In this document: positions 1 through 64,000 of the stretch, one piece after another
Layout: every line of letters begins with the position of its first letter
Numbering within the stretch: position 1 is the first letter of the stretch
Position numbers and translations under genes: made by a program
The notes under the pieces: generated by a model
The model's input: only the letters and a program-made list of their open reading frames with translations
Told to the model about the DNA's origin: nothing
The model's database searches: none
NCBI GenBank assembly: GCA_026394015.1
Contig: JAPKZA010000244.1
Location: forward strand, 32,886 to 96,885
Source of the DNA: Acidobacteriota bacterium
Lineage (GTDB): Bacteria; Acidobacteriota; Terriglobia; Bryobacterales; Bryobacteraceae
Length of the DNA stretch: 64,000 bases
Reading direction: 5' to 3'

Positions 1-48
1 GAATAGCGCTTGGAGCACGAATAGACACACGAATAGTATGCGAGTCAT
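1..48 (-). CDS. 5' end of a secreted protein, partial (runs off window start)
   Basis: Minus-strand ATG at 48..46 opens MTRILFVCLFVLQALF, a signal-peptide-like start, just downstream of the 82..1248 gene. Confidence 0.45.
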   Translation of the reverse strand, partial: MTRILFVCLFVLQALF

Positions 49-81
49 GAAGAGGTCCTCGTTAGTGGGTTCGTTTCGTTG

Positions 82-1248
82 TTACTGGATGCCGGGCATG
101 CCCATGATGGCGTCGAGGCCACCGGCACCGCCGCCCATACCGCCCATGCCACCGCGCATGGCACCGGCCGCGGCGCCGGCCGCACCGGCTTGGGCTTGCG
201 CGGCGAGCATGGTGAGAATCCGTTCGGCACCGCCGACTACGGTGATCGCGATGAGGCGGTCTGGTTTGTCGGTCGGGGTGCTGGCAATCATGATGGTGTC
301 GCCGACAGCGAGGTCAGCGAAGGAGACGGCAGGGAGGCGTTCGATCATCTGCGAAGGATCGAAGCCGCCGGGAGGACGCATGCCACCCATGCCAGCGGGG
401 GGGCCACCGGCAGGAGGACCGCCGGCCGGCATACCCTGGGGCCGACCGCCACCGGGAGGACCGCCCATTCCACCGCCCATGCCACCGAAGTTCGGCATTT
501 TCTTGACGGTCGTATCGGCCGAGAGCTGGATCATCATGGGTTTGCTGCTCTGCCAGTCTTTGACGGTTACTTCTTTGGTTTCGGCGTTGATGGCGGTGAT
601 GACGCCGGCAGCGGAGCGGAACGTGCCGTAGATGATGCGTTCGGCGGCGACGGTTGCCCCGTCTTCACTCTTCGCTCCCATGGCCCGGAGTTGGTCGCCT
701 TTCTTGATTTCGCTGAGTTTGCTGGCTTGCGCGCTGGAGTACTTTACCGAGTCCTTGGCGTAGCGCTTGACGTCGGTCTTTTCAGCGAGAGTAACCTTTA
801 CCGGCTTGGTGCCCTCAGTGGCGCGGACCATGACCGTGATCGAGTTGGTAGTGGGGTCGACCTTGTCGACGAGGCCGGAGATGCCCCGCTTGGTCCACTC
901 GGCGGTTTCGGCCTGGTTCTTTTGGGTGATCTCGCGGGAGCTCATCAGGATGATGCTCTCGGCAGAGAAATCGGCACCGGTCTGGGCGCCGCGGAGAAGG
1001 ACGCGATCGCCGGAGGCGAGGTCATCAAGGGACACCGTTTGGGCGCCGCTCAAGTCTTTAGCACCGGGCGCGACCTTGCGAATGGTCGCTTTGTCGGCGA
1101 GCCCGACCTTCAGTAGTTCACCTTTATCGGTTTTTACTTCGAGGGTGGGGACGGCGGATTGGACGGTGCCGAGCACGCGAGCTTGTTGGCCAAAGGCCGC
1201 GGCGGCCAGAACGAGAGGAATTAAGAATCGGAACGTAAGTTGCATCAC
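82..1248 (-). CDS. Secreted DUF5666-like protein with Gly/Pro/Met-rich low-complexity segments
   Basis: Signal peptide (MMQLTFRFLIPLVLAAAAFGQ), repeated short beta modules ('VTVKDWQSSKPMMIQLSADTTVKK'), GGMGGGMGGPPGGG... low-complexity region. Confidence 0.6.
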   Translation of the reverse strand: MMQLTFRFLIPLVLAAAAFGQQARVLGTVQSAVPTLEVKTDKGELLKVGLADKATIRKVAPGAKDLSGAQTVSLDDLASGDRVLLRGAQTGADFSAESIILMSSREITQKNQAETAEWTKRGISGLVDKVDPTTNSITVMVRATEGTKPVKVTLAEKTDVKRYAKDSVKYSSAQASKLSEIKKGDQLRAMGAKSEDGATVAAERIIYGTFRSAAGVITAINAETKEVTVKDWQSSKPMMIQLSADTTVKKMPNFGGMGGGMGGPPGGGRPQGMPAGGPPAGGPPAGMGGMRPPGGFDPSQMIERLPAVSFADLAVGDTIMIASTPTDKPDRLIAITVVGGAERILTMLAAQAQAGAAGAAAGAMRGGMGGMGGGAGGLDAIMGMPGIQ

Positions 1249-1313
1249 AGTCTCTTACGTATGATGACGACAAACGTTCGGCCCGTCAGTTTAAGTTTTG
1301 TAAACTACGGTAA

Positions 1314-1796
1314 CTACTTGATTTCTTTACTCGAAGCGGTGGCCGGCTCGGGGCCCCAGTTCTCGCGAATGACCATTGTTTGATCGGAGAAGAAGCTGCG
1401 GCGACCGCTGCCGTTGTAGGATTCCGGGGTAACCGTGAGGGTGTAACCGCCGGGCGTACCCTGCATTTGGAAGTTGAATCCGCCTTTTCGGCCGATGGCG
1501 AGGTCGCCTGGGATGAGGTCGGCGGCGGCGGGGCTCGGCTGACCGCTGGCGGGCGGGCCAAGTTCCTGTAACGTAACGGCGTAGCGGCCAAACTGGCTCT
1601 GGTACTGAGCCTGGGTCGTGTGGATCGTCCCGACCATGCGGGTGGCTGAAATTTCGTTGGCCAGCATTTTCGACTGGTTGTATTTCGGCACGGCGATCGC
1701 CAGGATCACGAAGATGATGGCGACGACGATCATCAACTCCATCAGGGTGAAGCCTCGGCGGCTGATTCGACGGTTATGGGCGGCTAGGGTACGCAT
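1314..1796 (-). CDS. Type IV pilin / type II secretion pseudopilin-like protein
   Basis: Prepilin N-terminal motif RRGFTLMELMIVVAIIFVILAIAVPKY. Confidence 0.9.
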   Translation of the reverse strand: MRTLAAHNRRISRRGFTLMELMIVVAIIFVILAIAVPKYNQSKMLANEISATRMVGTIHTTQAQYQSQFGRYAVTLQELGPPASGQPSPAAADLIPGDLAIGRKGGFNFQMQGTPGGYTLTVTPESYNGSGRRSFFSDQTMVIRENWGPEPATASSKEIK

Positions 1797-1863
1797 ACAG
1801 TTTCATTATCGTACGACGGAGCGTTACGAATCGGCGTGCAGGGATTTGCGAGAATTGTGACAG

Positions 1864-3603
1864 ATGCGCACGATTTTTCTGTTTGGGGCGGTGACGGCGG
1901 GCGCTTGGGCGCAACCAGATTTGATTTCGGGGGCAAGTTGGAGCCATCCACAACCGCAGAACCTGCAAACGGTGAGCGCGGAGGGGAACCCTGGTGGCTT
2001 TGCGACGGCGTTGCGGGCGACGACGACGGCGGTGACGCCTGGCCAACCGTGGACGCCTCAGTTATCGCTCGTGATTCCGGGCGAGACGCGCGCCGGACAG
2101 TGGCTTCGTTTTCGCTTCTGGGCTCGGTCGGCGAACACGAGCCGAGTCGGGCTGGTCCACGAGTTGAACGCGGCCCCGAACACGAAGGCGCTCGATACCG
2201 TGGTGCGGCTGGCGCCAGAGTGGAAGGAGTATGCGCTGGCCTATCAGGCTTCCGCGTTCGCGGCCCGGACAGCGGCGATGCGGGTGAGGCTCGGCTTGGA
2301 CGTCGGTACGGTGGAGTTCGCGGGTTGGCGTTTGGAGGATTGGAGCGGCCAGACGACGGTGCCGCCGAGCATTGGCTTTGATCCGTACGGGGGCCAAGCG
2401 GTAGACGACAGTTGGCGGGAGTCCGCGCAGGAGCGGATTCGGCAGATTCGAATGGGTGGGTTGCGGGTGAAGGTGGTCGATGCCGAAGGTCTGCCGATTC
2501 ATTTGGCGAAGGTGGAGGTGGAGCAGTTGCGGCATAGCTTCCGGTTCGGCACCGCGATTGCGGACGGGCCGCTGTTTGCGAACAGTGCGGACGGCGAGAA
2601 GTACCGGGCGACAATTCGACGACTGTTCAATTACGCCGTGCCGGAGAACGCGACCAAGTGGAATTTCCAGAACGGCAACGGATGGCCGACGGCTTCGCGG
2701 ATGCTGGATTGGTGCGCGGAGAACGGGTTGCCGGTGCGGGGGCATAACTTGTTTTGGCCTTCGTATCAGTACCTGCCGACGACGGTCCGCGACTTGCGGG
2801 GGCAGGCGTTGCGGGACGCAATCGAGATGCGGGTGAAGGATGCGACATCGCGAACGCGGGGGCGCGTCGTGCTGTGGGACGTGATCAACGAAGCGGTGAC
2901 GAACACGGAGGTGATCCGCGATGGGGGCCGCGATCTGCTATGGAAGGCGTTTCAGTGGGCCAGGGAGATTGACCCGGAGGTGGGCCTTGTCTATAACGAC
3001 TACAACATTTCGAACGTGCGGGGCGGGTCTAGTGATGCGCAGCGGCAGGGGATTATGCGGGTGATTCGCGAGATGATCGACAACGGGGCGCCGATCACGA
3101 TGCTGGGCGATCAGGGGCACATGAATGTTCCCTTGACGCCGATTCCGCGGGTGATCGAGACGTGGGATGAACTCGGGCAGTTCGGGTTGCCGCTGGAGAT
3201 CACCGAGTTCGACGTGGTGCTGGGTGGGATCCGGGATGAAGAGGCGCAAGGCAAGTACTTAGCCGACTACATGACCGCCGCGTTTTCTTACCCGGAGATG
3301 AAGAGTTTTCTCCTTTGGGGGTTTTGGGACGGGGCCCATTGGCTATCGGCGCAGGGCGGCGGGATGTACCGGCGGGACTGGTCGCCGCGGCCGATGGCGG
3401 AGGCCTACGAACGGCTCGTGCTGGGCGAATGGTGGACGCGGGAGAAGGGGTTGACCGAAGAGACCGGAGAGTGGTCGACACGGGCGTTTCTGGGTCGGCA
3501 TCGGGTTCGGGTGACGATGGGCGAGACGACGCAGACGGTGGAAGTGGAGCTGACCGAAAACGGCGACGCGGTGCGGGAAGTGGTCATAGTGGCCACTCCG
3601 TAG
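1864..3603 (+). CDS. Endo-1,4-beta-xylanase, glycoside hydrolase family 10
   Basis: GH10 motifs: RGHNLFWPS, WDVINEA (acid/base Glu), ITEFDV (nucleophile Glu), LWGFWDGAHW; N-terminal carbohydrate-binding-like region. Confidence 0.9.
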   Translation: MRTIFLFGAVTAGAWAQPDLISGASWSHPQPQNLQTVSAEGNPGGFATALRATTTAVTPGQPWTPQLSLVIPGETRAGQWLRFRFWARSANTSRVGLVHELNAAPNTKALDTVVRLAPEWKEYALAYQASAFAARTAAMRVRLGLDVGTVEFAGWRLEDWSGQTTVPPSIGFDPYGGQAVDDSWRESAQERIRQIRMGGLRVKVVDAEGLPIHLAKVEVEQLRHSFRFGTAIADGPLFANSADGEKYRATIRRLFNYAVPENATKWNFQNGNGWPTASRMLDWCAENGLPVRGHNLFWPSYQYLPTTVRDLRGQALRDAIEMRVKDATSRTRGRVVLWDVINEAVTNTEVIRDGGRDLLWKAFQWAREIDPEVGLVYNDYNISNVRGGSSDAQRQGIMRVIREMIDNGAPITMLGDQGHMNVPLTPIPRVIETWDELGQFGLPLEITEFDVVLGGIRDEEAQGKYLADYMTAAFSYPEMKSFLLWGFWDGAHWLSAQGGGMYRRDWSPRPMAEAYERLVLGEWWTREKGLTEETGEWSTRAFLGRHRVRVTMGETTQTVEVELTENGDAVREVVIVATP

Positions 3604-3632
3604 GAATGCTGTCATTCTAGGAAGAACATCTC

Positions 3633-4883
3633 GTGTCATCCTTTCGCTATAAATTAATCACTGCTATTGGGCTGGCTGCCAGTTCGTTACGAGCGCATAA
3701 GCTGCGAACGTTTCTTACTCTTCTGGGCATCATCATCGGCGTTACCAGCGTGGTGCTGGTGGGGGCTGCGATTGAAGGGCTGGGCAACTACGCCGAAATC
3801 ACGACATCCAAGGCGTTTGGGAGCGAGACCTACCTGATCGCGCAGATCGCCAATGTCGGGCGTTTGACCCGTAAGGAGCGCGCCGAAAAGCTGCGCGTGA
3901 ATAAGCAAATTCGCGGCGAGGATGTCAGCTACTTGCGACTGACGACCGGTGATCAGATTCTATACTCGCCCTACCGGACCCGCATTGAGGACATCAAGCG
4001 GAACGAAGTGACTTATGAGGGGGCGGCCATTCTCGGGGTGGCGGCGAATCTGCCCGACATCCGCGACGTGGTGCTGACGGACGGACGTTTCTTCACCGAA
4101 CAGGAAGAGGCGACGCGGCAGAGCGTCTGCGTGATTGGCGATGAAGTGCGGGAGAAGCTATTCGTTGGCGTATCTCCGCTGGGCCGAAAGATTACGGTGC
4201 GCGGCGTTGAATTCACGGTGCTCGGGGTGCAGGAAAAGCTCGGCAGCGCGGGCGGACGGTCGCAGGACAATTCGGTCTACATCACGTCGGAGGTTTTCAC
4301 GCGACTGATTGGACCGGCGAACAACATTACGATCTTCGCCAGACCGCGGAAGGAATCGGGGCTGACGCTGGACCAGAGCCTGGACATTACCCGCGTCGCG
4401 CTGCGGACTCGATTCCGCACGCGCCCGGCGCAGGCCGACAATTTTGACTTTTTGACGCCGGATTCGATTCGCGCCTTTATTGATCAGATTTTGGGTTTGA
4501 TCAAGGTGGTCGTCGTGCCGGTAACCATGATCTCGCTCGTGGTCGGCGGCATTGTGATTATGAACATCATGCTCGTCAGCGTGACGGAACGGACGCGTGA
4601 GATTGGCGTGCGCAAATCACTGGGCGCGCGGCGGAGCGACATCTTGCTGCAGTTTCTGATCGAGTCGCTGATGATGTCGATGTTGGGGGGCATCATTGGG
4701 CTCGGCTTGGCCTATGCGCTAACTCTGGGACTCTCCATTGCCTTCGAAGCGCCGCTGGAGATCACCGGAACTTACGTATTTTTGGCCATTTTCGTCTCGA
4801 GCACCGTGGGCATCATTTCGGGTTGGTACCCGGCATCGAAGGCCGCAAAGTTGGATCCGGTAGAAGCGTTGCGGGCGGAGTAA
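3633..4883 (+). CDS. ABC transporter permease, MacB/FtsX family
   Basis: MacB-type N-terminus LRAHKLRTFLTLLGIIIGVTSVV and C-terminal IMNIMLVSVTERTREIGVRKSLGARR...DPVEALRAE. Confidence 0.92.
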   Translation: MSSFRYKLITAIGLAASSLRAHKLRTFLTLLGIIIGVTSVVLVGAAIEGLGNYAEITTSKAFGSETYLIAQIANVGRLTRKERAEKLRVNKQIRGEDVSYLRLTTGDQILYSPYRTRIEDIKRNEVTYEGAAILGVAANLPDIRDVVLTDGRFFTEQEEATRQSVCVIGDEVREKLFVGVSPLGRKITVRGVEFTVLGVQEKLGSAGGRSQDNSVYITSEVFTRLIGPANNITIFARPRKESGLTLDQSLDITRVALRTRFRTRPAQADNFDFLTPDSIRAFIDQILGLIKVVVVPVTMISLVVGGIVIMNIMLVSVTERTREIGVRKSLGARRSDILLQFLIESLMMSMLGGIIGLGLAYALTLGLSIAFEAPLEITGTYVFLAIFVSSTVGIISGWYPASKAAKLDPVEALRAE

Positions 4884-4886
4884 GAC

Positions 4887-6146
4887 ATGACAGTCGGAAC
4901 CATTTCGTTTACTGAGTCGATTTCGATGGCGTTGGACGCGGTTTGGACCAACCGCTTTCGATCGATGTTGACCATTCTTGGCATCGTGATCGGCATCACG
5001 ACGGTGGTGACCGTCTCGAGCCTATTAACGGGCTTGCAGCAGGGCATTACGACGTTTTTTTCTGAATTTGGGCCGGATAACATTTTCATTGGACGCTATT
5101 CGGGAGACCCGAATCAGGAACCGCGGGTGAACGAAATCCGGCGGCGGGTGGTGGGCCCGGAGTATGCGGAACTCATCAAACGGCTCGTCCCGTCTGTGGA
5201 AGAGACGAGCGTGACGATGTTCCTGCCTGGGATCATCGGCCGGAGCCCGATCACGGCTAAAGTGCCGGGGTTCGAATCGGATCAAGTGAGCATGCAGGGA
5301 GCCTCGGCGAGCGTGTTTATTACGAATCCGCGCAACTTCATCGCGGGGCGGCCGTTTACGCAGGAAGAAGAACAGCGGGCGGCACGGGTCTGCATCATCG
5401 GCCCGAAGCTAGCCGGGGCGTTGTTTCCGTCCGGGGGTGGCGTAGGCCAATCGGTGACCGTGGCGGGGCAGGAGTACGCGATTATCGGGATTACCGAAGA
5501 GGCCAAAGGAAGTTTTTTCGGAGAGAACCCGATTGATCGGCAGGTGACAATTCCTTTGTCCGTGGCGCGCTTGCGATACCCGGGGATCGACCGCTTCAGC
5601 GTGACCGCCAAGGCGGCACCGGGCCGACGGGAGGACGCGTTTGAGGAGATCCGGGGAGTGATGCGCCGGTTCCGGAAGACGCCGACCGCGGCCGAGGACG
5701 ACTTCTCGATTACGACGGCGGACCAGATCATCGCGCGGTTCAATTCGATCAACGGGTTGATCATTCTCGTCTCGACGGCCTTGTCGGGATTGGGTTTGCT
5801 CGTCGGTGGCATCGGAGTGATGAACATTATGCTCGTCAGCGTGACCGAGCGGACCAAAGAGATTGGGACCCGGAAAGCGCTGGGGGCGCGACGCGGGGAT
5901 ATCGTGCTGCAGTTTCTCACGGAGGCGGTTACCTTGACCGGCCTGGGGGGGCTGCTGGGGATCATTGTTTCGGTGTTGATTACGTTGATTATCGGCAAGC
6001 TCGTGCCCGCGCTGCCCAGCGTCGTGCCGATCTGGGCGATCGGAGTTGGCTTCGGCGTCAGCGTCGGGATTGGGCTGTTTTTCGGCGTCTGGCCGGCGTT
6101 TAAAGCCTCGCGGCTCGACCCGGTGGAAGCGCTGCGCTACGAATAG
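4887..6146 (+). CDS. ABC transporter permease, MacB/FtsX family
   Basis: FRSMLTILGIVIGITTVVTV; GVMNIMLVSVTERTKEIGTRKALGARRGDI; DPVEALRYE. Paralogous to the previous ORF. Confidence 0.92.
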   Translation: MTVGTISFTESISMALDAVWTNRFRSMLTILGIVIGITTVVTVSSLLTGLQQGITTFFSEFGPDNIFIGRYSGDPNQEPRVNEIRRRVVGPEYAELIKRLVPSVEETSVTMFLPGIIGRSPITAKVPGFESDQVSMQGASASVFITNPRNFIAGRPFTQEEEQRAARVCIIGPKLAGALFPSGGGVGQSVTVAGQEYAIIGITEEAKGSFFGENPIDRQVTIPLSVARLRYPGIDRFSVTAKAAPGRREDAFEEIRGVMRRFRKTPTAAEDDFSITTADQIIARFNSINGLIILVSTALSGLGLLVGGIGVMNIMLVSVTERTKEIGTRKALGARRGDIVLQFLTEAVTLTGLGGLLGIIVSVLITLIIGKLVPALPSVVPIWAIGVGFGVSVGIGLFFGVWPAFKASRLDPVEALRYE

Positions 6147-6731
6147 CTACTGCACCCGCAGGCGAAACGAGAGGGCGACCACGACGGCTTCCGGGGTCAT
6201 GGTCGCCCACGGGACTTGGAAGTCGCTGAGCCTGCGTTCGAACGGGAAGTTCGGGATGGGTGCTTCGAGAATCCGTTTGGCTTCCGGAGCGATGTCGAAC
6301 AACATCTGGCGGGGAAGTTCGGCCGTCAGCCCATCACAAACGCGGCGGGAGTAGAGGCTGCGGCGGCCATCGGCTGGTTCAACAACGACGTCCTTTAAAC
6401 GGAGCAGCGTTTTGTCGACGTAAGGCGTGGCGAGAATGATGACGTCGAACGACTCCCCCAGGCCGACACAACGACCGAGGAAGTCCATGGCCGAGCGGCC
6501 AGTGAACCGGGCACGGACGATGAGGCGGCCGCCAGATTCGCCAATACGGGGCGCTTCCAGGTAGGCGAAGGTGCACTTATCCGTTTTTGAGCCCCGGATG
6601 TACTTGCGGCCCTCGGTGGTAAAGACCTGCTCGCTGACCACCTTTTCGAGCATTCGAAACGTGAGGTGAAGTTCGACATCGGCCCAAGCCGTGACGGGCA
6701 ATCCGAGGAAGAAGAGAGCACGGAACAACAA
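6147..6731 (-). CDS. Hypothetical protein with signal peptide
   Basis: ORF with N-terminal signal (MLFRALFFLGLPVTAWA); no family recognised; convergent with the permease gene. Confidence 0.6.
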   Translation of the reverse strand: MLFRALFFLGLPVTAWADVELHLTFRMLEKVVSEQVFTTEGRKYIRGSKTDKCTFAYLEAPRIGESGGRLIVRARFTGRSAMDFLGRCVGLGESFDVIILATPYVDKTLLRLKDVVVEPADGRRSLYSRRVCDGLTAELPRQMLFDIAPEAKRILEAPIPNFPFERRLSDFQVPWATMTPEAVVVALSFRLRVQ

Positions 6732-6773
6732 GTTCCCAGTTTACTGCGACATTTTTACTGCGACAATGTCCAC

Positions 6774-7601
6774 ATGGTCGTTGAATTGGATGGGGTCCGC
6801 CTCCACCTGGCGCATCCCGATGAACTAAACATTGAATGGGTAGGGCAGGATGAAGTTCTGCGCCAACTGCTCGCCGCGTGGCTCGTGATTGATGAACGTG
6901 ACCTGCCGATGAGCCCGCGCCTGGTGGGCAAGCCCGGAGTGGGGAAGACGACGCTGGCCTACGCCGCCGCGAAGCGGTTGGGCCGCGAGGTCTACATCAT
7001 GCAGGCGACCTCGGATACGCGTCCAGAGGACCTGCTGGTGACGCCGGTGATCGAAGGGGAGGGTCAGCTCCGCTATGTCGCTTCGGCGCTCGTGACGGCC
7101 ATGATCCGGGGCGGCATTTGCATTCTGGACGAAGGCAACCGGATGAGCGAGAAGTCCTGGGCGTCACTGGCGCCCCTGCTCGACAATCGACGCTATGTCG
7201 AATCGATCATCGCCGGCATTAAGATCAAAGCCCATCCGCTGTTCCGCATCGTTTCGACGATGAACGACGATAGCTCTACGTTCGACCTGCCGGAGTACAT
7301 CCACTCGCGGCTGCAGCCGCAGATCCTGATCGACTTCCCGAACTACGACGAGGAGTTGGCCATCCTGCGCGAGAACCTGCCGTTTGCCGACGACAGCATT
7401 CTGGAGTACGTCACCGAGTTTTTGCAACACGCGCATGCGGCCGACGAACGCTACTCCGCCCGCGACGGCATCAACATCGCCCGGTACACGTGCAAGCTGA
7501 AGCATATGGCCAAGGACTCCGCGATGGCCGGCGACGCCATGCGGACCGCGATTCTCGAAACGCTAGGCGAAGAGGCCCTGCGGTATGTTCCCCGGGACTG
7601 A
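6774..7601 (+). CDS. MoxR-like AAA+ ATPase
   Basis: Walker A GKPGVGKTTLA, Walker B GGICILDEGNRM, FRIVSTMNDDSSTFDLPEYIHSR. Start taken at ATG 6774 (MVVELDGVRLHL), since the longer ORF overlaps the antisense gene. Confidence 0.85.
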   Translation: MVVELDGVRLHLAHPDELNIEWVGQDEVLRQLLAAWLVIDERDLPMSPRLVGKPGVGKTTLAYAAAKRLGREVYIMQATSDTRPEDLLVTPVIEGEGQLRYVASALVTAMIRGGICILDEGNRMSEKSWASLAPLLDNRRYVESIIAGIKIKAHPLFRIVSTMNDDSSTFDLPEYIHSRLQPQILIDFPNYDEELAILRENLPFADDSILEYVTEFLQHAHAADERYSARDGINIARYTCKLKHMAKDSAMAGDAMRTAILETLGEEALRYVPRD

Positions 7602-9417
7602 CGACGCCGGCAGCCTGCGGCGCGGCGCATGGCGCTATTTCCCGGTGGTGCCGGGCCGGATGGAGTTTGCCATCGAAGTGCGGCAAACCATTTTGAACGA
7701 TCTGCCGAAGGTGGTGGCGGTGGAGTTGCCGCATACCTGCGAAGAGTTCTATCTGCGGGCAATCGATCGGCTGCCACAGTTTTCCGCGCTGATGTATCCG
7801 ACGCCAGACGCGCTTGACTTGGACGACGATTCGTTCGTCTACGTGCCGGTGGAGCCGTGTGACCCGTTCGTCGAAGCGGTTCGCACCGCGCGGGAGATCG
7901 GGGCCCAGGTGCTCTTTATCGAACCGAGCTTGCAGGACCGGCCCCATATCCCCGCCAGCTATCCGGACCCCTACGCGGTGCGGCGGATTGGCTTGGCCAA
8001 GTACACCGAAGCGTACCGGTTGAATCCCCCTCCGCGGCACGAAGACCTGGAAGCGCATGCGGCCGGGATGGCATGGCGGCTGCAGGGCGCGGACCCGTTT
8101 GCCGATACGCTGATACTGGTTTCGTTCAACCTGCTCGACCCGCTTTTGGACGCGATGCAGATTCCGCAGGAAGAACCAGCCAAGCGCGTGAAGGCGTCCC
8201 GCGTGCGCCTAGTGAACCCGGACCCGGAGTGCCTGGCCGAGATCACGACCGAGATGCCGTACCTGCAGCAGCGCTATGAACTTTGGCGCATCGCCCGCAA
8301 AGACGACGCCTTGATCGATCGCCAGCGGGCCAACTTCGATCTTTTGCGCGAAGCGGAGGCGGCTTATCATAAGAGCACCGGGGACACGGTTAGCCACTGG
8401 CAGCGGCGCCTGCTGGCCAAGTACACCCGCAACCTCGCCAGGACCGCGAACGATCTCGTGGCCGGGCTGTTCGACGTGACGCTGGCGGCGCGCTCGATCG
8501 TCGACGATAACTACGGCTGGGAGGTTTGGGAACTCGCCAACAAGTACGCGGCCCAACAGATCGCGCCGGATATGGAGACGATGCGGATCCAGGCCGACGA
8601 CGTCTGGCTGAACACGAAGAAGATTCGCTTGCGGCGGCGGCTACCGCGGCCCAAGCAGAGGCTGATGCCGCGCGGCCTAAAGCAGCGGAAGAAGGAAAAG
8701 GAACCCGGCGATTGGAAGCACCGGCTCGACGGCGAATCGATTTGCAGTTATCCACCGGAGGATCTGGAGATTGAAAATTATGGCCGCGTCTTGAAGGACA
8801 AGGCACGGCGCCTGTTGAGCGAAGACCGCATGCGGGTGCAGGAGTTTACGACCTCGTTGCTGGATGGCATCGACCTGCGCGAGACGCTGCGGAACTGGCA
8901 CAAACGCAAGATTTTCGTCCGCGAAGGGAACCGGATCAACGGCGACGTGGGGGCGCTGTGCGTGATCTTCGAGGAGGACCTGGACGACAAGTATACGTAC
9001 TTGGCGACGTGGCAGGGCGAGCATCAAAACGAGTCCGACATGGCGTTCTACGCGACCGACCCGGCGGCGCACGTGGTTGGCCCCGGGATAGGCCGGGCCG
9101 AGTACGGCGGCTTTCTGATGACGCTGCCGGCGCGGCGCATGGCCTACGTTTGGAGCGATCCGGACTATGCGTTTGCGGAGTCGAAATCGGAGACCCTGCT
9201 CATGGCCGCACTCGACTACTCGGTAGAGCGGCACGTGGTTTATGTCGCCGCGAAGCCGCCGCGCAGTGTGTTCCGTTCGATGGCCAGCCGACTGAATCGG
9301 TCGATCATTTACATTCCGATCGGAGCTCTTTCGAGCGATAAGGTGAAACGATTACGCGTCGTGCATATTCTAGATAGTTATGCGCGCCGCAAAGAGGCGA
9401 AGGATTTCATCTGGTAG
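7585..9417 (+). CDS. Uncharacterised 610-aa protein coupled to the AAA+ ATPase
   Basis: ATG overlaps the ATPase stop by 17 bp; coherent long ORF; N-terminus VVAVELPHTCEEFYLRAIDRLPQFSALMY is weakly TraB/ChaN-like; no vWA (DxSxS) motif seen. Confidence 0.7.
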   Translation: MFPGTDDAGSLRRGAWRYFPVVPGRMEFAIEVRQTILNDLPKVVAVELPHTCEEFYLRAIDRLPQFSALMYPTPDALDLDDDSFVYVPVEPCDPFVEAVRTAREIGAQVLFIEPSLQDRPHIPASYPDPYAVRRIGLAKYTEAYRLNPPPRHEDLEAHAAGMAWRLQGADPFADTLILVSFNLLDPLLDAMQIPQEEPAKRVKASRVRLVNPDPECLAEITTEMPYLQQRYELWRIARKDDALIDRQRANFDLLREAEAAYHKSTGDTVSHWQRRLLAKYTRNLARTANDLVAGLFDVTLAARSIVDDNYGWEVWELANKYAAQQIAPDMETMRIQADDVWLNTKKIRLRRRLPRPKQRLMPRGLKQRKKEKEPGDWKHRLDGESICSYPPEDLEIENYGRVLKDKARRLLSEDRMRVQEFTTSLLDGIDLRETLRNWHKRKIFVREGNRINGDVGALCVIFEEDLDDKYTYLATWQGEHQNESDMAFYATDPAAHVVGPGIGRAEYGGFLMTLPARRMAYVWSDPDYAFAESKSETLLMAALDYSVERHVVYVAAKPPRSVFRSMASRLNRSIIYIPIGALSSDKVKRLRVVHILDSYARRKEAKDFIW

Positions 9418-9458
9418 TTCATCGCCGTTCTTTTCTGTGGACTTTCTCCGTCGGAATT

Positions 9459-10070
9459 GTGCCGGCGCAAACGGACCGAACCAGTCTGGGGCTGAAGGAA
9501 GCCTTGACGATCGGGCTCAACACGGCCGTCGACCTGACCGGCCGCCTGGATGGCTATTTTCGAAACGAAGCCATTAAGATCCTGATGCCCGATAAGTTGA
9601 AGCCGCTCGTGAATGGGCTCAGTATGATCGGTATGCGGGGCAAGGTGGACCAGTTCGTAATGACGATGAACCGGGCAGCCGAACAGGCCGCTCCGCTGGC
9701 CAGGCCGATCTTCGCCAACGCCATCAAGACATTTAACTTTAACGACGCTCGGGGGCTGCTTGCGGGCGGCGATACGGCGATCACGGACTTCTTCAAGAAC
9801 AAGACGAAGGATCCTCTGGCGCTGGCGTTTCGCCCGCCAGTCGTGGATGCGATGGGGCAGACCGGAGCGACCAAGCAGTTCAATGATCTGATCGGCCGCT
9901 ATCAGAAGCTTCCGTTCGCCAATAAAGACGTCGTGAATATTGAGGACTACGTCGTGGGCAAAGCCCTGGACGGCCTGTTCTACATGGTGGCGCAGGAAGA
10001 GACGAAGATGCGAAAGAACCCGGCCGCGCGGGTGACCTCCGTGCTTAAAGAAGTCTTCGGGCGACGGTAA
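9459..10070 (+). CDS. DUF4197 family protein
   Basis: LKEALTIGLNTAVDLTGRLDGYFRNEAIKILMPDKLK...GLLAGGDTAITDFFKNKT...ALDGLFYMVAQEE is typical of DUF4197; true start may lie upstream. Confidence 0.8.
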   Translation: MPAQTDRTSLGLKEALTIGLNTAVDLTGRLDGYFRNEAIKILMPDKLKPLVNGLSMIGMRGKVDQFVMTMNRAAEQAAPLARPIFANAIKTFNFNDARGLLAGGDTAITDFFKNKTKDPLALAFRPPVVDAMGQTGATKQFNDLIGRYQKLPFANKDVVNIEDYVVGKALDGLFYMVAQEETKMRKNPAARVTSVLKEVFGRR

Positions 10071-10710
10071 GCCCGTCCCCCATCGGCAGCATGGAAAGCT
10101 CGATGCGAGGATCGGCGTGCAGTTTCCGATTCAAGGCTCGAATGGCGACGGTGTCGGGGTCTTGCTTCAAGGGGTCGATGACGTCGCCGTGCCACAGAAC
10201 GTTATCGACCGCGATGATCCCGCCGGGGCGGACGAGTTGGAGACAGCGTTCGTAGTAGGCGTCGTAGTTGTCTTTATCCGCATCGATGAAAGCGAAGTCG
10301 AACTGGTCGGCTTGGCCGGCGGCGAGCAGGCCGTCGAGGGTCTCGACCGCGGGGCCAAGGCGCAGGTCGACCTTATCCGCCACGCCGGCTTCGAGCCAGT
10401 AGCGGCGACCGATGGCGGTCCATTCTTCGCTGACATCGCAGGCGATCACTTGGCCATCGGCCGGCAGGGCGAGCGCCGTGCAGAGAGCGCTGTAGCCGGT
10501 GAAGACGCCGATTTCGATCGTGCGCCGGGCTCCGAGAATGCGGAGGAGTAACTGCATGAACTGCCCCTGTTCCGGGGTGATCTGCATGCGGGCGCGGGGG
10601 AGGGCGGCGGTTTCCGCGCGGAGCCGGGCGAGGAGCGGGTGGTCGCGGAGGGAGACCTCGCGGAGGTAGTCGCTGAGGGCGGCGGTCATTTCGATATGCG
10701 CAGAAGACAT
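10045..10710 (-). CDS. Class I SAM-dependent O-methyltransferase (caffeoyl-CoA OMT-like)
   Basis: MQLLLRILGARRTIEIGVFTGYSALCTALALP, DFAFIDADKDNYDAYYE, GGIIAVDNVLWHG. Confidence 0.9.
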   Translation of the reverse strand: MSSAHIEMTAALSDYLREVSLRDHPLLARLRAETAALPRARMQITPEQGQFMQLLLRILGARRTIEIGVFTGYSALCTALALPADGQVIACDVSEEWTAIGRRYWLEAGVADKVDLRLGPAVETLDGLLAAGQADQFDFAFIDADKDNYDAYYERCLQLVRPGGIIAVDNVLWHGDVIDPLKQDPDTVAIRALNRKLHADPRIELSMLPMGDGLTVARRLL

Positions 10711-10759
10711 CGTTACAAAGCTACCGCAACCCGTGGCAAAAAGCCGGGTTCATCGAGAC

Positions 10760-11101
10760 ATGAAAAGATTATTCTTGTCTGCCTGTTTGATGCTGGCGCT
10801 GGTCTTGACGCCTGCATTTGCCAAGAAACAAGGGAGCGGCCGGAAGGCGATGCGCTCGGATCTGGATTCGGCGGTCCGCAACGGAAACCTGAACGAACAG
10901 GAGCGGGCGAAGTACGACGCCGCGATGAAAGTGCTCGACGGCGCGCGCGGGAAGAAGAAGTCGGGCGAGACGGTCGACCGCACCGCCATGCGCCAGGCGA
11001 TGAAAGACTTGCAGCAGATTTCGCGGAGCGAGAACCTGAAACCAGAGGATCGTGAGAAGTTGGCGAAATCGATGCATGCTAAAGGCCGGCGCGCAAAGTA
11101 G
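10760..11101 (+). CDS. Small basic secreted protein of unknown function
   Basis: Signal peptide MKRLFLSACLMLALVLTPAFA followed by a Lys/Arg-rich mature region. Confidence 0.6.
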   Translation: MKRLFLSACLMLALVLTPAFAKKQGSGRKAMRSDLDSAVRNGNLNEQERAKYDAAMKVLDGARGKKKSGETVDRTAMRQAMKDLQQISRSENLKPEDREKLAKSMHAKGRRAK

Positions 11102-12059
11102 CGGCCAGCGGCGGATAGTCGACGAGGTCACCGGCGGCGACGACGGCGGCCAGCAACTCTTGCGCTTCGTGGCGCTGCCCGGCCTGGGACAGCGCCACGG
11201 CCCAGTTGAGGCGAACGATGGACGTGGGCTTCACCTTGTACAAATTGCTATAGAGCATCACGATGTGCGGCCAGTCAATGGGCCGCCATAAATGCGCCGC
11301 CGCGATGCCGGCTTCGAGGTGCCAAGGGCTGAGCTCCGCCGCCTGCATCGCGGCCTCCAGAGCCTGGTAGCCGAGCACGACCCGATGCGGCGCCACGGGC
11401 GTTGGAAACCGCGCGGCATGGAGATAGAACAGAGCACGGAGCGCCTGGGTTTCGGCGGTGCCGAGGCCGGATTCAAGGAGACATTCGACGAGTCGGATGG
11501 CCTCTTCGCAGTGTTCCCCGCCCGCGGGGTAACCCGCGTTGAAGAGCAGGTACAGCGCGGTGTGGACGGCCGGCAGGAAGTCCACGCTCGAACTCACGCC
11601 CTGTTCCCGAAGAATCCGTTTGGCCCGCACGAGACGCTGGGCGATGGTTTCCGTAGGAAGCAGGAAGCCTCGGGCGATCTCTGCGACGCTGAAGCCGCTG
11701 ACCGTCTTCAGGATCAAGGCGACGTGGCTTTCCGGCGGGATGGAAGGGTGGCAGCACAGGAGAATCAGTTGCAGCGTGTCATCGATCGCTGACGGCGCTG
11801 CGAGAGGGAGCGGTTCGATACCGGGTTGCTTCGCGTTGCGGCGGAGTTGGTCGATGGCGTAGCGCCGGGCGGCGGTGTGCAGCCAAGCGGCGGGGTTCGT
11901 TGGGATGCCCTGGAAGGGCCAAAGGCGAAGCGCCCGAACGAGCGCTTCCTGCACCGCGTCTTCGGCCAAGCCCAGGTTAGCCGGACCGAATGCTCGCGTC
12001 AGCGACGCCACCATTCGGCCGGCCTCCCGTCGAAACAGGTTCTCGACGAGGTTCTGCAC
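11079..12059 (-). CDS. ECF-family RNA polymerase sigma factor with C-terminal extension (DUF6596 type)
   Basis: Sigma-70 region 2 (FRREAGRMVASLTRAFGPANLGLAEDAVQEALVRAL), region 4, and long TPR-like C-terminus. Confidence 0.9.
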   Translation of the reverse strand: MQNLVENLFRREAGRMVASLTRAFGPANLGLAEDAVQEALVRALRLWPFQGIPTNPAAWLHTAARRYAIDQLRRNAKQPGIEPLPLAAPSAIDDTLQLILLCCHPSIPPESHVALILKTVSGFSVAEIARGFLLPTETIAQRLVRAKRILREQGVSSSVDFLPAVHTALYLLFNAGYPAGGEHCEEAIRLVECLLESGLGTAETQALRALFYLHAARFPTPVAPHRVVLGYQALEAAMQAAELSPWHLEAGIAAAHLWRPIDWPHIVMLYSNLYKVKPTSIVRLNWAVALSQAGQRHEAQELLAAVVAAGDLVDYPPLAATLRAGL

Positions 12060-12063
12060 GGGT

Positions 12064-12402
12064 TTACATCACGTCGACTTGGCGAATTTCGATACGACCA
12101 AAATCGATATGCGGACAGCTCCTGGCCAACTCCACAGCCTCGTCGTAGTCGGCGGCTTCGATGACGAAGTAGCCGCCGATGATCTCCTTCGTTTCAGGGA
12201 AGGGGCCATCGATCACGCCGAGCTTGGTCAGTTGGCGGGCCGTGCCATCTTGCAGCTTATTGCTGCCTTTCATGCGCCCTTCGGCCGCAAGCTTACTGGC
12301 CCAGGCGCCGTAACGTTCGATGACGGCCTGCATCTCGGCGGGGCTCATCGAGAAGAACGGAGAATCCGTTGGTTCGTGAAGGAGGAGAAGATATTGACTC
12401 AT
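12064..12402 (-). CDS. YCII-related (DGPF) domain protein
   Basis: MSQYLLLLHEPTDSPFFSMSPAEMQAVIERYGAWASKLAAEGRMKGSNKL...DGPFPETKEIIGGYFVIEAADYDEAVELARSCP; genomic partner of the ECF factor. Confidence 0.9.
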   Translation of the reverse strand: MSQYLLLLHEPTDSPFFSMSPAEMQAVIERYGAWASKLAAEGRMKGSNKLQDGTARQLTKLGVIDGPFPETKEIIGGYFVIEAADYDEAVELARSCPHIDFGRIEIRQVDVM

Positions 12403-12405
12403 GAC

Positions 12406-13863
12406 CTATAACGAATGAGTTTGGCGATATTCGACAACCGACGCAATTAATCCCGCCATCGTCGATTCCTTGGCCTCGACGGCAACGGTGAGCCCATGCT
12501 GGCGGGCGGTCTCGCTGGTCACGGAGCCGATCGAGGCGACCCGCGCGCCCTGCTCGAACAGCCGTCCTCCCCCCAGGGCCAGAAAGTTCTTCACGGTGCT
12601 GGAACTCGTGAAGGTGACCCAATCAGCCGCTTCGATCGAGGACAGATCGGTCGCGGGGACGACGGTCCGATAGGCCTCCACAATGTCGACCTGCGCGCCG
12701 CGCTGCCGCAGCGCATCGGGCACCACATCCCGAGCCACCGCGGCCCTCGGAAGCAGGATCCGCCGGCCGGCGAGATCGAACTTTTCCATCGCGACGACCA
12801 GGCTTTCGGCGACGAACTCTTCAGGAGTCACGTCGACTTTCAGATGGACCGCCGCGAGCGCCGCCGCCGTCGCCGGGCCGACCGCGCACAGCCGAGCACG
12901 GAGTTGGCGGAGATCCGCCGAGCTGTCATCCAGCGCTTGCAGGAATCCCTTGACGCCGTTGGCGCTCGTGAAAATGAGCCAATCGTAAACCGCGAGTTGC
13001 CTGATGGCGTCCGCGAGCGGTGCCGGATCCAACGGCGGCTCAATCGCAATCGTCGGTAGTTCGATCACCTCGGCACCGAGCGAGCGGAGCGGTTCGGCCA
13101 TGCCGACGCGGGTGGTGACGACGCGCTGCCCGAACAGCGGCAACTTTTCGAACCAGTTCAGCTTTTCCCGCAAGGCGACCACCTCGCCAATGATGACCGA
13201 GGCGGGCGGCCGCATTTGGGCCGCGGCCACCTGAGCAGGCAGATCGGCCAAGGTTGCCACGATCGTCCGCTGGTCGGTCCGCGTGCCCCAACGGACGGCC
13301 ATGGCGGGCGTCGTTGGCGAGCGGCCCGCGGCGATGAGCCGGGCCGAAATTTCGCCGATGGCCGTGAGCCCCATGTAGATCACCAGCGTTTCGGCATGGC
13401 CGATGCGCGACCAATCGATCTGCGCGGGATCATGACCTGTCACAAACGTGACGGCACTCGTATGGTCGCGGTGGGTCAGCGGCACGCCGGTATAGGCGGC
13501 AATGCCCAGCGCGGCCGTGACGCCCGGTACGATTTCGTAAGGGATACCGGCATCCACCAACGCCTCCATCTCTTCCCCGCCCCGCCCGAAGATCAGCGGA
13601 TCCCCGCCCTTCAATCGAACGACAACGTGACCCGCGCGCGCGTGCCCGATCATCAGCCGGGCGATCTCTTCCTGCGGCATCGAGTGATCGGCTTTTTTCT
13701 TGCCGACGTAGATGCGCTCCGCCTTTGGCGGCGCAAAATCGAGGATGGCATCGCTGGCCAGGTGGTCATGCAGGACAACGTCGGCACGGGCCAAGGCGTC
13801 GCGCCCCTTCAGTGTCAATAGGCCGGGGTCGCCCGGCCCGGCACCCACCAGATACACCTTCAC
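12406..13863 (-). CDS. cobA/hemD: Fused uroporphyrinogen-III C-methyltransferase / uroporphyrinogen-III synthase
   Basis: VKVYLVGAGPGDPGLLTLKGRDALARADVVLHD plus C-terminal HemD domain (DWLIFTSANGVKGFLQAL). GTG start at 13863 overlaps the hemC stop (GTGA). Confidence 0.92.
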   Translation of the reverse strand: MKVYLVGAGPGDPGLLTLKGRDALARADVVLHDHLASDAILDFAPPKAERIYVGKKKADHSMPQEEIARLMIGHARAGHVVVRLKGGDPLIFGRGGEEMEALVDAGIPYEIVPGVTAALGIAAYTGVPLTHRDHTSAVTFVTGHDPAQIDWSRIGHAETLVIYMGLTAIGEISARLIAAGRSPTTPAMAVRWGTRTDQRTIVATLADLPAQVAAAQMRPPASVIIGEVVALREKLNWFEKLPLFGQRVVTTRVGMAEPLRSLGAEVIELPTIAIEPPLDPAPLADAIRQLAVYDWLIFTSANGVKGFLQALDDSSADLRQLRARLCAVGPATAAALAAVHLKVDVTPEEFVAESLVVAMEKFDLAGRRILLPRAAVARDVVPDALRQRGAQVDIVEAYRTVVPATDLSSIEAADWVTFTSSSTVKNFLALGGGRLFEQGARVASIGSVTSETARQHGLTVAVEAKESTMAGLIASVVEYRQTHSL

Positions 13864-14762
13864 TGGGCGTAGACCTGATCGAGAATCAAGCGCGCACCGC
13901 CATCGAGCAAGCGGGCCCCCAACGCCGCGCCGAGCGCTTCTGGATCGGTGCCCTGCGCGTCCGCCCGGATGACAAGCGAACCATCGGGAGAGATGCAGAC
14001 GGCGGCCAAACGGAGTTCGCCACCGGCGAGAACGGCATGGGCTCCTAGCGGCACTTGGCAGCCGCCACCGAGCGCCCGTAGCGTCGCCCGCTCCGCGGTT
14101 ACGCAAAGCCGCGTCGCCGCATCGTCGAGCAGTTGCGCCGCGTCGAACCCACGGCCGGAGAGCCGCGTTTCAATCGCCAACGCCCCCTGCGCGACGGCCG
14201 GCATCATCACCTCTGGCGCCAGATATTCGGCGATGTGTTCGCCTAATCCGAGTCGATGCAAGCCGGCGGCGGCGAGAATAATCGCGTCGTACTGGCCGTC
14301 CCGCTGCTTTCGCAAGCGCGTATCGACGTTGCCCCGTATGTTCTCGATTTTCAAGTCCGGCCGCAGCGCATGCAGTTGCGATGCCCGGCGTAGCGAACTC
14401 GTACCGACGACGGCACCCGGCCCCAGGTCCGCAATCGGGCGGCCGACGACGACATCCCGCGGGTCCTCGCGCACGGGAATCGCCGAGAGCTCGAGCCCTT
14501 CCGGCAGTTCGGTCGGCATGTCCTTGCACGAATGGACGGCCAAATCCACCCGTCCGTCGAGCAGGGCCTCTTCAATCTCTTTCGTGAACAGGCCCTTCGA
14601 CCCGATCTTCGACAGCGCGACATCGGTGATCTTATCGCCGGTCGTTTGAATGATCTCAATGGTTACGGTAAAGCCCCGCTGTTCGAGTTGGGCTTTCACC
14701 CAGTTCGATTGCCAGAGCGCAAGTTGGGAGCCACGGCTCCCGATGGTGAGCAAATTAGTCAT
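13860..14762 (-). CDS. hemC: Porphobilinogen deaminase (hydroxymethylbilane synthase)
   Basis: IGSRGSQLALWQ, DLAVHSCKDMPTELPEGL, LGGGCQVPLGAHA. Confidence 0.96.
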   Translation of the reverse strand: MTNLLTIGSRGSQLALWQSNWVKAQLEQRGFTVTIEIIQTTGDKITDVALSKIGSKGLFTKEIEEALLDGRVDLAVHSCKDMPTELPEGLELSAIPVREDPRDVVVGRPIADLGPGAVVGTSSLRRASQLHALRPDLKIENIRGNVDTRLRKQRDGQYDAIILAAAGLHRLGLGEHIAEYLAPEVMMPAVAQGALAIETRLSGRGFDAAQLLDDAATRLCVTAERATLRALGGGCQVPLGAHAVLAGGELRLAAVCISPDGSLVIRADAQGTDPEALGAALGARLLDGGARLILDQVYAQ

Positions 14763-16026
14763 CGTTTTCTAACCGGAATAGCCGGCGCACCAGGCTGACG
14801 GTCTGCCAGCCGTCGTCCTGCGCGGCGCTCTTGCGAATCTCCGCGATCGCGCCATGTGCGACCTTGTTCATCAGCCCTCTCGTCAGTGCTTCGAGAGCCT
14901 CTTCCTGCTGCGGAGTCAGGTCGCCGAACTTCGATCGAAGCCGCTGCAGTTCGCCTCGCCGCAAATGGTCCAGATGCTCCTGCAACTCGACAATCACCGG
15001 CGTCGCGGCTCGGGTCTTGAGGCGGGTGACCAGCTTCTCCACCTCTTCGGCAATGATGGCTTCGCCGGTGGCCGCCTCCACTTCGCGCTCTTTCCGATTT
15101 TTGTCGACAACCTTGCCGAGGTCGTCGATGTCGTAAAGAAAAACGTTTTCGAGTTGGTTCGTCGACGGCTCGATGTTTCGCGGCACCGCAATATCGATCA
15201 GGAACATCGGTCGGCCGCGACGTTGGCCCATCGCTTTTTGCACTTGGTCGCGGGTGAGGATGTAGTGCGGCGCACCGCTCGAAGCGATCAGGATATCGAT
15301 CTCCGGCAGGCTCTGCAGATAGGCGTCGTAGTCGATAATCGTACCGTCGAAGATCGCAGCCATTTCCTGGGCTCGGGAGCGGGTTCGATTGGTCACCAGG
15401 ATTTTGCCCACGCCGCTCCGATGCAGGTGCCGCGCCGCCAGTTCACTCATCTTTCCGGCGCCCAGCAAAAGCACCCGGCAATCCTTCAAATTGCCAAAGA
15501 TCTCGCGTGCCAACTCGACCGCGGCGAAGCTCACCGAAACGGCGTTCTGGCCGATCATCGTTTCCGTCCGCACCCGTTTGGCCACCGAAAAGGCCCGGGT
15601 CAGCACCGTATCGAGATAGCCGCCGACGGCGCCTTCGTGCTTTGCTACGGCGTAGGCCTGCTTCAACTGCCCCAGAATCTGCGGCTCGCCCAGCACCATC
15701 GAGTCCAACGAAGACGCCACGCGGAACAGATGCCGAATGGCGTCCCGGTCGTCGTAGCCATAAAGGTGGCCGGAGAGCTTCCGACGTTCAAGATTGCGTG
15801 CCTGGCCCAGAAACTCTTCGAGCGATCGCTGCACGTCCACCTGGTCGTCGGTCGTGACGGCAATCTCCACCCGGTTACAGGTGGAAAGAATCAATCCTTC
15901 GTGGAAGCCTTCCCTGTCCCGCAGTTCGCGCAACGCGGCCGGCAGCGCGGCGTCGGAAAACGCGATGCGTTCCCGTACTTCGACCGGGGCGGTCCGATGG
16001 TTCAAGCCTGTAACGTGCAGCTTCAT
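14755..16026 (-). CDS. hemA: Glutamyl-tRNA reductase
   Basis: MKLHVTGLNHRTAPVEVRERIAF, LSTCNRVEI active site, LLLGAGKMSELAARHL. ATG at 16026 overlaps the upstream TGA (ATGA). Confidence 0.95.
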   Translation of the reverse strand: MKLHVTGLNHRTAPVEVRERIAFSDAALPAALRELRDREGFHEGLILSTCNRVEIAVTTDDQVDVQRSLEEFLGQARNLERRKLSGHLYGYDDRDAIRHLFRVASSLDSMVLGEPQILGQLKQAYAVAKHEGAVGGYLDTVLTRAFSVAKRVRTETMIGQNAVSVSFAAVELAREIFGNLKDCRVLLLGAGKMSELAARHLHRSGVGKILVTNRTRSRAQEMAAIFDGTIIDYDAYLQSLPEIDILIASSGAPHYILTRDQVQKAMGQRRGRPMFLIDIAVPRNIEPSTNQLENVFLYDIDDLGKVVDKNRKEREVEAATGEAIIAEEVEKLVTRLKTRAATPVIVELQEHLDHLRRGELQRLRSKFGDLTPQQEEALEALTRGLMNKVAHGAIAEIRKSAAQDDGWQTVSLVRRLFRLENDD

Positions 16027-16770
16027 CGTGCCAGAATCGGTCGCAAATCGGAGTGCGAAACCCAGGTCAAGGCGCTGAACAGCAGCATGTAGATGGACAG
16101 GAACGCCGCCCGCCGCCCGCGCCATCCGGCGCTCGAACGAAGGTAGACGAGCACGAGGTAAAAGACCCACGTGAACAAGGCGATATGCACTTTCCCTTCG
16201 CTGATCCAACGGGTGCCGGATTCGATGTACGCCCAGGTCCCTCCGGTGATCACCCCGGCGGTGGTGCAGACAAAGCCAATCGCCATGGACCGGGAACTGA
16301 GCGAATCCAGGGTGCCCAGCGGTGGCAGGCGGTCGAACAGACTCCCGGTCGACTTTCGCTTCAGATGGCGCTCCTGGACGAGATAAAACATGGAACTCAC
16401 CGCCATGAGCAGCATGGCCACATAGCCGGCCAAAATGAGCAGCAATAAACGTCATCACGCAGGTGATCGGAAAGATGAAGATCGCCAAACTCGAGAAATC
16501 GTAAAGTTTGTAAACGATTAGGAAGGCGACGGCGATCAACAGAGCACAACCGCTAATCGTTTGATGAAAGGTTTGTAGGGCCAGGTTGCCGCCCTGAATC
16601 GATTGTTCAACGATGGAGACGGTATGGAGCAGAGCACCCGCCGCAAACGCGTGGAGCGCCAGCGGGAACAGCCGATTCGATCGAAGCCAGACGAAAAACA
16701 GGGCGTGGACCAAGCCGACCGCATAGAGGCCGGTGGCCATTCGTAACCAAAATATACTGATCTCCTGCAT
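16023..16770 (-). pseudogene. Cytochrome c assembly protein CcsA/HemX-like, split by a frameshift near 16440-16454
   Basis: N-terminal half (MQEISIFWLRMATGLYAVGLVHALFFVWLRSNRLF...FIFPITCVMTF) is in frame with hemA; C-terminal half (LLLILAGYVAMLLMAVSSMFYLVQERHLKRK...GVITGGTWAYIESG) is in a different frame. Confidence 0.75.
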
Positions 16771-16802
16771 CCGTTTGCCTCTTCAGTATATCGACTAAGG
16801 GT

Positions 16803-17519
16803 ATGTCTACTTCATTGGCAGGAAAGAGAGCCCTCGTAACCGGAGGCACGCGCGGGATCGGTCGCGCCATTGTGGAGCAGTTGCTCGAAGCCGGGGCCCA
16901 TGTTGTGCTCTGCGGTCGGGGCGATTCGGACTGGGCCGAAGCGGAACTGCGGACCGCCGGGTTCCAAAACGTATACGCCACCGGCTGCGACGTTTCCATT
17001 CCGGAACACGTCGCGGGATTGTTCCAGTTCGCCGATGCCAAATTGGGAGGCCTGGACATCCTGATCAATAACGCGGGCATCGGGATCTTCAAGCCAACGG
17101 CCGAACTGACCATCGAAGATTGGCGCCAGACCCTTGACGTTAACCTGAGTGGAACCTTTTACTGTTCCCGCGAAGCGTTGACGCGGATGCGGGGCAACGG
17201 AGGTGGCTATATCGTGAACCTTTCGAGCCTCGCGGGAAAGAACCCGTTTGCGGGCGGGGCGGCCTACAATGCCTCGAAATTCGGTATGAACGGCTTCAGC
17301 GAGGCGATGATGCTGGACCACCGCCAGGAAGATATACGCGTCACCTACATTATGCCGGGGAGCGTCGACACCGATTTTTCTCCTCGGAGCGCTGGAAAAG
17401 GTGCAGATTGGAAGATTGCTCCGCAAGATGTTGCCGATATGGTTCTTGCGGTATTGAAGATGCCTGCGCGGACTTTGGTGAGTCGGGTGGAAATCCGGCC
17501 AGCAAAACCCGGGAAATAG
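16803..17519 (+). CDS. SDR-family oxidoreductase
   Basis: GKRALVTGGTRGIGRAIVEQLL (TGxxxGIG), LINNAGIG, AAYNASKFGMNGFSEA (YxxxK). Confidence 0.93.
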   Translation: MSTSLAGKRALVTGGTRGIGRAIVEQLLEAGAHVVLCGRGDSDWAEAELRTAGFQNVYATGCDVSIPEHVAGLFQFADAKLGGLDILINNAGIGIFKPTAELTIEDWRQTLDVNLSGTFYCSREALTRMRGNGGGYIVNLSSLAGKNPFAGGAAYNASKFGMNGFSEAMMLDHRQEDIRVTYIMPGSVDTDFSPRSAGKGADWKIAPQDVADMVLAVLKMPARTLVSRVEIRPAKPGK

Positions 17520-17699
17520 GCTCGGAAGATTCTGTAAATTCAATCGGCTACTGAATTGCTGGTACCCTGCATGAGGTATTCGGTGATCCAAGGGCTAAGC
17601 AGAAGATTTCGAGACATTCCGGATGTGACTCCGACAGACGCGCAGGCCACTTCACAACCCCCACGTTGGCACCTTATGAACTGGCAAAGGAGTAGTGGA

Positions 17700-18926
17700 A
17701 TGACGCGACTGGCGAGCTTGGGACTATCAGGATCTGGATCCTCCGCGAGAAATGTCCCCACGAATGTGCGCCTCGACCCCTCCCGCACCGGGAGGGATGC
17801 CGAGGCCCTGGATGCGAACCTCCGCCGACTGGTCATCGGCCAGGACGAGGCCGTCGATCAGATCGTCAATATGTATCAGATGCATCTGACGGGTTTGAAC
17901 CCGCCCGGGCGTCCGATCGGAAATTTCCTATTCCTGGGCCCGACCGGCACCGGCAAAACGCGCATCGTGGAAGCGATGGCGGAAAGCTTGGTCGGCAACT
18001 CTCGCGCGGTCATTAAGATCGACTGCGCCGAGTTTCAGCATAGCCACGAGATTGCCAAACTCATCGGCTCCCCGCCCGGATACCTCGGTCACCGTGAGAC
18101 CCACCCGCTGCTCAGCCAGGAGACGATCAACCAGCACCAGACCGAGCGAACCAAGATCAGCTTCATCCTTTTCGACGAGATCGAAAAAGCGTCGGACTCG
18201 CTTTGGAACCTGCTGCTGGGCGTCCTCGACAAGGCCACTCTCACTCTGGGCGACAACCGCAAGGTTGATTTCACTAAAGCGATGATCTTCATGACTTCGA
18301 ATCTGGGGGCCAGCGAGATGTCGACGTTGCTGCAGCCTCGGCTCGGCTTCGGGCTCAAGCGGCTGGAAACGGTGAACCCCGATCAGCTCGATGCCAAGAC
18401 AACGGAGAAAATCTCGCGCTCCGGCATAGATGCCGCTCGGAAAAAATTCACCCCCGAATTCATGAACCGCTTGGACAAAGTGGTCGTGTTTCATCCTCTC
18501 GGAGAGAAGCAGATTCGGCAGATCCTGGAGATCGAATTGAAACAGGTTCAGCATCGGGTGTTCCAATCCTCTCCCGAACGGGCCTTCGTGTTTCAGTGCT
18601 CGGATGAGGCCAAGGAGTTTCTACTCTCGCAGGGCATCGACGCCAAATACGGTGCGCGGCACCTGAAGCGGGCGATTGAACGGTCGCTGGTGCAGCCGCT
18701 TTCCAACCTCATCGCAACGGACCAGATCCGCCTAGGGGATTCGATTCGAATTGGCTTTGATGCCGAAGTAAGCCAGCTCACCTTCTTGCGCGAGGCCGAA
18801 GGGATGAGCCCGGTTACGATGGCGCAGATCACCGAGCTGACATTCAGCCAACAGTTAGCCGCCGCCCATTCCGCCGTCGACGCCGAAAGCGGGCGGACTG
18901 CATCCGCCCGCTTTACACGGCGCTAG
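17700..18926 (+). CDS. AAA+ ATPase, ClpB/ClpC second-module-like
   Basis: GPTGTGKTRIVEAMAESL Walker A, ILFDEIEKASDSLWNLLLGVLD Walker B, MTSNLGASEM, YGARHLKRAIERSLVQPLSN sensor 2. Start at ATG 17700 preceded by AAAGGAG. Confidence 0.88.
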   Translation: MTRLASLGLSGSGSSARNVPTNVRLDPSRTGRDAEALDANLRRLVIGQDEAVDQIVNMYQMHLTGLNPPGRPIGNFLFLGPTGTGKTRIVEAMAESLVGNSRAVIKIDCAEFQHSHEIAKLIGSPPGYLGHRETHPLLSQETINQHQTERTKISFILFDEIEKASDSLWNLLLGVLDKATLTLGDNRKVDFTKAMIFMTSNLGASEMSTLLQPRLGFGLKRLETVNPDQLDAKTTEKISRSGIDAARKKFTPEFMNRLDKVVVFHPLGEKQIRQILEIELKQVQHRVFQSSPERAFVFQCSDEAKEFLLSQGIDAKYGARHLKRAIERSLVQPLSNLIATDQIRLGDSIRIGFDAEVSQLTFLREAEGMSPVTMAQITELTFSQQLAAAHSAVDAESGRTASARFTRR

Positions 18927-19324
18927 TGGGAAACCTTCGGGTCTAGCGTCTTCGCCTCTTCAATCCAAGCCGTCACCTGCTTTTCGCTCGGCGTCGTACC
19001 CGAAATATTCTTCGCCTCGTTGATCTCGATCAGCCGCGTGGTCAGATTCGCCGCGTTTCGCGTCCGAAGCTCCTTCACCGTATCCACGCCAGCCGCCTCC
19101 AGCAGTTCCGCGTATTGCGGTCCTACCCCGTTCAGCCGGATCAAGTCGGCGTGGTTCACCCAAGTCAAAATCAACTTCTCGCTGATCCCGGTCGAGCTCG
19201 CAATCGCGCCCCGACCCTTCGCCGCGCCGCCCTGCTCAAGCAGTGCCTCGACCGTGGTAATTCCCGCCGCCTTTAATCGGACGGCATAGACCGATCCGAT
19301 GCCTTCAATATCTTCAATATTCAT
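18923..19324 (-). CDS. DUF4332 (helix-hairpin-helix-like) protein
   Basis: NIEDIEGIGSVYAVRLKAAGITTVEALLEQGG...LTWVNHADLIRLNGVGPQYAELLEAAGVDTVKELRTRNAANL. Confidence 0.85.
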   Translation of the reverse strand: MNIEDIEGIGSVYAVRLKAAGITTVEALLEQGGAAKGRGAIASSTGISEKLILTWVNHADLIRLNGVGPQYAELLEAAGVDTVKELRTRNAANLTTRLIEINEAKNISGTTPSEKQVTAWIEEAKTLDPKVSH

Positions 19325-19366
19325 TTGGCGATCTCTCCTCGCCAAACACTCTATCGCAACCAGGGC

Positions 19367-21145
19367 CTAGGAGGCACACTCCCCTCGACCCAACTGCAGC
19401 GAGAAGGCGACTTCATCGCCCCAGTCCATGTACATTTCAGGCGTGAATTCGGTCGGTTTGGCCAGATCGGCCGTCATCTCTTTGAAGAAGGCGACCTTGT
19501 GCCGCAACACGTATTCACGGAACGATTCCCCCGCCTGCCGATCGGTCTGGAAATGATCGATCACGCGTCGTACGGCCACCGTCGCTAACCGCGCCGGCAG
19601 ACTCTGAATGGCCAAACCGAAACGGAGCATCCCTTCCCGGTCGTGCCCGCCGCCCAGCAACATCAAGTAGTAGGGCACTTCGCGACCGTTGATCTTGCGC
19701 GAATTTCCGTAGAAACCGAAGTCGGCGATCCAATGCTGTCCGCAAGAGTTTGGGCAACCACTGATTTTCACGCTCATCTTTCGAACCTGCGGATCGCGAT
19801 AATCGGAAACAGCTGCCGAGATCGCCGCCGCCAAATTCATCGATTTCGTCAACGCCAAATTGCACGAATATCCGCCCGGGCAGGAGACTGTATCGGTAAT
19901 CTCATACGCCCCGGCGTCCGCCAAATCGACGGCCTGCAACGCCGCGTGTACCCGACGCAAATTGTGGACGGGAATCCACGCGACCATCAGATTCTGGTCG
20001 ATCCCCACCCGCACATAGCTATCACCGGTATCCCGAGCGATCTGCGCCACGGCGCGCATCTGCGCGCTCACCATGTTGCCCTGTGGGCAACGAACCGTCA
20101 CAATCGCGTAACCAGGGTGCTTCTGTTCCTGGACGTTCGTTTCCAGCCATCGGTCAAACGTCGGGTCGGCCGGGGCCGAACCCAACACCGGTAACTGACC
20201 GCCTTCGCCTAACACAAACGGCTGCAACCGGAACCCACCAAAATTCTCCGGCACATACTCGGGCTCCGGCGTTCCACCGTTAGCCAGGATATCGGCAAAA
20301 TTGGCCTCAATCGTCTGCTTCACCCATTCGATGCCGCGCTCGCGCAGCACAAACTTCAAACGGGCCTTATTCTTGTTCCCGCGATTGCCATGCTGATTGA
20401 ACAACCGCAGCACCGCCTCCGTCCGCTGGATCAAGTGGCCTTCCGGCAGAAACTCATCGAGCAAAACCGCTTCGTTCGGCAGCGGTCCAAGCCCACCGCC
20501 CAACACCGTGCGGAAGCCCCGCTGCCCATCGCGGATCACTGCCGTCAACCCCAGGTCGTGGATCGCCAGCGCCATATCGTCGCGCTCGCCCCCGCCGAAA
20601 AATGCGATCTTAAACTTTCGCGGCATCGCGTCCGTCAGCGGATTATGCAAGAACGCCAACGCCACTTTGCGCACGTAAGGCTGCACGTCGAAAACTTCAT
20701 TCGCCAACAGTCCCGCCAGCGGCGACGCGGTAATGTTCCGCACCGTGTTGTAGCAGGCCTCTCGCGTCGTTAACCGCACAGACGCCAGTTTGTGCAACAA
20801 ATCCGCCACTTCCGGCAGCGGAATGAAGTGATATTGCATATTCTGCCGCGTCGTCAAATGGCCCTTGCCCGCCGCAAACTGGTCCGCCACCTCGGCCATG
20901 CAATCCATCTGCTCGGCCGTCATGATGCCCCCCGGAACCTTCGTCCGGATCATGTGGACACCTTCCTGGCGCTGAGAATACACCCCGCGCCGCAGTCGCT
21001 CCGCGCGAAACTGATCGGCCGTTAGACTGCCTGCCGTAAAGTCGGCCGCCACGGACCGAAATCGTTCAATATCTTCGCGGACAGTCTCGTCGTATGCCGC
21101 TTCCGCAGCTTCACGTGTGGGGTGTTTCAAATCAGCCAAAACCAA
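19367..21145 (-). CDS. Siroheme/4Fe-4S nitrite or sulfite reductase
   Basis: Cluster-binding Cys motifs CPGGYSC and GCPNSCGQH; GHLTTRQNMQYHFIPL substrate/siroheme region. Confidence 0.92.
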   Translation of the reverse strand: MVLADLKHPTREAAEAAYDETVREDIERFRSVAADFTAGSLTADQFRAERLRRGVYSQRQEGVHMIRTKVPGGIMTAEQMDCMAEVADQFAAGKGHLTTRQNMQYHFIPLPEVADLLHKLASVRLTTREACYNTVRNITASPLAGLLANEVFDVQPYVRKVALAFLHNPLTDAMPRKFKIAFFGGGERDDMALAIHDLGLTAVIRDGQRGFRTVLGGGLGPLPNEAVLLDEFLPEGHLIQRTEAVLRLFNQHGNRGNKNKARLKFVLRERGIEWVKQTIEANFADILANGGTPEPEYVPENFGGFRLQPFVLGEGGQLPVLGSAPADPTFDRWLETNVQEQKHPGYAIVTVRCPQGNMVSAQMRAVAQIARDTGDSYVRVGIDQNLMVAWIPVHNLRRVHAALQAVDLADAGAYEITDTVSCPGGYSCNLALTKSMNLAAAISAAVSDYRDPQVRKMSVKISGCPNSCGQHWIADFGFYGNSRKINGREVPYYLMLLGGGHDREGMLRFGLAIQSLPARLATVAVRRVIDHFQTDRQAGESFREYVLRHKVAFFKEMTADLAKPTEFTPEMYMDWGDEVAFSLQLGRGECAS

Positions 21146-21219
21146 TCTCCCTTATTCCGATCGAGAATAGCACATATGGACCGAAGACGCTAACTGCCGC
21201 GCCGCCGTAGAATGGATTC

Positions 21220-23154
21220 ATGCGTATCGGAGTCGCGCTCTTGGCCGTCGGGCTATTCGCCCAGACCGCCAAAGAGCAGGCGTTCCAATTTTATCAGCAA
21301 CAACGGTTCAAAGAGGCCGCCACGCTCTACGAGCAGCATATGGCAGCCCATCCCGATGACCGCTCCGCCGCCCTTCTCCTCGGCCTCGCTTGGCAACAAT
21401 CCGGCCTACTCCCGCAAGCCGAGGCCCAATTCACCCGCCTCAAGGCCCCCTATTTCCTCGCCCGCGTCCAATTCCTCCGCGGCCGTTTCGCCGAAGCCCT
21501 CGCCAGCGCCGACGACGCCCTGGCCGGCGGCGAATCGGCCGACCGCGTCTGGCAACTCCGCGGCCGCATCGAGGAAGAACGCGGCAATCTCGAACTCGCC
21601 GCCACCCACTACGGCCGCGCCACCTCGCCGGAGGGCCGCTCCGGCCTCGCCAGCGTCCTCTATAAACTCGGCCGCTACCCCGAAGCCCGCACCGCCGCGC
21701 TCGCCGCCCAAAACGCCGAAGGGCAGCAAATTCTTAAAAAGATCGCCCAAGCGCCCTCCCTGATCTCCCCCGACCCCGTCGTCCTCCCCCGCTTCAGCGT
21801 CCAAGATCTGCCCTTCACCCTCGCTCACTCCCCCACCGCCGCCAAGCACCTCGTCTCGACCATGGCCGGCGGGCTGGCGGCCGCCGATTTCGACGGCGAC
21901 GGCCTCGTCGACCTCTTCTTCCCCAACGGAGCGGACCCGCGCACCCTCAAGAAGAACGGCCCCCAGCACGCCAACGTCCTGCTTCTCAACCGCGGCCCCG
22001 CCGGCTGGAAGCCCCTCCCCGTCGCCGGAGACGGCTTCTCCATCGGTACCGCCGTCGGCGACTTCGACAACGACGGCGACCCCGACCTGTTCGTCGCTGG
22101 AGCCGGCCGCAACCTCCTCTATCGCAACGACCACGGCAAGTTGACCCTGATCCCCTCCGCCATCGCCGACGAGCCCTTCTCCGTGGCCGCCGTCTGGTTC
22201 GACTACGATCGCGACGGCTGGCTCGACCTGTTCGTCGTCAACTACCTCGCCTGGTCACCCGCCAATAACAAATTTTGCGGCGACCAAGCCAAGGGCCTCC
22301 GCGTCTACTGCAACCCCCGGGAGTTTGCCCCGCAAGCCAACCGCCTCTATCGCAACCGTCACGACGGAACGTTTGAAGACGTCTCCGCCCGCAGCGGCAT
22401 CAGCAAGCACCTCGGCAAGGGCATGAGCGTTGCCGCCGCCGACTTCGACGCCGATGGCTGGCTCGATCTATTCGTGACCAACGACGGCCTGCCCAATTTC
22501 CTATTCCGTAACCGCGGCGACGGCACGTTCTCGGAGGTCGGCCTCGAATCCGGCGTCGCTCTGAGCGAAAGTGGACAGCCGGTCTCCTCAATGGGCGCCA
22601 TCACCGCCGACTTCGATCGAGATGGCCGCCCCGATCTGCTGTTCACCGCCCTCGTCCGCGAGACCTTCCCCCTCTTCCGCAACCTCGGCGCCGGCCGCTT
22701 TCAAGACGTCTCCTTCCCCGCCAAGCTCGGGCCCCTCACCCTCACCCGCTCCGGCTGGGGTGCCGTCTTCGGCGATTTCAACAACGACGGCTGGCCCGAC
22801 CTGCTCACCGCCAACAGCCACGTCACCGACAATATCGCCGCTGTCTCGAACGAGGTCTATGAAGAGACCTCCACCGTCTTTGTCCAATCCCGCGGCGTCT
22901 TCCTCCAGGCCCTGCCGGTCACCCCCAAGGGCGCCTGGCGCGGAGCCGTCGTCGCCGACTTCGACAACGACGGCCGACTCGACGCCGTGCTTACCCGCCT
23001 CGGCGCGCCCGCCGTGTTCCTGCACAACATCACCGAACCGGCCGGCCGCTCCGAGTCCAAGCCCCGCCCCCGCCTACTCCCCACCGCCTGCGGGTACGCC
23101 AGCTCCTGCGCCGGGCCCATTCATGTCGGCCTAGGCCAGAATGTCCCGCAGTAG
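21220..23154 (+). CDS. TPR + FG-GAP/VCBS repeat protein (CRTAC1-like) with apparently truncated UnbV/ASPIC end
   Basis: N-terminal TPR-like repeats; repeated Ca-binding-like DFDGDGLVDLF, DFDNDGDPDLF, DYDRDGWLDLF, DFNNDGWPDLL motifs; C-terminus GYASSCAGPIHVGLG. Confidence 0.85.
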   Translation: MRIGVALLAVGLFAQTAKEQAFQFYQQQRFKEAATLYEQHMAAHPDDRSAALLLGLAWQQSGLLPQAEAQFTRLKAPYFLARVQFLRGRFAEALASADDALAGGESADRVWQLRGRIEEERGNLELAATHYGRATSPEGRSGLASVLYKLGRYPEARTAALAAQNAEGQQILKKIAQAPSLISPDPVVLPRFSVQDLPFTLAHSPTAAKHLVSTMAGGLAAADFDGDGLVDLFFPNGADPRTLKKNGPQHANVLLLNRGPAGWKPLPVAGDGFSIGTAVGDFDNDGDPDLFVAGAGRNLLYRNDHGKLTLIPSAIADEPFSVAAVWFDYDRDGWLDLFVVNYLAWSPANNKFCGDQAKGLRVYCNPREFAPQANRLYRNRHDGTFEDVSARSGISKHLGKGMSVAAADFDADGWLDLFVTNDGLPNFLFRNRGDGTFSEVGLESGVALSESGQPVSSMGAITADFDRDGRPDLLFTALVRETFPLFRNLGAGRFQDVSFPAKLGPLTLTRSGWGAVFGDFNNDGWPDLLTANSHVTDNIAAVSNEVYEETSTVFVQSRGVFLQALPVTPKGAWRGAVVADFDNDGRLDAVLTRLGAPAVFLHNITEPAGRSESKPRPRLLPTACGYASSCAGPIHVGLGQNVPQ

Positions 23155-24495
23155 CTCCCCGTGCACGTCCGTCAGCCGAAAATTCCGACCGCTGTACAGG
23201 TACGTCAACTTCGTGTGATCCAGGCCCATCAGGTGCAGCAGCGTCGCATTCAAATCGTGCGGATGCACCGGCTGCTCCACGGCCTTGTACCCAAACTCAT
23301 CGGTCGCCCCATGCACATGCCCGCCCTTCACCCCGCCGCCGGCCAACAATATCGAGTACCCCAACGAGTTGTGATCCCGCCCGTTGTGGAGCTTCGTCGT
23401 CGATCCGGTCTCTACCGCCGGCGTCCGTCCGAACTCCGTCCCCACCACGACGAGCGTCTCCTGCAGTAGCCCCCGTTCTTCCAAATCCTGCACCAACGCC
23501 GCAATCGCCGGATCGGCCTGCCGCGCCAACCGCCCGTGCGCCTGAATGTCCTCATGCGAATCCCACGGTTGCGAATTCCCGAAGTAGATCTGCACCATCC
23601 GCACGCCCTTTTCCACCATCCGCCGCGCCATCAGACAGCCCCGGCCAAACGCCGAATCGCCGTACCGCGCCCGCACCGCCGGTGACTCCTTGGCCAAGTC
23701 AAACACCTCCGGCCCTTCGGTCTGCATTCGATAGGCGACCTCCATCGATTCGATCGTCGCCTCCAACTGCCCATCGCCCGGCCGCGCCGCCAGATGCTCC
23801 TCGTTCAGCGCCTTCAACAAATCCAGCTGCTTCCGTTGCGCCGCCGATGTTGTGTTCCCCGGGTCAACGTACTTGATCAGCTTCTTCGGGTCCGTCTCGT
23901 TGATCCCAATAAACGTTCCCTGATAGATCGCGGGCAAAAACGCGCTCTCCCACAGCGGCGGCCCCACCACCGGCGTCCCGGGACACATTACCACAAAGCC
24001 CGGCAGGTTTCGATTTTCCGTCCCCAGACCATAGGTCAGCCAACTGCCCAGCGACGGCCGGCCCGGCTGAATCGCCCCGCAATTGGTCATAAACAGCGAC
24101 GGCTCATGGTTCGGCACATCGTTGTACATCGACCGCACCACCGTGAACTTATCGATCATCGAACCGATCTTCGGGAAGATCTCGCTGACCTCAATCCCGC
24201 TCTGCCCGTACTTCTTGAACGCGAACGGAGACCGCATCAGGCTGCCGGTCACCCGTTCTGTTTTCGGGTTCCCGCCCGGCATCGGTTGCCCGTGGTACTT
24301 AGCCAGCGACGGCTTCGGGTCAAACGTATCCACCTGCGACATGCCGCCATTCAGGATGAGGTAGATGACGTGTTTCGCCTTGGCTGGAAAGTGCGGCGCC
24401 TTCGGAGCGAACGCGTCCGCCGCCATTAAATCGGATAGCGCCACGCCACCGAATCCACACCCTACCCGCGCCAATAGCTCTCGTCTAGTCCACAT
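23131..24495 (-). CDS. DUF1501 domain protein (sulfatase-like fold)
   Basis: MWTRRELLARVGCGFGGVAL (Tat-like), HVIYLILNGGMSQVDTFDPKPSL, VVGTEFGRTPAVETGS, GRDHNSLGYSILLAGGGVKGG. Confidence 0.92.
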   Translation of the reverse strand: MWTRRELLARVGCGFGGVALSDLMAADAFAPKAPHFPAKAKHVIYLILNGGMSQVDTFDPKPSLAKYHGQPMPGGNPKTERVTGSLMRSPFAFKKYGQSGIEVSEIFPKIGSMIDKFTVVRSMYNDVPNHEPSLFMTNCGAIQPGRPSLGSWLTYGLGTENRNLPGFVVMCPGTPVVGPPLWESAFLPAIYQGTFIGINETDPKKLIKYVDPGNTTSAAQRKQLDLLKALNEEHLAARPGDGQLEATIESMEVAYRMQTEGPEVFDLAKESPAVRARYGDSAFGRGCLMARRMVEKGVRMVQIYFGNSQPWDSHEDIQAHGRLARQADPAIAALVQDLEERGLLQETLVVVGTEFGRTPAVETGSTTKLHNGRDHNSLGYSILLAGGGVKGGHVHGATDEFGYKAVEQPVHPHDLNATLLHLMGLDHTKLTYLYSGRNFRLTDVHGELLRDILA

Positions 24496-26731
24496 AAAGA
24501 AACTCGTTCGCACTCAACAAAACCTGCGCGTACTCGGCCTTCGATGCCTCGCGCAAAAACTGCTCACCGCGTTCTTTCTCGCGTGCCGACGGAGCTCGTT
24601 GGAACAACAGTTCGTACGCCCGCTCCACGCTCGTAATCCGCCCGCCCAACGCCTTCGCCCGTCGCTTAATGAAGTCGCTATTCAAAAAGTACAGCCGCTG
24701 CAGCGGCACATTCGTCGCCGCCCGATGCTCGGCGCTCGCGCTCGAACTCGGGACGTCAAACAGCGCCAGCGTCTCATTCTGCTGGTACCGCCCCACCCGC
24801 GCATACACCGTCCGCCGCAAGTTGCGATCATCCAATTCCGCCGACTCGCCCCCCACCGTGCAATCGAGTTCCCCGCTCACGGCCAGAATCGCATCCCGCA
24901 TCGACTCGGCATCCATCCGCCGCCGCTCCGCGCGCCAGAACAAACGGTTCGAAGGGTCCACCTTTTCGCCCGCCCCCGTATTCGCGCTCGAAGCCTGATA
25001 GGTCTCACTCAGCACGATCTCCCGAATCAATGCCTTCGGAGACCACTGCAGTGCCACAAATCGTGCCGCCAAATATTCAAGCAACTCCGGGTTCGCCGGC
25101 CGCTCGCCCATCAGGCCGTAGTTGGATGGTGTCCGCACCACCCCATGGCCCAGCAGGTGCTCCCAAATCCGGTTCGCCATCACCCGCGCGGCCAGCGGAT
25201 GCGCCACCACGGCCTCGGCTAACTGCAACCGTCCGCTTCCCTGCCCCAGCGCCGCGCCGCCCAGCGCCGTCAAAAACTGCCGCGGAATCTTCGGCCCCAG
25301 CCGCTCCGGGTTCCCCCGCAGGTTCAATTCAATATCGATCGGCTCTTCGTGCTCGGCCACTCCATGCAGGAACGGGTACGCCGCCGGGCTCGTCTTTTTC
25401 AAGCTCGCCAGCTCCGCCCGCAGCGTATCCAAATGTCGCTTCCATTCGCCGCTCAAATGGTCGTCAATCTTGCTCACGCGCAGCAGAGCCGTGTCGCCGC
25501 TGAACATCTTCCGCCACAGCGTGTACCGGTCCCGCTCCAGCGACTCGGTCGGAATATCGGCCCCGGGATTGAAGTCCGCCTCGGAGTCATAGTTGCCGGG
25601 CAGAATCTCCTTCCGCCGCTTCGTGGGCGGAGGCGCCGCCTTTGCCACCAGCTTTGCGTTCTCGGCATCCAGCGCCCGCTTCTCTTCGGCCACTTGCCGC
25701 ACCAACGCGCCAAACGCTTCGGCCGCCGCCCGATCCCGCGTCTTGTCCCACCCCGCCCGAAACGGCTGATCCTCGTCCGGCTTCGCCAGGTACGCCTGCC
25801 ACCGTTTGGTCAAGTCCGCGTCGACCGCGCCGGTCCCCATCATCAGATCGGCAATGCGAAACGACAAAATCTCCGCCAACTGCTCCCGCTGCTTCTCCAC
25901 AAACGCGGCAATGGTTTTCTCCTGCGCGGCAATCTTCTTCTGGCGCGCCTGGTAACGGTCCACCTCTGCCGCCGCGGCCAACGGATACTCTTTGTATGCC
26001 GTGCTGGCAAACACCCCCGCCAACGCGTAGTAATCGCGTTGCGAAATCGGGTCGTACTTGTGATCGTGGCACCGGGCGCACGCCGCCGTAATCCCCAGGA
26101 AACCGCGCGTCACCATATCCACCCGGTCATGCCGTTCGTCCGCCCGCGCCTGCGGCGGCTGCGAAATCCCGTAGTACCACGGCCCCAAACCGAACAAACC
26201 CAGCCCGCCCAGATACCGCTCCCGGTTCGGGAGCAGGTCCCCCGCAATCTGCGCCTTCACAAAAACGTCGTACGGCATATCGTCGTTCAACGCGCCGACC
26301 ACCCAGTCGCGATAGCGCCAAGCGTTCGCGTACGGATGCGGCGCGGTACCGTGAAAATCGTCCTCGCCGTAGCGGGCCACGTCGAGCCAGTGCCGCGCCC
26401 AGCGCTCCCCAAATTGCCGCGAAGCCAACAACCTGTCCACCAGTTTTTCGACATTTGGATCCGCCAAAAACAGCTGCGCCTCGGCTTCGGTCGGCGGTAA
26501 CCCGGTCAAGTCAAAATGCAGTCGCCGCGACAGAGTCCGCGCATCGGCCCGCGGATTCGGCACCAACTGCTTCTTTACAAGGCCCGCCCGCACATGCCCA
26601 TCGATCGACCCCGTCACCGGACGCAGCGGCGTAAAGCTCCACCAGAGCTTGGCCGCGGGCTGCGCGAAAGCACTAGCCGCAAGGATGAGTAAAAACCAAC
26701 GCACGCCCCATTCTACTTGCGCGCAATCCAC
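24485..26731 (-). CDS. DUF1549/DUF1553 domain protein (Planctomycete-type), no N-terminal cytochrome motif
   Basis: RRLHFDLTGLPPTEAEAQLFL, ERWARHWLDVARYGE, GITAACARCHDHKYDPI, VMANRIWEHLLGHGVVRTPSNYGLMG. Stop overlaps the DUF1501 start. Confidence 0.92.
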   Translation of the reverse strand: MDCAQVEWGVRWFLLILAASAFAQPAAKLWWSFTPLRPVTGSIDGHVRAGLVKKQLVPNPRADARTLSRRLHFDLTGLPPTEAEAQLFLADPNVEKLVDRLLASRQFGERWARHWLDVARYGEDDFHGTAPHPYANAWRYRDWVVGALNDDMPYDVFVKAQIAGDLLPNRERYLGGLGLFGLGPWYYGISQPPQARADERHDRVDMVTRGFLGITAACARCHDHKYDPISQRDYYALAGVFASTAYKEYPLAAAAEVDRYQARQKKIAAQEKTIAAFVEKQREQLAEILSFRIADLMMGTGAVDADLTKRWQAYLAKPDEDQPFRAGWDKTRDRAAAEAFGALVRQVAEEKRALDAENAKLVAKAAPPPTKRRKEILPGNYDSEADFNPGADIPTESLERDRYTLWRKMFSGDTALLRVSKIDDHLSGEWKRHLDTLRAELASLKKTSPAAYPFLHGVAEHEEPIDIELNLRGNPERLGPKIPRQFLTALGGAALGQGSGRLQLAEAVVAHPLAARVMANRIWEHLLGHGVVRTPSNYGLMGERPANPELLEYLAARFVALQWSPKALIREIVLSETYQASSANTGAGEKVDPSNRLFWRAERRRMDAESMRDAILAVSGELDCTVGGESAELDDRNLRRTVYARVGRYQQNETLALFDVPSSSASAEHRAATNVPLQRLYFLNSDFIKRRAKALGGRITSVERAYELLFQRAPSAREKERGEQFLREASKAEYAQVLLSANEFLYVD

Positions 26732-26736
26732 TCATT

Positions 26737-27378
26737 CTACTTGCGAGCAATCCAAACGAGGAAGAGCCCATCCGGGTCCACGTCTTCCCAATACGAAATC
26801 GGTCGGCTCGTCACCTCGCGGCAGTGCCGCCGCAGCATCTTTTCCAGCTCCTGCTGACCGAACCAACGCTCCCACTCGGGGGTCTCAAACCGACCCCAGT
26901 GGTCCTTGTTTTTGTCGATGACGACAATCGCCCCGCCCGGCTTCACCACCCGGCACAACTCCGCCACGGCCGCCTCAATATCCACGGCGTGTTCGAGCGA
27001 CTCGGTCGCATAGGCGGCATCAAACGCGCCCGTCTGAAACGGCAACTGCGTCAGGCTCCCCGCCGTCGGCCACAGCGGTTCCTGTACGTGCCGCAACATC
27101 GCCACCGCCAAATCCATCCCGCAGAATTTCGCCGCCGGATACTCGGCCAGCAGTGCCCGGGCGAACCGACCCTTGCCACAGCCAGCGTCCAGCACCCGCT
27201 TCCCGTTCAAATCGCCGAACGTCTCTACCAACACCCTCACGTGCAAAATCCGCGGATTAATCGTCGAAGGAAAATGCTCCTCGTCCGCCGCCGCTTCTTC
27301 AAACGAACGGCGGATCCGCTCTCGCAGATCCGCCGTCAGCTCCGGTTTCTTTTTCGAAAACAGATCGAAAAGACCCAT
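26737..27378 (-). CDS. Class I SAM-dependent methyltransferase
   Basis: NGKRVLDAGCGKGRFARALL, FDAAYATESLEHAVD, KPGGAIVVIDKN. Confidence 0.88.
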   Translation of the reverse strand: MGLFDLFSKKKPELTADLRERIRRSFEEAAADEEHFPSTINPRILHVRVLVETFGDLNGKRVLDAGCGKGRFARALLAEYPAAKFCGMDLAVAMLRHVQEPLWPTAGSLTQLPFQTGAFDAAYATESLEHAVDIEAAVAELCRVVKPGGAIVVIDKNKDHWGRFETPEWERWFGQQELEKMLRRHCREVTSRPISYWEDVDPDGLFLVWIARK

Positions 27379-27389
27379 TTAAGCCCCGC

Positions 27390-28574
27390 TTACGCCTTCG
27401 TTAGGAAGATCGGAATCCCCTGCTTATTGCTGTAATTCGGCCGGTAGCGGTCCAGGTTGTACATCGTATCGACGTCCACCTTGCGCGGTCCCAGCTTCGG
27501 ATCCGGAATTTCCACCATCGCGTAGCAGCCATGGTTGATCGCCGCCATCAGGCCGCTCTTGCCTTCCAGAATCGCGTCGAAGGCCATGTTGCCGAACGTG
27601 GTCGCTACCATCTTGTCAACGAAGTCCGGGCTGCCGCCGCGGAGGTCGTAGGTCAGATCGCTGACGATCGCTTCCAGCCCCGCTCGCTTCTTGGCCTGTT
27701 CGGCGAACAGTTCGCCGACATTCATCTTTCGGCGATGGCCGTAGTCGTCCGGCTCGCCGTACTCCTGCACTTCGTACCCTTGCCATGCCGCTCCCTCGGA
27801 CAGCACCACGAGCGCGTAGTTCGACGGGTTGTTTTTCTTGTCCCGAGAAACCAGTTCGAGCATTTTGTCCAGGTCAAACGCATGTTCCGGAATGCCGCAG
27901 CGGATCGAAGTCACGTACGCCGTATAAAGGGCCGTATACCCGGCGTCGCGGCCAAAAATCCGAAACACGCCCACCCGCTCGTGCGAGCCGACGGTTGTCC
28001 GCTGCCGTTGGATCGCGTCATGCGCCCGGGAAATGGCCGTCGAAAAACCGATGCAATACTCCGTGTTCCGCACGTCGTTGTCCATCGTCTTCGGCACGGC
28101 TACAACTTTGAAGCCCAGCTTGTCGAGCTTCTGCGCGTAGCTCAGGGTGTCGTCGCCACCAATGGCGACAAGGCAATCGACGCCCAGCTTTTCGAGGTTC
28201 GCCAGCACGTGCTTCGAAATGTCGTAAGCCTGAAAGGTCTCGCCTTTCTTGGTCACCGATTCCGGGGTGAAACTATCCGCGCTCAGGAAGGATGGCAGCT
28301 TGCGCATCCGCGCCGGGTTCGTGCGGCTCGAGTGCAGGAAGGTCCCGCCGAAGCGATCAATCGTCCGCGTGTTCTCGCGGCTCAAGGGAGTCAGATACTT
28401 TTTCTTCGACTCCTCGTCGTCAAGGTTCAGGTGCGTGAGCCCTTCCCAACCGCGCCGAAAGCCCAGAACATCGATGCCGAGTTCGGAAGCGCGATAGGTG
28501 ACACCCTTAATCACCGAATTTAAGCCGGGGACGTCGCCGCCTCCCGTCAGGATGCCGATACGCTGAATTGCCAT
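27390..28574 (-). CDS. 6-phosphofructokinase, likely PPi-dependent
   Basis: GILTGGGDVPGLNSVI, GGDDTLSYAQKL, VAVPKTMDNDVRNTEYCIGFSTA. GGDDT and PKTxDND fit the PPi-type signature. Confidence 0.9.
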   Translation of the reverse strand: MAIQRIGILTGGGDVPGLNSVIKGVTYRASELGIDVLGFRRGWEGLTHLNLDDEESKKKYLTPLSRENTRTIDRFGGTFLHSSRTNPARMRKLPSFLSADSFTPESVTKKGETFQAYDISKHVLANLEKLGVDCLVAIGGDDTLSYAQKLDKLGFKVVAVPKTMDNDVRNTEYCIGFSTAISRAHDAIQRQRTTVGSHERVGVFRIFGRDAGYTALYTAYVTSIRCGIPEHAFDLDKMLELVSRDKKNNPSNYALVVLSEGAAWQGYEVQEYGEPDDYGHRRKMNVGELFAEQAKKRAGLEAIVSDLTYDLRGGSPDFVDKMVATTFGNMAFDAILEGKSGLMAAINHGCYAMVEIPDPKLGPRKVDVDTMYNLDRYRPNYSNKQGIPIFLTKA

Positions 28575-28640
28575 GAATCTCCTAGGAAAAATGGGGGTTT
28601 CTTTTCATTATAAGGCGAGCAGCCGCGGACGATGAGGTAA

Positions 28641-29153
28641 TTGAGGGAGAAGCGCGTGGCATCGGAGAGTTCAAAATCGTGGATCGGTGCCGGGGTGGCC
28701 GTTTGGGCCATCGCGCTGAACGCGATTCTGGCCGGCTGGATGGTCCCGCACACGCTGCCCTTGCGGGCGATCGCGATGCCGATACAGTCGACACAATGGA
28801 CGGCCACCCATCTGCTGCGGACCGATTGCGACTGCTCCGCGGCGGTCTATCGGCATCTGATCGCGCGTCGGGCCCGCCCGGACTGGCAGGAGAACGTTCA
28901 TCTGAATCTCCCCCGTCCGGAGTGGATTCCCCCGTTGGAACGTGCTGGCTTCCGCGTCGAAGTCACCGGGGTCCGCAGCGGTCCCCGCCTGGTTCTAAAT
29001 GGGCCCTCCGGCCAAAGTTGGCAGGGCGGCTACGCCCCCCGCCGCCCCCGCCCCGGCCTGGCTCTCGAAGACCTTGCCTCCATGCAGTCGTTTCGCGCTG
29101 GTCGCCCTCCCGAGCCCATCGCGGCGTATGGCTGCGCCACCAACACTCCATAA
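28641..29153 (+). CDS. Small membrane-anchored protein with CxC motif (possibly RedB-like)
   Basis: One N-terminal TM helix, then [19 protein letters not shown]; immediately upstream of a chemoreceptor-like gene. Confidence 0.55.
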
Positions 29154-29167
29154 CCAGTAAGACTCCC

Positions 29168-30460
29168 ATGAATACCGAACTTTACCTATCGAAATACCGC
29201 ATCGCGGCCAATCGCCGCTACTTGGGCATCCTCCTTGCCCAAGTCCCCATCGTCATCGCCGTGGCCGCCTACAATGGCGTTTCTCTCTTTGCGATCGTCG
29301 CCATGGCACTGGCGATCTGCGTCGTCCCGGTCCTGGCCGTTTGGCACATGCCGGAGACGCGGATCACGGCCATCATCCTCGGCGTGGCCACCATGTTCAC
29401 CACCGCCCTGCTCATTCACGCCGGTAAAGGCGGCCCCGAGTGGCATTTTCACGTCTTCGCCAGCCTGGCCATTCTGATCATGCTCGCCGACCCCTTCGCC
29501 ATCCTGGCCGCCGCGGGCACCATTGCCGTCCACCATGTTCTCTTCTTCTTCGTCGCCCCCGCCAGCCTGTTCGACTACCAGGCCGCGTTCCCCGTCGTCC
29601 TGCTCCACGCCGCCTTCGTGGTCGCCGAAACCATCCCCGCCGCGATCACGGCGCGAATCCTGGCCCGGGCCACGATGGCCGAAGCGCTCGCCACAGCGCA
29701 ACTTTCCGGGCAGGCAGAAACGCTCCATCATCACGTCGATGCCATCTGCTACTCCGGCCAACAACTCTCGCAGTCTTCCCAGGCCCAGGCCGCCGCGGTC
29801 GAACAGAGCACCGCCTCACTCCACCAACAGGTCGACGATATCCGCAGTATCTCGGTCGCCGCCCAGCAGTCGGGCCGACTCTCGGCGGATTCAGTCGAAT
29901 CCATCTCCGAGAGCGCCAAGCAGATGGCCGCCCTGGACCAGCGGATCAGCCAACTCGTCATCGCTGGTGAAGCGATTAAAAAGATCGCCGCCACCGTACA
30001 ATCCTTCGCCTTCCAAACCAACCTGCTCGCCCTAAACGCCGCCGTCGAAGCCGCCCGCGCCGGAGAAGCCGGCGCCGGTTTCGCCGTCGTCGCCGACGAA
30101 GTCCGCTCCCTTTCACTCCGCTCTTCTGAAGCCGCCCGCCAGACCGAAGACCAAGTCAATCTCGTCCTCAGCGAAACCGCCGGCGTCCGTTCGCTCAGCC
30201 TGGAAGTCCGCAAGCACCTCGAACAGGCAGTCTCCTCGTCGGGCTCCGTCTCCTCCGAAATCGCCGTCCTCGCGCAAAAAGCGCAATCCCAACTCCAGCA
30301 ACTCCACAGCGTCCAGCAGGCGCTTCAGGAAATCAGCAAGATCAGCCAGGACAACGCCGCTACCGCATCCTCCACCAACGAGGCCGCGCAAGCCATCCAA
30401 TCCACCAACCAAAGCCTCCGCCAAACCGTTGCCGACCTCGTCTCTCTCTCAAATAACTAG
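29168..30460 (+). CDS. Methyl-accepting chemotaxis-like protein with polytopic N-terminal membrane domain
   Basis: Several hydrophobic helices (residues ~18-165), then MCP hairpin [51 protein letters not shown]. Start at ATG 29168. Confidence 0.9.
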
Positions 30461-30484
30461 CTCCGCAATGCTAAAATTTGAACG

Positions 30485-30925
30485 ATGATTAAAGCGCAAG
30501 CTGGCGATAAGGTGAAGGTTCACTACGAAGGCACTCTCACCGACGGCACCATTTTTGATTCCTCCGAGGGGCGGGAACCCCTGGAACTGACCCTCGGCAC
30601 GGGACAGGTAATCCCTGGCTTCGATGCGGCCATCATGGGCCTCTCCCCTGGCGAATCGGTCGTCACCACCATTCAACCCGCCGAAGCCTACGGCGAATCG
30701 AACCCGGAGATGATCCTCGAAGTCGAACGCGATCGCTTCCCCGAAGATATGGAACTCGAAGAAGGGCTCGAACTCCAACTCTCCGGCGGAGGCCAAGCCT
30801 TCATGGTTCGCGTCATCGGCATCGCCCCCGATAAGGTCATGCTCGACGGCAACCATCCCCTCGCCGGCGAAGCCCTCACCTTCAAAATCACCCTCGAATC
30901 CATCGCCTCCAAGCTGATCTTTTAG
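30485..30925 (+). CDS. FKBP-type peptidyl-prolyl cis-trans isomerase (SlyD-like)
   Basis: VKVHYEGTLTDGTIFDSSEGREPLELTLGTGQVIPGFDAAIMGLSPGE; NHPLAGEALTFKITL. Confidence 0.94.
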   Translation: MIKAQAGDKVKVHYEGTLTDGTIFDSSEGREPLELTLGTGQVIPGFDAAIMGLSPGESVVTTIQPAEAYGESNPEMILEVERDRFPEDMELEEGLELQLSGGGQAFMVRVIGIAPDKVMLDGNHPLAGEALTFKITLESIASKLIF

Positions 30926-30930
30926 CTCGG

Positions 30931-31716
30931 ATGCACGCTAACCTTGCCCTAGCCCTCCGCCTCGAAAGCGCCTCCGCCGCACTCGCCCGGTGGAGCGCCG
31001 AAGTCCATCCCACTCTCTTCCCGAAATCCGCTGCCACATTTATCCCCTGTGGCAGCGGCACCGCCTGCTTCCTCGACGAGTCCTCCCCCTTGACCCAAAT
31101 CAAAGGCGCCGGCATGATCGCCCCCACGATCGAAGCCGACATCGACGCCGCCGAAGCCTTCTACGAAGAACGCATGGCCCCGGTCACCTTCATCCTCTGC
31201 CCCTTCGCCGACGCCGCCATTTTCACCTACCTCTCCCGCCGCGGCTACGAAATCGGCTCGTTCGAAAACGCCCTCTTCCGACCCCTCTCCGCCGCCGACA
31301 TCCTACCGCCGGATCCCGACATCACCTCCGCCGAAGAGGCTGAAGAATGGGCCAACACAGTTGGCGAATCGTTCTTCGACGTCGTCACCCCCGCCGGGCT
31401 CGAACTCGGCCGTACCCTTTATCACCTGCCGAACACGCAAAGCCTGCTCATCCGCGACGGCGAAACAACCTTCGCCGGGGCCCAAATCGGCTTCCACGAA
31501 GGCCTCGCCCTCTTCCAATGCGACGGCACGATTCGCCGCTATCGCCGCGCCGGCCTGCAAGCCAAGTTGATCCAGGACCGCCTCTCCCGCGCCGCTCAAG
31601 CCGGTTGCGACATGGCCACCGCCGATACCGAACCCGGCAGCGCCTCCCAACGCAACTACGAAAAACTCGGCTTCCGTGTCGCCTATACCCGCGTCACCCT
31701 CATTAAGCCAGAGTAG
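30931..31716 (+). CDS. GNAT-family N-acetyltransferase
   Basis: GCDMATADTEPGSASQRNYEKLGFRVAYTRVTLIK C-terminal acetyltransferase motif. Confidence 0.8.
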   Translation: MHANLALALRLESASAALARWSAEVHPTLFPKSAATFIPCGSGTACFLDESSPLTQIKGAGMIAPTIEADIDAAEAFYEERMAPVTFILCPFADAAIFTYLSRRGYEIGSFENALFRPLSAADILPPDPDITSAEEAEEWANTVGESFFDVVTPAGLELGRTLYHLPNTQSLLIRDGETTFAGAQIGFHEGLALFQCDGTIRRYRRAGLQAKLIQDRLSRAAQAGCDMATADTEPGSASQRNYEKLGFRVAYTRVTLIKPE

Positions 31717-32257
31717 CTTTCCACGCCAAGTACGCCAACCCCAACAGGAAGCCAAACAGCGCCTGATACTCCTGGTTCTTGCGATATAACCACCCGCGAA
31801 ACGGCGTTTCACTTTCCAATCCGGGCCACCGCGGAATCAGCAGCGGAACCCGGTCCGCATACGCCGCGTAGTCCGGAAACAGCCCCCGCAAATGCTGCTC
31901 CTCGAGCTCCATCACCGGCACATACACCAATCCAAAAACCGCCCCGAACAGCACCGCCAACTCCCACCGCCCCGCCGCCACCGCTAGCCCCAAAGCCGTC
32001 AACAAAGTCCCCGCGTACAGCGGATTCCGATGGAACCGATACGGCCCGCTCGCCACCAGCTTCTGGTTTTTTTCCAGGTGCCCCGCCGCCCAGGCCCGCA
32101 GCGCCAAACCCACGAGCGAAACCGGAACGCCATAGAGCAGCGTCTCCGCCGTCGGCCGGGCGAACCAGCCAAACGCCAGCACCAGCAGGAACCCGCTCGG
32201 TACGCGCATCCTCGCCACTAAATCGGCGTATGGTTTGGGGAAGAAGTATCGAGGCAT
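31703..32257 (-). CDS. Isoprenylcysteine carboxyl methyltransferase (ICMT)-like membrane protein
   Basis: LVASGPYRFHRNPLYAGTLLTALGLAV and EEQHLRGLFPDYAAYADRVPLLIPR. Confidence 0.88.
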   Translation of the reverse strand: MPRYFFPKPYADLVARMRVPSGFLLVLAFGWFARPTAETLLYGVPVSLVGLALRAWAAGHLEKNQKLVASGPYRFHRNPLYAGTLLTALGLAVAAGRWELAVLFGAVFGLVYVPVMELEEQHLRGLFPDYAAYADRVPLLIPRWPGLESETPFRGWLYRKNQEYQALFGFLLGLAYLAWKATLA

Positions 32258-33108
32258 CGTTCCAAGGCTTCCCGCACCGCGCCCACACTAAGGGCGCGCA
32301 TGGAAGCCGCAATCTCCTGATTTCGTTTGTAAGTCGTTTCCGCGCCCGGCGCGCGCATCACGGTGATGGTACCGCCATAGGGCCCATTCCGTTCGGGTGA
32401 GGTCGGGCCAAACAGCGCCACCCCCGGCTTCCCCAACGCCGCCGCCAAGTGCATCGGCCCGCTGTCGAGCCCCAAAACCGCCGCCGCCCGCCGGGTCGCG
32501 TAGATCAGTTGGTCTAAATCCCAATCCGCCCGATTCATCACCAGCGGCACCCCCAACTCCATCTCGAGCGCCGCATAATTCTCCGCCGGCCACTCCTTCG
32601 CCCGCCACCCGGCCCGCTCCGAAGCCAGCACGAAGGGCCCCGCGGGCAACCCCTCCACCACTGTCCCCAAGGGCAAGGGAAACTCCCCCCCCGCCAAACC
32701 CATCAGCGACAAATTATGTTCCACCACGTGCGCCCCCCGCGGCGTCACCCGTTCGGTATAAAGCCACCCCGCCGCCCTCTCCCGCAGATACGACGAAACG
32801 AACCCAACCCGCCGCGGTGCCCCGCTCACCCGCCCCACCAGCGCCGACTTCACCAACCCCTGAAAATCGTAGGCCACCGCAAACCCCGCCCCGCGCAACT
32901 CGCGTGCCACGGCCATCACCTCGCCCGCGTTCCGCCGATCAAACGCCACCGTCTTTACCGGACAGGCCCGTAGCAGAGGAGCCCATTTGCGGTCCACCAC
33001 CCACGTCACCTCGGCGCCGCTCCGCGCCAACGCCGTCGCCGCCGGCATCGCGTGCAACACATCGCCAAACGCGCCGAGTCTGATCACGAGAACCCGCACC
33101 GCGCTCAA
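32218..33108 (-). CDS. Glycosyltransferase family 9 (heptosyltransferase)
   Basis: VLVIRLGAFGDVLHAMPAATALARS, AAVLGLDSGPMHLAAALGKPGVALFGPTSPERNGPYG. Confidence 0.92.
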   Translation of the reverse strand: MSAVRVLVIRLGAFGDVLHAMPAATALARSGAEVTWVVDRKWAPLLRACPVKTVAFDRRNAGEVMAVARELRGAGFAVAYDFQGLVKSALVGRVSGAPRRVGFVSSYLRERAAGWLYTERVTPRGAHVVEHNLSLMGLAGGEFPLPLGTVVEGLPAGPFVLASERAGWRAKEWPAENYAALEMELGVPLVMNRADWDLDQLIYATRRAAAVLGLDSGPMHLAAALGKPGVALFGPTSPERNGPYGGTITVMRAPGAETTYKRNQEIAASMRALSVGAVREALERCLDTSSPNHTPI

Positions 33109-33111
33109 TTC

Positions 33112-33492
33112 CTAAGCTTTCTGCCGCTCACGCACGAGCGTCATCAGCGCCTCCCGGCGCCGCAGGTCGTCATGCGTCTCGTCGATCACCATCAGGCCCG
33201 CAATGCCGCTCAGCACCGACACCTCGGCGTGTTCGGCGATCGTGACGAACTCGGTACACCCCAACGCGGCGGCCAACTCCGCCCGCGCCCGCACCGGCAA
33301 CAGCGGATCCGCCGGGCTCGTCACGCAAACAGCGAGCGGGCCATACTCCGCCGCCAACTCGCCCATCCGTTCCACATGCGAATAGACGACCGGGTCAAAA
33401 TGCCCAATCACCAACGCCCGCGGAGGCACCGGCGCCAACAGCCGTTCGCGAAACTCTTCAAAGTCGACAATCTTGGTTCGGGTATCCACCAT
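33112..33492 (-). CDS. Degenerate cytidylyltransferase-like (HldE/RfaE C-domain-like) protein
   Basis: ALVIGHFDPVVYSHVERMGELAAEYGPLAVCVTSPADPLLPVRARAELAAALGCTEFVTIAE follows the HldE C-domain layout but lacks HxGH. Confidence 0.6.
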   Translation of the reverse strand: MVDTRTKIVDFEEFRERLLAPVPPRALVIGHFDPVVYSHVERMGELAAEYGPLAVCVTSPADPLLPVRARAELAAALGCTEFVTIAEHAEVSVLSGIAGLMVIDETHDDLRRREALMTLVRERQKA

Positions 33493-33501
33493 GTAACCCG
33501 C

Positions 33502-34533
33502 CTATTGTCGCGCGATCTGAACCAATTCCAAAACTTCGCCCGCTACCCGCTCCGCCGTCACCGCTTTCATGCACCGGTGATCAATCGGACACTCCCGTAG
33601 CAAACACGGGCTACACTCCACCTGCTCCCGGATGATCTTCGCCAGCGGCCCGGTCGGCCCGGTCGCCACGTGGTCGGTCGCGCCGAACACAGCCACGGTC
33701 GGCACCCCCAACGCGCTCGCCACATGCATCGCTCCGGAATCGTTCGTCACAAACGCTTGGCACGCCGCCGCCATCTCGACAAACTCGGACAGGCTCGTCT
33801 CACCCGCAAAGTTCGCCGCCGTCAACCCCGCCTCCCGCACCTGCCCCGCCACTGTCTCGCACAACGCCCGTTCATCCGGCGATCCAAACACCGCCACCTG
33901 CGCCCCCAAAGCCGTCGCCACCGTCACCGCCGTCGCCGCAAATCGCTCCGGCAGCCACCGCTTCGCCGTCCCGTAAGCCGCCCCCGGCGATACGCCAATC
34001 CACAGCCCGTCCAGCCGCTTCCGCCCCTCTTTCCGAAGAAACGGAATCCCCGGCAACCGCACCGCGGGCACCTCCGGCAGGTGCTCGATCAACCCCGCCC
34101 GCCGCAGCATCTCCAAGTAGTAGTAGCGCTGATGGTCTTCAATCTCGCCCGGCTTCGGCACCACAATCGGGTCCGACAGCAGCAAACCCCGCCCGTCGCG
34201 GGCGTATCCGATCCGTACCGGAATCCGCGCTAACCAAACAATCGCGGCCGCCTCAAACGCATTCTGCAGCAAAATCGCGGCGTCGAAGTTCATCTTCCGC
34301 AACCGCCCCGCCAAGTGCCACTTCCCCCGCAGATCGCTCCAGCCCTTCGCCGCCTGAAAGGGAATAATCTCGTCAATCAACGATTTGTCGTAAAGCCCGC
34401 TCACCCATGGCCGCGCCAGCACCGCGATGTGCGCCTCCGGGAAGCGCGCACGGATCTGCTCCAGAGCAGGCACCGACATCACAGCGTCGCCCACCCAGTT
34501 CGTTGCGCGAATCAAGATGCGGTTAAAGTTCAT
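33502..34533 (-). CDS. waaF: Glycosyltransferase family 9, lipopolysaccharide heptosyltransferase II-like
   Basis: RILIRATNWVGDAVMSVPALEQIRARFPEAHIAVLARPWV; FVTNDSGAMHVASALGVPTVAVFGATDHVATGP. Confidence 0.92.
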   Translation of the reverse strand: MNFNRILIRATNWVGDAVMSVPALEQIRARFPEAHIAVLARPWVSGLYDKSLIDEIIPFQAAKGWSDLRGKWHLAGRLRKMNFDAAILLQNAFEAAAIVWLARIPVRIGYARDGRGLLLSDPIVVPKPGEIEDHQRYYYLEMLRRAGLIEHLPEVPAVRLPGIPFLRKEGRKRLDGLWIGVSPGAAYGTAKRWLPERFAATAVTVATALGAQVAVFGSPDERALCETVAGQVREAGLTAANFAGETSLSEFVEMAAACQAFVTNDSGAMHVASALGVPTVAVFGATDHVATGPTGPLAKIIREQVECSPCLLRECPIDHRCMKAVTAERVAGEVLELVQIARQ

Positions 34534-34550
34534 TGCGTTACAATCGCAGC

Positions 34551-35303
34551 GTGAACCCGAAAAATTTTCAGGAGTTGCAGGAACAAGGGTACACGATCGT
34601 CCCCCAAATGATCGACCCCACCTGGCTCGAAGCCCTCCGCGCCGCCGTCGCCGAACGCATGACCATCGAGGGTGAAAACGCCGGAGCCGAGTTCCGCCAG
34701 GAAGCCAACTCCCAACGCCTCGCCAACCTCGTCGACAAGGGGGAAGTCTTCCACCGGGTCATCGCCCACCCCACCTTGCTCGCCGCCGCCGCCGCCGTCC
34801 TCGGCCCTGACTACAAACTCTCCAGCCTCAACTACCGCGCCGCCGAGCCCCACTCCGACTCCGCCCAACCCCTCCACTGCGACATGGGCCTCCTCCCTGA
34901 CGAAAAAGGCTCCGCCGTCTTCAATTCCATCTGGATGCTCGACGACTTCACCCCCCACAACGGACCCACCCGCGCCGTCCCTGGCTCCCATCTCTCCGGC
35001 CAACTTCCCCCCACTTCTCACCCGGACGAAACCATCCTCCTCGGTCGCGCCGGCGACGTCATCATGATGAACGCCCATTGCTGGCACGGCGGCACCGCCA
35101 ACCACACCGACCACCCCCGCCGCTCCCTCCACGGCTTCTTCGTCCGCGGCGATCAACCCCAGCAACAGTATCAGCGACGCCTGCTCCGCCCGGAAACCAT
35201 CGCGCAATTGAGCCCGAAACTGCGCCGCGTCCTCGCCCTCGACGACCCCCGCAACGACGCCCTGAGTGCCACCGGCAGCGGCAAGTCCGGTTTTCTCCGC
35301 TAA
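34551..35303 (+). CDS. Phytanoyl-CoA dioxygenase family protein
   Basis: LHCDMG (HxD), DDFTPHNGPTRAVPGSH, WHGGTANHTDHPRRSLHGFF (distal His/Arg). GTG start at 34551. Confidence 0.9.
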   Translation: MNPKNFQELQEQGYTIVPQMIDPTWLEALRAAVAERMTIEGENAGAEFRQEANSQRLANLVDKGEVFHRVIAHPTLLAAAAAVLGPDYKLSSLNYRAAEPHSDSAQPLHCDMGLLPDEKGSAVFNSIWMLDDFTPHNGPTRAVPGSHLSGQLPPTSHPDETILLGRAGDVIMMNAHCWHGGTANHTDHPRRSLHGFFVRGDQPQQQYQRRLLRPETIAQLSPKLRRVLALDDPRNDALSATGSGKSGFLR

Positions 35304-35318
35304 CCTGGAAGGGAGCTG

Positions 35319-37331
35319 ATGAATCCTCTTCTGTCCATTTCCTTCGCCATCCCCTTCGACCAGATCGAAGCCCCCCACGTCGTCCCCGGCATTCGCGAGT
35401 TAATCGCCCACGCCCAAGCCGCCATCCAAACCATCGTCGGCGCCCCCGCCCCCCGGACCTACGCCAACACCCTCCTCGCGCTCGACCGTTGCACCGAACC
35501 GCTCGACGTCGCCCTCAACGTCGTTCGGCATCTGGAAACCGTCGCCACCACCCAGGAACTTCGCGAAGCCTTCAACGCGATCCAGCCCGAAGCCAGCGCG
35601 TTCTACTCTTCGATCGCGCTCGACCCCGGCCTCTGGGCCGCCCTCAAAGCCTTCGCCGCCACCGAGGAAGCGGCCCAGCTCTCGGGCCTCCACCGCCGCA
35701 ATTTTACGAAAACGATGGACGCCTTCCGCCGCGCCGGTGCCGAACTCGACGAGGCCGGCAAGAAGCGCTCGGAAGCCATCGACGTCGAACTCGCCAACGT
35801 TTCCACCAAATATTCGGAACACGTCCTCGACGCGACCAACGCCTACGAACTCTATCTCACGGACGAAGCCCAACTCTCGGGGCTCCCCCCCAGCGCCCGC
35901 GCCGCCGCCCGCCAAAGCGCCGAAAGTAAGGGCCAACCCGGCTGGCGCTTTACCCTCCAACAGCCCAGCTACCTCGCCGTGATGACCTATCTCGACGACC
36001 CGGCCACCCGCGAAACCCTCTACCGCGCCTTCTCCACCCGCGCCTCCACCGGCGACCACGACAACCGCGGCCTCACGACGCGCCTCATCGAACTCCGCCG
36101 CGAGAAAGCCCAACTCCTCGGCTTCGCCACGTTCGCCGATCTCGTCCTGGTCGAGCGCATGGCCAAAACCGGCGCCGCCGCCCGCGCCTTTCTCGACGAT
36201 CTCTACGAGAAAACGAAGCCATTCTTCGCCGTCGAAAACGACCAGCTCATCGCCTTCGCCGGCCAGCCCCTCGCCCCCTGGGACATCGCCTACTGGGCCG
36301 AAAAGCAACGCGTCGCCCTGTTCGACTTCGACGAAGAAGAGCTCCGACCCTACTTCGCCCTCCCTAAGGTCATGGAAGGCCTGTTCGAAATCGCCCGTCG
36401 CCTCTTCGGCATTCTCGTCGTCGAAAAAGCCGGCGCTCCCGTTTGGCATGCCGACGTCCGCTTCTACGAAATTCGCGACGAAGCCTCCGGCGCCCACATT
36501 GGCAGTTTTTACTCCGACTTCTATCCCCGCGAAAACAAGCGCGGCGGCGCCTGGATGGATTCTTTCCTGACTGGCCTCCCCAACGGCGAATCCTGGGACC
36601 CTCACCTCGGCCTCGTCTGTGGCAACCTCACACCGCCCATCGGCGACCTCCCCGCCCTGCTCACCCATCGCGACGTCGAAACCATCTTCCACGAATTCGG
36701 CCATCTTCTCCACCACTGCCTGAGTCGCGTCCCGCTGCGCGGCATGGCCGGCACCAACGTCGCCTGGGACTTCGTCGAACTCCCCAGCCAGATTCTCGAA
36801 AACTGGTGCTGGGAAAGCGAAGCGCTCGCCCTGTTCGCCCAGCACTATGAGACCGGCGCCCCCATCCCCGCCGAATTATTTAACAAGATGAAACGTGCCC
36901 GTAACTTTCGCGCCGCCAACGCGCAAATGCGCCAGCTCAGCTTCGGCATGGTCGACCTCGCCCTGCATACAATCTATTCCCCGGCTACCGATGGCGACGT
37001 CATCGCCTATAGCCGAGCACTCCTGCTGCCGTTCGCCCCGGCCGGTCTGCCGCCCGAACACGCCATGATCGCCAGCTTCACCCATCTGTTTGCAAACCCA
37101 GTAGGTTACGCCGCTGGCTACTACTCCTATAAGTGGGCCGAAGTACTCGACGCCGACGCCTTCAGCCGCTTCCGGAACGAGGGCGTGTTCAACCTCCAAG
37201 CCGGCCGCGACTTCCGCAATCACATCCTCTCTCAGGGCGACAGCGAAGATCCGGCCCAACTCTACCGCAATTTCATGGGCCGCGACCCGGACCCCAATGC
37301 CCTACTGGAGCGATCTGGGCTACTCGCCTAG
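35319..37331 (+). CDS. M3-family oligopeptidase (PrlC/Dcp-like)
   Basis: Zinc motif [16 protein letters not shown] (HEFGH) plus [15 protein letters not shown]. Confidence 0.95.
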
Positions 37332-37435
37332 CGCATGATACAATTTTCCATAGTTGGCAAGGTTAAAGTCTATGAAAACTGCAACCTTGTTGACTGGCGA
37401 ATCGTCTAGATGTGCAGGGGACAGGATGCAGAACG

Positions 37436-38458
37436 ATGGCGACAATTCCAACTCCACCACCGACCGAAAATAACCGCGCGTTTCCCTCGCAGCTTGAGAT
37501 CGAGGAAGACCGCCACCTAGCTCGTTTAATGGCTCCCCCGGCGCCGCCGTGGCATTTGGCGTTCATTCAAAACGTAAAAGAGCTGTTCAGCCCCCCCGTT
37601 CTTCCCCCGCTTGATGTCACCTCGAAGCCGGTCGCCGTTCGCGACATCTGGGGCCAGACCGGCGGCAACGAGAAAAAATCCGGGGCCTACTCGGTTTTGG
37701 TTCACGGCGTCATCCTCGCACTCTTGATCTACATCGGGACCAACAAGGCCGTCATCCAGGCGGTTAAAGATACGGCGTTGTTCATGCCGACCGATCTCGC
37801 TCCTTACCTCCCCAAAGCCGCGCCCCAAAAGGTGTCGATGGGTGGTGGCGGTGGTGGTGGTAACTTGAACCCTCTGCCCCCGACCAAAGGCAAACTCCCG
37901 AAGATTGCGCCTAAACAGTACGTCCCGCCCACGGCGGAACCGATTTTGACTCAACCCAAGCTCGTTATGGAGCCCACGGTGGTTCTCCAGCCCAATGCTC
38001 CGATTCCGCAGGTAGCTCTCACCAATATTGGCGATCCGTTCGCGATGGGTAAAATCCCTTCGAACGGCCCCGGCTCCCAAGCCGGTATCGGTTCGGGCAA
38101 GGGTGGCGGCGTCGGCTCAGGCTCCGGCGCTGGCGTCGGCCCTGGATCGGGCGGCGGTATGGGTGGCGGCGTTTACAGGATCGGTGGCGGCGTCTCGGCC
38201 CCCTCGCTTCTGTCCAAGGTCGAACCGGAATACTCTGAGGAAGCTCGGAAAGCGAAATTCCAAGGCACTGTCGTTCTCTACGTAGTGGTCGACGAGAAGG
38301 GTCAACCGCAGCAATTGCGGGTCGTTCGGCCCCTCGGCCTCGGCCTGGATGAGAAGGCGATCGAAGCGGTCCAGAAGTGGCGTTTCCGTCCCGGGTTCAA
38401 AGACGGCAAGCCCGTTCCGGTCGCCGCAACCGTAGAAGTTAATTTTAGGCTCCTGTAA
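37436..38458 (+). CDS. TonB family protein (energy transducer)
   Basis: One TM segment, Gly-rich linker, C-terminal TonB domain KVEPEYSEEARKAKFQGTVVLYVVVDEKGQPQQLRVVRPLGLGLDEKAIEAVQKWRFRPG. Confidence 0.93.
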   Translation: MATIPTPPPTENNRAFPSQLEIEEDRHLARLMAPPAPPWHLAFIQNVKELFSPPVLPPLDVTSKPVAVRDIWGQTGGNEKKSGAYSVLVHGVILALLIYIGTNKAVIQAVKDTALFMPTDLAPYLPKAAPQKVSMGGGGGGGNLNPLPPTKGKLPKIAPKQYVPPTAEPILTQPKLVMEPTVVLQPNAPIPQVALTNIGDPFAMGKIPSNGPGSQAGIGSGKGGGVGSGSGAGVGPGSGGGMGGGVYRIGGGVSAPSLLSKVEPEYSEEARKAKFQGTVVLYVVVDEKGQPQQLRVVRPLGLGLDEKAIEAVQKWRFRPGFKDGKPVPVAATVEVNFRLL

Positions 38459-38491
38459 ACCGCTCTCCTCCGAAGCGGTCCAGCGAAAGAG

Positions 38492-38525
38492 GCCCACTCA
38501 CGCCAAAAGCGTGAGTGGGCTTTTC
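38492..38525 (+). terminator. Rho-independent terminator
   Basis: Perfect 12-bp stem GCCCACTCACGC-CAAAA-GCGTGAGTGGGC followed by TTTT, downstream of the tonB-family stop. Confidence 0.93.
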
Positions 38526-38569
38526 TGATTTCGGATAGAATAGAAGGGTAACCGCACCTTTTTCTTACC

Positions 38570-41239
38570 ATGCTGAAACCCAAGGCAGAATCGCACGCAG
38601 ACCTCAACCCCGTAGAAACCAGCGAATGGCTGGAAGCGCTGGATCAGATTATCGACGTCGAGGGTCCCGACCGGGCCAAGTATCTCCTCGAGCGTTTGCT
38701 GAACAAAGCCGCCAATAATGGCGCCGCGCCGATCGCGCGCTACCAGACGCCCTACGTCAATACGATTAGCGTGGAGGAAGAGGTTCCCTACCCCGGTGAT
38801 CGCGAGATCGAACGGCGCCTCAAAAGCCTCGTACGCTGGAATGCCTTGGCCATGGTGGTTAAAGCGAACAAGTACGACGCGGGCATCGGCGGTCACATCG
38901 CCACGTTCCAGTCCCAAGCGACGCTGATTGAGGTGGCGCAGAACCATTTCTATCGCGGCCCCATCAATGGCGAACCGGGCGATCTGATCTATTTCCAGGG
39001 TCACGCCTCTCCGGGACAGTACTCTCGAGCATTTTTGGAAGGACGACTGACGGCCCAGCATCTGGCGAACTTCCGCCATGAACTCCGCGATACCCCCGGC
39101 CTGTCTTCCTACCCCCACCCTTGGCTGATGCCAGACTTCTGGCAGTTCCCCACCGTGTCCATGGGCCTCGGCCCCCTCAATGCCATCTACCAGGCGCGCT
39201 TCATGCGCTACCTCGAAAATCGCGGCCTCATCCCGAAAACCGACCGTAAAGTCTATGCCTATCTCGGCGACGGCGAAATGGACGAACCCGAATCGCTCGG
39301 CGCCGTCGGCCTGCCTGCCCGCGAGAAGCTCGACAACCTAATCTTCATCGTCAACTGCAATTTGCAGCGTCTCGACGGCCCCGTCCGCGGCAACAGCAAC
39401 ATCGTTAAGGAACTCGAAGGCATCTTCGCCGGTGCCGGCTGGAACGTGATCAAGCTCCTGTGGGGCGGACCCTGGGACGCCCTGTTCGCGGCCGACAAGT
39501 CCGGCATGCTGATCAAGCGAATCTCGGAAGTCGTCGACGGCGAATTCCAGGCCTACAAGGCCAAGGGCGGAGCTTACATCCGCGAGCACTTCTTCGGCAA
39601 GTATCCGGAAACCGCCGCCATGGTGGAGAACATGACCGACGAGCAGTTGGGCTCGCTCTCACGCGGTGGCCACGATCCGGTGAAAGTCTATAACGCCTAT
39701 CGCCGCGCCAACGAAGGTAACGGCAAGCCCACCGTCATCCTTGCCAAAACCGTCAAAGGCTACGGCATGGGCGAAGGCGGCGAAAGCCGTAACTTTACCC
39801 ACCAAGCCAAAAAGCTCGAAGAGCAGTCGCTGCTCCACTTCCGCGACCGGTTCAAGCTCCCGCTCACCGACGAACAAGCGAAATCCTGCGAGTTGTTCAA
39901 GCCCGCCGACGACGCCCCGGAGATGGTCTACATGCGTGAGCGCCGCGCCGCCCTCGGCGGCAGCGTCCCCGCCCGTCGCCCCAAACCCATCACCCTTTCC
40001 GCTCCCGCTCTTGAACTGTTTCAGGAATCGCTCACCGGCTCCGGAACCCGCGCGGTCTCCACCACGATGGCCTTCGTCCGCATCCTCACCGCGCTGATTA
40101 AGGATCCGGCGCTCGGCAAGTTCATCGTTCCGATCGTGCCCGACGAAGCGCGAACCTTCGGCATGGAGTCGCTCTTCCGTCAGGTGGGTATTTACGCCCC
40201 CATGGGTCAGCTTTACACCCCGCACGATTCCGACATCTTCCTGTTCTACAAGGAAATGGTCAATGGTCAGGTTCTCGAGGAGGGCATCTCCGAGGCGGGC
40301 TCCATGGGTTCGTTCACCGCCGCCGGCACCGCTTACGCCAACTACGGCGTGCCGATGATCCCGTTCTTCACCTACTACTCGATGTTCGGCTTCCAGCGCG
40401 TCGCCGACTTCATCTGGGCCTTCGCCGACAGCCGGGGCAAAGGCTTCCTGATGGGCGCCACCGCCGGACGCACGACGCTCTCCGGAGAAGGGCTCCAGCA
40501 TCAGGACGGCCACAGCCAGGTGCTCGCCTCCACCGTACCCACCTGCCACAGCTACGACCCCGCCTTTGCTTACGAGATCGCCATTATCGTCCAGGACGGC
40601 ATCAAGCGGATGTACGAGTTGAACGAGGATCGGTTCTACTACATCACCATCGGCAACGACGATTACGCGCATCCCCCTCTCCCGGTCGACGACATCGCCG
40701 AAGGCGTCCTGAAGGGTATCTACCGGATCCGAACCGTGGAAGCGCCCAACGCTCTGCTCTTCGGCAGCGGCGCGATTCTCAACGAGGTGCTCGAAGCCCA
40801 CCAGATTCTGTTGGATCGTTACGGTGTCTCCACCGACGTCTATAGCGTCACCAGCTACAACGAGCTCCGTCGTGATCTGCTCGAAACCGAACGCTGGAAC
40901 CGGCTCCATCCCGCGGAACTGCCCCGTGTCGGTTATCTCCAAACCGTCCTCTGCGGAACGGATCTGCCGATCATCGCCGCGTCGGACTACATGAAGATCG
41001 TCCCCGACCAGGTCTCCCCGTGGCTACCTGGTCGTTTGGTGAGCCTCGGCACGGACGGCTTCGGCCGCTCTGACAACCGCGAGCAGCTTCGCCGCCACTT
41101 CGAAGTGGATGCGGAGAACATCGTCGCCGCCACGCTCTCCCGCCTCGCGCGGGACGGCAAGTTCGACGCTGCCCGCGCCGCCGCCGCCATTCAGGAACTC
41201 GGTCTCAACCCCGAGCGCCCCGAACCCTCGCGCGCCTAA
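38570..41239 (+). CDS. aceE: Pyruvate dehydrogenase E1 component (homodimeric)
   Basis: ETSEWLEALDQIIDVEGPDRAKYLLERLL; GHASPGQYSRAFLEGRL; YLGDGEMDEPESLGA (ThDP); TAGRTTLSGEGLQHQDGHS. Confidence 0.97.
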   Translation: MLKPKAESHADLNPVETSEWLEALDQIIDVEGPDRAKYLLERLLNKAANNGAAPIARYQTPYVNTISVEEEVPYPGDREIERRLKSLVRWNALAMVVKANKYDAGIGGHIATFQSQATLIEVAQNHFYRGPINGEPGDLIYFQGHASPGQYSRAFLEGRLTAQHLANFRHELRDTPGLSSYPHPWLMPDFWQFPTVSMGLGPLNAIYQARFMRYLENRGLIPKTDRKVYAYLGDGEMDEPESLGAVGLPAREKLDNLIFIVNCNLQRLDGPVRGNSNIVKELEGIFAGAGWNVIKLLWGGPWDALFAADKSGMLIKRISEVVDGEFQAYKAKGGAYIREHFFGKYPETAAMVENMTDEQLGSLSRGGHDPVKVYNAYRRANEGNGKPTVILAKTVKGYGMGEGGESRNFTHQAKKLEEQSLLHFRDRFKLPLTDEQAKSCELFKPADDAPEMVYMRERRAALGGSVPARRPKPITLSAPALELFQESLTGSGTRAVSTTMAFVRILTALIKDPALGKFIVPIVPDEARTFGMESLFRQVGIYAPMGQLYTPHDSDIFLFYKEMVNGQVLEEGISEAGSMGSFTAAGTAYANYGVPMIPFFTYYSMFGFQRVADFIWAFADSRGKGFLMGATAGRTTLSGEGLQHQDGHSQVLASTVPTCHSYDPAFAYEIAIIVQDGIKRMYELNEDRFYYITIGNDDYAHPPLPVDDIAEGVLKGIYRIRTVEAPNALLFGSGAILNEVLEAHQILLDRYGVSTDVYSVTSYNELRRDLLETERWNRLHPAELPRVGYLQTVLCGTDLPIIAASDYMKIVPDQVSPWLPGRLVSLGTDGFGRSDNREQLRRHFEVDAENIVAATLSRLARDGKFDAARAAAAIQELGLNPERPEPSRA

Positions 41240-41616
41240 ATCAACCGAAACGAACCCAGAACGGCCGGAGCCTCACCGCTCCGGCCGTCTTGTTTTTGCG
41301 GTCATCCCCAGTCTTTATTCCCGGCCATTCCATTCGCCTCGCCAACGTCCAACCGCGGCCCGAGATCTCGGCCCCACCCCCGAACGCCTAAATCAACCGA
41401 GACGAACCCACGACGTCCGGAGCCTCCCCGCTCCAGCCGTCTTGTTTTTGCGGCCATCCCCAGTCTTTATTTCCCGGCCATTCCATTCGCCTCGCCAACC
41501 TCCAGCCGCGATCCGGGATCTCGGCCCCACCCCCGAGCGCCTAAATCAAACGAAGCGAACCCAGAACGTCCATAGCTTCCCCGCTCCCTCCGCCTTGCTT
41601 CCGCAGCCGTCCCCAG
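41234..41616. repeat. Degenerate tandem repeat, ~152-153 bp unit, two full copies plus a partial third
   Basis: GCCTAAATCAA(C/A)CGA(A/G)(A/G)CGAACCCA... begins at 41234, 41386 and 41539. Shared blocks: CCCAGTCTTTATT(T)CCCGGCCATTCCATTCGCCTCGCCAAC and GATCTCGGCCCCACCCCCGA. Confidence 0.92.
41261..41297 (+). terminator. Rho-independent terminator after aceE
   Basis: Perfect 11-bp stem ACGGCCGGAGC-CTCACC-GCTCCGGCCGT followed by CTTGTTTTTG. Confidence 0.88.
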
Positions 41617-41972
41617 GCATCAAAGACGTACAAGCCGATTCCGTTCGCCACGCCAAACGCCGCCGCTTCCTTCTGATCCTGCACGAAGTGGACCTCGGTC
41701 TCCCGCAGTCGCCCCAAAGCGCCCAAGAGCCGCGCTGACAAGTGCCCCTGGCCGGCCAGCACCACCACGTGTCCGCGCGTGACCAACCGCTCTCCCATCG
41801 TCGCGGCAAACTTCGCCACCGCCAGTTCGGCATCCTCGTGCGAGGGTTCGACCAGTAGCACCGCCGTCGCACAGCCCGCCGTCCGCTCCAGCCTCGATGC
41901 CGCGGGCCAGTCATCCCGCTCGGAGACCACAACCGCCAAACAAATCGCCACGAGTATCAGTTGCTTGCCCAC
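41541..41972 (-). CDS. Hypothetical secreted/anchored protein, C-terminus encoded by repeat copy 3
   Basis: Hydrophobic start (KQLILVAICLAVVV), TRGHVVVLAGQGHLSARLLGALGRL, IGLYVFDAWGRL; GTG start proposed at 41972. Confidence 0.55.
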   Translation of the reverse strand: MGKQLILVAICLAVVVSERDDWPAASRLERTAGCATAVLLVEPSHEDAELAVAKFAATMGERLVTRGHVVVLAGQGHLSARLLGALGRLRETEVHFVQDQKEAAAFGVANGIGLYVFDAWGRLRKQGGGSGEAMDVLGSLRLI

Positions 41973-42012
41973 CTTGCACTTCTCGACCAAATCCCGGCGA
42001 CAATGAAAGGAA

Positions 42013-42939
42013 ATGGTCCACATCGACGAAGCAACCGTACGCCGCCTCCTCCCCATGACGAAGGCAATCGACCTGCTCGCTCACGCCTTTCGCGATCTCG
42101 GCCTCGGCCAGGCCCAATCCCAACCCCGCCGCCGCCTCGCCCTGCCCTCCGGTGCCGTTCTCCATCAAATGACCGGCGCCCACGGCGCCTACTTCGGCAC
42201 CAAAGTCTACTCGACCCATCCCAAGCACGGTGCCTGGTTCGTTTTCCTCCTTTACGACGCCGCCACCGCCGAACCCCTCGCCCTCATGGACGCCAATTGG
42301 CTCGGCCAAATCCGCACCGGTGCCGCCTCCGGCTTGGCCACCAAGTGGCTCGCTCGCCCCGACGCCCAAAGTGTCGCCGTTCTCGGCAGCGGCTTCCAAG
42401 CGGCCAGCCAACTCGAGGCCGTCCTCGCCGTTCGTGCCATCCGCTCCATCAGCGTCTGGAGCCGCAGCCCGGAAAAGCGCGCCGCCTTCGCCCGGAACTA
42501 TCCCAACGCCGCCCCGATGCCCACCGTCGAAGCCGCCCTCGTCGACGCCGACATCATTATCACCGCTACCCAAGCCAAGGACCCGCTCTTCTCCGTCGAC
42601 ATGGTCCGTCCAGGCACCCATATCAACGCCGTTGGCTCCAACTCCGCCACCCGACGCGAGCTATCCACCCAGGTTCTCCAGGCAGCTCACCGCATCGTTG
42701 TGGACTCGCTCGAACAAGCACGAATCGAAGCCGGCGACCTCATCCTCGGCCTGACGCCGCCGGACTGGGACGCCGTCGAACAACTGCAAAATCAGCCGGA
42801 GAGAAAGAACGCAGCCGAAATCACGGTCTTCAAGTCGGTGGGTATCGGCCTCGAAGACGTCGCGGTCGGGGCGTGGGTCTACGAGCAGGCCCTCGAACAA
42901 GGCCTGACCAACCAGCTACCCCTATTCGCCGCCCGTTGA
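42013..42939 (+). CDS. Ornithine cyclodeaminase / mu-crystallin family protein
   Basis: GTKVYSTHPKHGAWF, SVAVLGSGFQAASQLEAVLAVRAIRSISVWSRSPEK, INAVGSNSATRREL. Confidence 0.92.
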   Translation: MVHIDEATVRRLLPMTKAIDLLAHAFRDLGLGQAQSQPRRRLALPSGAVLHQMTGAHGAYFGTKVYSTHPKHGAWFVFLLYDAATAEPLALMDANWLGQIRTGAASGLATKWLARPDAQSVAVLGSGFQAASQLEAVLAVRAIRSISVWSRSPEKRAAFARNYPNAAPMPTVEAALVDADIIITATQAKDPLFSVDMVRPGTHINAVGSNSATRRELSTQVLQAAHRIVVDSLEQARIEAGDLILGLTPPDWDAVEQLQNQPERKNAAEITVFKSVGIGLEDVAVGAWVYEQALEQGLTNQLPLFAAR

Positions 42940-43149
42940 AGCCTGAAGGTCGGAGTCGCGCCAAGCGCTGATCTTCAACCGACGGCAGACCCAGCAAAGC
43001 GGCTCCACCGCGTTCGGGGTCACTTCGCCCTCACACACCTCACACTTCCGGGCCGGTTTCGATTTCTCCAAACCTAAGCTCCGGTGCGCCGATTCCAGGA
43101 TTTCGGGATCGACCACAGGTGTCTCTTTTACGGGCATCTTGCGTTTCAT
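42922..43149 (-). CDS. Small zinc-ribbon-like protein
   Basis: MKRKMPVKETPVVDPEILESAHRSLG...CEVCEGEVTPNAVEPLCWVC, two CxxC knuckles. Confidence 0.65.
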   Translation of the reverse strand: MKRKMPVKETPVVDPEILESAHRSLGLEKSKPARKCEVCEGEVTPNAVEPLCWVCRRLKISAWRDSDLQASTGGE

Positions 43150-43178
43150 GTCTCTCCGTTCAGGATAGCTCACTTGGC

Positions 43179-43385
43179 TTACGCCGCGGCTAACTCTGAA
43201 AATACTTCCAGCGCGTAGCTCGAGTCCAGACTGGCCTTGCAGCGCGGGCAAGTCTGTCCCGGCTGGGTCTGCCGCGCCGAACCGCGTTTCAGCACGGTGG
43301 CCTCTACGTTATGGGTACACATGTAGCAGTGCACCCGACCCGGCAACGCCTCAACTGGGAGAGCATTATTCGATTTCATTTTCAT
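43179..43385 (-). CDS. Small zinc-ribbon-like protein
   Basis: 68 aa with two CxxC knuckles (CYMC...CPRC). Confidence 0.65.
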   Translation of the reverse strand: MKMKSNNALPVEALPGRVHCYMCTHNVEATVLKRGSARQTQPGQTCPRCKASLDSSYALEVFSELAAA

Positions 43386-43445
43386 TTCCTCCTGTCATCT
43401 CAAAAGACGTATCGACAGGAGGAAAAGATTCGCGATGAAAAAATT

Positions 43446-46400
43446 TTAGTCGCCCGTGGCTCCCGCTGGCACGTTGGCGTCTTTCGATCCACGGCCGGTA
43501 ATCCAAGCCCGGGCACCTTCCACCATGTCGTACCCCACCGGCACCACCAGTAGCGTCAGCAACAAACACAGCGTCTGCCCACCAATGATCGTGATCGCAA
43601 TCGCTGACCGCTGCGACGCGCCGGAACCCGTCCCAAACGCCGTCGGCAACAACCCGGCGACAATCGCGAACGTGGTCATCAGAATCGGCCGCAACCGCAC
43701 CCGGTTCGCCTGAATGATCGCGTGGCGCAAATCCTCGCCCTCTTCCCGCAACCGGTTCATGTAGTCGATCTGCAGAATGCCATTCTTCTTCACAATGCCA
43801 AGCAACAGCAACACGCCCAACGCGCTAAACAAGTTCAACGTACGCCCCGTCGCAATCAACGAAAGCAGCGCAAACGGAATCGACAGCGGCAGCGTTGTCA
43901 GAATGATAAACGGGTGAATCAGGCTCTCAAACTGCGCCGCCAGAACCATGTACATGAAGATGCTCGCCAAGCCGATCGCCATCAGCATGTTGTTCGTCGT
44001 CTCTTCGAGAATCTTCACCTGACCCGAGAACTTCACCGTGTATCCCAACGGCAGTTCCAAATCGGCAAAAACCCGCTGCGCCGCGCTCGCCGCTTCGCCC
44101 AGCGACGCGCCCTTGGCCACGTTGCCGTACATCGAAACGCCGAATTGACGCGAGAAGCGGTCCACCCGGCTCGGTCCCAGGCCATGTTCTAACTTCGCGA
44201 TCGAATCCAACCGAATCAACCCCTGCCGCGCACTCGGCACAAGCAGTCGGCCCAACACCTCGGGATTATCCCGCTGCGTCGGATTCAATCGCATCATCAC
44301 CGGATACTGCTCCGATCCCTCTTTAAAGGTCGAAATCTGATCTTCGCCCGACATCAGCAGCCGAACCGCACCGGCGATATCGGCCACCCGGACACCCAGA
44401 TCGCTCGCCAATTGCCGGTCGATATTCACCTGCAACTCCGGGTTATTCAGGTTCAAATTCACCTTCACGTCCGTAATCGCCGGCTCCTTCAACAACGCTT
44501 GGTTGGCCGTCTTTCCAATCTCCACCAGTTTCCGGATGTCCGGTCCCAACACCATCGCCCGGATCGGTGCAAACGTATCCCGGCCGCCCAACGCATTCGG
44601 GTACGTGATCCGAGGCCGCGCCGAGGGGAACTCCATCGCCGCCGCCCGGATCTGATTCCCGACTTCAAGAATCGGCCCCCGCTTCTCCGGCGGATCCAGC
44701 AAAACGGTGATAAACGCCATCGTCACCCGGTCCATCATCGTCGAACTTTGCGGAATCACCGCAATCACCCCGGGCACTTTTTCAATCTTCTTCGCAATCG
44801 CCAGCGCCATCCGCTCCGTCAGCACGAGCGAAGACCCCTCCGGCATTTCAATAAACATGCCGAGCTCGCTCTGGTCCTCCTGTGGCATCCAGTCGCGGCC
44901 AATATACTGGTAAATCGGATACGTCGAAGCCAGCACGATAATCGAGGCCAAGCCCACCGCCCAGCGGTTTCGCAACGACCATTCCAACAATTTCGTGTAC
45001 GGCCGATCGAACATCGAGTAGTGATGCTCCACCGCCTTCGCCCCCGCCAACTTCGGCTTCCGTTTCAACAGCCGCGATGCCAACGCCGGGGTCACCGTAA
45101 ACGCCACCAGCATCGAAACCAGAATCGAAATCGACATCGTCCAACCGAACTGGTTCAAATACTTCTTGGCGTATCCGGAAATGAACGCAATCGGAATAAA
45201 CACAATCACCAGCGAGATCGTCGTCGCAATCACAGCCAGCGAAATTTCGTGCGTTGCCTGAATCGTCGCATCAATCACCGGCAGGTCATACTCGTCGAGG
45301 TGTCGATGGATATTCTCAATGACAATAATGGCGTCGTCAATCACGATGCCCACCGCCAGAGTTAACCCCAGCAACGTCATCGAGTTCAGCGTGTAGTCAA
45401 GCCCCTTCATCACGGTGAACGTGGCCAGAATCGACGTCGGGATCGCAATGAAGCTGATCAACACCGTACGCCAATCCCGAATGAACAGGAACACCACAAA
45501 ACCCGCCAGCAAGCTTCCAATCACCAAGTGCTCTTCCAAAGCCTCAACGGAATTCTTGATGTAGGTCGACTGCTCTTTCACCAGCGCCATTTGCACGCCC
45601 ACCGGTAGCGCCTGGTTCATCAGCTTCATCTTGGCGAGCACGGCATCAACCACCTTCACCGTGTTCATGCCGATCTGCCGCCGCACTTCCAGGATCACCG
45701 CCGTCTTGCCCTGGTAGTAAGCAAACGATCGACGCTCCCCGTTCGAGTCCTGCACCTGCGCCACGTCCCGGATCCGGATCGCCGAACCGCCGACGTTTTT
45801 CACAATAATGTCGCCAAACTCGGACACTTGATCCAACCGCCCCATCGTCCGCACGCCCATCTCCGCCGTGCCCCGCACAATGCGGCCACCCGGCGTCTCG
45901 ACGTTCTCACTCCGCAGCGCCCGTTCCACTTCCTGAGCGCTCAAGGCGTAGGCATTCATCTTGTCAATATCGAGATAAACGTTAATCTGCCGCGTCTGCC
46001 CGCCCGAAATGTCGATCGAGCCGACGCCGTCAATCGTTTCAAATGCGCGCCGAATCTGTTTGTCCGCAATCTCGGTCAACTCCCGAGGCGTCCGGTTCCC
46101 ACTCACCGCCAGCGTCACCACCGGGTCGCTGTCCGGATCCGACTTCGTCACCGTCGGCGGCAACACGTTCGGAGGCAGCTTCCGCATCGCCGCCGAAACC
46201 TTCTCGCGGACGTCTTCCACCGCCTCGCCGATATCCCGCTCCAACACAAACGTAATCGTCAAATTCGCGCTGCCCTCGGTAATCATCGCGCGCATCTCTT
46301 CAATGCCGCTCACAGACGCCACGGTCTCCTCAAGGGGTAGAACCACCTGCGAAACCACCTCTTCCGGACTCGCCCCCGGCAGCCGCACCCGGACATTTAC

Positions 46401-46532
46401 CGTGGCCGGATCCGTCTTCGGGAATAGGTCCACTCCCAGGTCCATAAAACTGAAAACCCCCAGCATGACCAGGAACATGATCAGCATGAAGGCGAATACC
46501 GGGCGACGTACGCAAATTTCGGAAAGACTCAC
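43446..46532 (-). CDS. Efflux RND transporter permease (HAE1/AcrB family)
   Basis: MSLSEICVRRPVFAFMLIMFLVMLGVFSFMDLGVDLFPKTDPATVNV; GIVIDDAIIVIENIHRHLD; GIVKKNGILQIDYMNRLREEG. Confidence 0.96.
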   Translation of the reverse strand: MSLSEICVRRPVFAFMLIMFLVMLGVFSFMDLGVDLFPKTDPATVNVRVRLPGASPEEVVSQVVLPLEETVASVSGIEEMRAMITEGSANLTITFVLERDIGEAVEDVREKVSAAMRKLPPNVLPPTVTKSDPDSDPVVTLAVSGNRTPRELTEIADKQIRRAFETIDGVGSIDISGGQTRQINVYLDIDKMNAYALSAQEVERALRSENVETPGGRIVRGTAEMGVRTMGRLDQVSEFGDIIVKNVGGSAIRIRDVAQVQDSNGERRSFAYYQGKTAVILEVRRQIGMNTVKVVDAVLAKMKLMNQALPVGVQMALVKEQSTYIKNSVEALEEHLVIGSLLAGFVVFLFIRDWRTVLISFIAIPTSILATFTVMKGLDYTLNSMTLLGLTLAVGIVIDDAIIVIENIHRHLDEYDLPVIDATIQATHEISLAVIATTISLVIVFIPIAFISGYAKKYLNQFGWTMSISILVSMLVAFTVTPALASRLLKRKPKLAGAKAVEHHYSMFDRPYTKLLEWSLRNRWAVGLASIIVLASTYPIYQYIGRDWMPQEDQSELGMFIEMPEGSSLVLTERMALAIAKKIEKVPGVIAVIPQSSTMMDRVTMAFITVLLDPPEKRGPILEVGNQIRAAAMEFPSARPRITYPNALGGRDTFAPIRAMVLGPDIRKLVEIGKTANQALLKEPAITDVKVNLNLNNPELQVNIDRQLASDLGVRVADIAGAVRLLMSGEDQISTFKEGSEQYPVMMRLNPTQRDNPEVLGRLLVPSARQGLIRLDSIAKLEHGLGPSRVDRFSRQFGVSMYGNVAKGASLGEAASAAQRVFADLELPLGYTVKFSGQVKILEETTNNMLMAIGLASIFMYMVLAAQFESLIHPFIILTTLPLSIPFALLSLIATGRTLNLFSALGVLLLLGIVKKNGILQIDYMNRLREEGEDLRHAIIQANRVRLRPILMTTFAIVAGLLPTAFGTGSGASQRSAIAITIIGGQTLCLLLTLLVVPVGYDMVEGARAWITGRGSKDANVPAGATGD

Positions 46533-46598
46533 AGTGGCTCCTAACTACTCCAGCAGATTAGCAAACTCTAACGTCCATCGGGTTACACTGATGGTTTC

Positions 46599-47531
46599 AT
46601 GGCAAAAACAGCGTTTCTTTTTCCAGGCCAAGGCTCCCAGTTCGCTGGAATGGGCAAAAGCCTCGCCGAACAATACCCTTCCGCACAAGCAATCTTCGCC
46701 GAGGCCGATGCCGCCCTCGACTTCCCCATCAGCAAACTTTGCTTTGAAGGACCGGACGAAGAACTGAAGAAGACGGAAAATACCCAGCCGGCGTTACTCA
46801 CCGTTTCCATCGCCGCGCTCGCCGTGCTCAAAGAGCAAGGCATCCACCCCGACTACGTCGCCGGCCATAGCCTCGGCGAATACTCCGCCCTCGTCGCCGC
46901 CGGCTCCCTTCGCTTTGCCGATGCCGTCCAATTGGTCCGCCAACGCGGGCGCTACATGCAGGAAGCGGTTCCCCAAGGCGTCGGCGCCATGGCCGCGCTG
47001 CTGAAACTCCCGGAAGGGACCCTCGAAGGGATCCTCGCCGCCGCCGCCGAAGGCGAAGTCGTCTCCGCCGCCAATCTCAACTCGCCCGATCAAATCGTCA
47101 TCGCGGGCCACGCCGGCGCCGTCGCCCGCGCCATGGAACTCGCCAAGACCGCCGGAGCCAAACGCGTCGTCCCCCTCCCCGTCAGCGCCCCCTTCCATTG
47201 CGCCCTCATGAAACCAGCCCAACTCCGTCTCGCCGCCGACCTCGCCGCCACCACCTTCGCCGATCTCGCCATCCCTCTCGTCCAAAACTCGACCGCCCAA
47301 CTCACCTCCAGCGGAGAAACCGCCCGCACCGGCCTCATCGATCAAGTCCCCGGCACCGTCCGCTGGACGGACTCCATTCGCGTCCTTATCGCCGCAGGCG
47401 TCACCCACTGGGTCGAAGTCGGCGCCGGAGGCGTCCTCTCCGGCCTGCTCAAAAACATCGACCCCAACCACAAGGCCGCCCGCTTCGGCGAAGCCGCCGA
47501 ACTCGAAGCAGTCCAAGCCTACTACCGCTGA
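46599..47531 (+). CDS. fabD: Malonyl-CoA:ACP transacylase
   Basis: FLFPGQGSQFAGMGKSLAE, GHSLGEYSALVAAG, RVVPLPVSAPFHCALMKPA. Confidence 0.96.
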   Translation: MAKTAFLFPGQGSQFAGMGKSLAEQYPSAQAIFAEADAALDFPISKLCFEGPDEELKKTENTQPALLTVSIAALAVLKEQGIHPDYVAGHSLGEYSALVAAGSLRFADAVQLVRQRGRYMQEAVPQGVGAMAALLKLPEGTLEGILAAAAEGEVVSAANLNSPDQIVIAGHAGAVARAMELAKTAGAKRVVPLPVSAPFHCALMKPAQLRLAADLAATTFADLAIPLVQNSTAQLTSSGETARTGLIDQVPGTVRWTDSIRVLIAAGVTHWVEVGAGGVLSGLLKNIDPNHKAARFGEAAELEAVQAYYR

Positions 47532-48847
47532 ATCCCCAGCAACCGCAACCGCTTGTGCAAACTCGTCCGCTCCAAACCCAGCGTTCGCGCGGCCGCCGAG
47601 ATATTCCAACTCGCCCCCTCCAGCGCCCGTAGAATCGTCTCCCGCTCCGCCGAATGCCGCGCCTGGTCCAGCGAATTCGGCGGCCCGTCCGCCTTCCGCA
47701 GCCGCAACTCCAACGGAGCCGACTCGGCCGTCATCACCTCTCCCGCCGTCAAAATAGCCATCCGTTCCACCAGATTCTTCAACTCCCGCACGTTCCCCGG
47801 CCAACCGTAAGCCGCCAGCAAAGCCAGCGTCTCCGGCGCAAAACTCTTCGGCCGCAAATTGTTCCGCGCACAAAAACCAGCCAAAAAGTGATGCGCCAAC
47901 GGTGCCACGTCCTGCGGATGCTCCCGCAACGCCGGCACCCGCAGCGGCATCACCGCCAACCGATAGTACAAATCCTCCCGAAACCGCCCCTCCCGCACCT
48001 CCACCGTCAAGTCCTTATTCGTCGCCGCCACCACCCGCACCGTCACCCGAATCGGCGTCTCACTCCCCAACCGGTGAAACTCGCCCTCCTGCAACACCCG
48101 CAGCAACTTCGCCTGCGCCGGCTGTGCCAAGTCCCCCACCTCGTCCAAAAACAACGTCCCCTGATGCGCCAGCTCAAACTTCCCCTTCCGCTGCGTCGCC
48201 GCCCCCGTAAACGCCCCCTTCTCGTGCCCGAAAATCTCGCTCTCCAAAATCTCCGCCGGAATCGCCGCGCAATTCACTTTGATAAAAGGGCCATCCTTCA
48301 CCGCGCTGTTCTCATGCACATGCGCCGCCAGCAACTCCTTCCCCGTCCCGCTCTCGCCCAAAAACAGCACCCGCGCATCCGTCCGCGCCGCCAACGTCGC
48401 CTGGTCCACCACCTGCTTCCACGCCGAACTCCCCCCGATCATCCGCGGAGCCTCCGCTACCAACCGCTGCCGCAGCTCTTTGTTTTCCGCCTTCAGCCGA
48501 TCCGCCTCCAGCGCATTCTTAATCGCTACCAACACCCGGTCCCGACTCAGCGGCTTCTCCAGAAAATCAAACGCCCCCGCGTGGATCGCCTCCACCGCAT
48601 CCGCAATCGTCCCGTGCCCCGAAATCATCACCGCCGGCTTCCCCCCCAACTGCTTCAACATCTCGATCCCCGATCCGTCCGGCAACCGCACGTCCAGCAG
48701 AAACAGATCCGGCGAGTCCTGAAACAAACCCGCCCGCAGGTCGCCAATCGAGGGGAACACCCGAATCGTGTGGCCCTCCCGCTCCAGAATCAGCCGCAGG
48801 CTCAGCCCAATATTCGGCTCATCATCAAGGATCCAAATCTTAGCCAT
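47522..48847 (-). CDS. Sigma-54-dependent response regulator (NtrC family)
   Basis: Receiver domain, GESGTGKELLAAHVHENS, GAFTGAATQRKGKFELAHQGTLFLDEVGDL, C-terminal Fis HTH. Confidence 0.96.
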   Translation of the reverse strand: MAKIWILDDEPNIGLSLRLILEREGHTIRVFPSIGDLRAGLFQDSPDLFLLDVRLPDGSGIEMLKQLGGKPAVMISGHGTIADAVEAIHAGAFDFLEKPLSRDRVLVAIKNALEADRLKAENKELRQRLVAEAPRMIGGSSAWKQVVDQATLAARTDARVLFLGESGTGKELLAAHVHENSAVKDGPFIKVNCAAIPAEILESEIFGHEKGAFTGAATQRKGKFELAHQGTLFLDEVGDLAQPAQAKLLRVLQEGEFHRLGSETPIRVTVRVVAATNKDLTVEVREGRFREDLYYRLAVMPLRVPALREHPQDVAPLAHHFLAGFCARNNLRPKSFAPETLALLAAYGWPGNVRELKNLVERMAILTAGEVMTAESAPLELRLRKADGPPNSLDQARHSAERETILRALEGASWNISAAARTLGLERTSLHKRLRLLGIQR

Positions 48848-50170
48848 GTTCCACCGGAGCTAGCGGCAGCAACACGCGAAACGCCGCCCCGCCCAACTCT
48901 CCCTCGTAGTGTTCAATCGTCCCCCCACTCAACAAGGCCCCCCGATGCGCAATCGATAGCCCCAGCCCCATCCCACCCTTCTTGAAGCTAATCGTCGGCG
49001 CAAACAGGCTATCTTTGGCCAACTGCGACAGCCCCGGACCGTTGTCCTCAATCGCAATCGCCACCCGGTCTTTCTCAACGTACGTCCGCCCCCGCACCCG
49101 CCCTCCCTGCCCCGCAGCCTGCGCGGCGTTCTCCAACAGATTCGTCAACACGCCCTTCAATAAATCCGGATCCGCATTCGCCCGCACCGGCCCCGCCGAT
49201 AGCGCCAAATCGTAGGTCGTCTCCGGATGCCCCGGCTGCAAAAACGCCACGCGTTCTTCGAGCAGCGTGTTCAGGTCCAGCGGCTGCCGGTGTTCGCTCG
49301 GCTCCGCCGCAAAATCACCAAACGATCGCACCCGCCGTTCCAGCGTCGCCACCTCGTCGCTCACAATCTGCGCCGCTTGCTGCAAAAAACCCGGGTCATG
49401 CCGGTCCGCCAGCTCGTCCATAATCAACCGAATCGGCGTCAACGAATTCTTCACCTCATGCGCCATCTTCCGGGCCAAACTCTGCCAACTCGCCACGCGG
49501 GCCAGGTGCACCAGCTTGTCCCGGTTCTCTTCCAGTTGCGCGGCCGTGCGGTTAAAGGCCGCCACCGTCGCTCCGCCAGCCCCGCCTGCAACTCCCGCAT
49601 CGGCCGCGTGATCTGAATCGCCATCCAAATTAGCACCGCGAGCGAAGCCAAAAACACCCCCGCCGCCGCCAACAAGAGCGTCAAAACGAACCCACGCCGC
49701 AAATCAAACAGACGCGCCCTCTCCACCGTCTCCCGCGCCTGCGTATACTGCCGCTGCAGCAGCGTCATTCCCGGCCCGCCCACCTTCCGCGCGTAGGCCC
49801 AAACGTCGCCATTCGGCCGTCGCACCAGATAATTCAGCCGGTCCCCCGTCTCCCCCGAAAGGAAAAACCGCTCCGGCTCCCCACTCGCCGCAAACGAACC
49901 GATCTGCGCCGGCCAACCCTTACTTTCCGCCGCAGAAAACCGCTGCGGGGCCAATTTACCGTCCGCCGCGTCATCCTTCACGGACTCCCGCGCCCGCTGG
50001 TACATCTCCCGACCCGTCGACTCCAGCGACTTCGAAAGGCTGTCGAGCTCATCGGTCGAAGCGTAGGTCAACGAAGTCTCCAGCAACCGGATCGTCACCC
50101 ACAACATCGCACCCAACGGAGCCAGCGTCGCCAGCAGGAAAACCGCGATCAGTTTCGTGCGCAAACTCAC
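48840..50170 (-). pseudogene. Sensor histidine kinase (NtrY-like) split in its HAMP region
   Basis: 50170..~49560 encodes TM/sensor/TM/ITRPMRELQAGLAE; the kinase half (FNRTAAQLEENRDKLVHLARVASWQSLARKMAHEVKNSLTPI...IEDNGPGL...KGGMGLGLSI) is in another frame (ORF 48840..49628). Confidence 0.8.
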
Positions 50171-50180
50171 AGTGTCCAGC

Positions 50181-50750
50181 CTAGCGCCTCAGGTCCGTCA
50201 AACGAAACGGGCCTTTTTCGAGGCCCCATCGACTGTCCACCCCGCGCTGCGGCCGTCCGAACCACTCGATCAATCGCGCCAGCGTCACCCCCGGATCCAT
50301 CGCCAACCCCGCCGACTCCTTCGGGTCGTCCGCCCGCAAATCCATCCGCAGCCACAACGGCTTGTCCTCAGCCACCCCGCTTACCGAAAGCGCCGCCTGG
50401 TCGACCACCCATCGCTCCGCCGCATCCCGGCTCAAATTCGTCGCCTGCGCCTTCGCCCCGGCCAATCCCGTAATCGCAAACTTCTCTTCCCACAAATCAA
50501 AACTCACCACGTAGCGATCCACGCTCCGCCGAATCAACGTTGTAAATCGATCCGCCGACAACGAAAGCTGCAGCGAAAACACCAAAGCGACCCCGCTATG
50601 GAGCCGCTCAAGAGACTTGCCGTCGAGAAAATGAAGATACGGCACCTGGATCCGCAACGTCTGGTCGTCCCACCGCACGCGCAACAACTCCGGCGCCATC
50701 GCACGGGCAATTGGGGCGGCGGTTTGAACAAGCAGCATGCGGCGAGTCAT
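50181..50750 (-). CDS. Hypothetical secreted protein, possibly DUF4390-like
   Basis: MTRRMLLVQTAAPIARAMAPELLRVRWDDQTLRIQVPYLHFLDGKSLERLHSGVALVFSLQLSL; adjacent to the sensor kinase. Start at 50750. Confidence 0.6.
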   Translation of the reverse strand: MTRRMLLVQTAAPIARAMAPELLRVRWDDQTLRIQVPYLHFLDGKSLERLHSGVALVFSLQLSLSADRFTTLIRRSVDRYVVSFDLWEEKFAITGLAGAKAQATNLSRDAAERWVVDQAALSVSGVAEDKPLWLRMDLRADDPKESAGLAMDPGVTLARLIEWFGRPQRGVDSRWGLEKGPFRLTDLRR

Positions 50751-52021
50751 CAAAAATAGGCTCCCGTTATGAAAACGGGCTCCACCGTTCCCGAGCGAAA
50801 AGGAACAGCGACGTAAAAATAAAATCCGTCCTTGGTGCGGACCCCAAGGCCTGAAGAGTTTCGGACGGCTCCCCGCGCGTTTTGGTTCCAAACAGATCCA
50901 GAATCCAAAAACGCCGCCAGCATTAACTTACGCCGCAGCCGAGTGCCGTACTCGACCGTGCTCGCCACCGCCCGCGTCGCACCCAATGGCGCCAATTCAA
51001 ACTTGCTCCACCCCCGCAAAGTCGTCGAGTTGCCATACGCAAACCGGTCATATAAGGGAGCCTCGCCGCTCAACCCGCCGCCCTGCACCGCCAGGCGCAC
51101 ATCGTGGCGACCGCGGCTCCAGTCCAGCCCGGCCCGAACCTCTTGCCGGGTAAAACGATAGTCCGAGGCGAGCCCCGCCAAGCCAGCGCGCAGCGCATAT
51201 TCAGCATGGACGATCGACTCACCCGTAGATTCCTCACCCCACACACGCTGATATCGCAGAGTATTTACCAGCGCGTGCGAGGCTTCGCGGTTCACTCCTG
51301 GGGACGGAGTTGCGAACCGTTGGAGACGAAGGCCGACGGAGATCGTAACTTCCTCACGATCAGCACCTCGCCAAGGCGTAAAAATCACATCCGGTTGGTA
51401 AATCTGGTAGCCCCGGTACGGCTCGGCCACCCTCGCCAGCGTGTTGGCATGAAACTGCGAACGCAACGATTGAAAGTGAAAGCCCGGCCGAACCCGACCT
51501 TCGAGGAACGTCTTGCCGTACCCGGCCTTGACCCCGGTAAACCGCTCCATCAACTGGTCCCCGTCGGATACAAACCCCACGTACCCCCCTTTCACCCCCG
51601 CCCGCACATCCCCCGTCCAACCTTGCCGACTGTGATAAACCAAGCGCGACGGCGAACCGATCACATCAATCCGCCGCCCGGAGACTTCCAGCACCACCCG
51701 AATCTGTTCCGAAGAAGAACCCCGCAACAAACGCGGTGCCACCAGCCGAACTTTCAACTCTTCCCGAATCCGCCCCGCCAACTGTGCAAACGCCTCCGGA
51801 GAAAACTTCTGGCCCACCCGCTCCTGCAACTCTTTCCGCAACCTCGTCGACAGCTTGCTCTCCGGCACCCCGGAAAGGTCGATCCGCTCGACCGTATAGC
51901 GGGAGTTCACGTTCGTATCGTCCGGCACATTCCACGAAAACGCGCTGGCCGTAAAGATCCCGAACGTGAGCCCGGCCAGGAATACGAGACCGAACAAGCT
52001 GCGATAGGCGGTGCCACTCAT
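50750..52021 (-). CDS. Omp85/BamA-TamA-like outer membrane protein
   Basis: POTRA-like N-terminus, then barrel strands with SGEAPLYDRFAYGNSTTLRGWSKFELAPLGATRAVASTVEYGTRL (RGW motif region). Confidence 0.75.
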   Translation of the reverse strand: MSGTAYRSLFGLVFLAGLTFGIFTASAFSWNVPDDTNVNSRYTVERIDLSGVPESKLSTRLRKELQERVGQKFSPEAFAQLAGRIREELKVRLVAPRLLRGSSSEQIRVVLEVSGRRIDVIGSPSRLVYHSRQGWTGDVRAGVKGGYVGFVSDGDQLMERFTGVKAGYGKTFLEGRVRPGFHFQSLRSQFHANTLARVAEPYRGYQIYQPDVIFTPWRGADREEVTISVGLRLQRFATPSPGVNREASHALVNTLRYQRVWGEESTGESIVHAEYALRAGLAGLASDYRFTRQEVRAGLDWSRGRHDVRLAVQGGGLSGEAPLYDRFAYGNSTTLRGWSKFELAPLGATRAVASTVEYGTRLRRKLMLAAFLDSGSVWNQNARGAVRNSSGLGVRTKDGFYFYVAVPFRSGTVEPVFITGAYF

Positions 52022-52099
52022 GCCTCTGTTTCTGCATGTAACGAACCAATCGATAAACCACTGATTCCAAGGACACGCCAGAAGCCAAACCGGGCCAAT

Positions 52100-52408
52100 C
52101 TAGGACGCCTGTGACCCTAAAAGCACACTTTTTCGCCGCACACCTTGGTACATATGGAGAATCTCCACCGTCCCAGCCGACCGGTTCAGTCGATAAAAAA
52201 TCGCATAGGGGGAGTGATAGAGCTTATAGACGTTCGACCGCTTCGCCATCGGCGTCCCAATAATCGGCATCCCCGCCAGGCACCGTATGTGGGCCAACAA
52301 CGACGCGCCCACCATCTCCGCCAACTCCGGCGATTCAGCCGCAAAGTACTCTACAATTTGGTTGAAGTCGCCGATCCCTTTGTCCGAGAAGAATATTTTG
52401 AAATCCAA
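52100..52408 (-). CDS. RelE/ParE-family toxin
   Basis: MDFKIFFSDKGIGDFNQIVEYFAAESPELAEMVGASLLAHIRCLAGMPIIG...VYKLYHSPYAIFYRLNRSAGTVEILHMYQGVRRK. TTG start. Confidence 0.85.
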   Translation of the reverse strand: MDFKIFFSDKGIGDFNQIVEYFAAESPELAEMVGASLLAHIRCLAGMPIIGTPMAKRSNVYKLYHSPYAIFYRLNRSAGTVEILHMYQGVRRKSVLLGSQAS

Positions 52409-52548
52409 AGCGGTACCATCGCCTCAACCTCCGCCAGCGGCGACACGAGTCCACTTTCACAATCCTGCCATCCGGCATCAATAGAAAGAAGGACTTGGGG
52501 CGAGTCATGACTCCACTCCGGCAGCGTCGACGTATTTTCGGCGGACAT
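52351..52548 (-). CDS. Putative cognate antitoxin, overlapping the toxin
   Basis: SIDAGWQDCESGLVSPLAEVEAMVPLWISK resembles short addiction-module antitoxins; directly upstream of the ParE-like ORF. Confidence 0.6.
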   Translation of the reverse strand: MSAENTSTLPEWSHDSPQVLLSIDAGWQDCESGLVSPLAEVEAMVPLWISKYSSRTKGSATSTKL

Positions 52549-52645
52549 TACGGCTCCTTGAAAGCCTTATCGGATGACGAACCAAAGTGTGTGAGGAATC
52601 TTGCAACAAGTGCCCGTGGCCGGAATCACATATAATGAGAACGCA

Positions 52646-53338
52646 ATGAGTGCTACGGCAAGTGGTTTGGCGCGAGTCTCGCGCTTCTACGAAGCCCCCG
52701 TGGGTAAGAAAGTTGTCATGGCTGTAACGGGGCTGATTTTGGTTGGGTTTGTGCTCGGTCACATGGCCGGCAACTTGCAGATTTATCTGCCGGTAGGGGA
52801 AAACGGCGTCTACGCCATTGACAAATATGGAGCCTTGCTCCATGCGAGCGAAGAACTGCTCTGGGGCGTCCGCCTCGCGTTGCTCGCAAGCGTCGGCTTG
52901 CACATCTGGTCGGCCATCCAATTGGCGTCGGCGTCGAACGCCGCCCGCCCGGTCCGCTACGTGAAGCAAAGCCCGCTCAAGAGCACCTACGCCTCCCGTA
53001 CCATGTACTGGAGCGGACCCATCATCGGGTTCTTCATCGTCTATCACCTTTTGCACTTCACCACCGGCACCGTGCATCCGGATTACAAGTACCTCAGCGT
53101 GCATGACAATGTCGTCAAGGGCTTCTCCGTCTGGTACGTCTCAGCCTTCTACATCGTGGCGATGGCCATGCTCTGCATGCATCTCTACCACGGCGTCTGG
53201 AGCATGTTCCAATCGCTCGGGTTCAACCACCCGCGCTACACCCCGCGCCTGCAATTCGGCGCGAAAGCTTTCGCATTCCTTATCGCCGCGGGGAACATCT
53301 CGATTCCTCTCGCGATTCTCTCTGGATTGGTTAAATAA
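52646..53338 (+). CDS. sdhC: Succinate dehydrogenase cytochrome b subunit
   Basis: FYEAPVGKKVVMAVTGLILVGFVLGHMAGNLQIYL; conserved His in TM helices; followed by sdhA and sdhB. Confidence 0.92.
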   Translation: MSATASGLARVSRFYEAPVGKKVVMAVTGLILVGFVLGHMAGNLQIYLPVGENGVYAIDKYGALLHASEELLWGVRLALLASVGLHIWSAIQLASASNAARPVRYVKQSPLKSTYASRTMYWSGPIIGFFIVYHLLHFTTGTVHPDYKYLSVHDNVVKGFSVWYVSAFYIVAMAMLCMHLYHGVWSMFQSLGFNHPRYTPRLQFGAKAFAFLIAAGNISIPLAILSGLVK

Positions 53339-53341
53339 TCT

Positions 53342-55255
53342 ATGGAACTCGATCCTCGGATCCCCGCCGGACCTATCGAACAGCGGTGGGATAACTGCAA
53401 ATTCGATATGAAGCTGGTCAACCCAGCCAACAAGCGCAAGTACCACGTCATCGTGGTCGGCACTGGACTCGCCGGCGGCGCCGCCGCCGCCAGTCTCGCC
53501 GAACTCGGCTACAACGTGAAGTGCTCCTGCTTCCAGGATTCCCCCCGCCGGGCTCACTCGATTGCCGCGCAAGGCGGAATCAACGCCGCGAAAAACTACC
53601 AAAACGACGGCGACTCCATCTATCGGCTCTTCTACGACACGGTCAAAGGCGGCGACTTCCGCGCCCGCGAATCGAACGTCTATCGCCTCGCCCAGATCTC
53701 GGTCAACATCATTGACCAAGCCGTCGCCCAGGGCGTCCCCTTCGCTCGCGAATACGGCGGAACCCTCGCCAACCGCTCCTTTGGCGGTGCCCAGGTCTCC
53801 CGAACGTTCTACGCCCGGGGCCAGACGGGCCAGCAGCTACTCCTCGGTGCCTACCAGTCGCTCGAACGCCAGATCTCTCTCGGCAAAGTCGACATGCACA
53901 CCCGCACCGAGATGCTCGACCTCATCGTTATCGATGGGCGCGCCCGCGGCATCGTCACCCGGAACCTCCTCACCGGCGCGACCGAAGTCCACATTGCGGA
54001 CGCGGTTATAGTTGGTACCGGCGGCTACGGCAACGTATTCTACCTCTCGACCAACGCCAAGGGCTCCAACACCACCGCCATCTGGCGCGCCCACAAACGC
54101 GGCGCCCTCTTTGCCAACCCCTGCTTCACCCAAATCCACCCCACCTGCATCCCCGTCAGCGGCGATTACCAATCGAAGCTCACTCTGATGTCGGAATCGC
54201 TCCGCAACGACGGTCGCATCTGGGTTCCGAAGAAGGTTGGCGACACCCGTTCGCCCCAATCCATTCCCGAAGACGAGCGCGACTACTACCTCGAACGCGC
54301 CTACCCCAGCTTCGGCAACCTCGTCCCCCGCGACGTCGCCAGCCGCGCCGCCAAGCGCATGTGTGACGAAGGACGCGGCGTCGGCCCCACCGGCCTCGGC
54401 GTCTATCTCGATTTCAGCGAGTCCATCAAGCGCCTCGGCAAAGCCGCCGTCGCCGAACGCTACGGCAACCTGTTCGAGATGTACGAACGCATCGCCGGCG
54501 AAAACCCCTACGAAGTGCCGATGCGCATCTACCCTGCCATCCACTACACCATGGGCGGCCTCTGGGTCGACTACCAACTCCAGTCCACCATCCCCGGCCT
54601 CTTCGTCCTCGGCGAAGCCAACTTCTCCGACCACGGAGCCAACCGCCTCGGAGCCAGCGCCCTCATGCAGGGCCTCGCCGACGGCTACTTCGTCATCCCG
54701 TACACCATCGGCAACTACCTCGCCTCCACCAAACTGGAGAAGGTATCGGCCGACCATCCCGCCGCCCTCGCCGCCAAAACCGAAGTCACCGAGCGGGTCA
54801 AAAAGCTGCTGTCCATCAAGGGCAAACGCACCGTTGATAGCTTCCACCGCGAACTCGGCAAAATCATTTGGGACTACTGCGGCATGGCCCGGAATGAGAA
54901 AGGTCTCACCGAAGCCATCGCCAAAGTTCGTGCCCTCAAGGCCGAATTCTGGACCAACGTCAACGTCCTCGGCTCAGGCGAAGAGCTGAATCAATCGCTC
55001 GAAAAAGCCGGTCGGGTCGCTGACTTCATCGAACTCGGCGAACTGATGTGCATCGACGCACGCGACCGCAAGGAAAGCTGCGGCGGCCACTTCCGCGAAG
55101 AATACCAGACGCCGGAAGGCGAAGCCCAACGCGACGACGAAAACTACGCCTACGCCGCCGCCTGGGAGTTTGCCGGCGAAGGCAAGGACCCCGTCCTGCA
55201 CAAAGAACCATTGACGTTTGAGTACGTCCACCCGTCACAGCGGTCATACAAGTAA
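53342..55255 (+). CDS. sdhA: Succinate dehydrogenase / fumarate reductase flavoprotein subunit
   Basis: [74 protein letters not shown]. Confidence 0.96.
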
Positions 55256-55271
55256 GGGATTGAATACAGCC

Positions 55272-56054
55272 ATGAGCAGCATGAAGATGACCCTCAACGT
55301 CTGGCGGCAAAAGTCGCCCGCCGACGCCGGCCAGATGGTGAAGTACCAACTCGATAACGTCAGTGAGCATATGTCGTTTCTCGAAATGCTCGACGTGTTA
55401 AATGAGCAGTTAATCGGCAAAGGCGAGATCCCCATCTCCTTCGACCACGACTGCCGCGAAGGCATCTGCGGCTCCTGCGGCTTCGTCATCAACGGCGTCG
55501 CCCACGGCCCCCGCGGCGGTACCACCGTCTGCCAACTCCATATGCGGGAATTCAAGTCCGGTGACGAACTCTTCATCGAACCCTGGCGCGCCTCCGCCTT
55601 CCCCATCATCAAGGATCTCGTCGTCAACCGCAGTGCCTTTGATCGCATCATCCAGGCCGGCGGCTTCGTCAGCATCCCCACCGGCAGCGCCCCCGACGGC
55701 AACGCCATCCCCGTGCCGAAAAAAGAGTCCGACCGCGCCATGTCCGCCGCCACCTGCATCGGCTGTGGAGCCTGCGTCGCGGCCTGCCCCAACGCTTCGG
55801 CCTCGTTGTTCACCTCGGCCAAAATCTCCCATCTCGGTCTGCTCCCGCAAGGTCAGCCGGAACGCTATGACCGCGCCGTGAAGATGGTCAACCAAGCCAA
55901 CGAAGAAGGTTTCGGCGGCTGCACCAACATCGGCCTCTGCGAAGCCGTCTGTCCGAAGCACATCTCGCTCGAAAACATCGCCCGGATGAACCGCGATTTC
56001 ACCGTCGGCGCATGGTCGTATCGCGAGGCCACTGCGGACGGTGGCGGAGCGTAG
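55272..56054 (+). CDS. sdhB: Succinate dehydrogenase iron-sulfur subunit
   Basis: [24 protein letters not shown] (2Fe-2S), [35 protein letters not shown]. Confidence 0.96.
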
Positions 56055-56060
56055 AATGAA

Positions 56061-58442
56061 GTGGTGCGATTAACCTTTGTTCTACTATTTGGAGTCGGGC
56101 TCTATGCAGCGGACTACACGCAAGTCGAGCCCATCTTCAAATCCAAGTGTTACTCCTGCCATGGCCCATCGAAACAGCTAAGCGGCCTCCGTCTCGATGA
56201 CGCCCAAGCGGCCCTCCAAGGCGGCTACAGCGGCAAAGTAATCGTTCCCGGCCAAAGCACAACCAGCAGCTTATGGCTCCGCGTCGCCGGCAAGCCCGGC
56301 CCTACCGCTATGCCGATGGGGTCCAAGGGACTCTCCCCCGACGAAGCGGCCCTCATCGCCTCCTGGATCGACAGCGGAGCCACCTTCCCCGCCACGCTCA
56401 AAGCCTCTGCGAAACGAACCCAATCCCGCCATTGGGCCTTCCAATCGTTCACCAAACCCTCCGGCTCGATTGACGCTTTCATCACCCAGCGCCTAGCCAA
56501 AGAGAATCTTAAGCTCTCCCCCGAAGCCGACCGCCCCACCCTCCTCCGCCGCCTCTCCTTCGACCTCATCGGCCTCCCTCCCTCCCCTGAAGAAGTCCGC
56601 GCCTTCGTCGCCGACTCCAGCCCCCAAGCCTACGCGAAGCAAGTCGACCGCCTCCTCGCCTCCCCCCACTTCGGCGAAAAATGGGCCCGCCACTGGCTCG
56701 ACCAAGCCCGTTACGCCGACTCCGATGGCTACGAAAAAGATTGGGCCCGCCCCTGGGCCTGGCGCTGGCGCGAATGGGTCATCAACTCGCTTAACCGCGA
56801 CATGCCCTTCGACCAGTTCACCCGCGAACAAATCGCCGGCGACCTCTTCCCCCAGGCCTCCACCGAACAACGCGTCGCCACCGGCTTCCATCGCAACACC
56901 CTCACCAATCGCGAAGGCGGCATCGACAACCAACAGTTCCGCTTCGAAACCATGGCCGACCGAGCCTCCACCGTCGGCTCCGTCTGGCTCGGCCTCACCG
57001 TCGGCTGCGCCCAATGCCACGACCATAAATACGACCCCACTCTGCAGAAGGATTTCTACTCCCTCTACGCCTTCTTCGATAACGCCGAGGAAGAAGACAT
57101 CGACGCCGCCCTCCCCGGCGAAAAGTCCCTCCGTACCGCCGAATACGACGCCAAACGCGAAGCCCTCATCGCCGAATACAAGGTTCGTGAACTCCAACCC
57201 GCCTGGGAAAAGAACATGCTCCAGGCCTCCGCCGAACCCGGCAAGCGCACCGACTGGGATCTCGCCTGGGACTGTCTCCTCAAGCTCACCGAAAGCGGCG
57301 ACGGCGAACGCATCATGCGCAAGCAGCCCGCCGATCGAACCGATCGCGATCGTCTTATCCTCGAAAATCACTTCATCCGGAACTACCACTTCGCTATCGG
57401 CCAACCCGAGTACAAAAAGGTGAAATTCGACGAGCTTGACAAAAAGCTCAAGGCGCTCGACGAGCAATATCCCTCCCTCACCCAAGCCTACGTCCTCGCC
57501 GAAAACGCGACCCCGCGCCAGTCCTACCTCCGCGTCCGCGGCGACTACAAATCCCTCGGCATCCCCGTCCCCGCGGACTCCCCCAGCTTCCTCCCGCCCC
57601 TCGCCCAACACACTGGCCCCACCTCCCGCCTCGACCTCGCCAACTGGCTCACCGCTTCCGAAAACCCCCTCGTCAGCCGCGTCACCGTCAACCGCATCTG
57701 GCAGGAACTCTTCGGTGCCGGCATCGTCAAAACCGCCGAAGATTTCGGCCTCATGGGCTCCCGCCCCTCCCACCCCGAACTCCTAAACTGGCTCGCCGCC
57801 GAGTTCGTCGAACGCGGCTGGAGCCGCAAAGCCATCATCCGCGAAATCGTCCTCTCCGCCACCTACCGCCAAAGTTCCCAAGCCCGTCCGGAACTCAAGG
57901 ACCTCGACCCCGAAAATCGCCTCTTAGCCCGCCAGTCCCGCCTCCGCCTCCCCGCCGAAGCTATCCGCGACGCCGCCCTCCGCGTCGCCGGCCTTCTCGA
58001 TACCAAAGTCGGCGGCCCCAGCATCAAGCCCCCCCAACCCGACGGCGTCTCCAGCCTCGGCTACTCCTCCGGCACCAAGTGGCAGGTCAGCCCCGGCACC
58101 GAACGCTACCGCCGCGGCGTCTACATCCACTATCAACGCACGACGCCCTACCCCCTCCTCTCCAACTTCGACGCCCCCCGCTCCACCACCGCCTCCTGCC
58201 GCCGCACCCGCTCCAACACGCCCCTCCAGGCCCTCAACCTCCTCAACGACCCCGTCTTCCTCGAAGCCGCCGAACGCCTCGGCCAACGGGCCAAAACCAT
58301 CGACGAGGCGTTCGAACTCGCCCTCCAACGCCTCCCCACCCCCGCTGAACGAACCCGCCTCCAGCGCTTCCTCGATGAAAACAACACGACGTTGATGGCC
58401 AGCATCCTGCTCAACCTCGACGAATTCATCACCCGGGAATAA
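56061..58442 (+). CDS. PSCyt1 + DUF1549 + DUF1553 protein with N-terminal CxxCH
   Basis: VEPIFKSKCYSCHGPSKQLSGLRLDDAQAALQGG; SFDLIGLPPSPEEVRAF; VGCAQCHDHKYDPT; TPLQALNLLNDPVFLEAAERL. Confidence 0.95.
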   Translation: MVRLTFVLLFGVGLYAADYTQVEPIFKSKCYSCHGPSKQLSGLRLDDAQAALQGGYSGKVIVPGQSTTSSLWLRVAGKPGPTAMPMGSKGLSPDEAALIASWIDSGATFPATLKASAKRTQSRHWAFQSFTKPSGSIDAFITQRLAKENLKLSPEADRPTLLRRLSFDLIGLPPSPEEVRAFVADSSPQAYAKQVDRLLASPHFGEKWARHWLDQARYADSDGYEKDWARPWAWRWREWVINSLNRDMPFDQFTREQIAGDLFPQASTEQRVATGFHRNTLTNREGGIDNQQFRFETMADRASTVGSVWLGLTVGCAQCHDHKYDPTLQKDFYSLYAFFDNAEEEDIDAALPGEKSLRTAEYDAKREALIAEYKVRELQPAWEKNMLQASAEPGKRTDWDLAWDCLLKLTESGDGERIMRKQPADRTDRDRLILENHFIRNYHFAIGQPEYKKVKFDELDKKLKALDEQYPSLTQAYVLAENATPRQSYLRVRGDYKSLGIPVPADSPSFLPPLAQHTGPTSRLDLANWLTASENPLVSRVTVNRIWQELFGAGIVKTAEDFGLMGSRPSHPELLNWLAAEFVERGWSRKAIIREIVLSATYRQSSQARPELKDLDPENRLLARQSRLRLPAEAIRDAALRVAGLLDTKVGGPSIKPPQPDGVSSLGYSSGTKWQVSPGTERYRRGVYIHYQRTTPYPLLSNFDAPRSTTASCRRTRSNTPLQALNLLNDPVFLEAAERLGQRAKTIDEAFELALQRLPTPAERTRLQRFLDENNTTLMASILLNLDEFITRE

Positions 58443-58448
58443 CCAACC

Positions 58449-59852
58449 ATGACCCACCGGCGAAAATTCCTCCAATCCCTCGGCTCCGGCTTCGGCCTCG
58501 TCGCCCTCCAACACCTGATCAACCAGGATGGTTATGGTGCCACCGTCGACCCCATGGCCCCCCGTCCGCCCCAGTTCCCCGGCAAGGCCAAGCGCGTCAT
58601 CTTCCTGTTCCAGGAAGGTGCCCCCAGCCAAATGGACCTGTTCGACCCCAAACCCGAACTCCAAAAGTGGCACGGCAAAAGCCTCCCCCCGTCCCTCACC
58701 AAGGACCTGAAACTCGCCTTCATCAAACCCACCGCCACCATCCTCGGCAGCCCCCGGACCTTCCAAAAGTACGGCCCCCAGGGCATGGACATCTCCGATC
58801 TCCTCCCCCACACCGCCTCCATCGCCGGCGACCTCTGTTTCGTCCGTTCGATGCACTCCGACCAGTTCAACCACCACCCCGGCCAGCTCAAGCTCTTCAC
58901 CGGCCACAATCAAGTCGGCCGCCCCGCCATGGGCTCCTGGGTCACCTACGGCCTCGGCTCGGAGTCACAAAATCTCCCCGGCTTCGTCGTCCTCAGCTCC
59001 GGCTCCGGAGCCAGCGGCGGCTCGGATAATTTCTCCTCTGGCTTCCTGCCCACCACCTACACCGGCACCCCTTTCCGCAGCACCGGCGACCCCATTCTGT
59101 ATCTCAAGAACCCCACCGGCATCGACGCAACCCAACAGCGAGCCCGCCTCGACGCCCTCCGCGATCTCAACGAAATGCGCCAAAGCTCGACCGGCGATGA
59201 AGAGATCGCCTCCCGCATTCACGCCTACGAACTCGCCTTCCGCATGCAGAGTTCCTCCCCCGAACTCCTCGATTTCTCGAAGGAAACCCAGGCCACTAAA
59301 GACAGCTACGGCATCGGCCAGGAAGCCACCAACGCCTACGGTACCAACTGTCTCCTCGCCCGCCGCATGATCGAACGCGGCGTCCGCTTCGTAATGCTCT
59401 CCCACGGCTCCTGGGACCATCACTCCGCCATCAACACCGGCCTGCCCAAGCTCTGCAAGACCACCGACCAACCCGTCGCCGCCCTCATCAAGGACCTCAA
59501 ACAGCGCGGCATGCTCGACGATACCCTCGTAGTCTGGGGTAGTGAATTCGGTCGAACGCCCATGTCCGAGTTCCGCCGCCCCGAAGACGCCGCCAACGCC
59601 GGACGCGATCACAACCCCAACGGATACACTATATGGATGACCGGCGGAGGTATCAAAACCGGGCAAATGATTGGGAAAACCGACGATTTCGGCCTCAACA
59701 TTCTCGAAGACTTGGTCGACGTGAACGACCTCCAGGCGACCATGCTTCACCTGCTCGGTTTCGACCATACTCGCCTTACCTACCGCTTTATGGGCCGCGA
59801 GTTTCGCCTCACCGACGTGCACGGCCACGTCGTTCAAAAGATGCTCGCCTAG
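58449..59852 (+). CDS. DUF1501 domain protein
   Basis: RRKFLQSLGSGFGLVALQHL, KRVIFLFQEGAPSQMDLFDPKPEL, WGSEFGRTPMSEFR, GRDHNPNGYTIWMTGGGIKTG. Confidence 0.95.
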   Translation: MTHRRKFLQSLGSGFGLVALQHLINQDGYGATVDPMAPRPPQFPGKAKRVIFLFQEGAPSQMDLFDPKPELQKWHGKSLPPSLTKDLKLAFIKPTATILGSPRTFQKYGPQGMDISDLLPHTASIAGDLCFVRSMHSDQFNHHPGQLKLFTGHNQVGRPAMGSWVTYGLGSESQNLPGFVVLSSGSGASGGSDNFSSGFLPTTYTGTPFRSTGDPILYLKNPTGIDATQQRARLDALRDLNEMRQSSTGDEEIASRIHAYELAFRMQSSSPELLDFSKETQATKDSYGIGQEATNAYGTNCLLARRMIERGVRFVMLSHGSWDHHSAINTGLPKLCKTTDQPVAALIKDLKQRGMLDDTLVVWGSEFGRTPMSEFRRPEDAANAGRDHNPNGYTIWMTGGGIKTGQMIGKTDDFGLNILEDLVDVNDLQATMLHLLGFDHTRLTYRFMGREFRLTDVHGHVVQKMLA

Positions 59853-60000
59853 CCCCCCGCCAAACACGACGATTTGCATGTCCGTAACCAATGTGAGAAA
59901 CTTTCAGAGCACTGCGTCGAAACCGTTGATTCCTAGACGTTTTGGTCGGTTTCCCGCCGTAGCGTTTTGAAAGTAGTATCTAGCATTAGGAGATTTAGTA

Positions 60001-60204
60001 GTGAGAGAAAAAGGTGTAGTGAAATGGTTTAACGCCGCCAAGGGCTATGGCTTTATCCAGCGGTCCAGCGGTGAGGATGTATTTGTTCATTTCAGCGCTA
60101 TTCAGATGAACGGATACCGGGCCCTTGAAGAAGGAACGGAGGTTGAGTTCGAAGTCAAGACAGGCCCCAAAGGCCTGCAGGCAGAGAACGTCTCGCGCGG
60201 TTAA
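60001..60204 (+). CDS. Cold-shock domain protein
   Basis: [34 protein letters not shown] (RNP1/RNP2); GTG start. Confidence 0.97.
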
Positions 60205-60232
60205 GCCAAGTCTGCACGCACGACGAAATCCC

Positions 60233-60265
60233 AAGACCGTCCCCCCTGGGACGGTCTTTCGTGTT
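60233..60265 (+). terminator. Rho-independent terminator after the cold-shock gene
   Basis: AAGACCGTCCC-CCCT-GGGACGGTCTT followed by TCGTGTTTTT. Confidence 0.92.
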
Positions 60266-60286
60266 TTTGAAGCACAATAAAAGAGT

Positions 60287-62008
60287 ATGCGCCTTGCCCT
60301 ATTCTTTATCCCCTCTTTCCTTCTCGCTCAAACCACGCCACCCCCGGTCATCCTGATCAACGGCTACCAAACCCCACCCTGCGAAAACGCCCAAAGCCGC
60401 GAAACCTTCGGCCAACTCGAAGACAAGCTCCGCGCCTCCGGTCGCCAAGTCATCTGGTTCAACAACTGCTCTGTCCCCGCCTCCACCGCCCCCCGCCCCA
60501 CGATTGAAGAACTCGGCGCCGCTCTCGGCCGACGCATCTCTGAAAGCGGCGCGCCGCAAGTCGACGTCATCGTCCACAGCATGGGTGGCCTCATCCTCCG
60601 CAGCTACCTCGCCGGCAAGCAAAACGCCGCCGCCACCTTCACGCCCCCCGCCGACCCTCGCGTCCGCAAAGCCATCTTCCTCGGCACCCCCCACTTCGGC
60701 ATCGGCCTCGCCCAGGCCTTCGCCAGCGTCGCCGATACCGACCCCCAAGTTCGCGCCCTCCTCCCCGGCAGCCGCTTCCTGTTTGACCTCGGCACCTGGA
60801 ACCAAGGCGCCGATAATCTCCGCGAAGTCGACGCCATCTCTGTCGCCGGCGCCGCCAGCACGACCAGTGACGGACTCGTCTCCCTCACCTCGGCCTCCAT
60901 GCGCTTCCTCGCCGGCGAAGACCGCCTCCGCATCGTCCCCTACTGCCATACCAACAACGCCCTCCTCGCCCTCGTCACTGCCGGCTGCCGCCGCGCTCCC
61001 TACCTCGCCGAGGTCGACTCCGACGATCATCTATCCTGGCGCATCATCCGCTCCTTCCTCGAGAACACAAACGACTGGAAACAGCTCGGCACCAATCCCG
61101 AAGGCCCCCTCGCTGCCAACGGAGGCTTGCTTCTGAGCTATCAGGATCGCGAAGGCAAGGCTATCGATGCGACTACCAAAATCACCGCCGGAACCACCGA
61201 CCTCACCAAAGGCACCTACGCCTGGTCCAACGACTTCGTCGCCTCCGGTCGGCAGGACGTCAAGATCACCGCCACCCTCGAAGCCACCTCGGCCGTTTCT
61301 ATCACCCCCATCGGCTACAACGTCGCCGTCATCAAGACCGGCCCCCGCCTCGCCGCCGTCCTCCCCGCCGCCGGACGCGTCACCTCCCTCAGCCGTGCTC
61401 CCGGCATGTTCGTCTCCCTTTACGGTGCCGAACTCGCTCCTAGCGCCGCCCAAGCCACCTCCCTGCCCCTGCCCACCGAGTTGAGCGGCGTCCGCGTCTT
61501 GGCCAACGGTACCCCCATCGGCCTCCAATTCGCCGGCCCCGCGCAGATTAACGCCATCCTCCCGGAGACCCCCCGCGGCCTCGTCACCCTCGAAGTCCGC
61601 AACGCCGCCGGAGCCCACCAGATCAACGTCCTCGTCGAACCCGCCGCCCCCGCGATATTCACGCAAAACGGTACCGGCACGGGCGACGCAGCAGTCACTC
61701 AGGCCGTTTCTGGCGCGCTGATCACCCCAAACAGCCCCGCCCGCCGCGGCGACGTCCTGACGCTCTATGCCACCGGCCTCGGGGCCACCGAGAGCCGCGC
61801 CGGCCTCGCTTGGGCCATCGTCGCCCCGACCGTCGAAATCGGCGGCGTCCGCGTCGCCCCCCTCTATGCCGGTCGAGCCCCCGGCTTCGCCGGCCTCGAC
61901 CAAGTCAACTTCATCGTCCCCCCCGACGCCCCCCGTGGCATCACCGTCCCCATCCGCCTCATCAGCAACGGCCGAGCCAGCAGCGAGACCACCCTCGCCA
62001 TCGACTGA
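60287..62008 (+). CDS. Secreted lipase/esterase-like alpha/beta hydrolase with Solibacter-type C-terminal domain
   Basis: PPVILINGYQTPPCE, VDVIVHSMGGLILRSYL (GHSMGG-like elbow); C-term APGMFVSLYGAELA...VTLEVRNAAG...PARRGDVLTLYATGLG...GLDQVNFIVP as in TIGR03437-type domains. Confidence 0.85.
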   Translation: MRLALFFIPSFLLAQTTPPPVILINGYQTPPCENAQSRETFGQLEDKLRASGRQVIWFNNCSVPASTAPRPTIEELGAALGRRISESGAPQVDVIVHSMGGLILRSYLAGKQNAAATFTPPADPRVRKAIFLGTPHFGIGLAQAFASVADTDPQVRALLPGSRFLFDLGTWNQGADNLREVDAISVAGAASTTSDGLVSLTSASMRFLAGEDRLRIVPYCHTNNALLALVTAGCRRAPYLAEVDSDDHLSWRIIRSFLENTNDWKQLGTNPEGPLAANGGLLLSYQDREGKAIDATTKITAGTTDLTKGTYAWSNDFVASGRQDVKITATLEATSAVSITPIGYNVAVIKTGPRLAAVLPAAGRVTSLSRAPGMFVSLYGAELAPSAAQATSLPLPTELSGVRVLANGTPIGLQFAGPAQINAILPETPRGLVTLEVRNAAGAHQINVLVEPAAPAIFTQNGTGTGDAAVTQAVSGALITPNSPARRGDVLTLYATGLGATESRAGLAWAIVAPTVEIGGVRVAPLYAGRAPGFAGLDQVNFIVPPDAPRGITVPIRLISNGRASSETTLAID

Positions 62009-62070
62009 TTCGTTTCTCGATCCGAAGCCTTCCCTCCGTAACAGCAACAACGGCCCACCCTCGCCAACGC

Positions 62071-62634
62071 CTAGTGCGGTAAGACTCCCACGACGATGTC
62101 CGATGGAAGGGGCCGCGCCGCAAACATCAGGAAACAAATGGCGCTAAAGACGAAGTAAACACCGAGGCAAAGCAGCCCTACATGGTTGCCCGGACCTCCC
62201 CCTATCCACCGGAAGCCCAGAGCAAGGAACAGCGCGGCAAAGCCAAGAGATACAACCGCGGTCATTGACTGACCGCGGGCCCGATCAATCGCACCCAGAC
62301 TCAATGCCATCAAAACGACCAGCAGCATGACGGTCAAGATGCTGACGCTGACGCCAGTGAGCCCGTACTGAACTACACCGAGCGCGCCAAGAGCAAAGCC
62401 ATGGAGCAACAGAGGCCAGCGTTTAGGGTCGCTTTTACCCCAGAACGCGGCGGCGATGGTGCAAGCCGCGCTCAGCAAGGCGAGCTTACCGAGCAGCACC
62501 ACCACGCCATTCCAGGTCAGAAACGCGACGGGACCCTCTCCGACCCACATCGAGAGGTACAGGACGGCCATGACTGCATTAAGAGCCCCAGCCACCGCAG
62601 ACAAAGGCCACGCCCGGTGAAATGTATGCTTCAT
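62071..62634 (-). CDS. Hypothetical polytopic membrane protein
   Basis: 187-aa ORF with multiple hydrophobic segments; family not recognised. Confidence 0.65.
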   Translation of the reverse strand: MKHTFHRAWPLSAVAGALNAVMAVLYLSMWVGEGPVAFLTWNGVVVLLGKLALLSAACTIAAAFWGKSDPKRWPLLLHGFALGALGVVQYGLTGVSVSILTVMLLVVLMALSLGAIDRARGQSMTAVVSLGFAALFLALGFRWIGGGPGNHVGLLCLGVYFVFSAICFLMFAARPLPSDIVVGVLPH

Positions 62635-62926
62635 AGCCGGACGGTATCTAACGAATCTGCGGGTGTCAAGCAGGGCAACCGTTCCGTCAAGCTACTTCTA
62701 CAACCGGAAAGCAACGTAAGCCACGCGGACGCGGGAAGCGGTGCGGAGCGGCGGCCTGACCGTGCGGGAACCCACGCGACCGCACGCGGAGCAGAAGCAA
62801 CGGAACGGGCGAATCCGCCGGGATCGCCAGGACAGAGGTGGCGCAACCGCTGTCGAACGCACCCGCATTGAGAAGCCCCAGGAGGAGATCAGCAAGCGAC
62901 GAGAAGGCACTCCCTATCGACCAATC

Positions 62927-63883
62927 CTAATAACTCAACCGTAGCGAAAACCGAAAGCTCCGGCCATCGTTCAACGTATTCGTAATCACCCCGAAATTCG
63001 GGTCGGTCAACGCAAATCCCGGCTCGGCGAACTGCGGCGAATTCGTCAGGTTGTTACTCTCCGCCCGGAAGCCCAACGTCCGCTCTTTCGCGAGCAACCA
63101 GTCGATCGTAAATCCCGCGTTCACATTCCGCACCGGCCCCCGACGAAACGTATTCCGACCCAGATTGCCCCGCTCCGCCCCGCGCGGCATGTACCGAAAC
63201 GCGCTCCGCGGCAATAGTTGCCGCGACAGATCCGGGTGCGAGATCGAACGCCCCAAAATCGATGGATCCCAAATATCTGGCCGGTCCATGCTGATCCCAT
63301 CCACATTGCCAAATCCCGGCGCATCCGACCCCGACGTCACCTGAAACGGCGTCCCCGATTTCGCCAGCGCCACGCCCGACAAACCCCACCGTCCCAACCA
63401 AGCCCGCCGCCAACGCGGCACCGCATAATCACTCCGCAGCAAAAACGCATGGGGCTGATCAAAGCGAGAACGGCCCCGCAAATCGGCATGCACGCCATAC
63501 TCGCTCTGCGACCGCGCCCGAAAGCTGTCAAGGTCCTGCGCCGTCCCCGTATAGTCGGCTCCCAGATCGATCGCCTTGCTAAACCAATAGGAGGCCTCCA
63601 GATTGAGCCCCTTCCAGCGCGGCACCGTCACCGTCGTCTTGAACGCGTCATAGAACCCACGCGACATGTTCTCCACCTGTCGAATTTCTCCCCGCGTCAC
63701 ATCGTTGCGCCTCACTTCGATCGTCGAATTCTCCAGCGCGATCCCGGCCCGCGGATGAGCCCGGTTCGTGTAATTGTGGTACAGCAGCTTTTGACTGCGG
63801 CTCCCCGTATACCCAATCTGCCATTTGACAAACTTCACCGGCTCCAACTCCCAGGTAAAATTCACTACTGTCCAAAACAGCAC
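62927..63883 (-). pseudogene. 5'-truncated Oar-like TonB-dependent receptor fragment
   Basis: Beta-barrel C-terminal features (GLNLEASYWFSKAIDLGADYTGTAQD, GRSRFDQPHAFLLRSDYAVP, TLGFRAESNNLTNSPQFAEPG...SFRFSLRLSY) but only ~300 aa, no plug domain, in-frame stop immediately upstream. Confidence 0.7.
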
Positions 63884-63893
63884 TTACTCTCTC

Positions 63894-64000
63894 CTAGAAT
63901 CTGATTTCGGCGAGCCCGACGGGGTCGAGCGGTAGAGTAAGCGCCACTTTGATCGGCACCCTGGTTTCCGGCGATAGGATGGCAAGGCCCTCCTGTGTGA
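63894..64000 (-). CDS. 3' end of an upstream gene, partial (runs off window end)
   Basis: Minus-strand open frame ending TQEGLAILSPETRVPIKVALTLPLDPVGLAEIRF*; coherent protein-like composition. Confidence 0.4.
   Translation of the reverse strand, partial: TQEGLAILSPETRVPIKVALTLPLDPVGLAEIRF

Follow-up and report, generated by a model that had tools for sequence, protein, structure and literature searches.

Tandem duplication of the gene junction behind aceE in an acidobacterium may have separated a coding end from a predicted terminator

Downstream of aceE in an acidobacterial genome, we identified a tandem array whose units derive from the junction between aceE and a small convergent gene. 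The array lies in a 64,000-nucleotide stretch of DNA (hereafter, the window), and its sequence shows a complementary state: the hairpin of a predicted terminator is kept in the copy nearest to aceE, and the reading frame of the convergent gene is kept in the copy at the opposite end. We propose that a dual-use junction was duplicated in tandem, and that coding and termination were then partitioned between the resulting copies. We assign this explanation a probability of roughly two-thirds. The features of the locus are listed in Table 1.

Table 1. Genes, repeat copies and predicted terminator at the aceE junction (positions in the window)
Feature	Position	Strand	Remarks
aceE, pyruvate dehydrogenase E1 component	38570..41239	+	889 aa; Pfam PDH_E1_M, E 6.7e-90
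aceE 3' coding end caught in the duplicated unit	41183..41219	+	degraded copies end at ~41388 and 41541
Repeat copy 1, aceE-proximal	41234..41385		retains the terminator; an in-frame TGA breaks the minus reading frame
Predicted intrinsic aceE terminator in copy 1	41261..41298	+	11-bp stem, 6-nt loop, tail CTTGTTTTTG
Repeat copy 2	41386..41538		hairpin with 9/11 pairs at ~41413-41440, T-run present; frameshift in the minus frame upstream of the tail
Repeat copy 3, 3' end of the minus-strand gene	41539..41667		hairpin site at ~41566-41593 with 5/11 pairs; broken T-run; open frame
Minus-strand gene	41541..41972	-	143 aa; GTG start; signal-peptide-like N-terminus
Ornithine cyclodeaminase/mu-crystallin family gene	42013..42939	+	Pfam OCD_Mu_crystall, E 4.8e-57

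The initial annotation of this region described three units of 152 to 153 bp, with the starts given in Table 1. TRF recovers the same repeat as one array (41224-41616; period 153, 2.6 copies, 86% matches), and pairwise alignments score far above shuffled sequences: 123 for copies 1 and 2 (highest score in 300 shuffles, 19), 52 for copies 1 and 3, and 55 for copies 2 and 3 (shuffle maximum, 18 in both cases). Copies 1 and 2 are the most similar pair, and the proposed similarity of both to the coding part of copy 3 is borne out. A continuation of this homology upstream of the gene tail, noticed by eye, was located at about 41638-41667, where only 5 of 1000 and 1 of 1000 shuffles match copies 1 and 2, respectively, equally well. 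Translation also reproduced the quoted minus-frame readings and confirmed copy 3 as the 3' end of the minus ORF: copy 1 reads WG, stop, PQKQDGRSGEAPAVLGSFRLI, stop; copy 2 reads WGWPQKQDGWSGEAPDVVGSSRLI, stop; and copy 3 reads WGRLRKQGGGSGEAMDVLGSLRLI, stop. Copies 1 and 2 have no start codon, and their minus frame is interrupted by a stop or a frameshift. With a divergence of about 10% or more between its copies, the array cannot be explained as a simple assembly stutter. In the 574-contig draft assembly of the same genome, no second site of the unit was found, and given this single locus we rejected a mobile or dispersed repeat. A known RNA family was also rejected: Rfam gave only chance-level matches to ar35 (E 0.5-0.8), far below the cut-off.

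The units contain more than the tail of the minus-strand gene. They comprise what is left of the 3' end of aceE, stop codons, the predicted intrinsic terminator for aceE and the tail of the minus ORF, arranged such that a degraded aceE 3' end closes each upstream unit and is followed by the next CTAA, the terminator position and the gene tail. The CTAA recurs at 41236-41239 (the aceE stop), 41388-41391 and 41541-41544 (the minus-gene stop). The genuine aceE end is identical to 41505-41541 at 30 of 37 positions; none of 1000 shuffles is as good for copy 2, and 6 of 1000 are as good for copy 1. Because the upstream units carry aceE 3' ends, the duplicated object is the whole convergent junction. 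The 305-bp spacer (152 + 153 bp) had been interpreted in the initial annotation as two duplicated, decaying tails of the minus-strand gene. Two tandem homologues of that tail are indeed present, but the aceE tail and the terminator are part of the units too. Two short words are common to aceE and the minus-strand gene, CGCCGCCGC (41176/41179 and 41658) and CTCGGTCTC (41198 and 41694), and are plausible seeds of the duplication.

The minus ORF is a genuine protein gene that is confined to the genus. Of the 19 genomes in the genus, 9 carry an orthologue (aceE, 18 of 19). Beyond the genus, no close relative was detected when 257 genomes of the order were searched with a profile, and dN/dS for codons of the gene body is 0.05-0.36 in those pairs for which it was computable. 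In three congeners that lack the gene (L019, L024 and L025), the ornithine cyclodeaminase gene lies directly 3' of aceE, so the minus-strand gene was either inserted between the two or lost in the others. In most congeners without it (L018, L020-L023 and L026), a different co-oriented gene, not ornithine cyclodeaminase, follows aceE; by eye, the site behind aceE is a rearrangement-prone junction. Inspection by eye also found other strong hairpins at the same position behind aceE in L020, L021, L022 and L026, accompanied by a T-run in the last three, with sequence that is not alignable. Judged in this way from congeners without the minus-strand gene, a terminator behind aceE would be either older or re-evolved.

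Wherever both genes are on one contig, the minus-strand gene is convergent to aceE. A comparison of copy number in related genomes, which the initial annotation had suggested as a check, reveals the minus-strand gene without the repeat in six congeners from the Bryobacterales, Acidobacteriota (G001, G008, G009, G015, G016 and G017) and in a sister genome (G012), although all genomes compared are draft assemblies in which repeats may be collapsed. The 305-bp spacer was added later than the arrangement of the minus-strand gene. In G008, G012 and G017, a CTAA is common to both stop codons, and in the other unduplicated relatives the genes either lie no more than a few tens of bases apart or extend slightly into the spacer.

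In these unduplicated relatives, a strong terminator-like hairpin with a T-run begins a few tens of bases past the aceE stop and lies within codons 124-136 of the minus-strand gene. In an alignment of nine rows, which includes the aceE-proximal copies of the window genome (G000) and of G011, double-sided changes affect 5 of 15 stem pairs (10 cells); none of 500 shuffles reaches 10, and the count is also above that of slid controls. The same synonymous codon is kept in 83% of comparisons under the hairpin, as against 43% for the remaining codons of the ORF; the value under the hairpin is matched by none of 50,000 random 13-codon sets, although the between-sequence comparisons are not independent of each other. 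This evidence indicates that an RNA-level constraint acts on the coding tail of the minus-strand gene in unduplicated relatives. Given the orientation of the T-run, we assign the constraint to aceE. The stretch of about 40 nt in these genomes thus appears to be a dual-use sequence, both coding end and predicted terminator.

Within the window, a terminator scan detected a strong terminator-like site only in copy 1 of this region. Its hairpin has 11 of 11 pairs, 9 of them G-C, with a T-run directly after, and its predicted RNA fold has an energy of -28.1 kcal/mol (z -5.2). These characteristics correspond to an intrinsic (Rho-independent) terminator, that is, a G+C-rich stem-loop followed by a T-run, and the hairpin is intact despite the stop in the minus frame. 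The T-run of copy 2 is the same as that of copy 1. At the corresponding site of copy 3 (-4.0 kcal/mol, z +1.0, tail CTTGCTTCCG), there is no G+C-rich stem-loop directly before a T-run. Copy 1 is therefore not simply decaying, as had been supposed. In the 46-nt terminator block, it is nearer to the unduplicated relatives than is the coding copy (9 versus 16 mismatches to the outgroup consensus). A tree of this block gave no resolution. In a simulation, hairpin retention in copy 1 did not reach significance, and this simulation was partly circular because it assumed an ancestor resembling copy 1. We infer that the copy 1 hairpin ends aceE transcription. In an E. coli system, translating ribosomes repress terminators located within a few bases of the stop codon, and full efficiency is reached beyond about 27 nt (PMC4824070). 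The copy 1 hairpin starts 21 nt past the aceE stop, which by analogy should be a workable distance.

The reading frame decays in copies 1 and 2, and the terminator decays in copy 3. From the sequences, the two roles are likely to be split, with the terminator in copy 1 and the coding end in copy 3. The gene copies of the clade no longer show synonymous constraint in the codons under the hairpin (8/20 versus 149/231 elsewhere). When both duplicated genomes are pooled and G017 is used as the outgroup, the stem and T-run have 2 changes in the proximal copies and 12 in the gene copies (p 0.013). For the window alone, the uneven change has p 0.02-0.07, and with G001 as the outgroup no difference was found.

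The second duplicated genome, G011, has extra junction copies with aceE ends inside (0/2000 shuffles), and its aceE and minus-strand gene are on two contigs that both end inside the array. Its aceE-proximal copy is the better terminator (-23.1 kcal/mol, z -3.0), and its gene copy has a broken T-run (-18.0 kcal/mol, z -0.9), so that G011 mildly repeats the asymmetry of the window. In the G011 array (L011, about 4310 to the end; L003, last ~380 bases), unrelated DNA interrupts a repeat copy, with a CTAAA(A)TC site at the point of interruption; this interruption, present at both contig ends, looks like an insertion element. The window genome groups with G012 as its sister, to the exclusion of G011 (support 98/97). 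Therefore, either the duplication was shared and then lost in G012, or two duplications occurred. The G011 unit extends further into the minus-strand gene than does the window unit, and this difference somewhat favours two events or subsequent deletions. The left half of the G012 junction (L027/L039) is like copy 1 of the window and its right half is like copy 3, as recombination between copies would leave.

G012 is also central to an explanation that we regard as unlikely, namely that the terminator in the gene tail decayed independently of the duplication, for example because the termination mode of the clade switched, and that the split in roles is coincidental drift. Such drift could account for the weak tail of the single G012 copy (GTCGCCTTTG), a poor T-run, and for the borderline uneven change in the window alone. 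However, the G012 stem still has 10 of 11 pairs, including a compensatory inner U-A pair, and the proximal copy is the better terminator in both duplicated genomes. Moreover, the present state of G012 may reflect a copy lost by recombination or an array collapsed in assembly, as well as decay without duplication.

We consider it quite improbable that the spacer is merely two functionless, decaying tails of the minus-strand gene and that the copy 1 hairpin is incidental. The broken, startless frames of copies 1 and 2 and their alignment to the gene tail fit this description, but the hairpin and T-run of copy 1 are perfect, six relatives have a conserved hairpin of this kind, with covarying pairs, behind aceE, and the units include the 3' end of aceE itself. 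A mobile or regulatory repeat inserted behind aceE, such as a REP-like element, a small RNA or a protein-binding array, might likewise appear as tandem, hairpin-bearing units in an intergenic spacer. The ends of the flanking genes explain the entire unit, however, and we consider such an insertion very improbable.

According to the partitioning explanation that we prefer, the ancestral aceE and the small convergent gene would have ended at or near one spot, often with a CTAA stop overlap, and the intrinsic terminator of aceE would have resided within the final ~20 codons of its convergent neighbour. A sequence of about 40 nt would thus have stopped aceE transcripts and encoded the C-terminus of the other protein. 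In the window lineage, this junction (aceE tail, stops, terminator and gene tail) would have been duplicated in tandem, and the new copy would then have been copied again; this proposed order accounts for copies 1 and 2 being closest to each other. The aceE-proximal copy would have become the terminator and lost the frame, the gene-proximal copy would have become the coding end and lost the hairpin and T-run, and the middle copy would be a semi-decayed spare. The analysis shows the homology of the copies, the single-copy relatives, the RNA-level constraint on their coding tails and the complementary losses in the window; that duplication was the cause that freed the two roles, and that events took place in this order, is what we infer.

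The minus-strand gene probably encodes a Cys-less, C-terminally truncated thioredoxin-like protein. In one hhalign comparison, its residues 18-127 matched a thioredoxin-like family with an HPRCPC motif (probability 94%, E 9e-8; family alignment A5, comprising L052:2060-2704, L055, L057 and L058), which may be RedB. The minus-strand gene has EPSHED where the family has HPRCPC; the conserved CxC motif and C-terminal GGxT..RGH..PVFGC block of the family are absent, and the protein ends before this block. It would therefore be at most a divergent relative of this family, and no functional member. Searches of Pfam and NCBIfam gave nothing real, and a PDB sequence search gave no match. An AlphaFold2 model based on nine sequences was too poor to use (pLDDT 53.5), and all Foldseek matches to it had E > 0.01 and were disregarded. 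The gene proper ends where the hairpin-encoded tail starts. From the one profile comparison, the last ~16 residues of the protein might have been made from aceE terminator DNA after the original 3' end was lost. It is conceivable, though we would sooner doubt it, that a truncated gene acquired its C-terminus from the terminator, as a new protein tail encoded by the antisense of terminator DNA, and that later tandem duplications of the junction freed the tail from the hairpin. If so, the locus would be a stepwise record of a sequence that gained, and then lost, a second code.

The array provides a natural case in which coding appears to have been decoupled from predicted termination, and involves no new molecular system or machinery. 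In convergent genes, how a sequence comes to act as coding end and terminator at once, and how this dual use is resolved, is rarely seen. With six unduplicated relatives, one repeat-less sister and two duplicated genomes, the escape from dual constraint can be traced for each base pair. The array is also a warning that apparent decaying gene fragments behind a gene may be the working terminator of that gene.

Dual-use coding ends and terminators are already known, and the duplication-resolved case is new; the literature searched, which included few subscription journals, yielded no case in which a tandem duplication resolves this kind of dual use. In duplication-degeneration-complementation (subfunctionalization), duplicates lose two ancestral functions in complementary fashion. 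At the sequence level, the losses observed here are similarly complementary, but they affect about 150 bp and one regulatory and one coding role, instead of whole genes. In a survey of convergent overlaps in E. coli, one gene uses a Rho-independent terminator inside coding sequence in 19 of 58 cases, and the four-base stop overlaps include CTAA (PMC2174442). These terminators are located where the opposing gene encodes its end, as in the unduplicated relatives; the part of the survey considered here describes no duplication or separation of roles. In Bacillus cereus, terminator stems evolve by paired changes, as at this junction, and terminators common to convergent genes are more constrained (PMC5381666). 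There, two terminators share a sequence, whereas here a terminator and a reading frame share one, and duplication would resolve the conflict. In the tail-to-tail arfA-mscL pair of E. coli, complementarity links the 3' UTR of mscL to the 3' coding end of arfA, which carries a stem-loop (PMC10070815). This stem-loop resembles those of the unduplicated relatives in residing in the coding end of a convergent gene, but it regulates both genes and, unlike the junction behind aceE, does not involve duplication.
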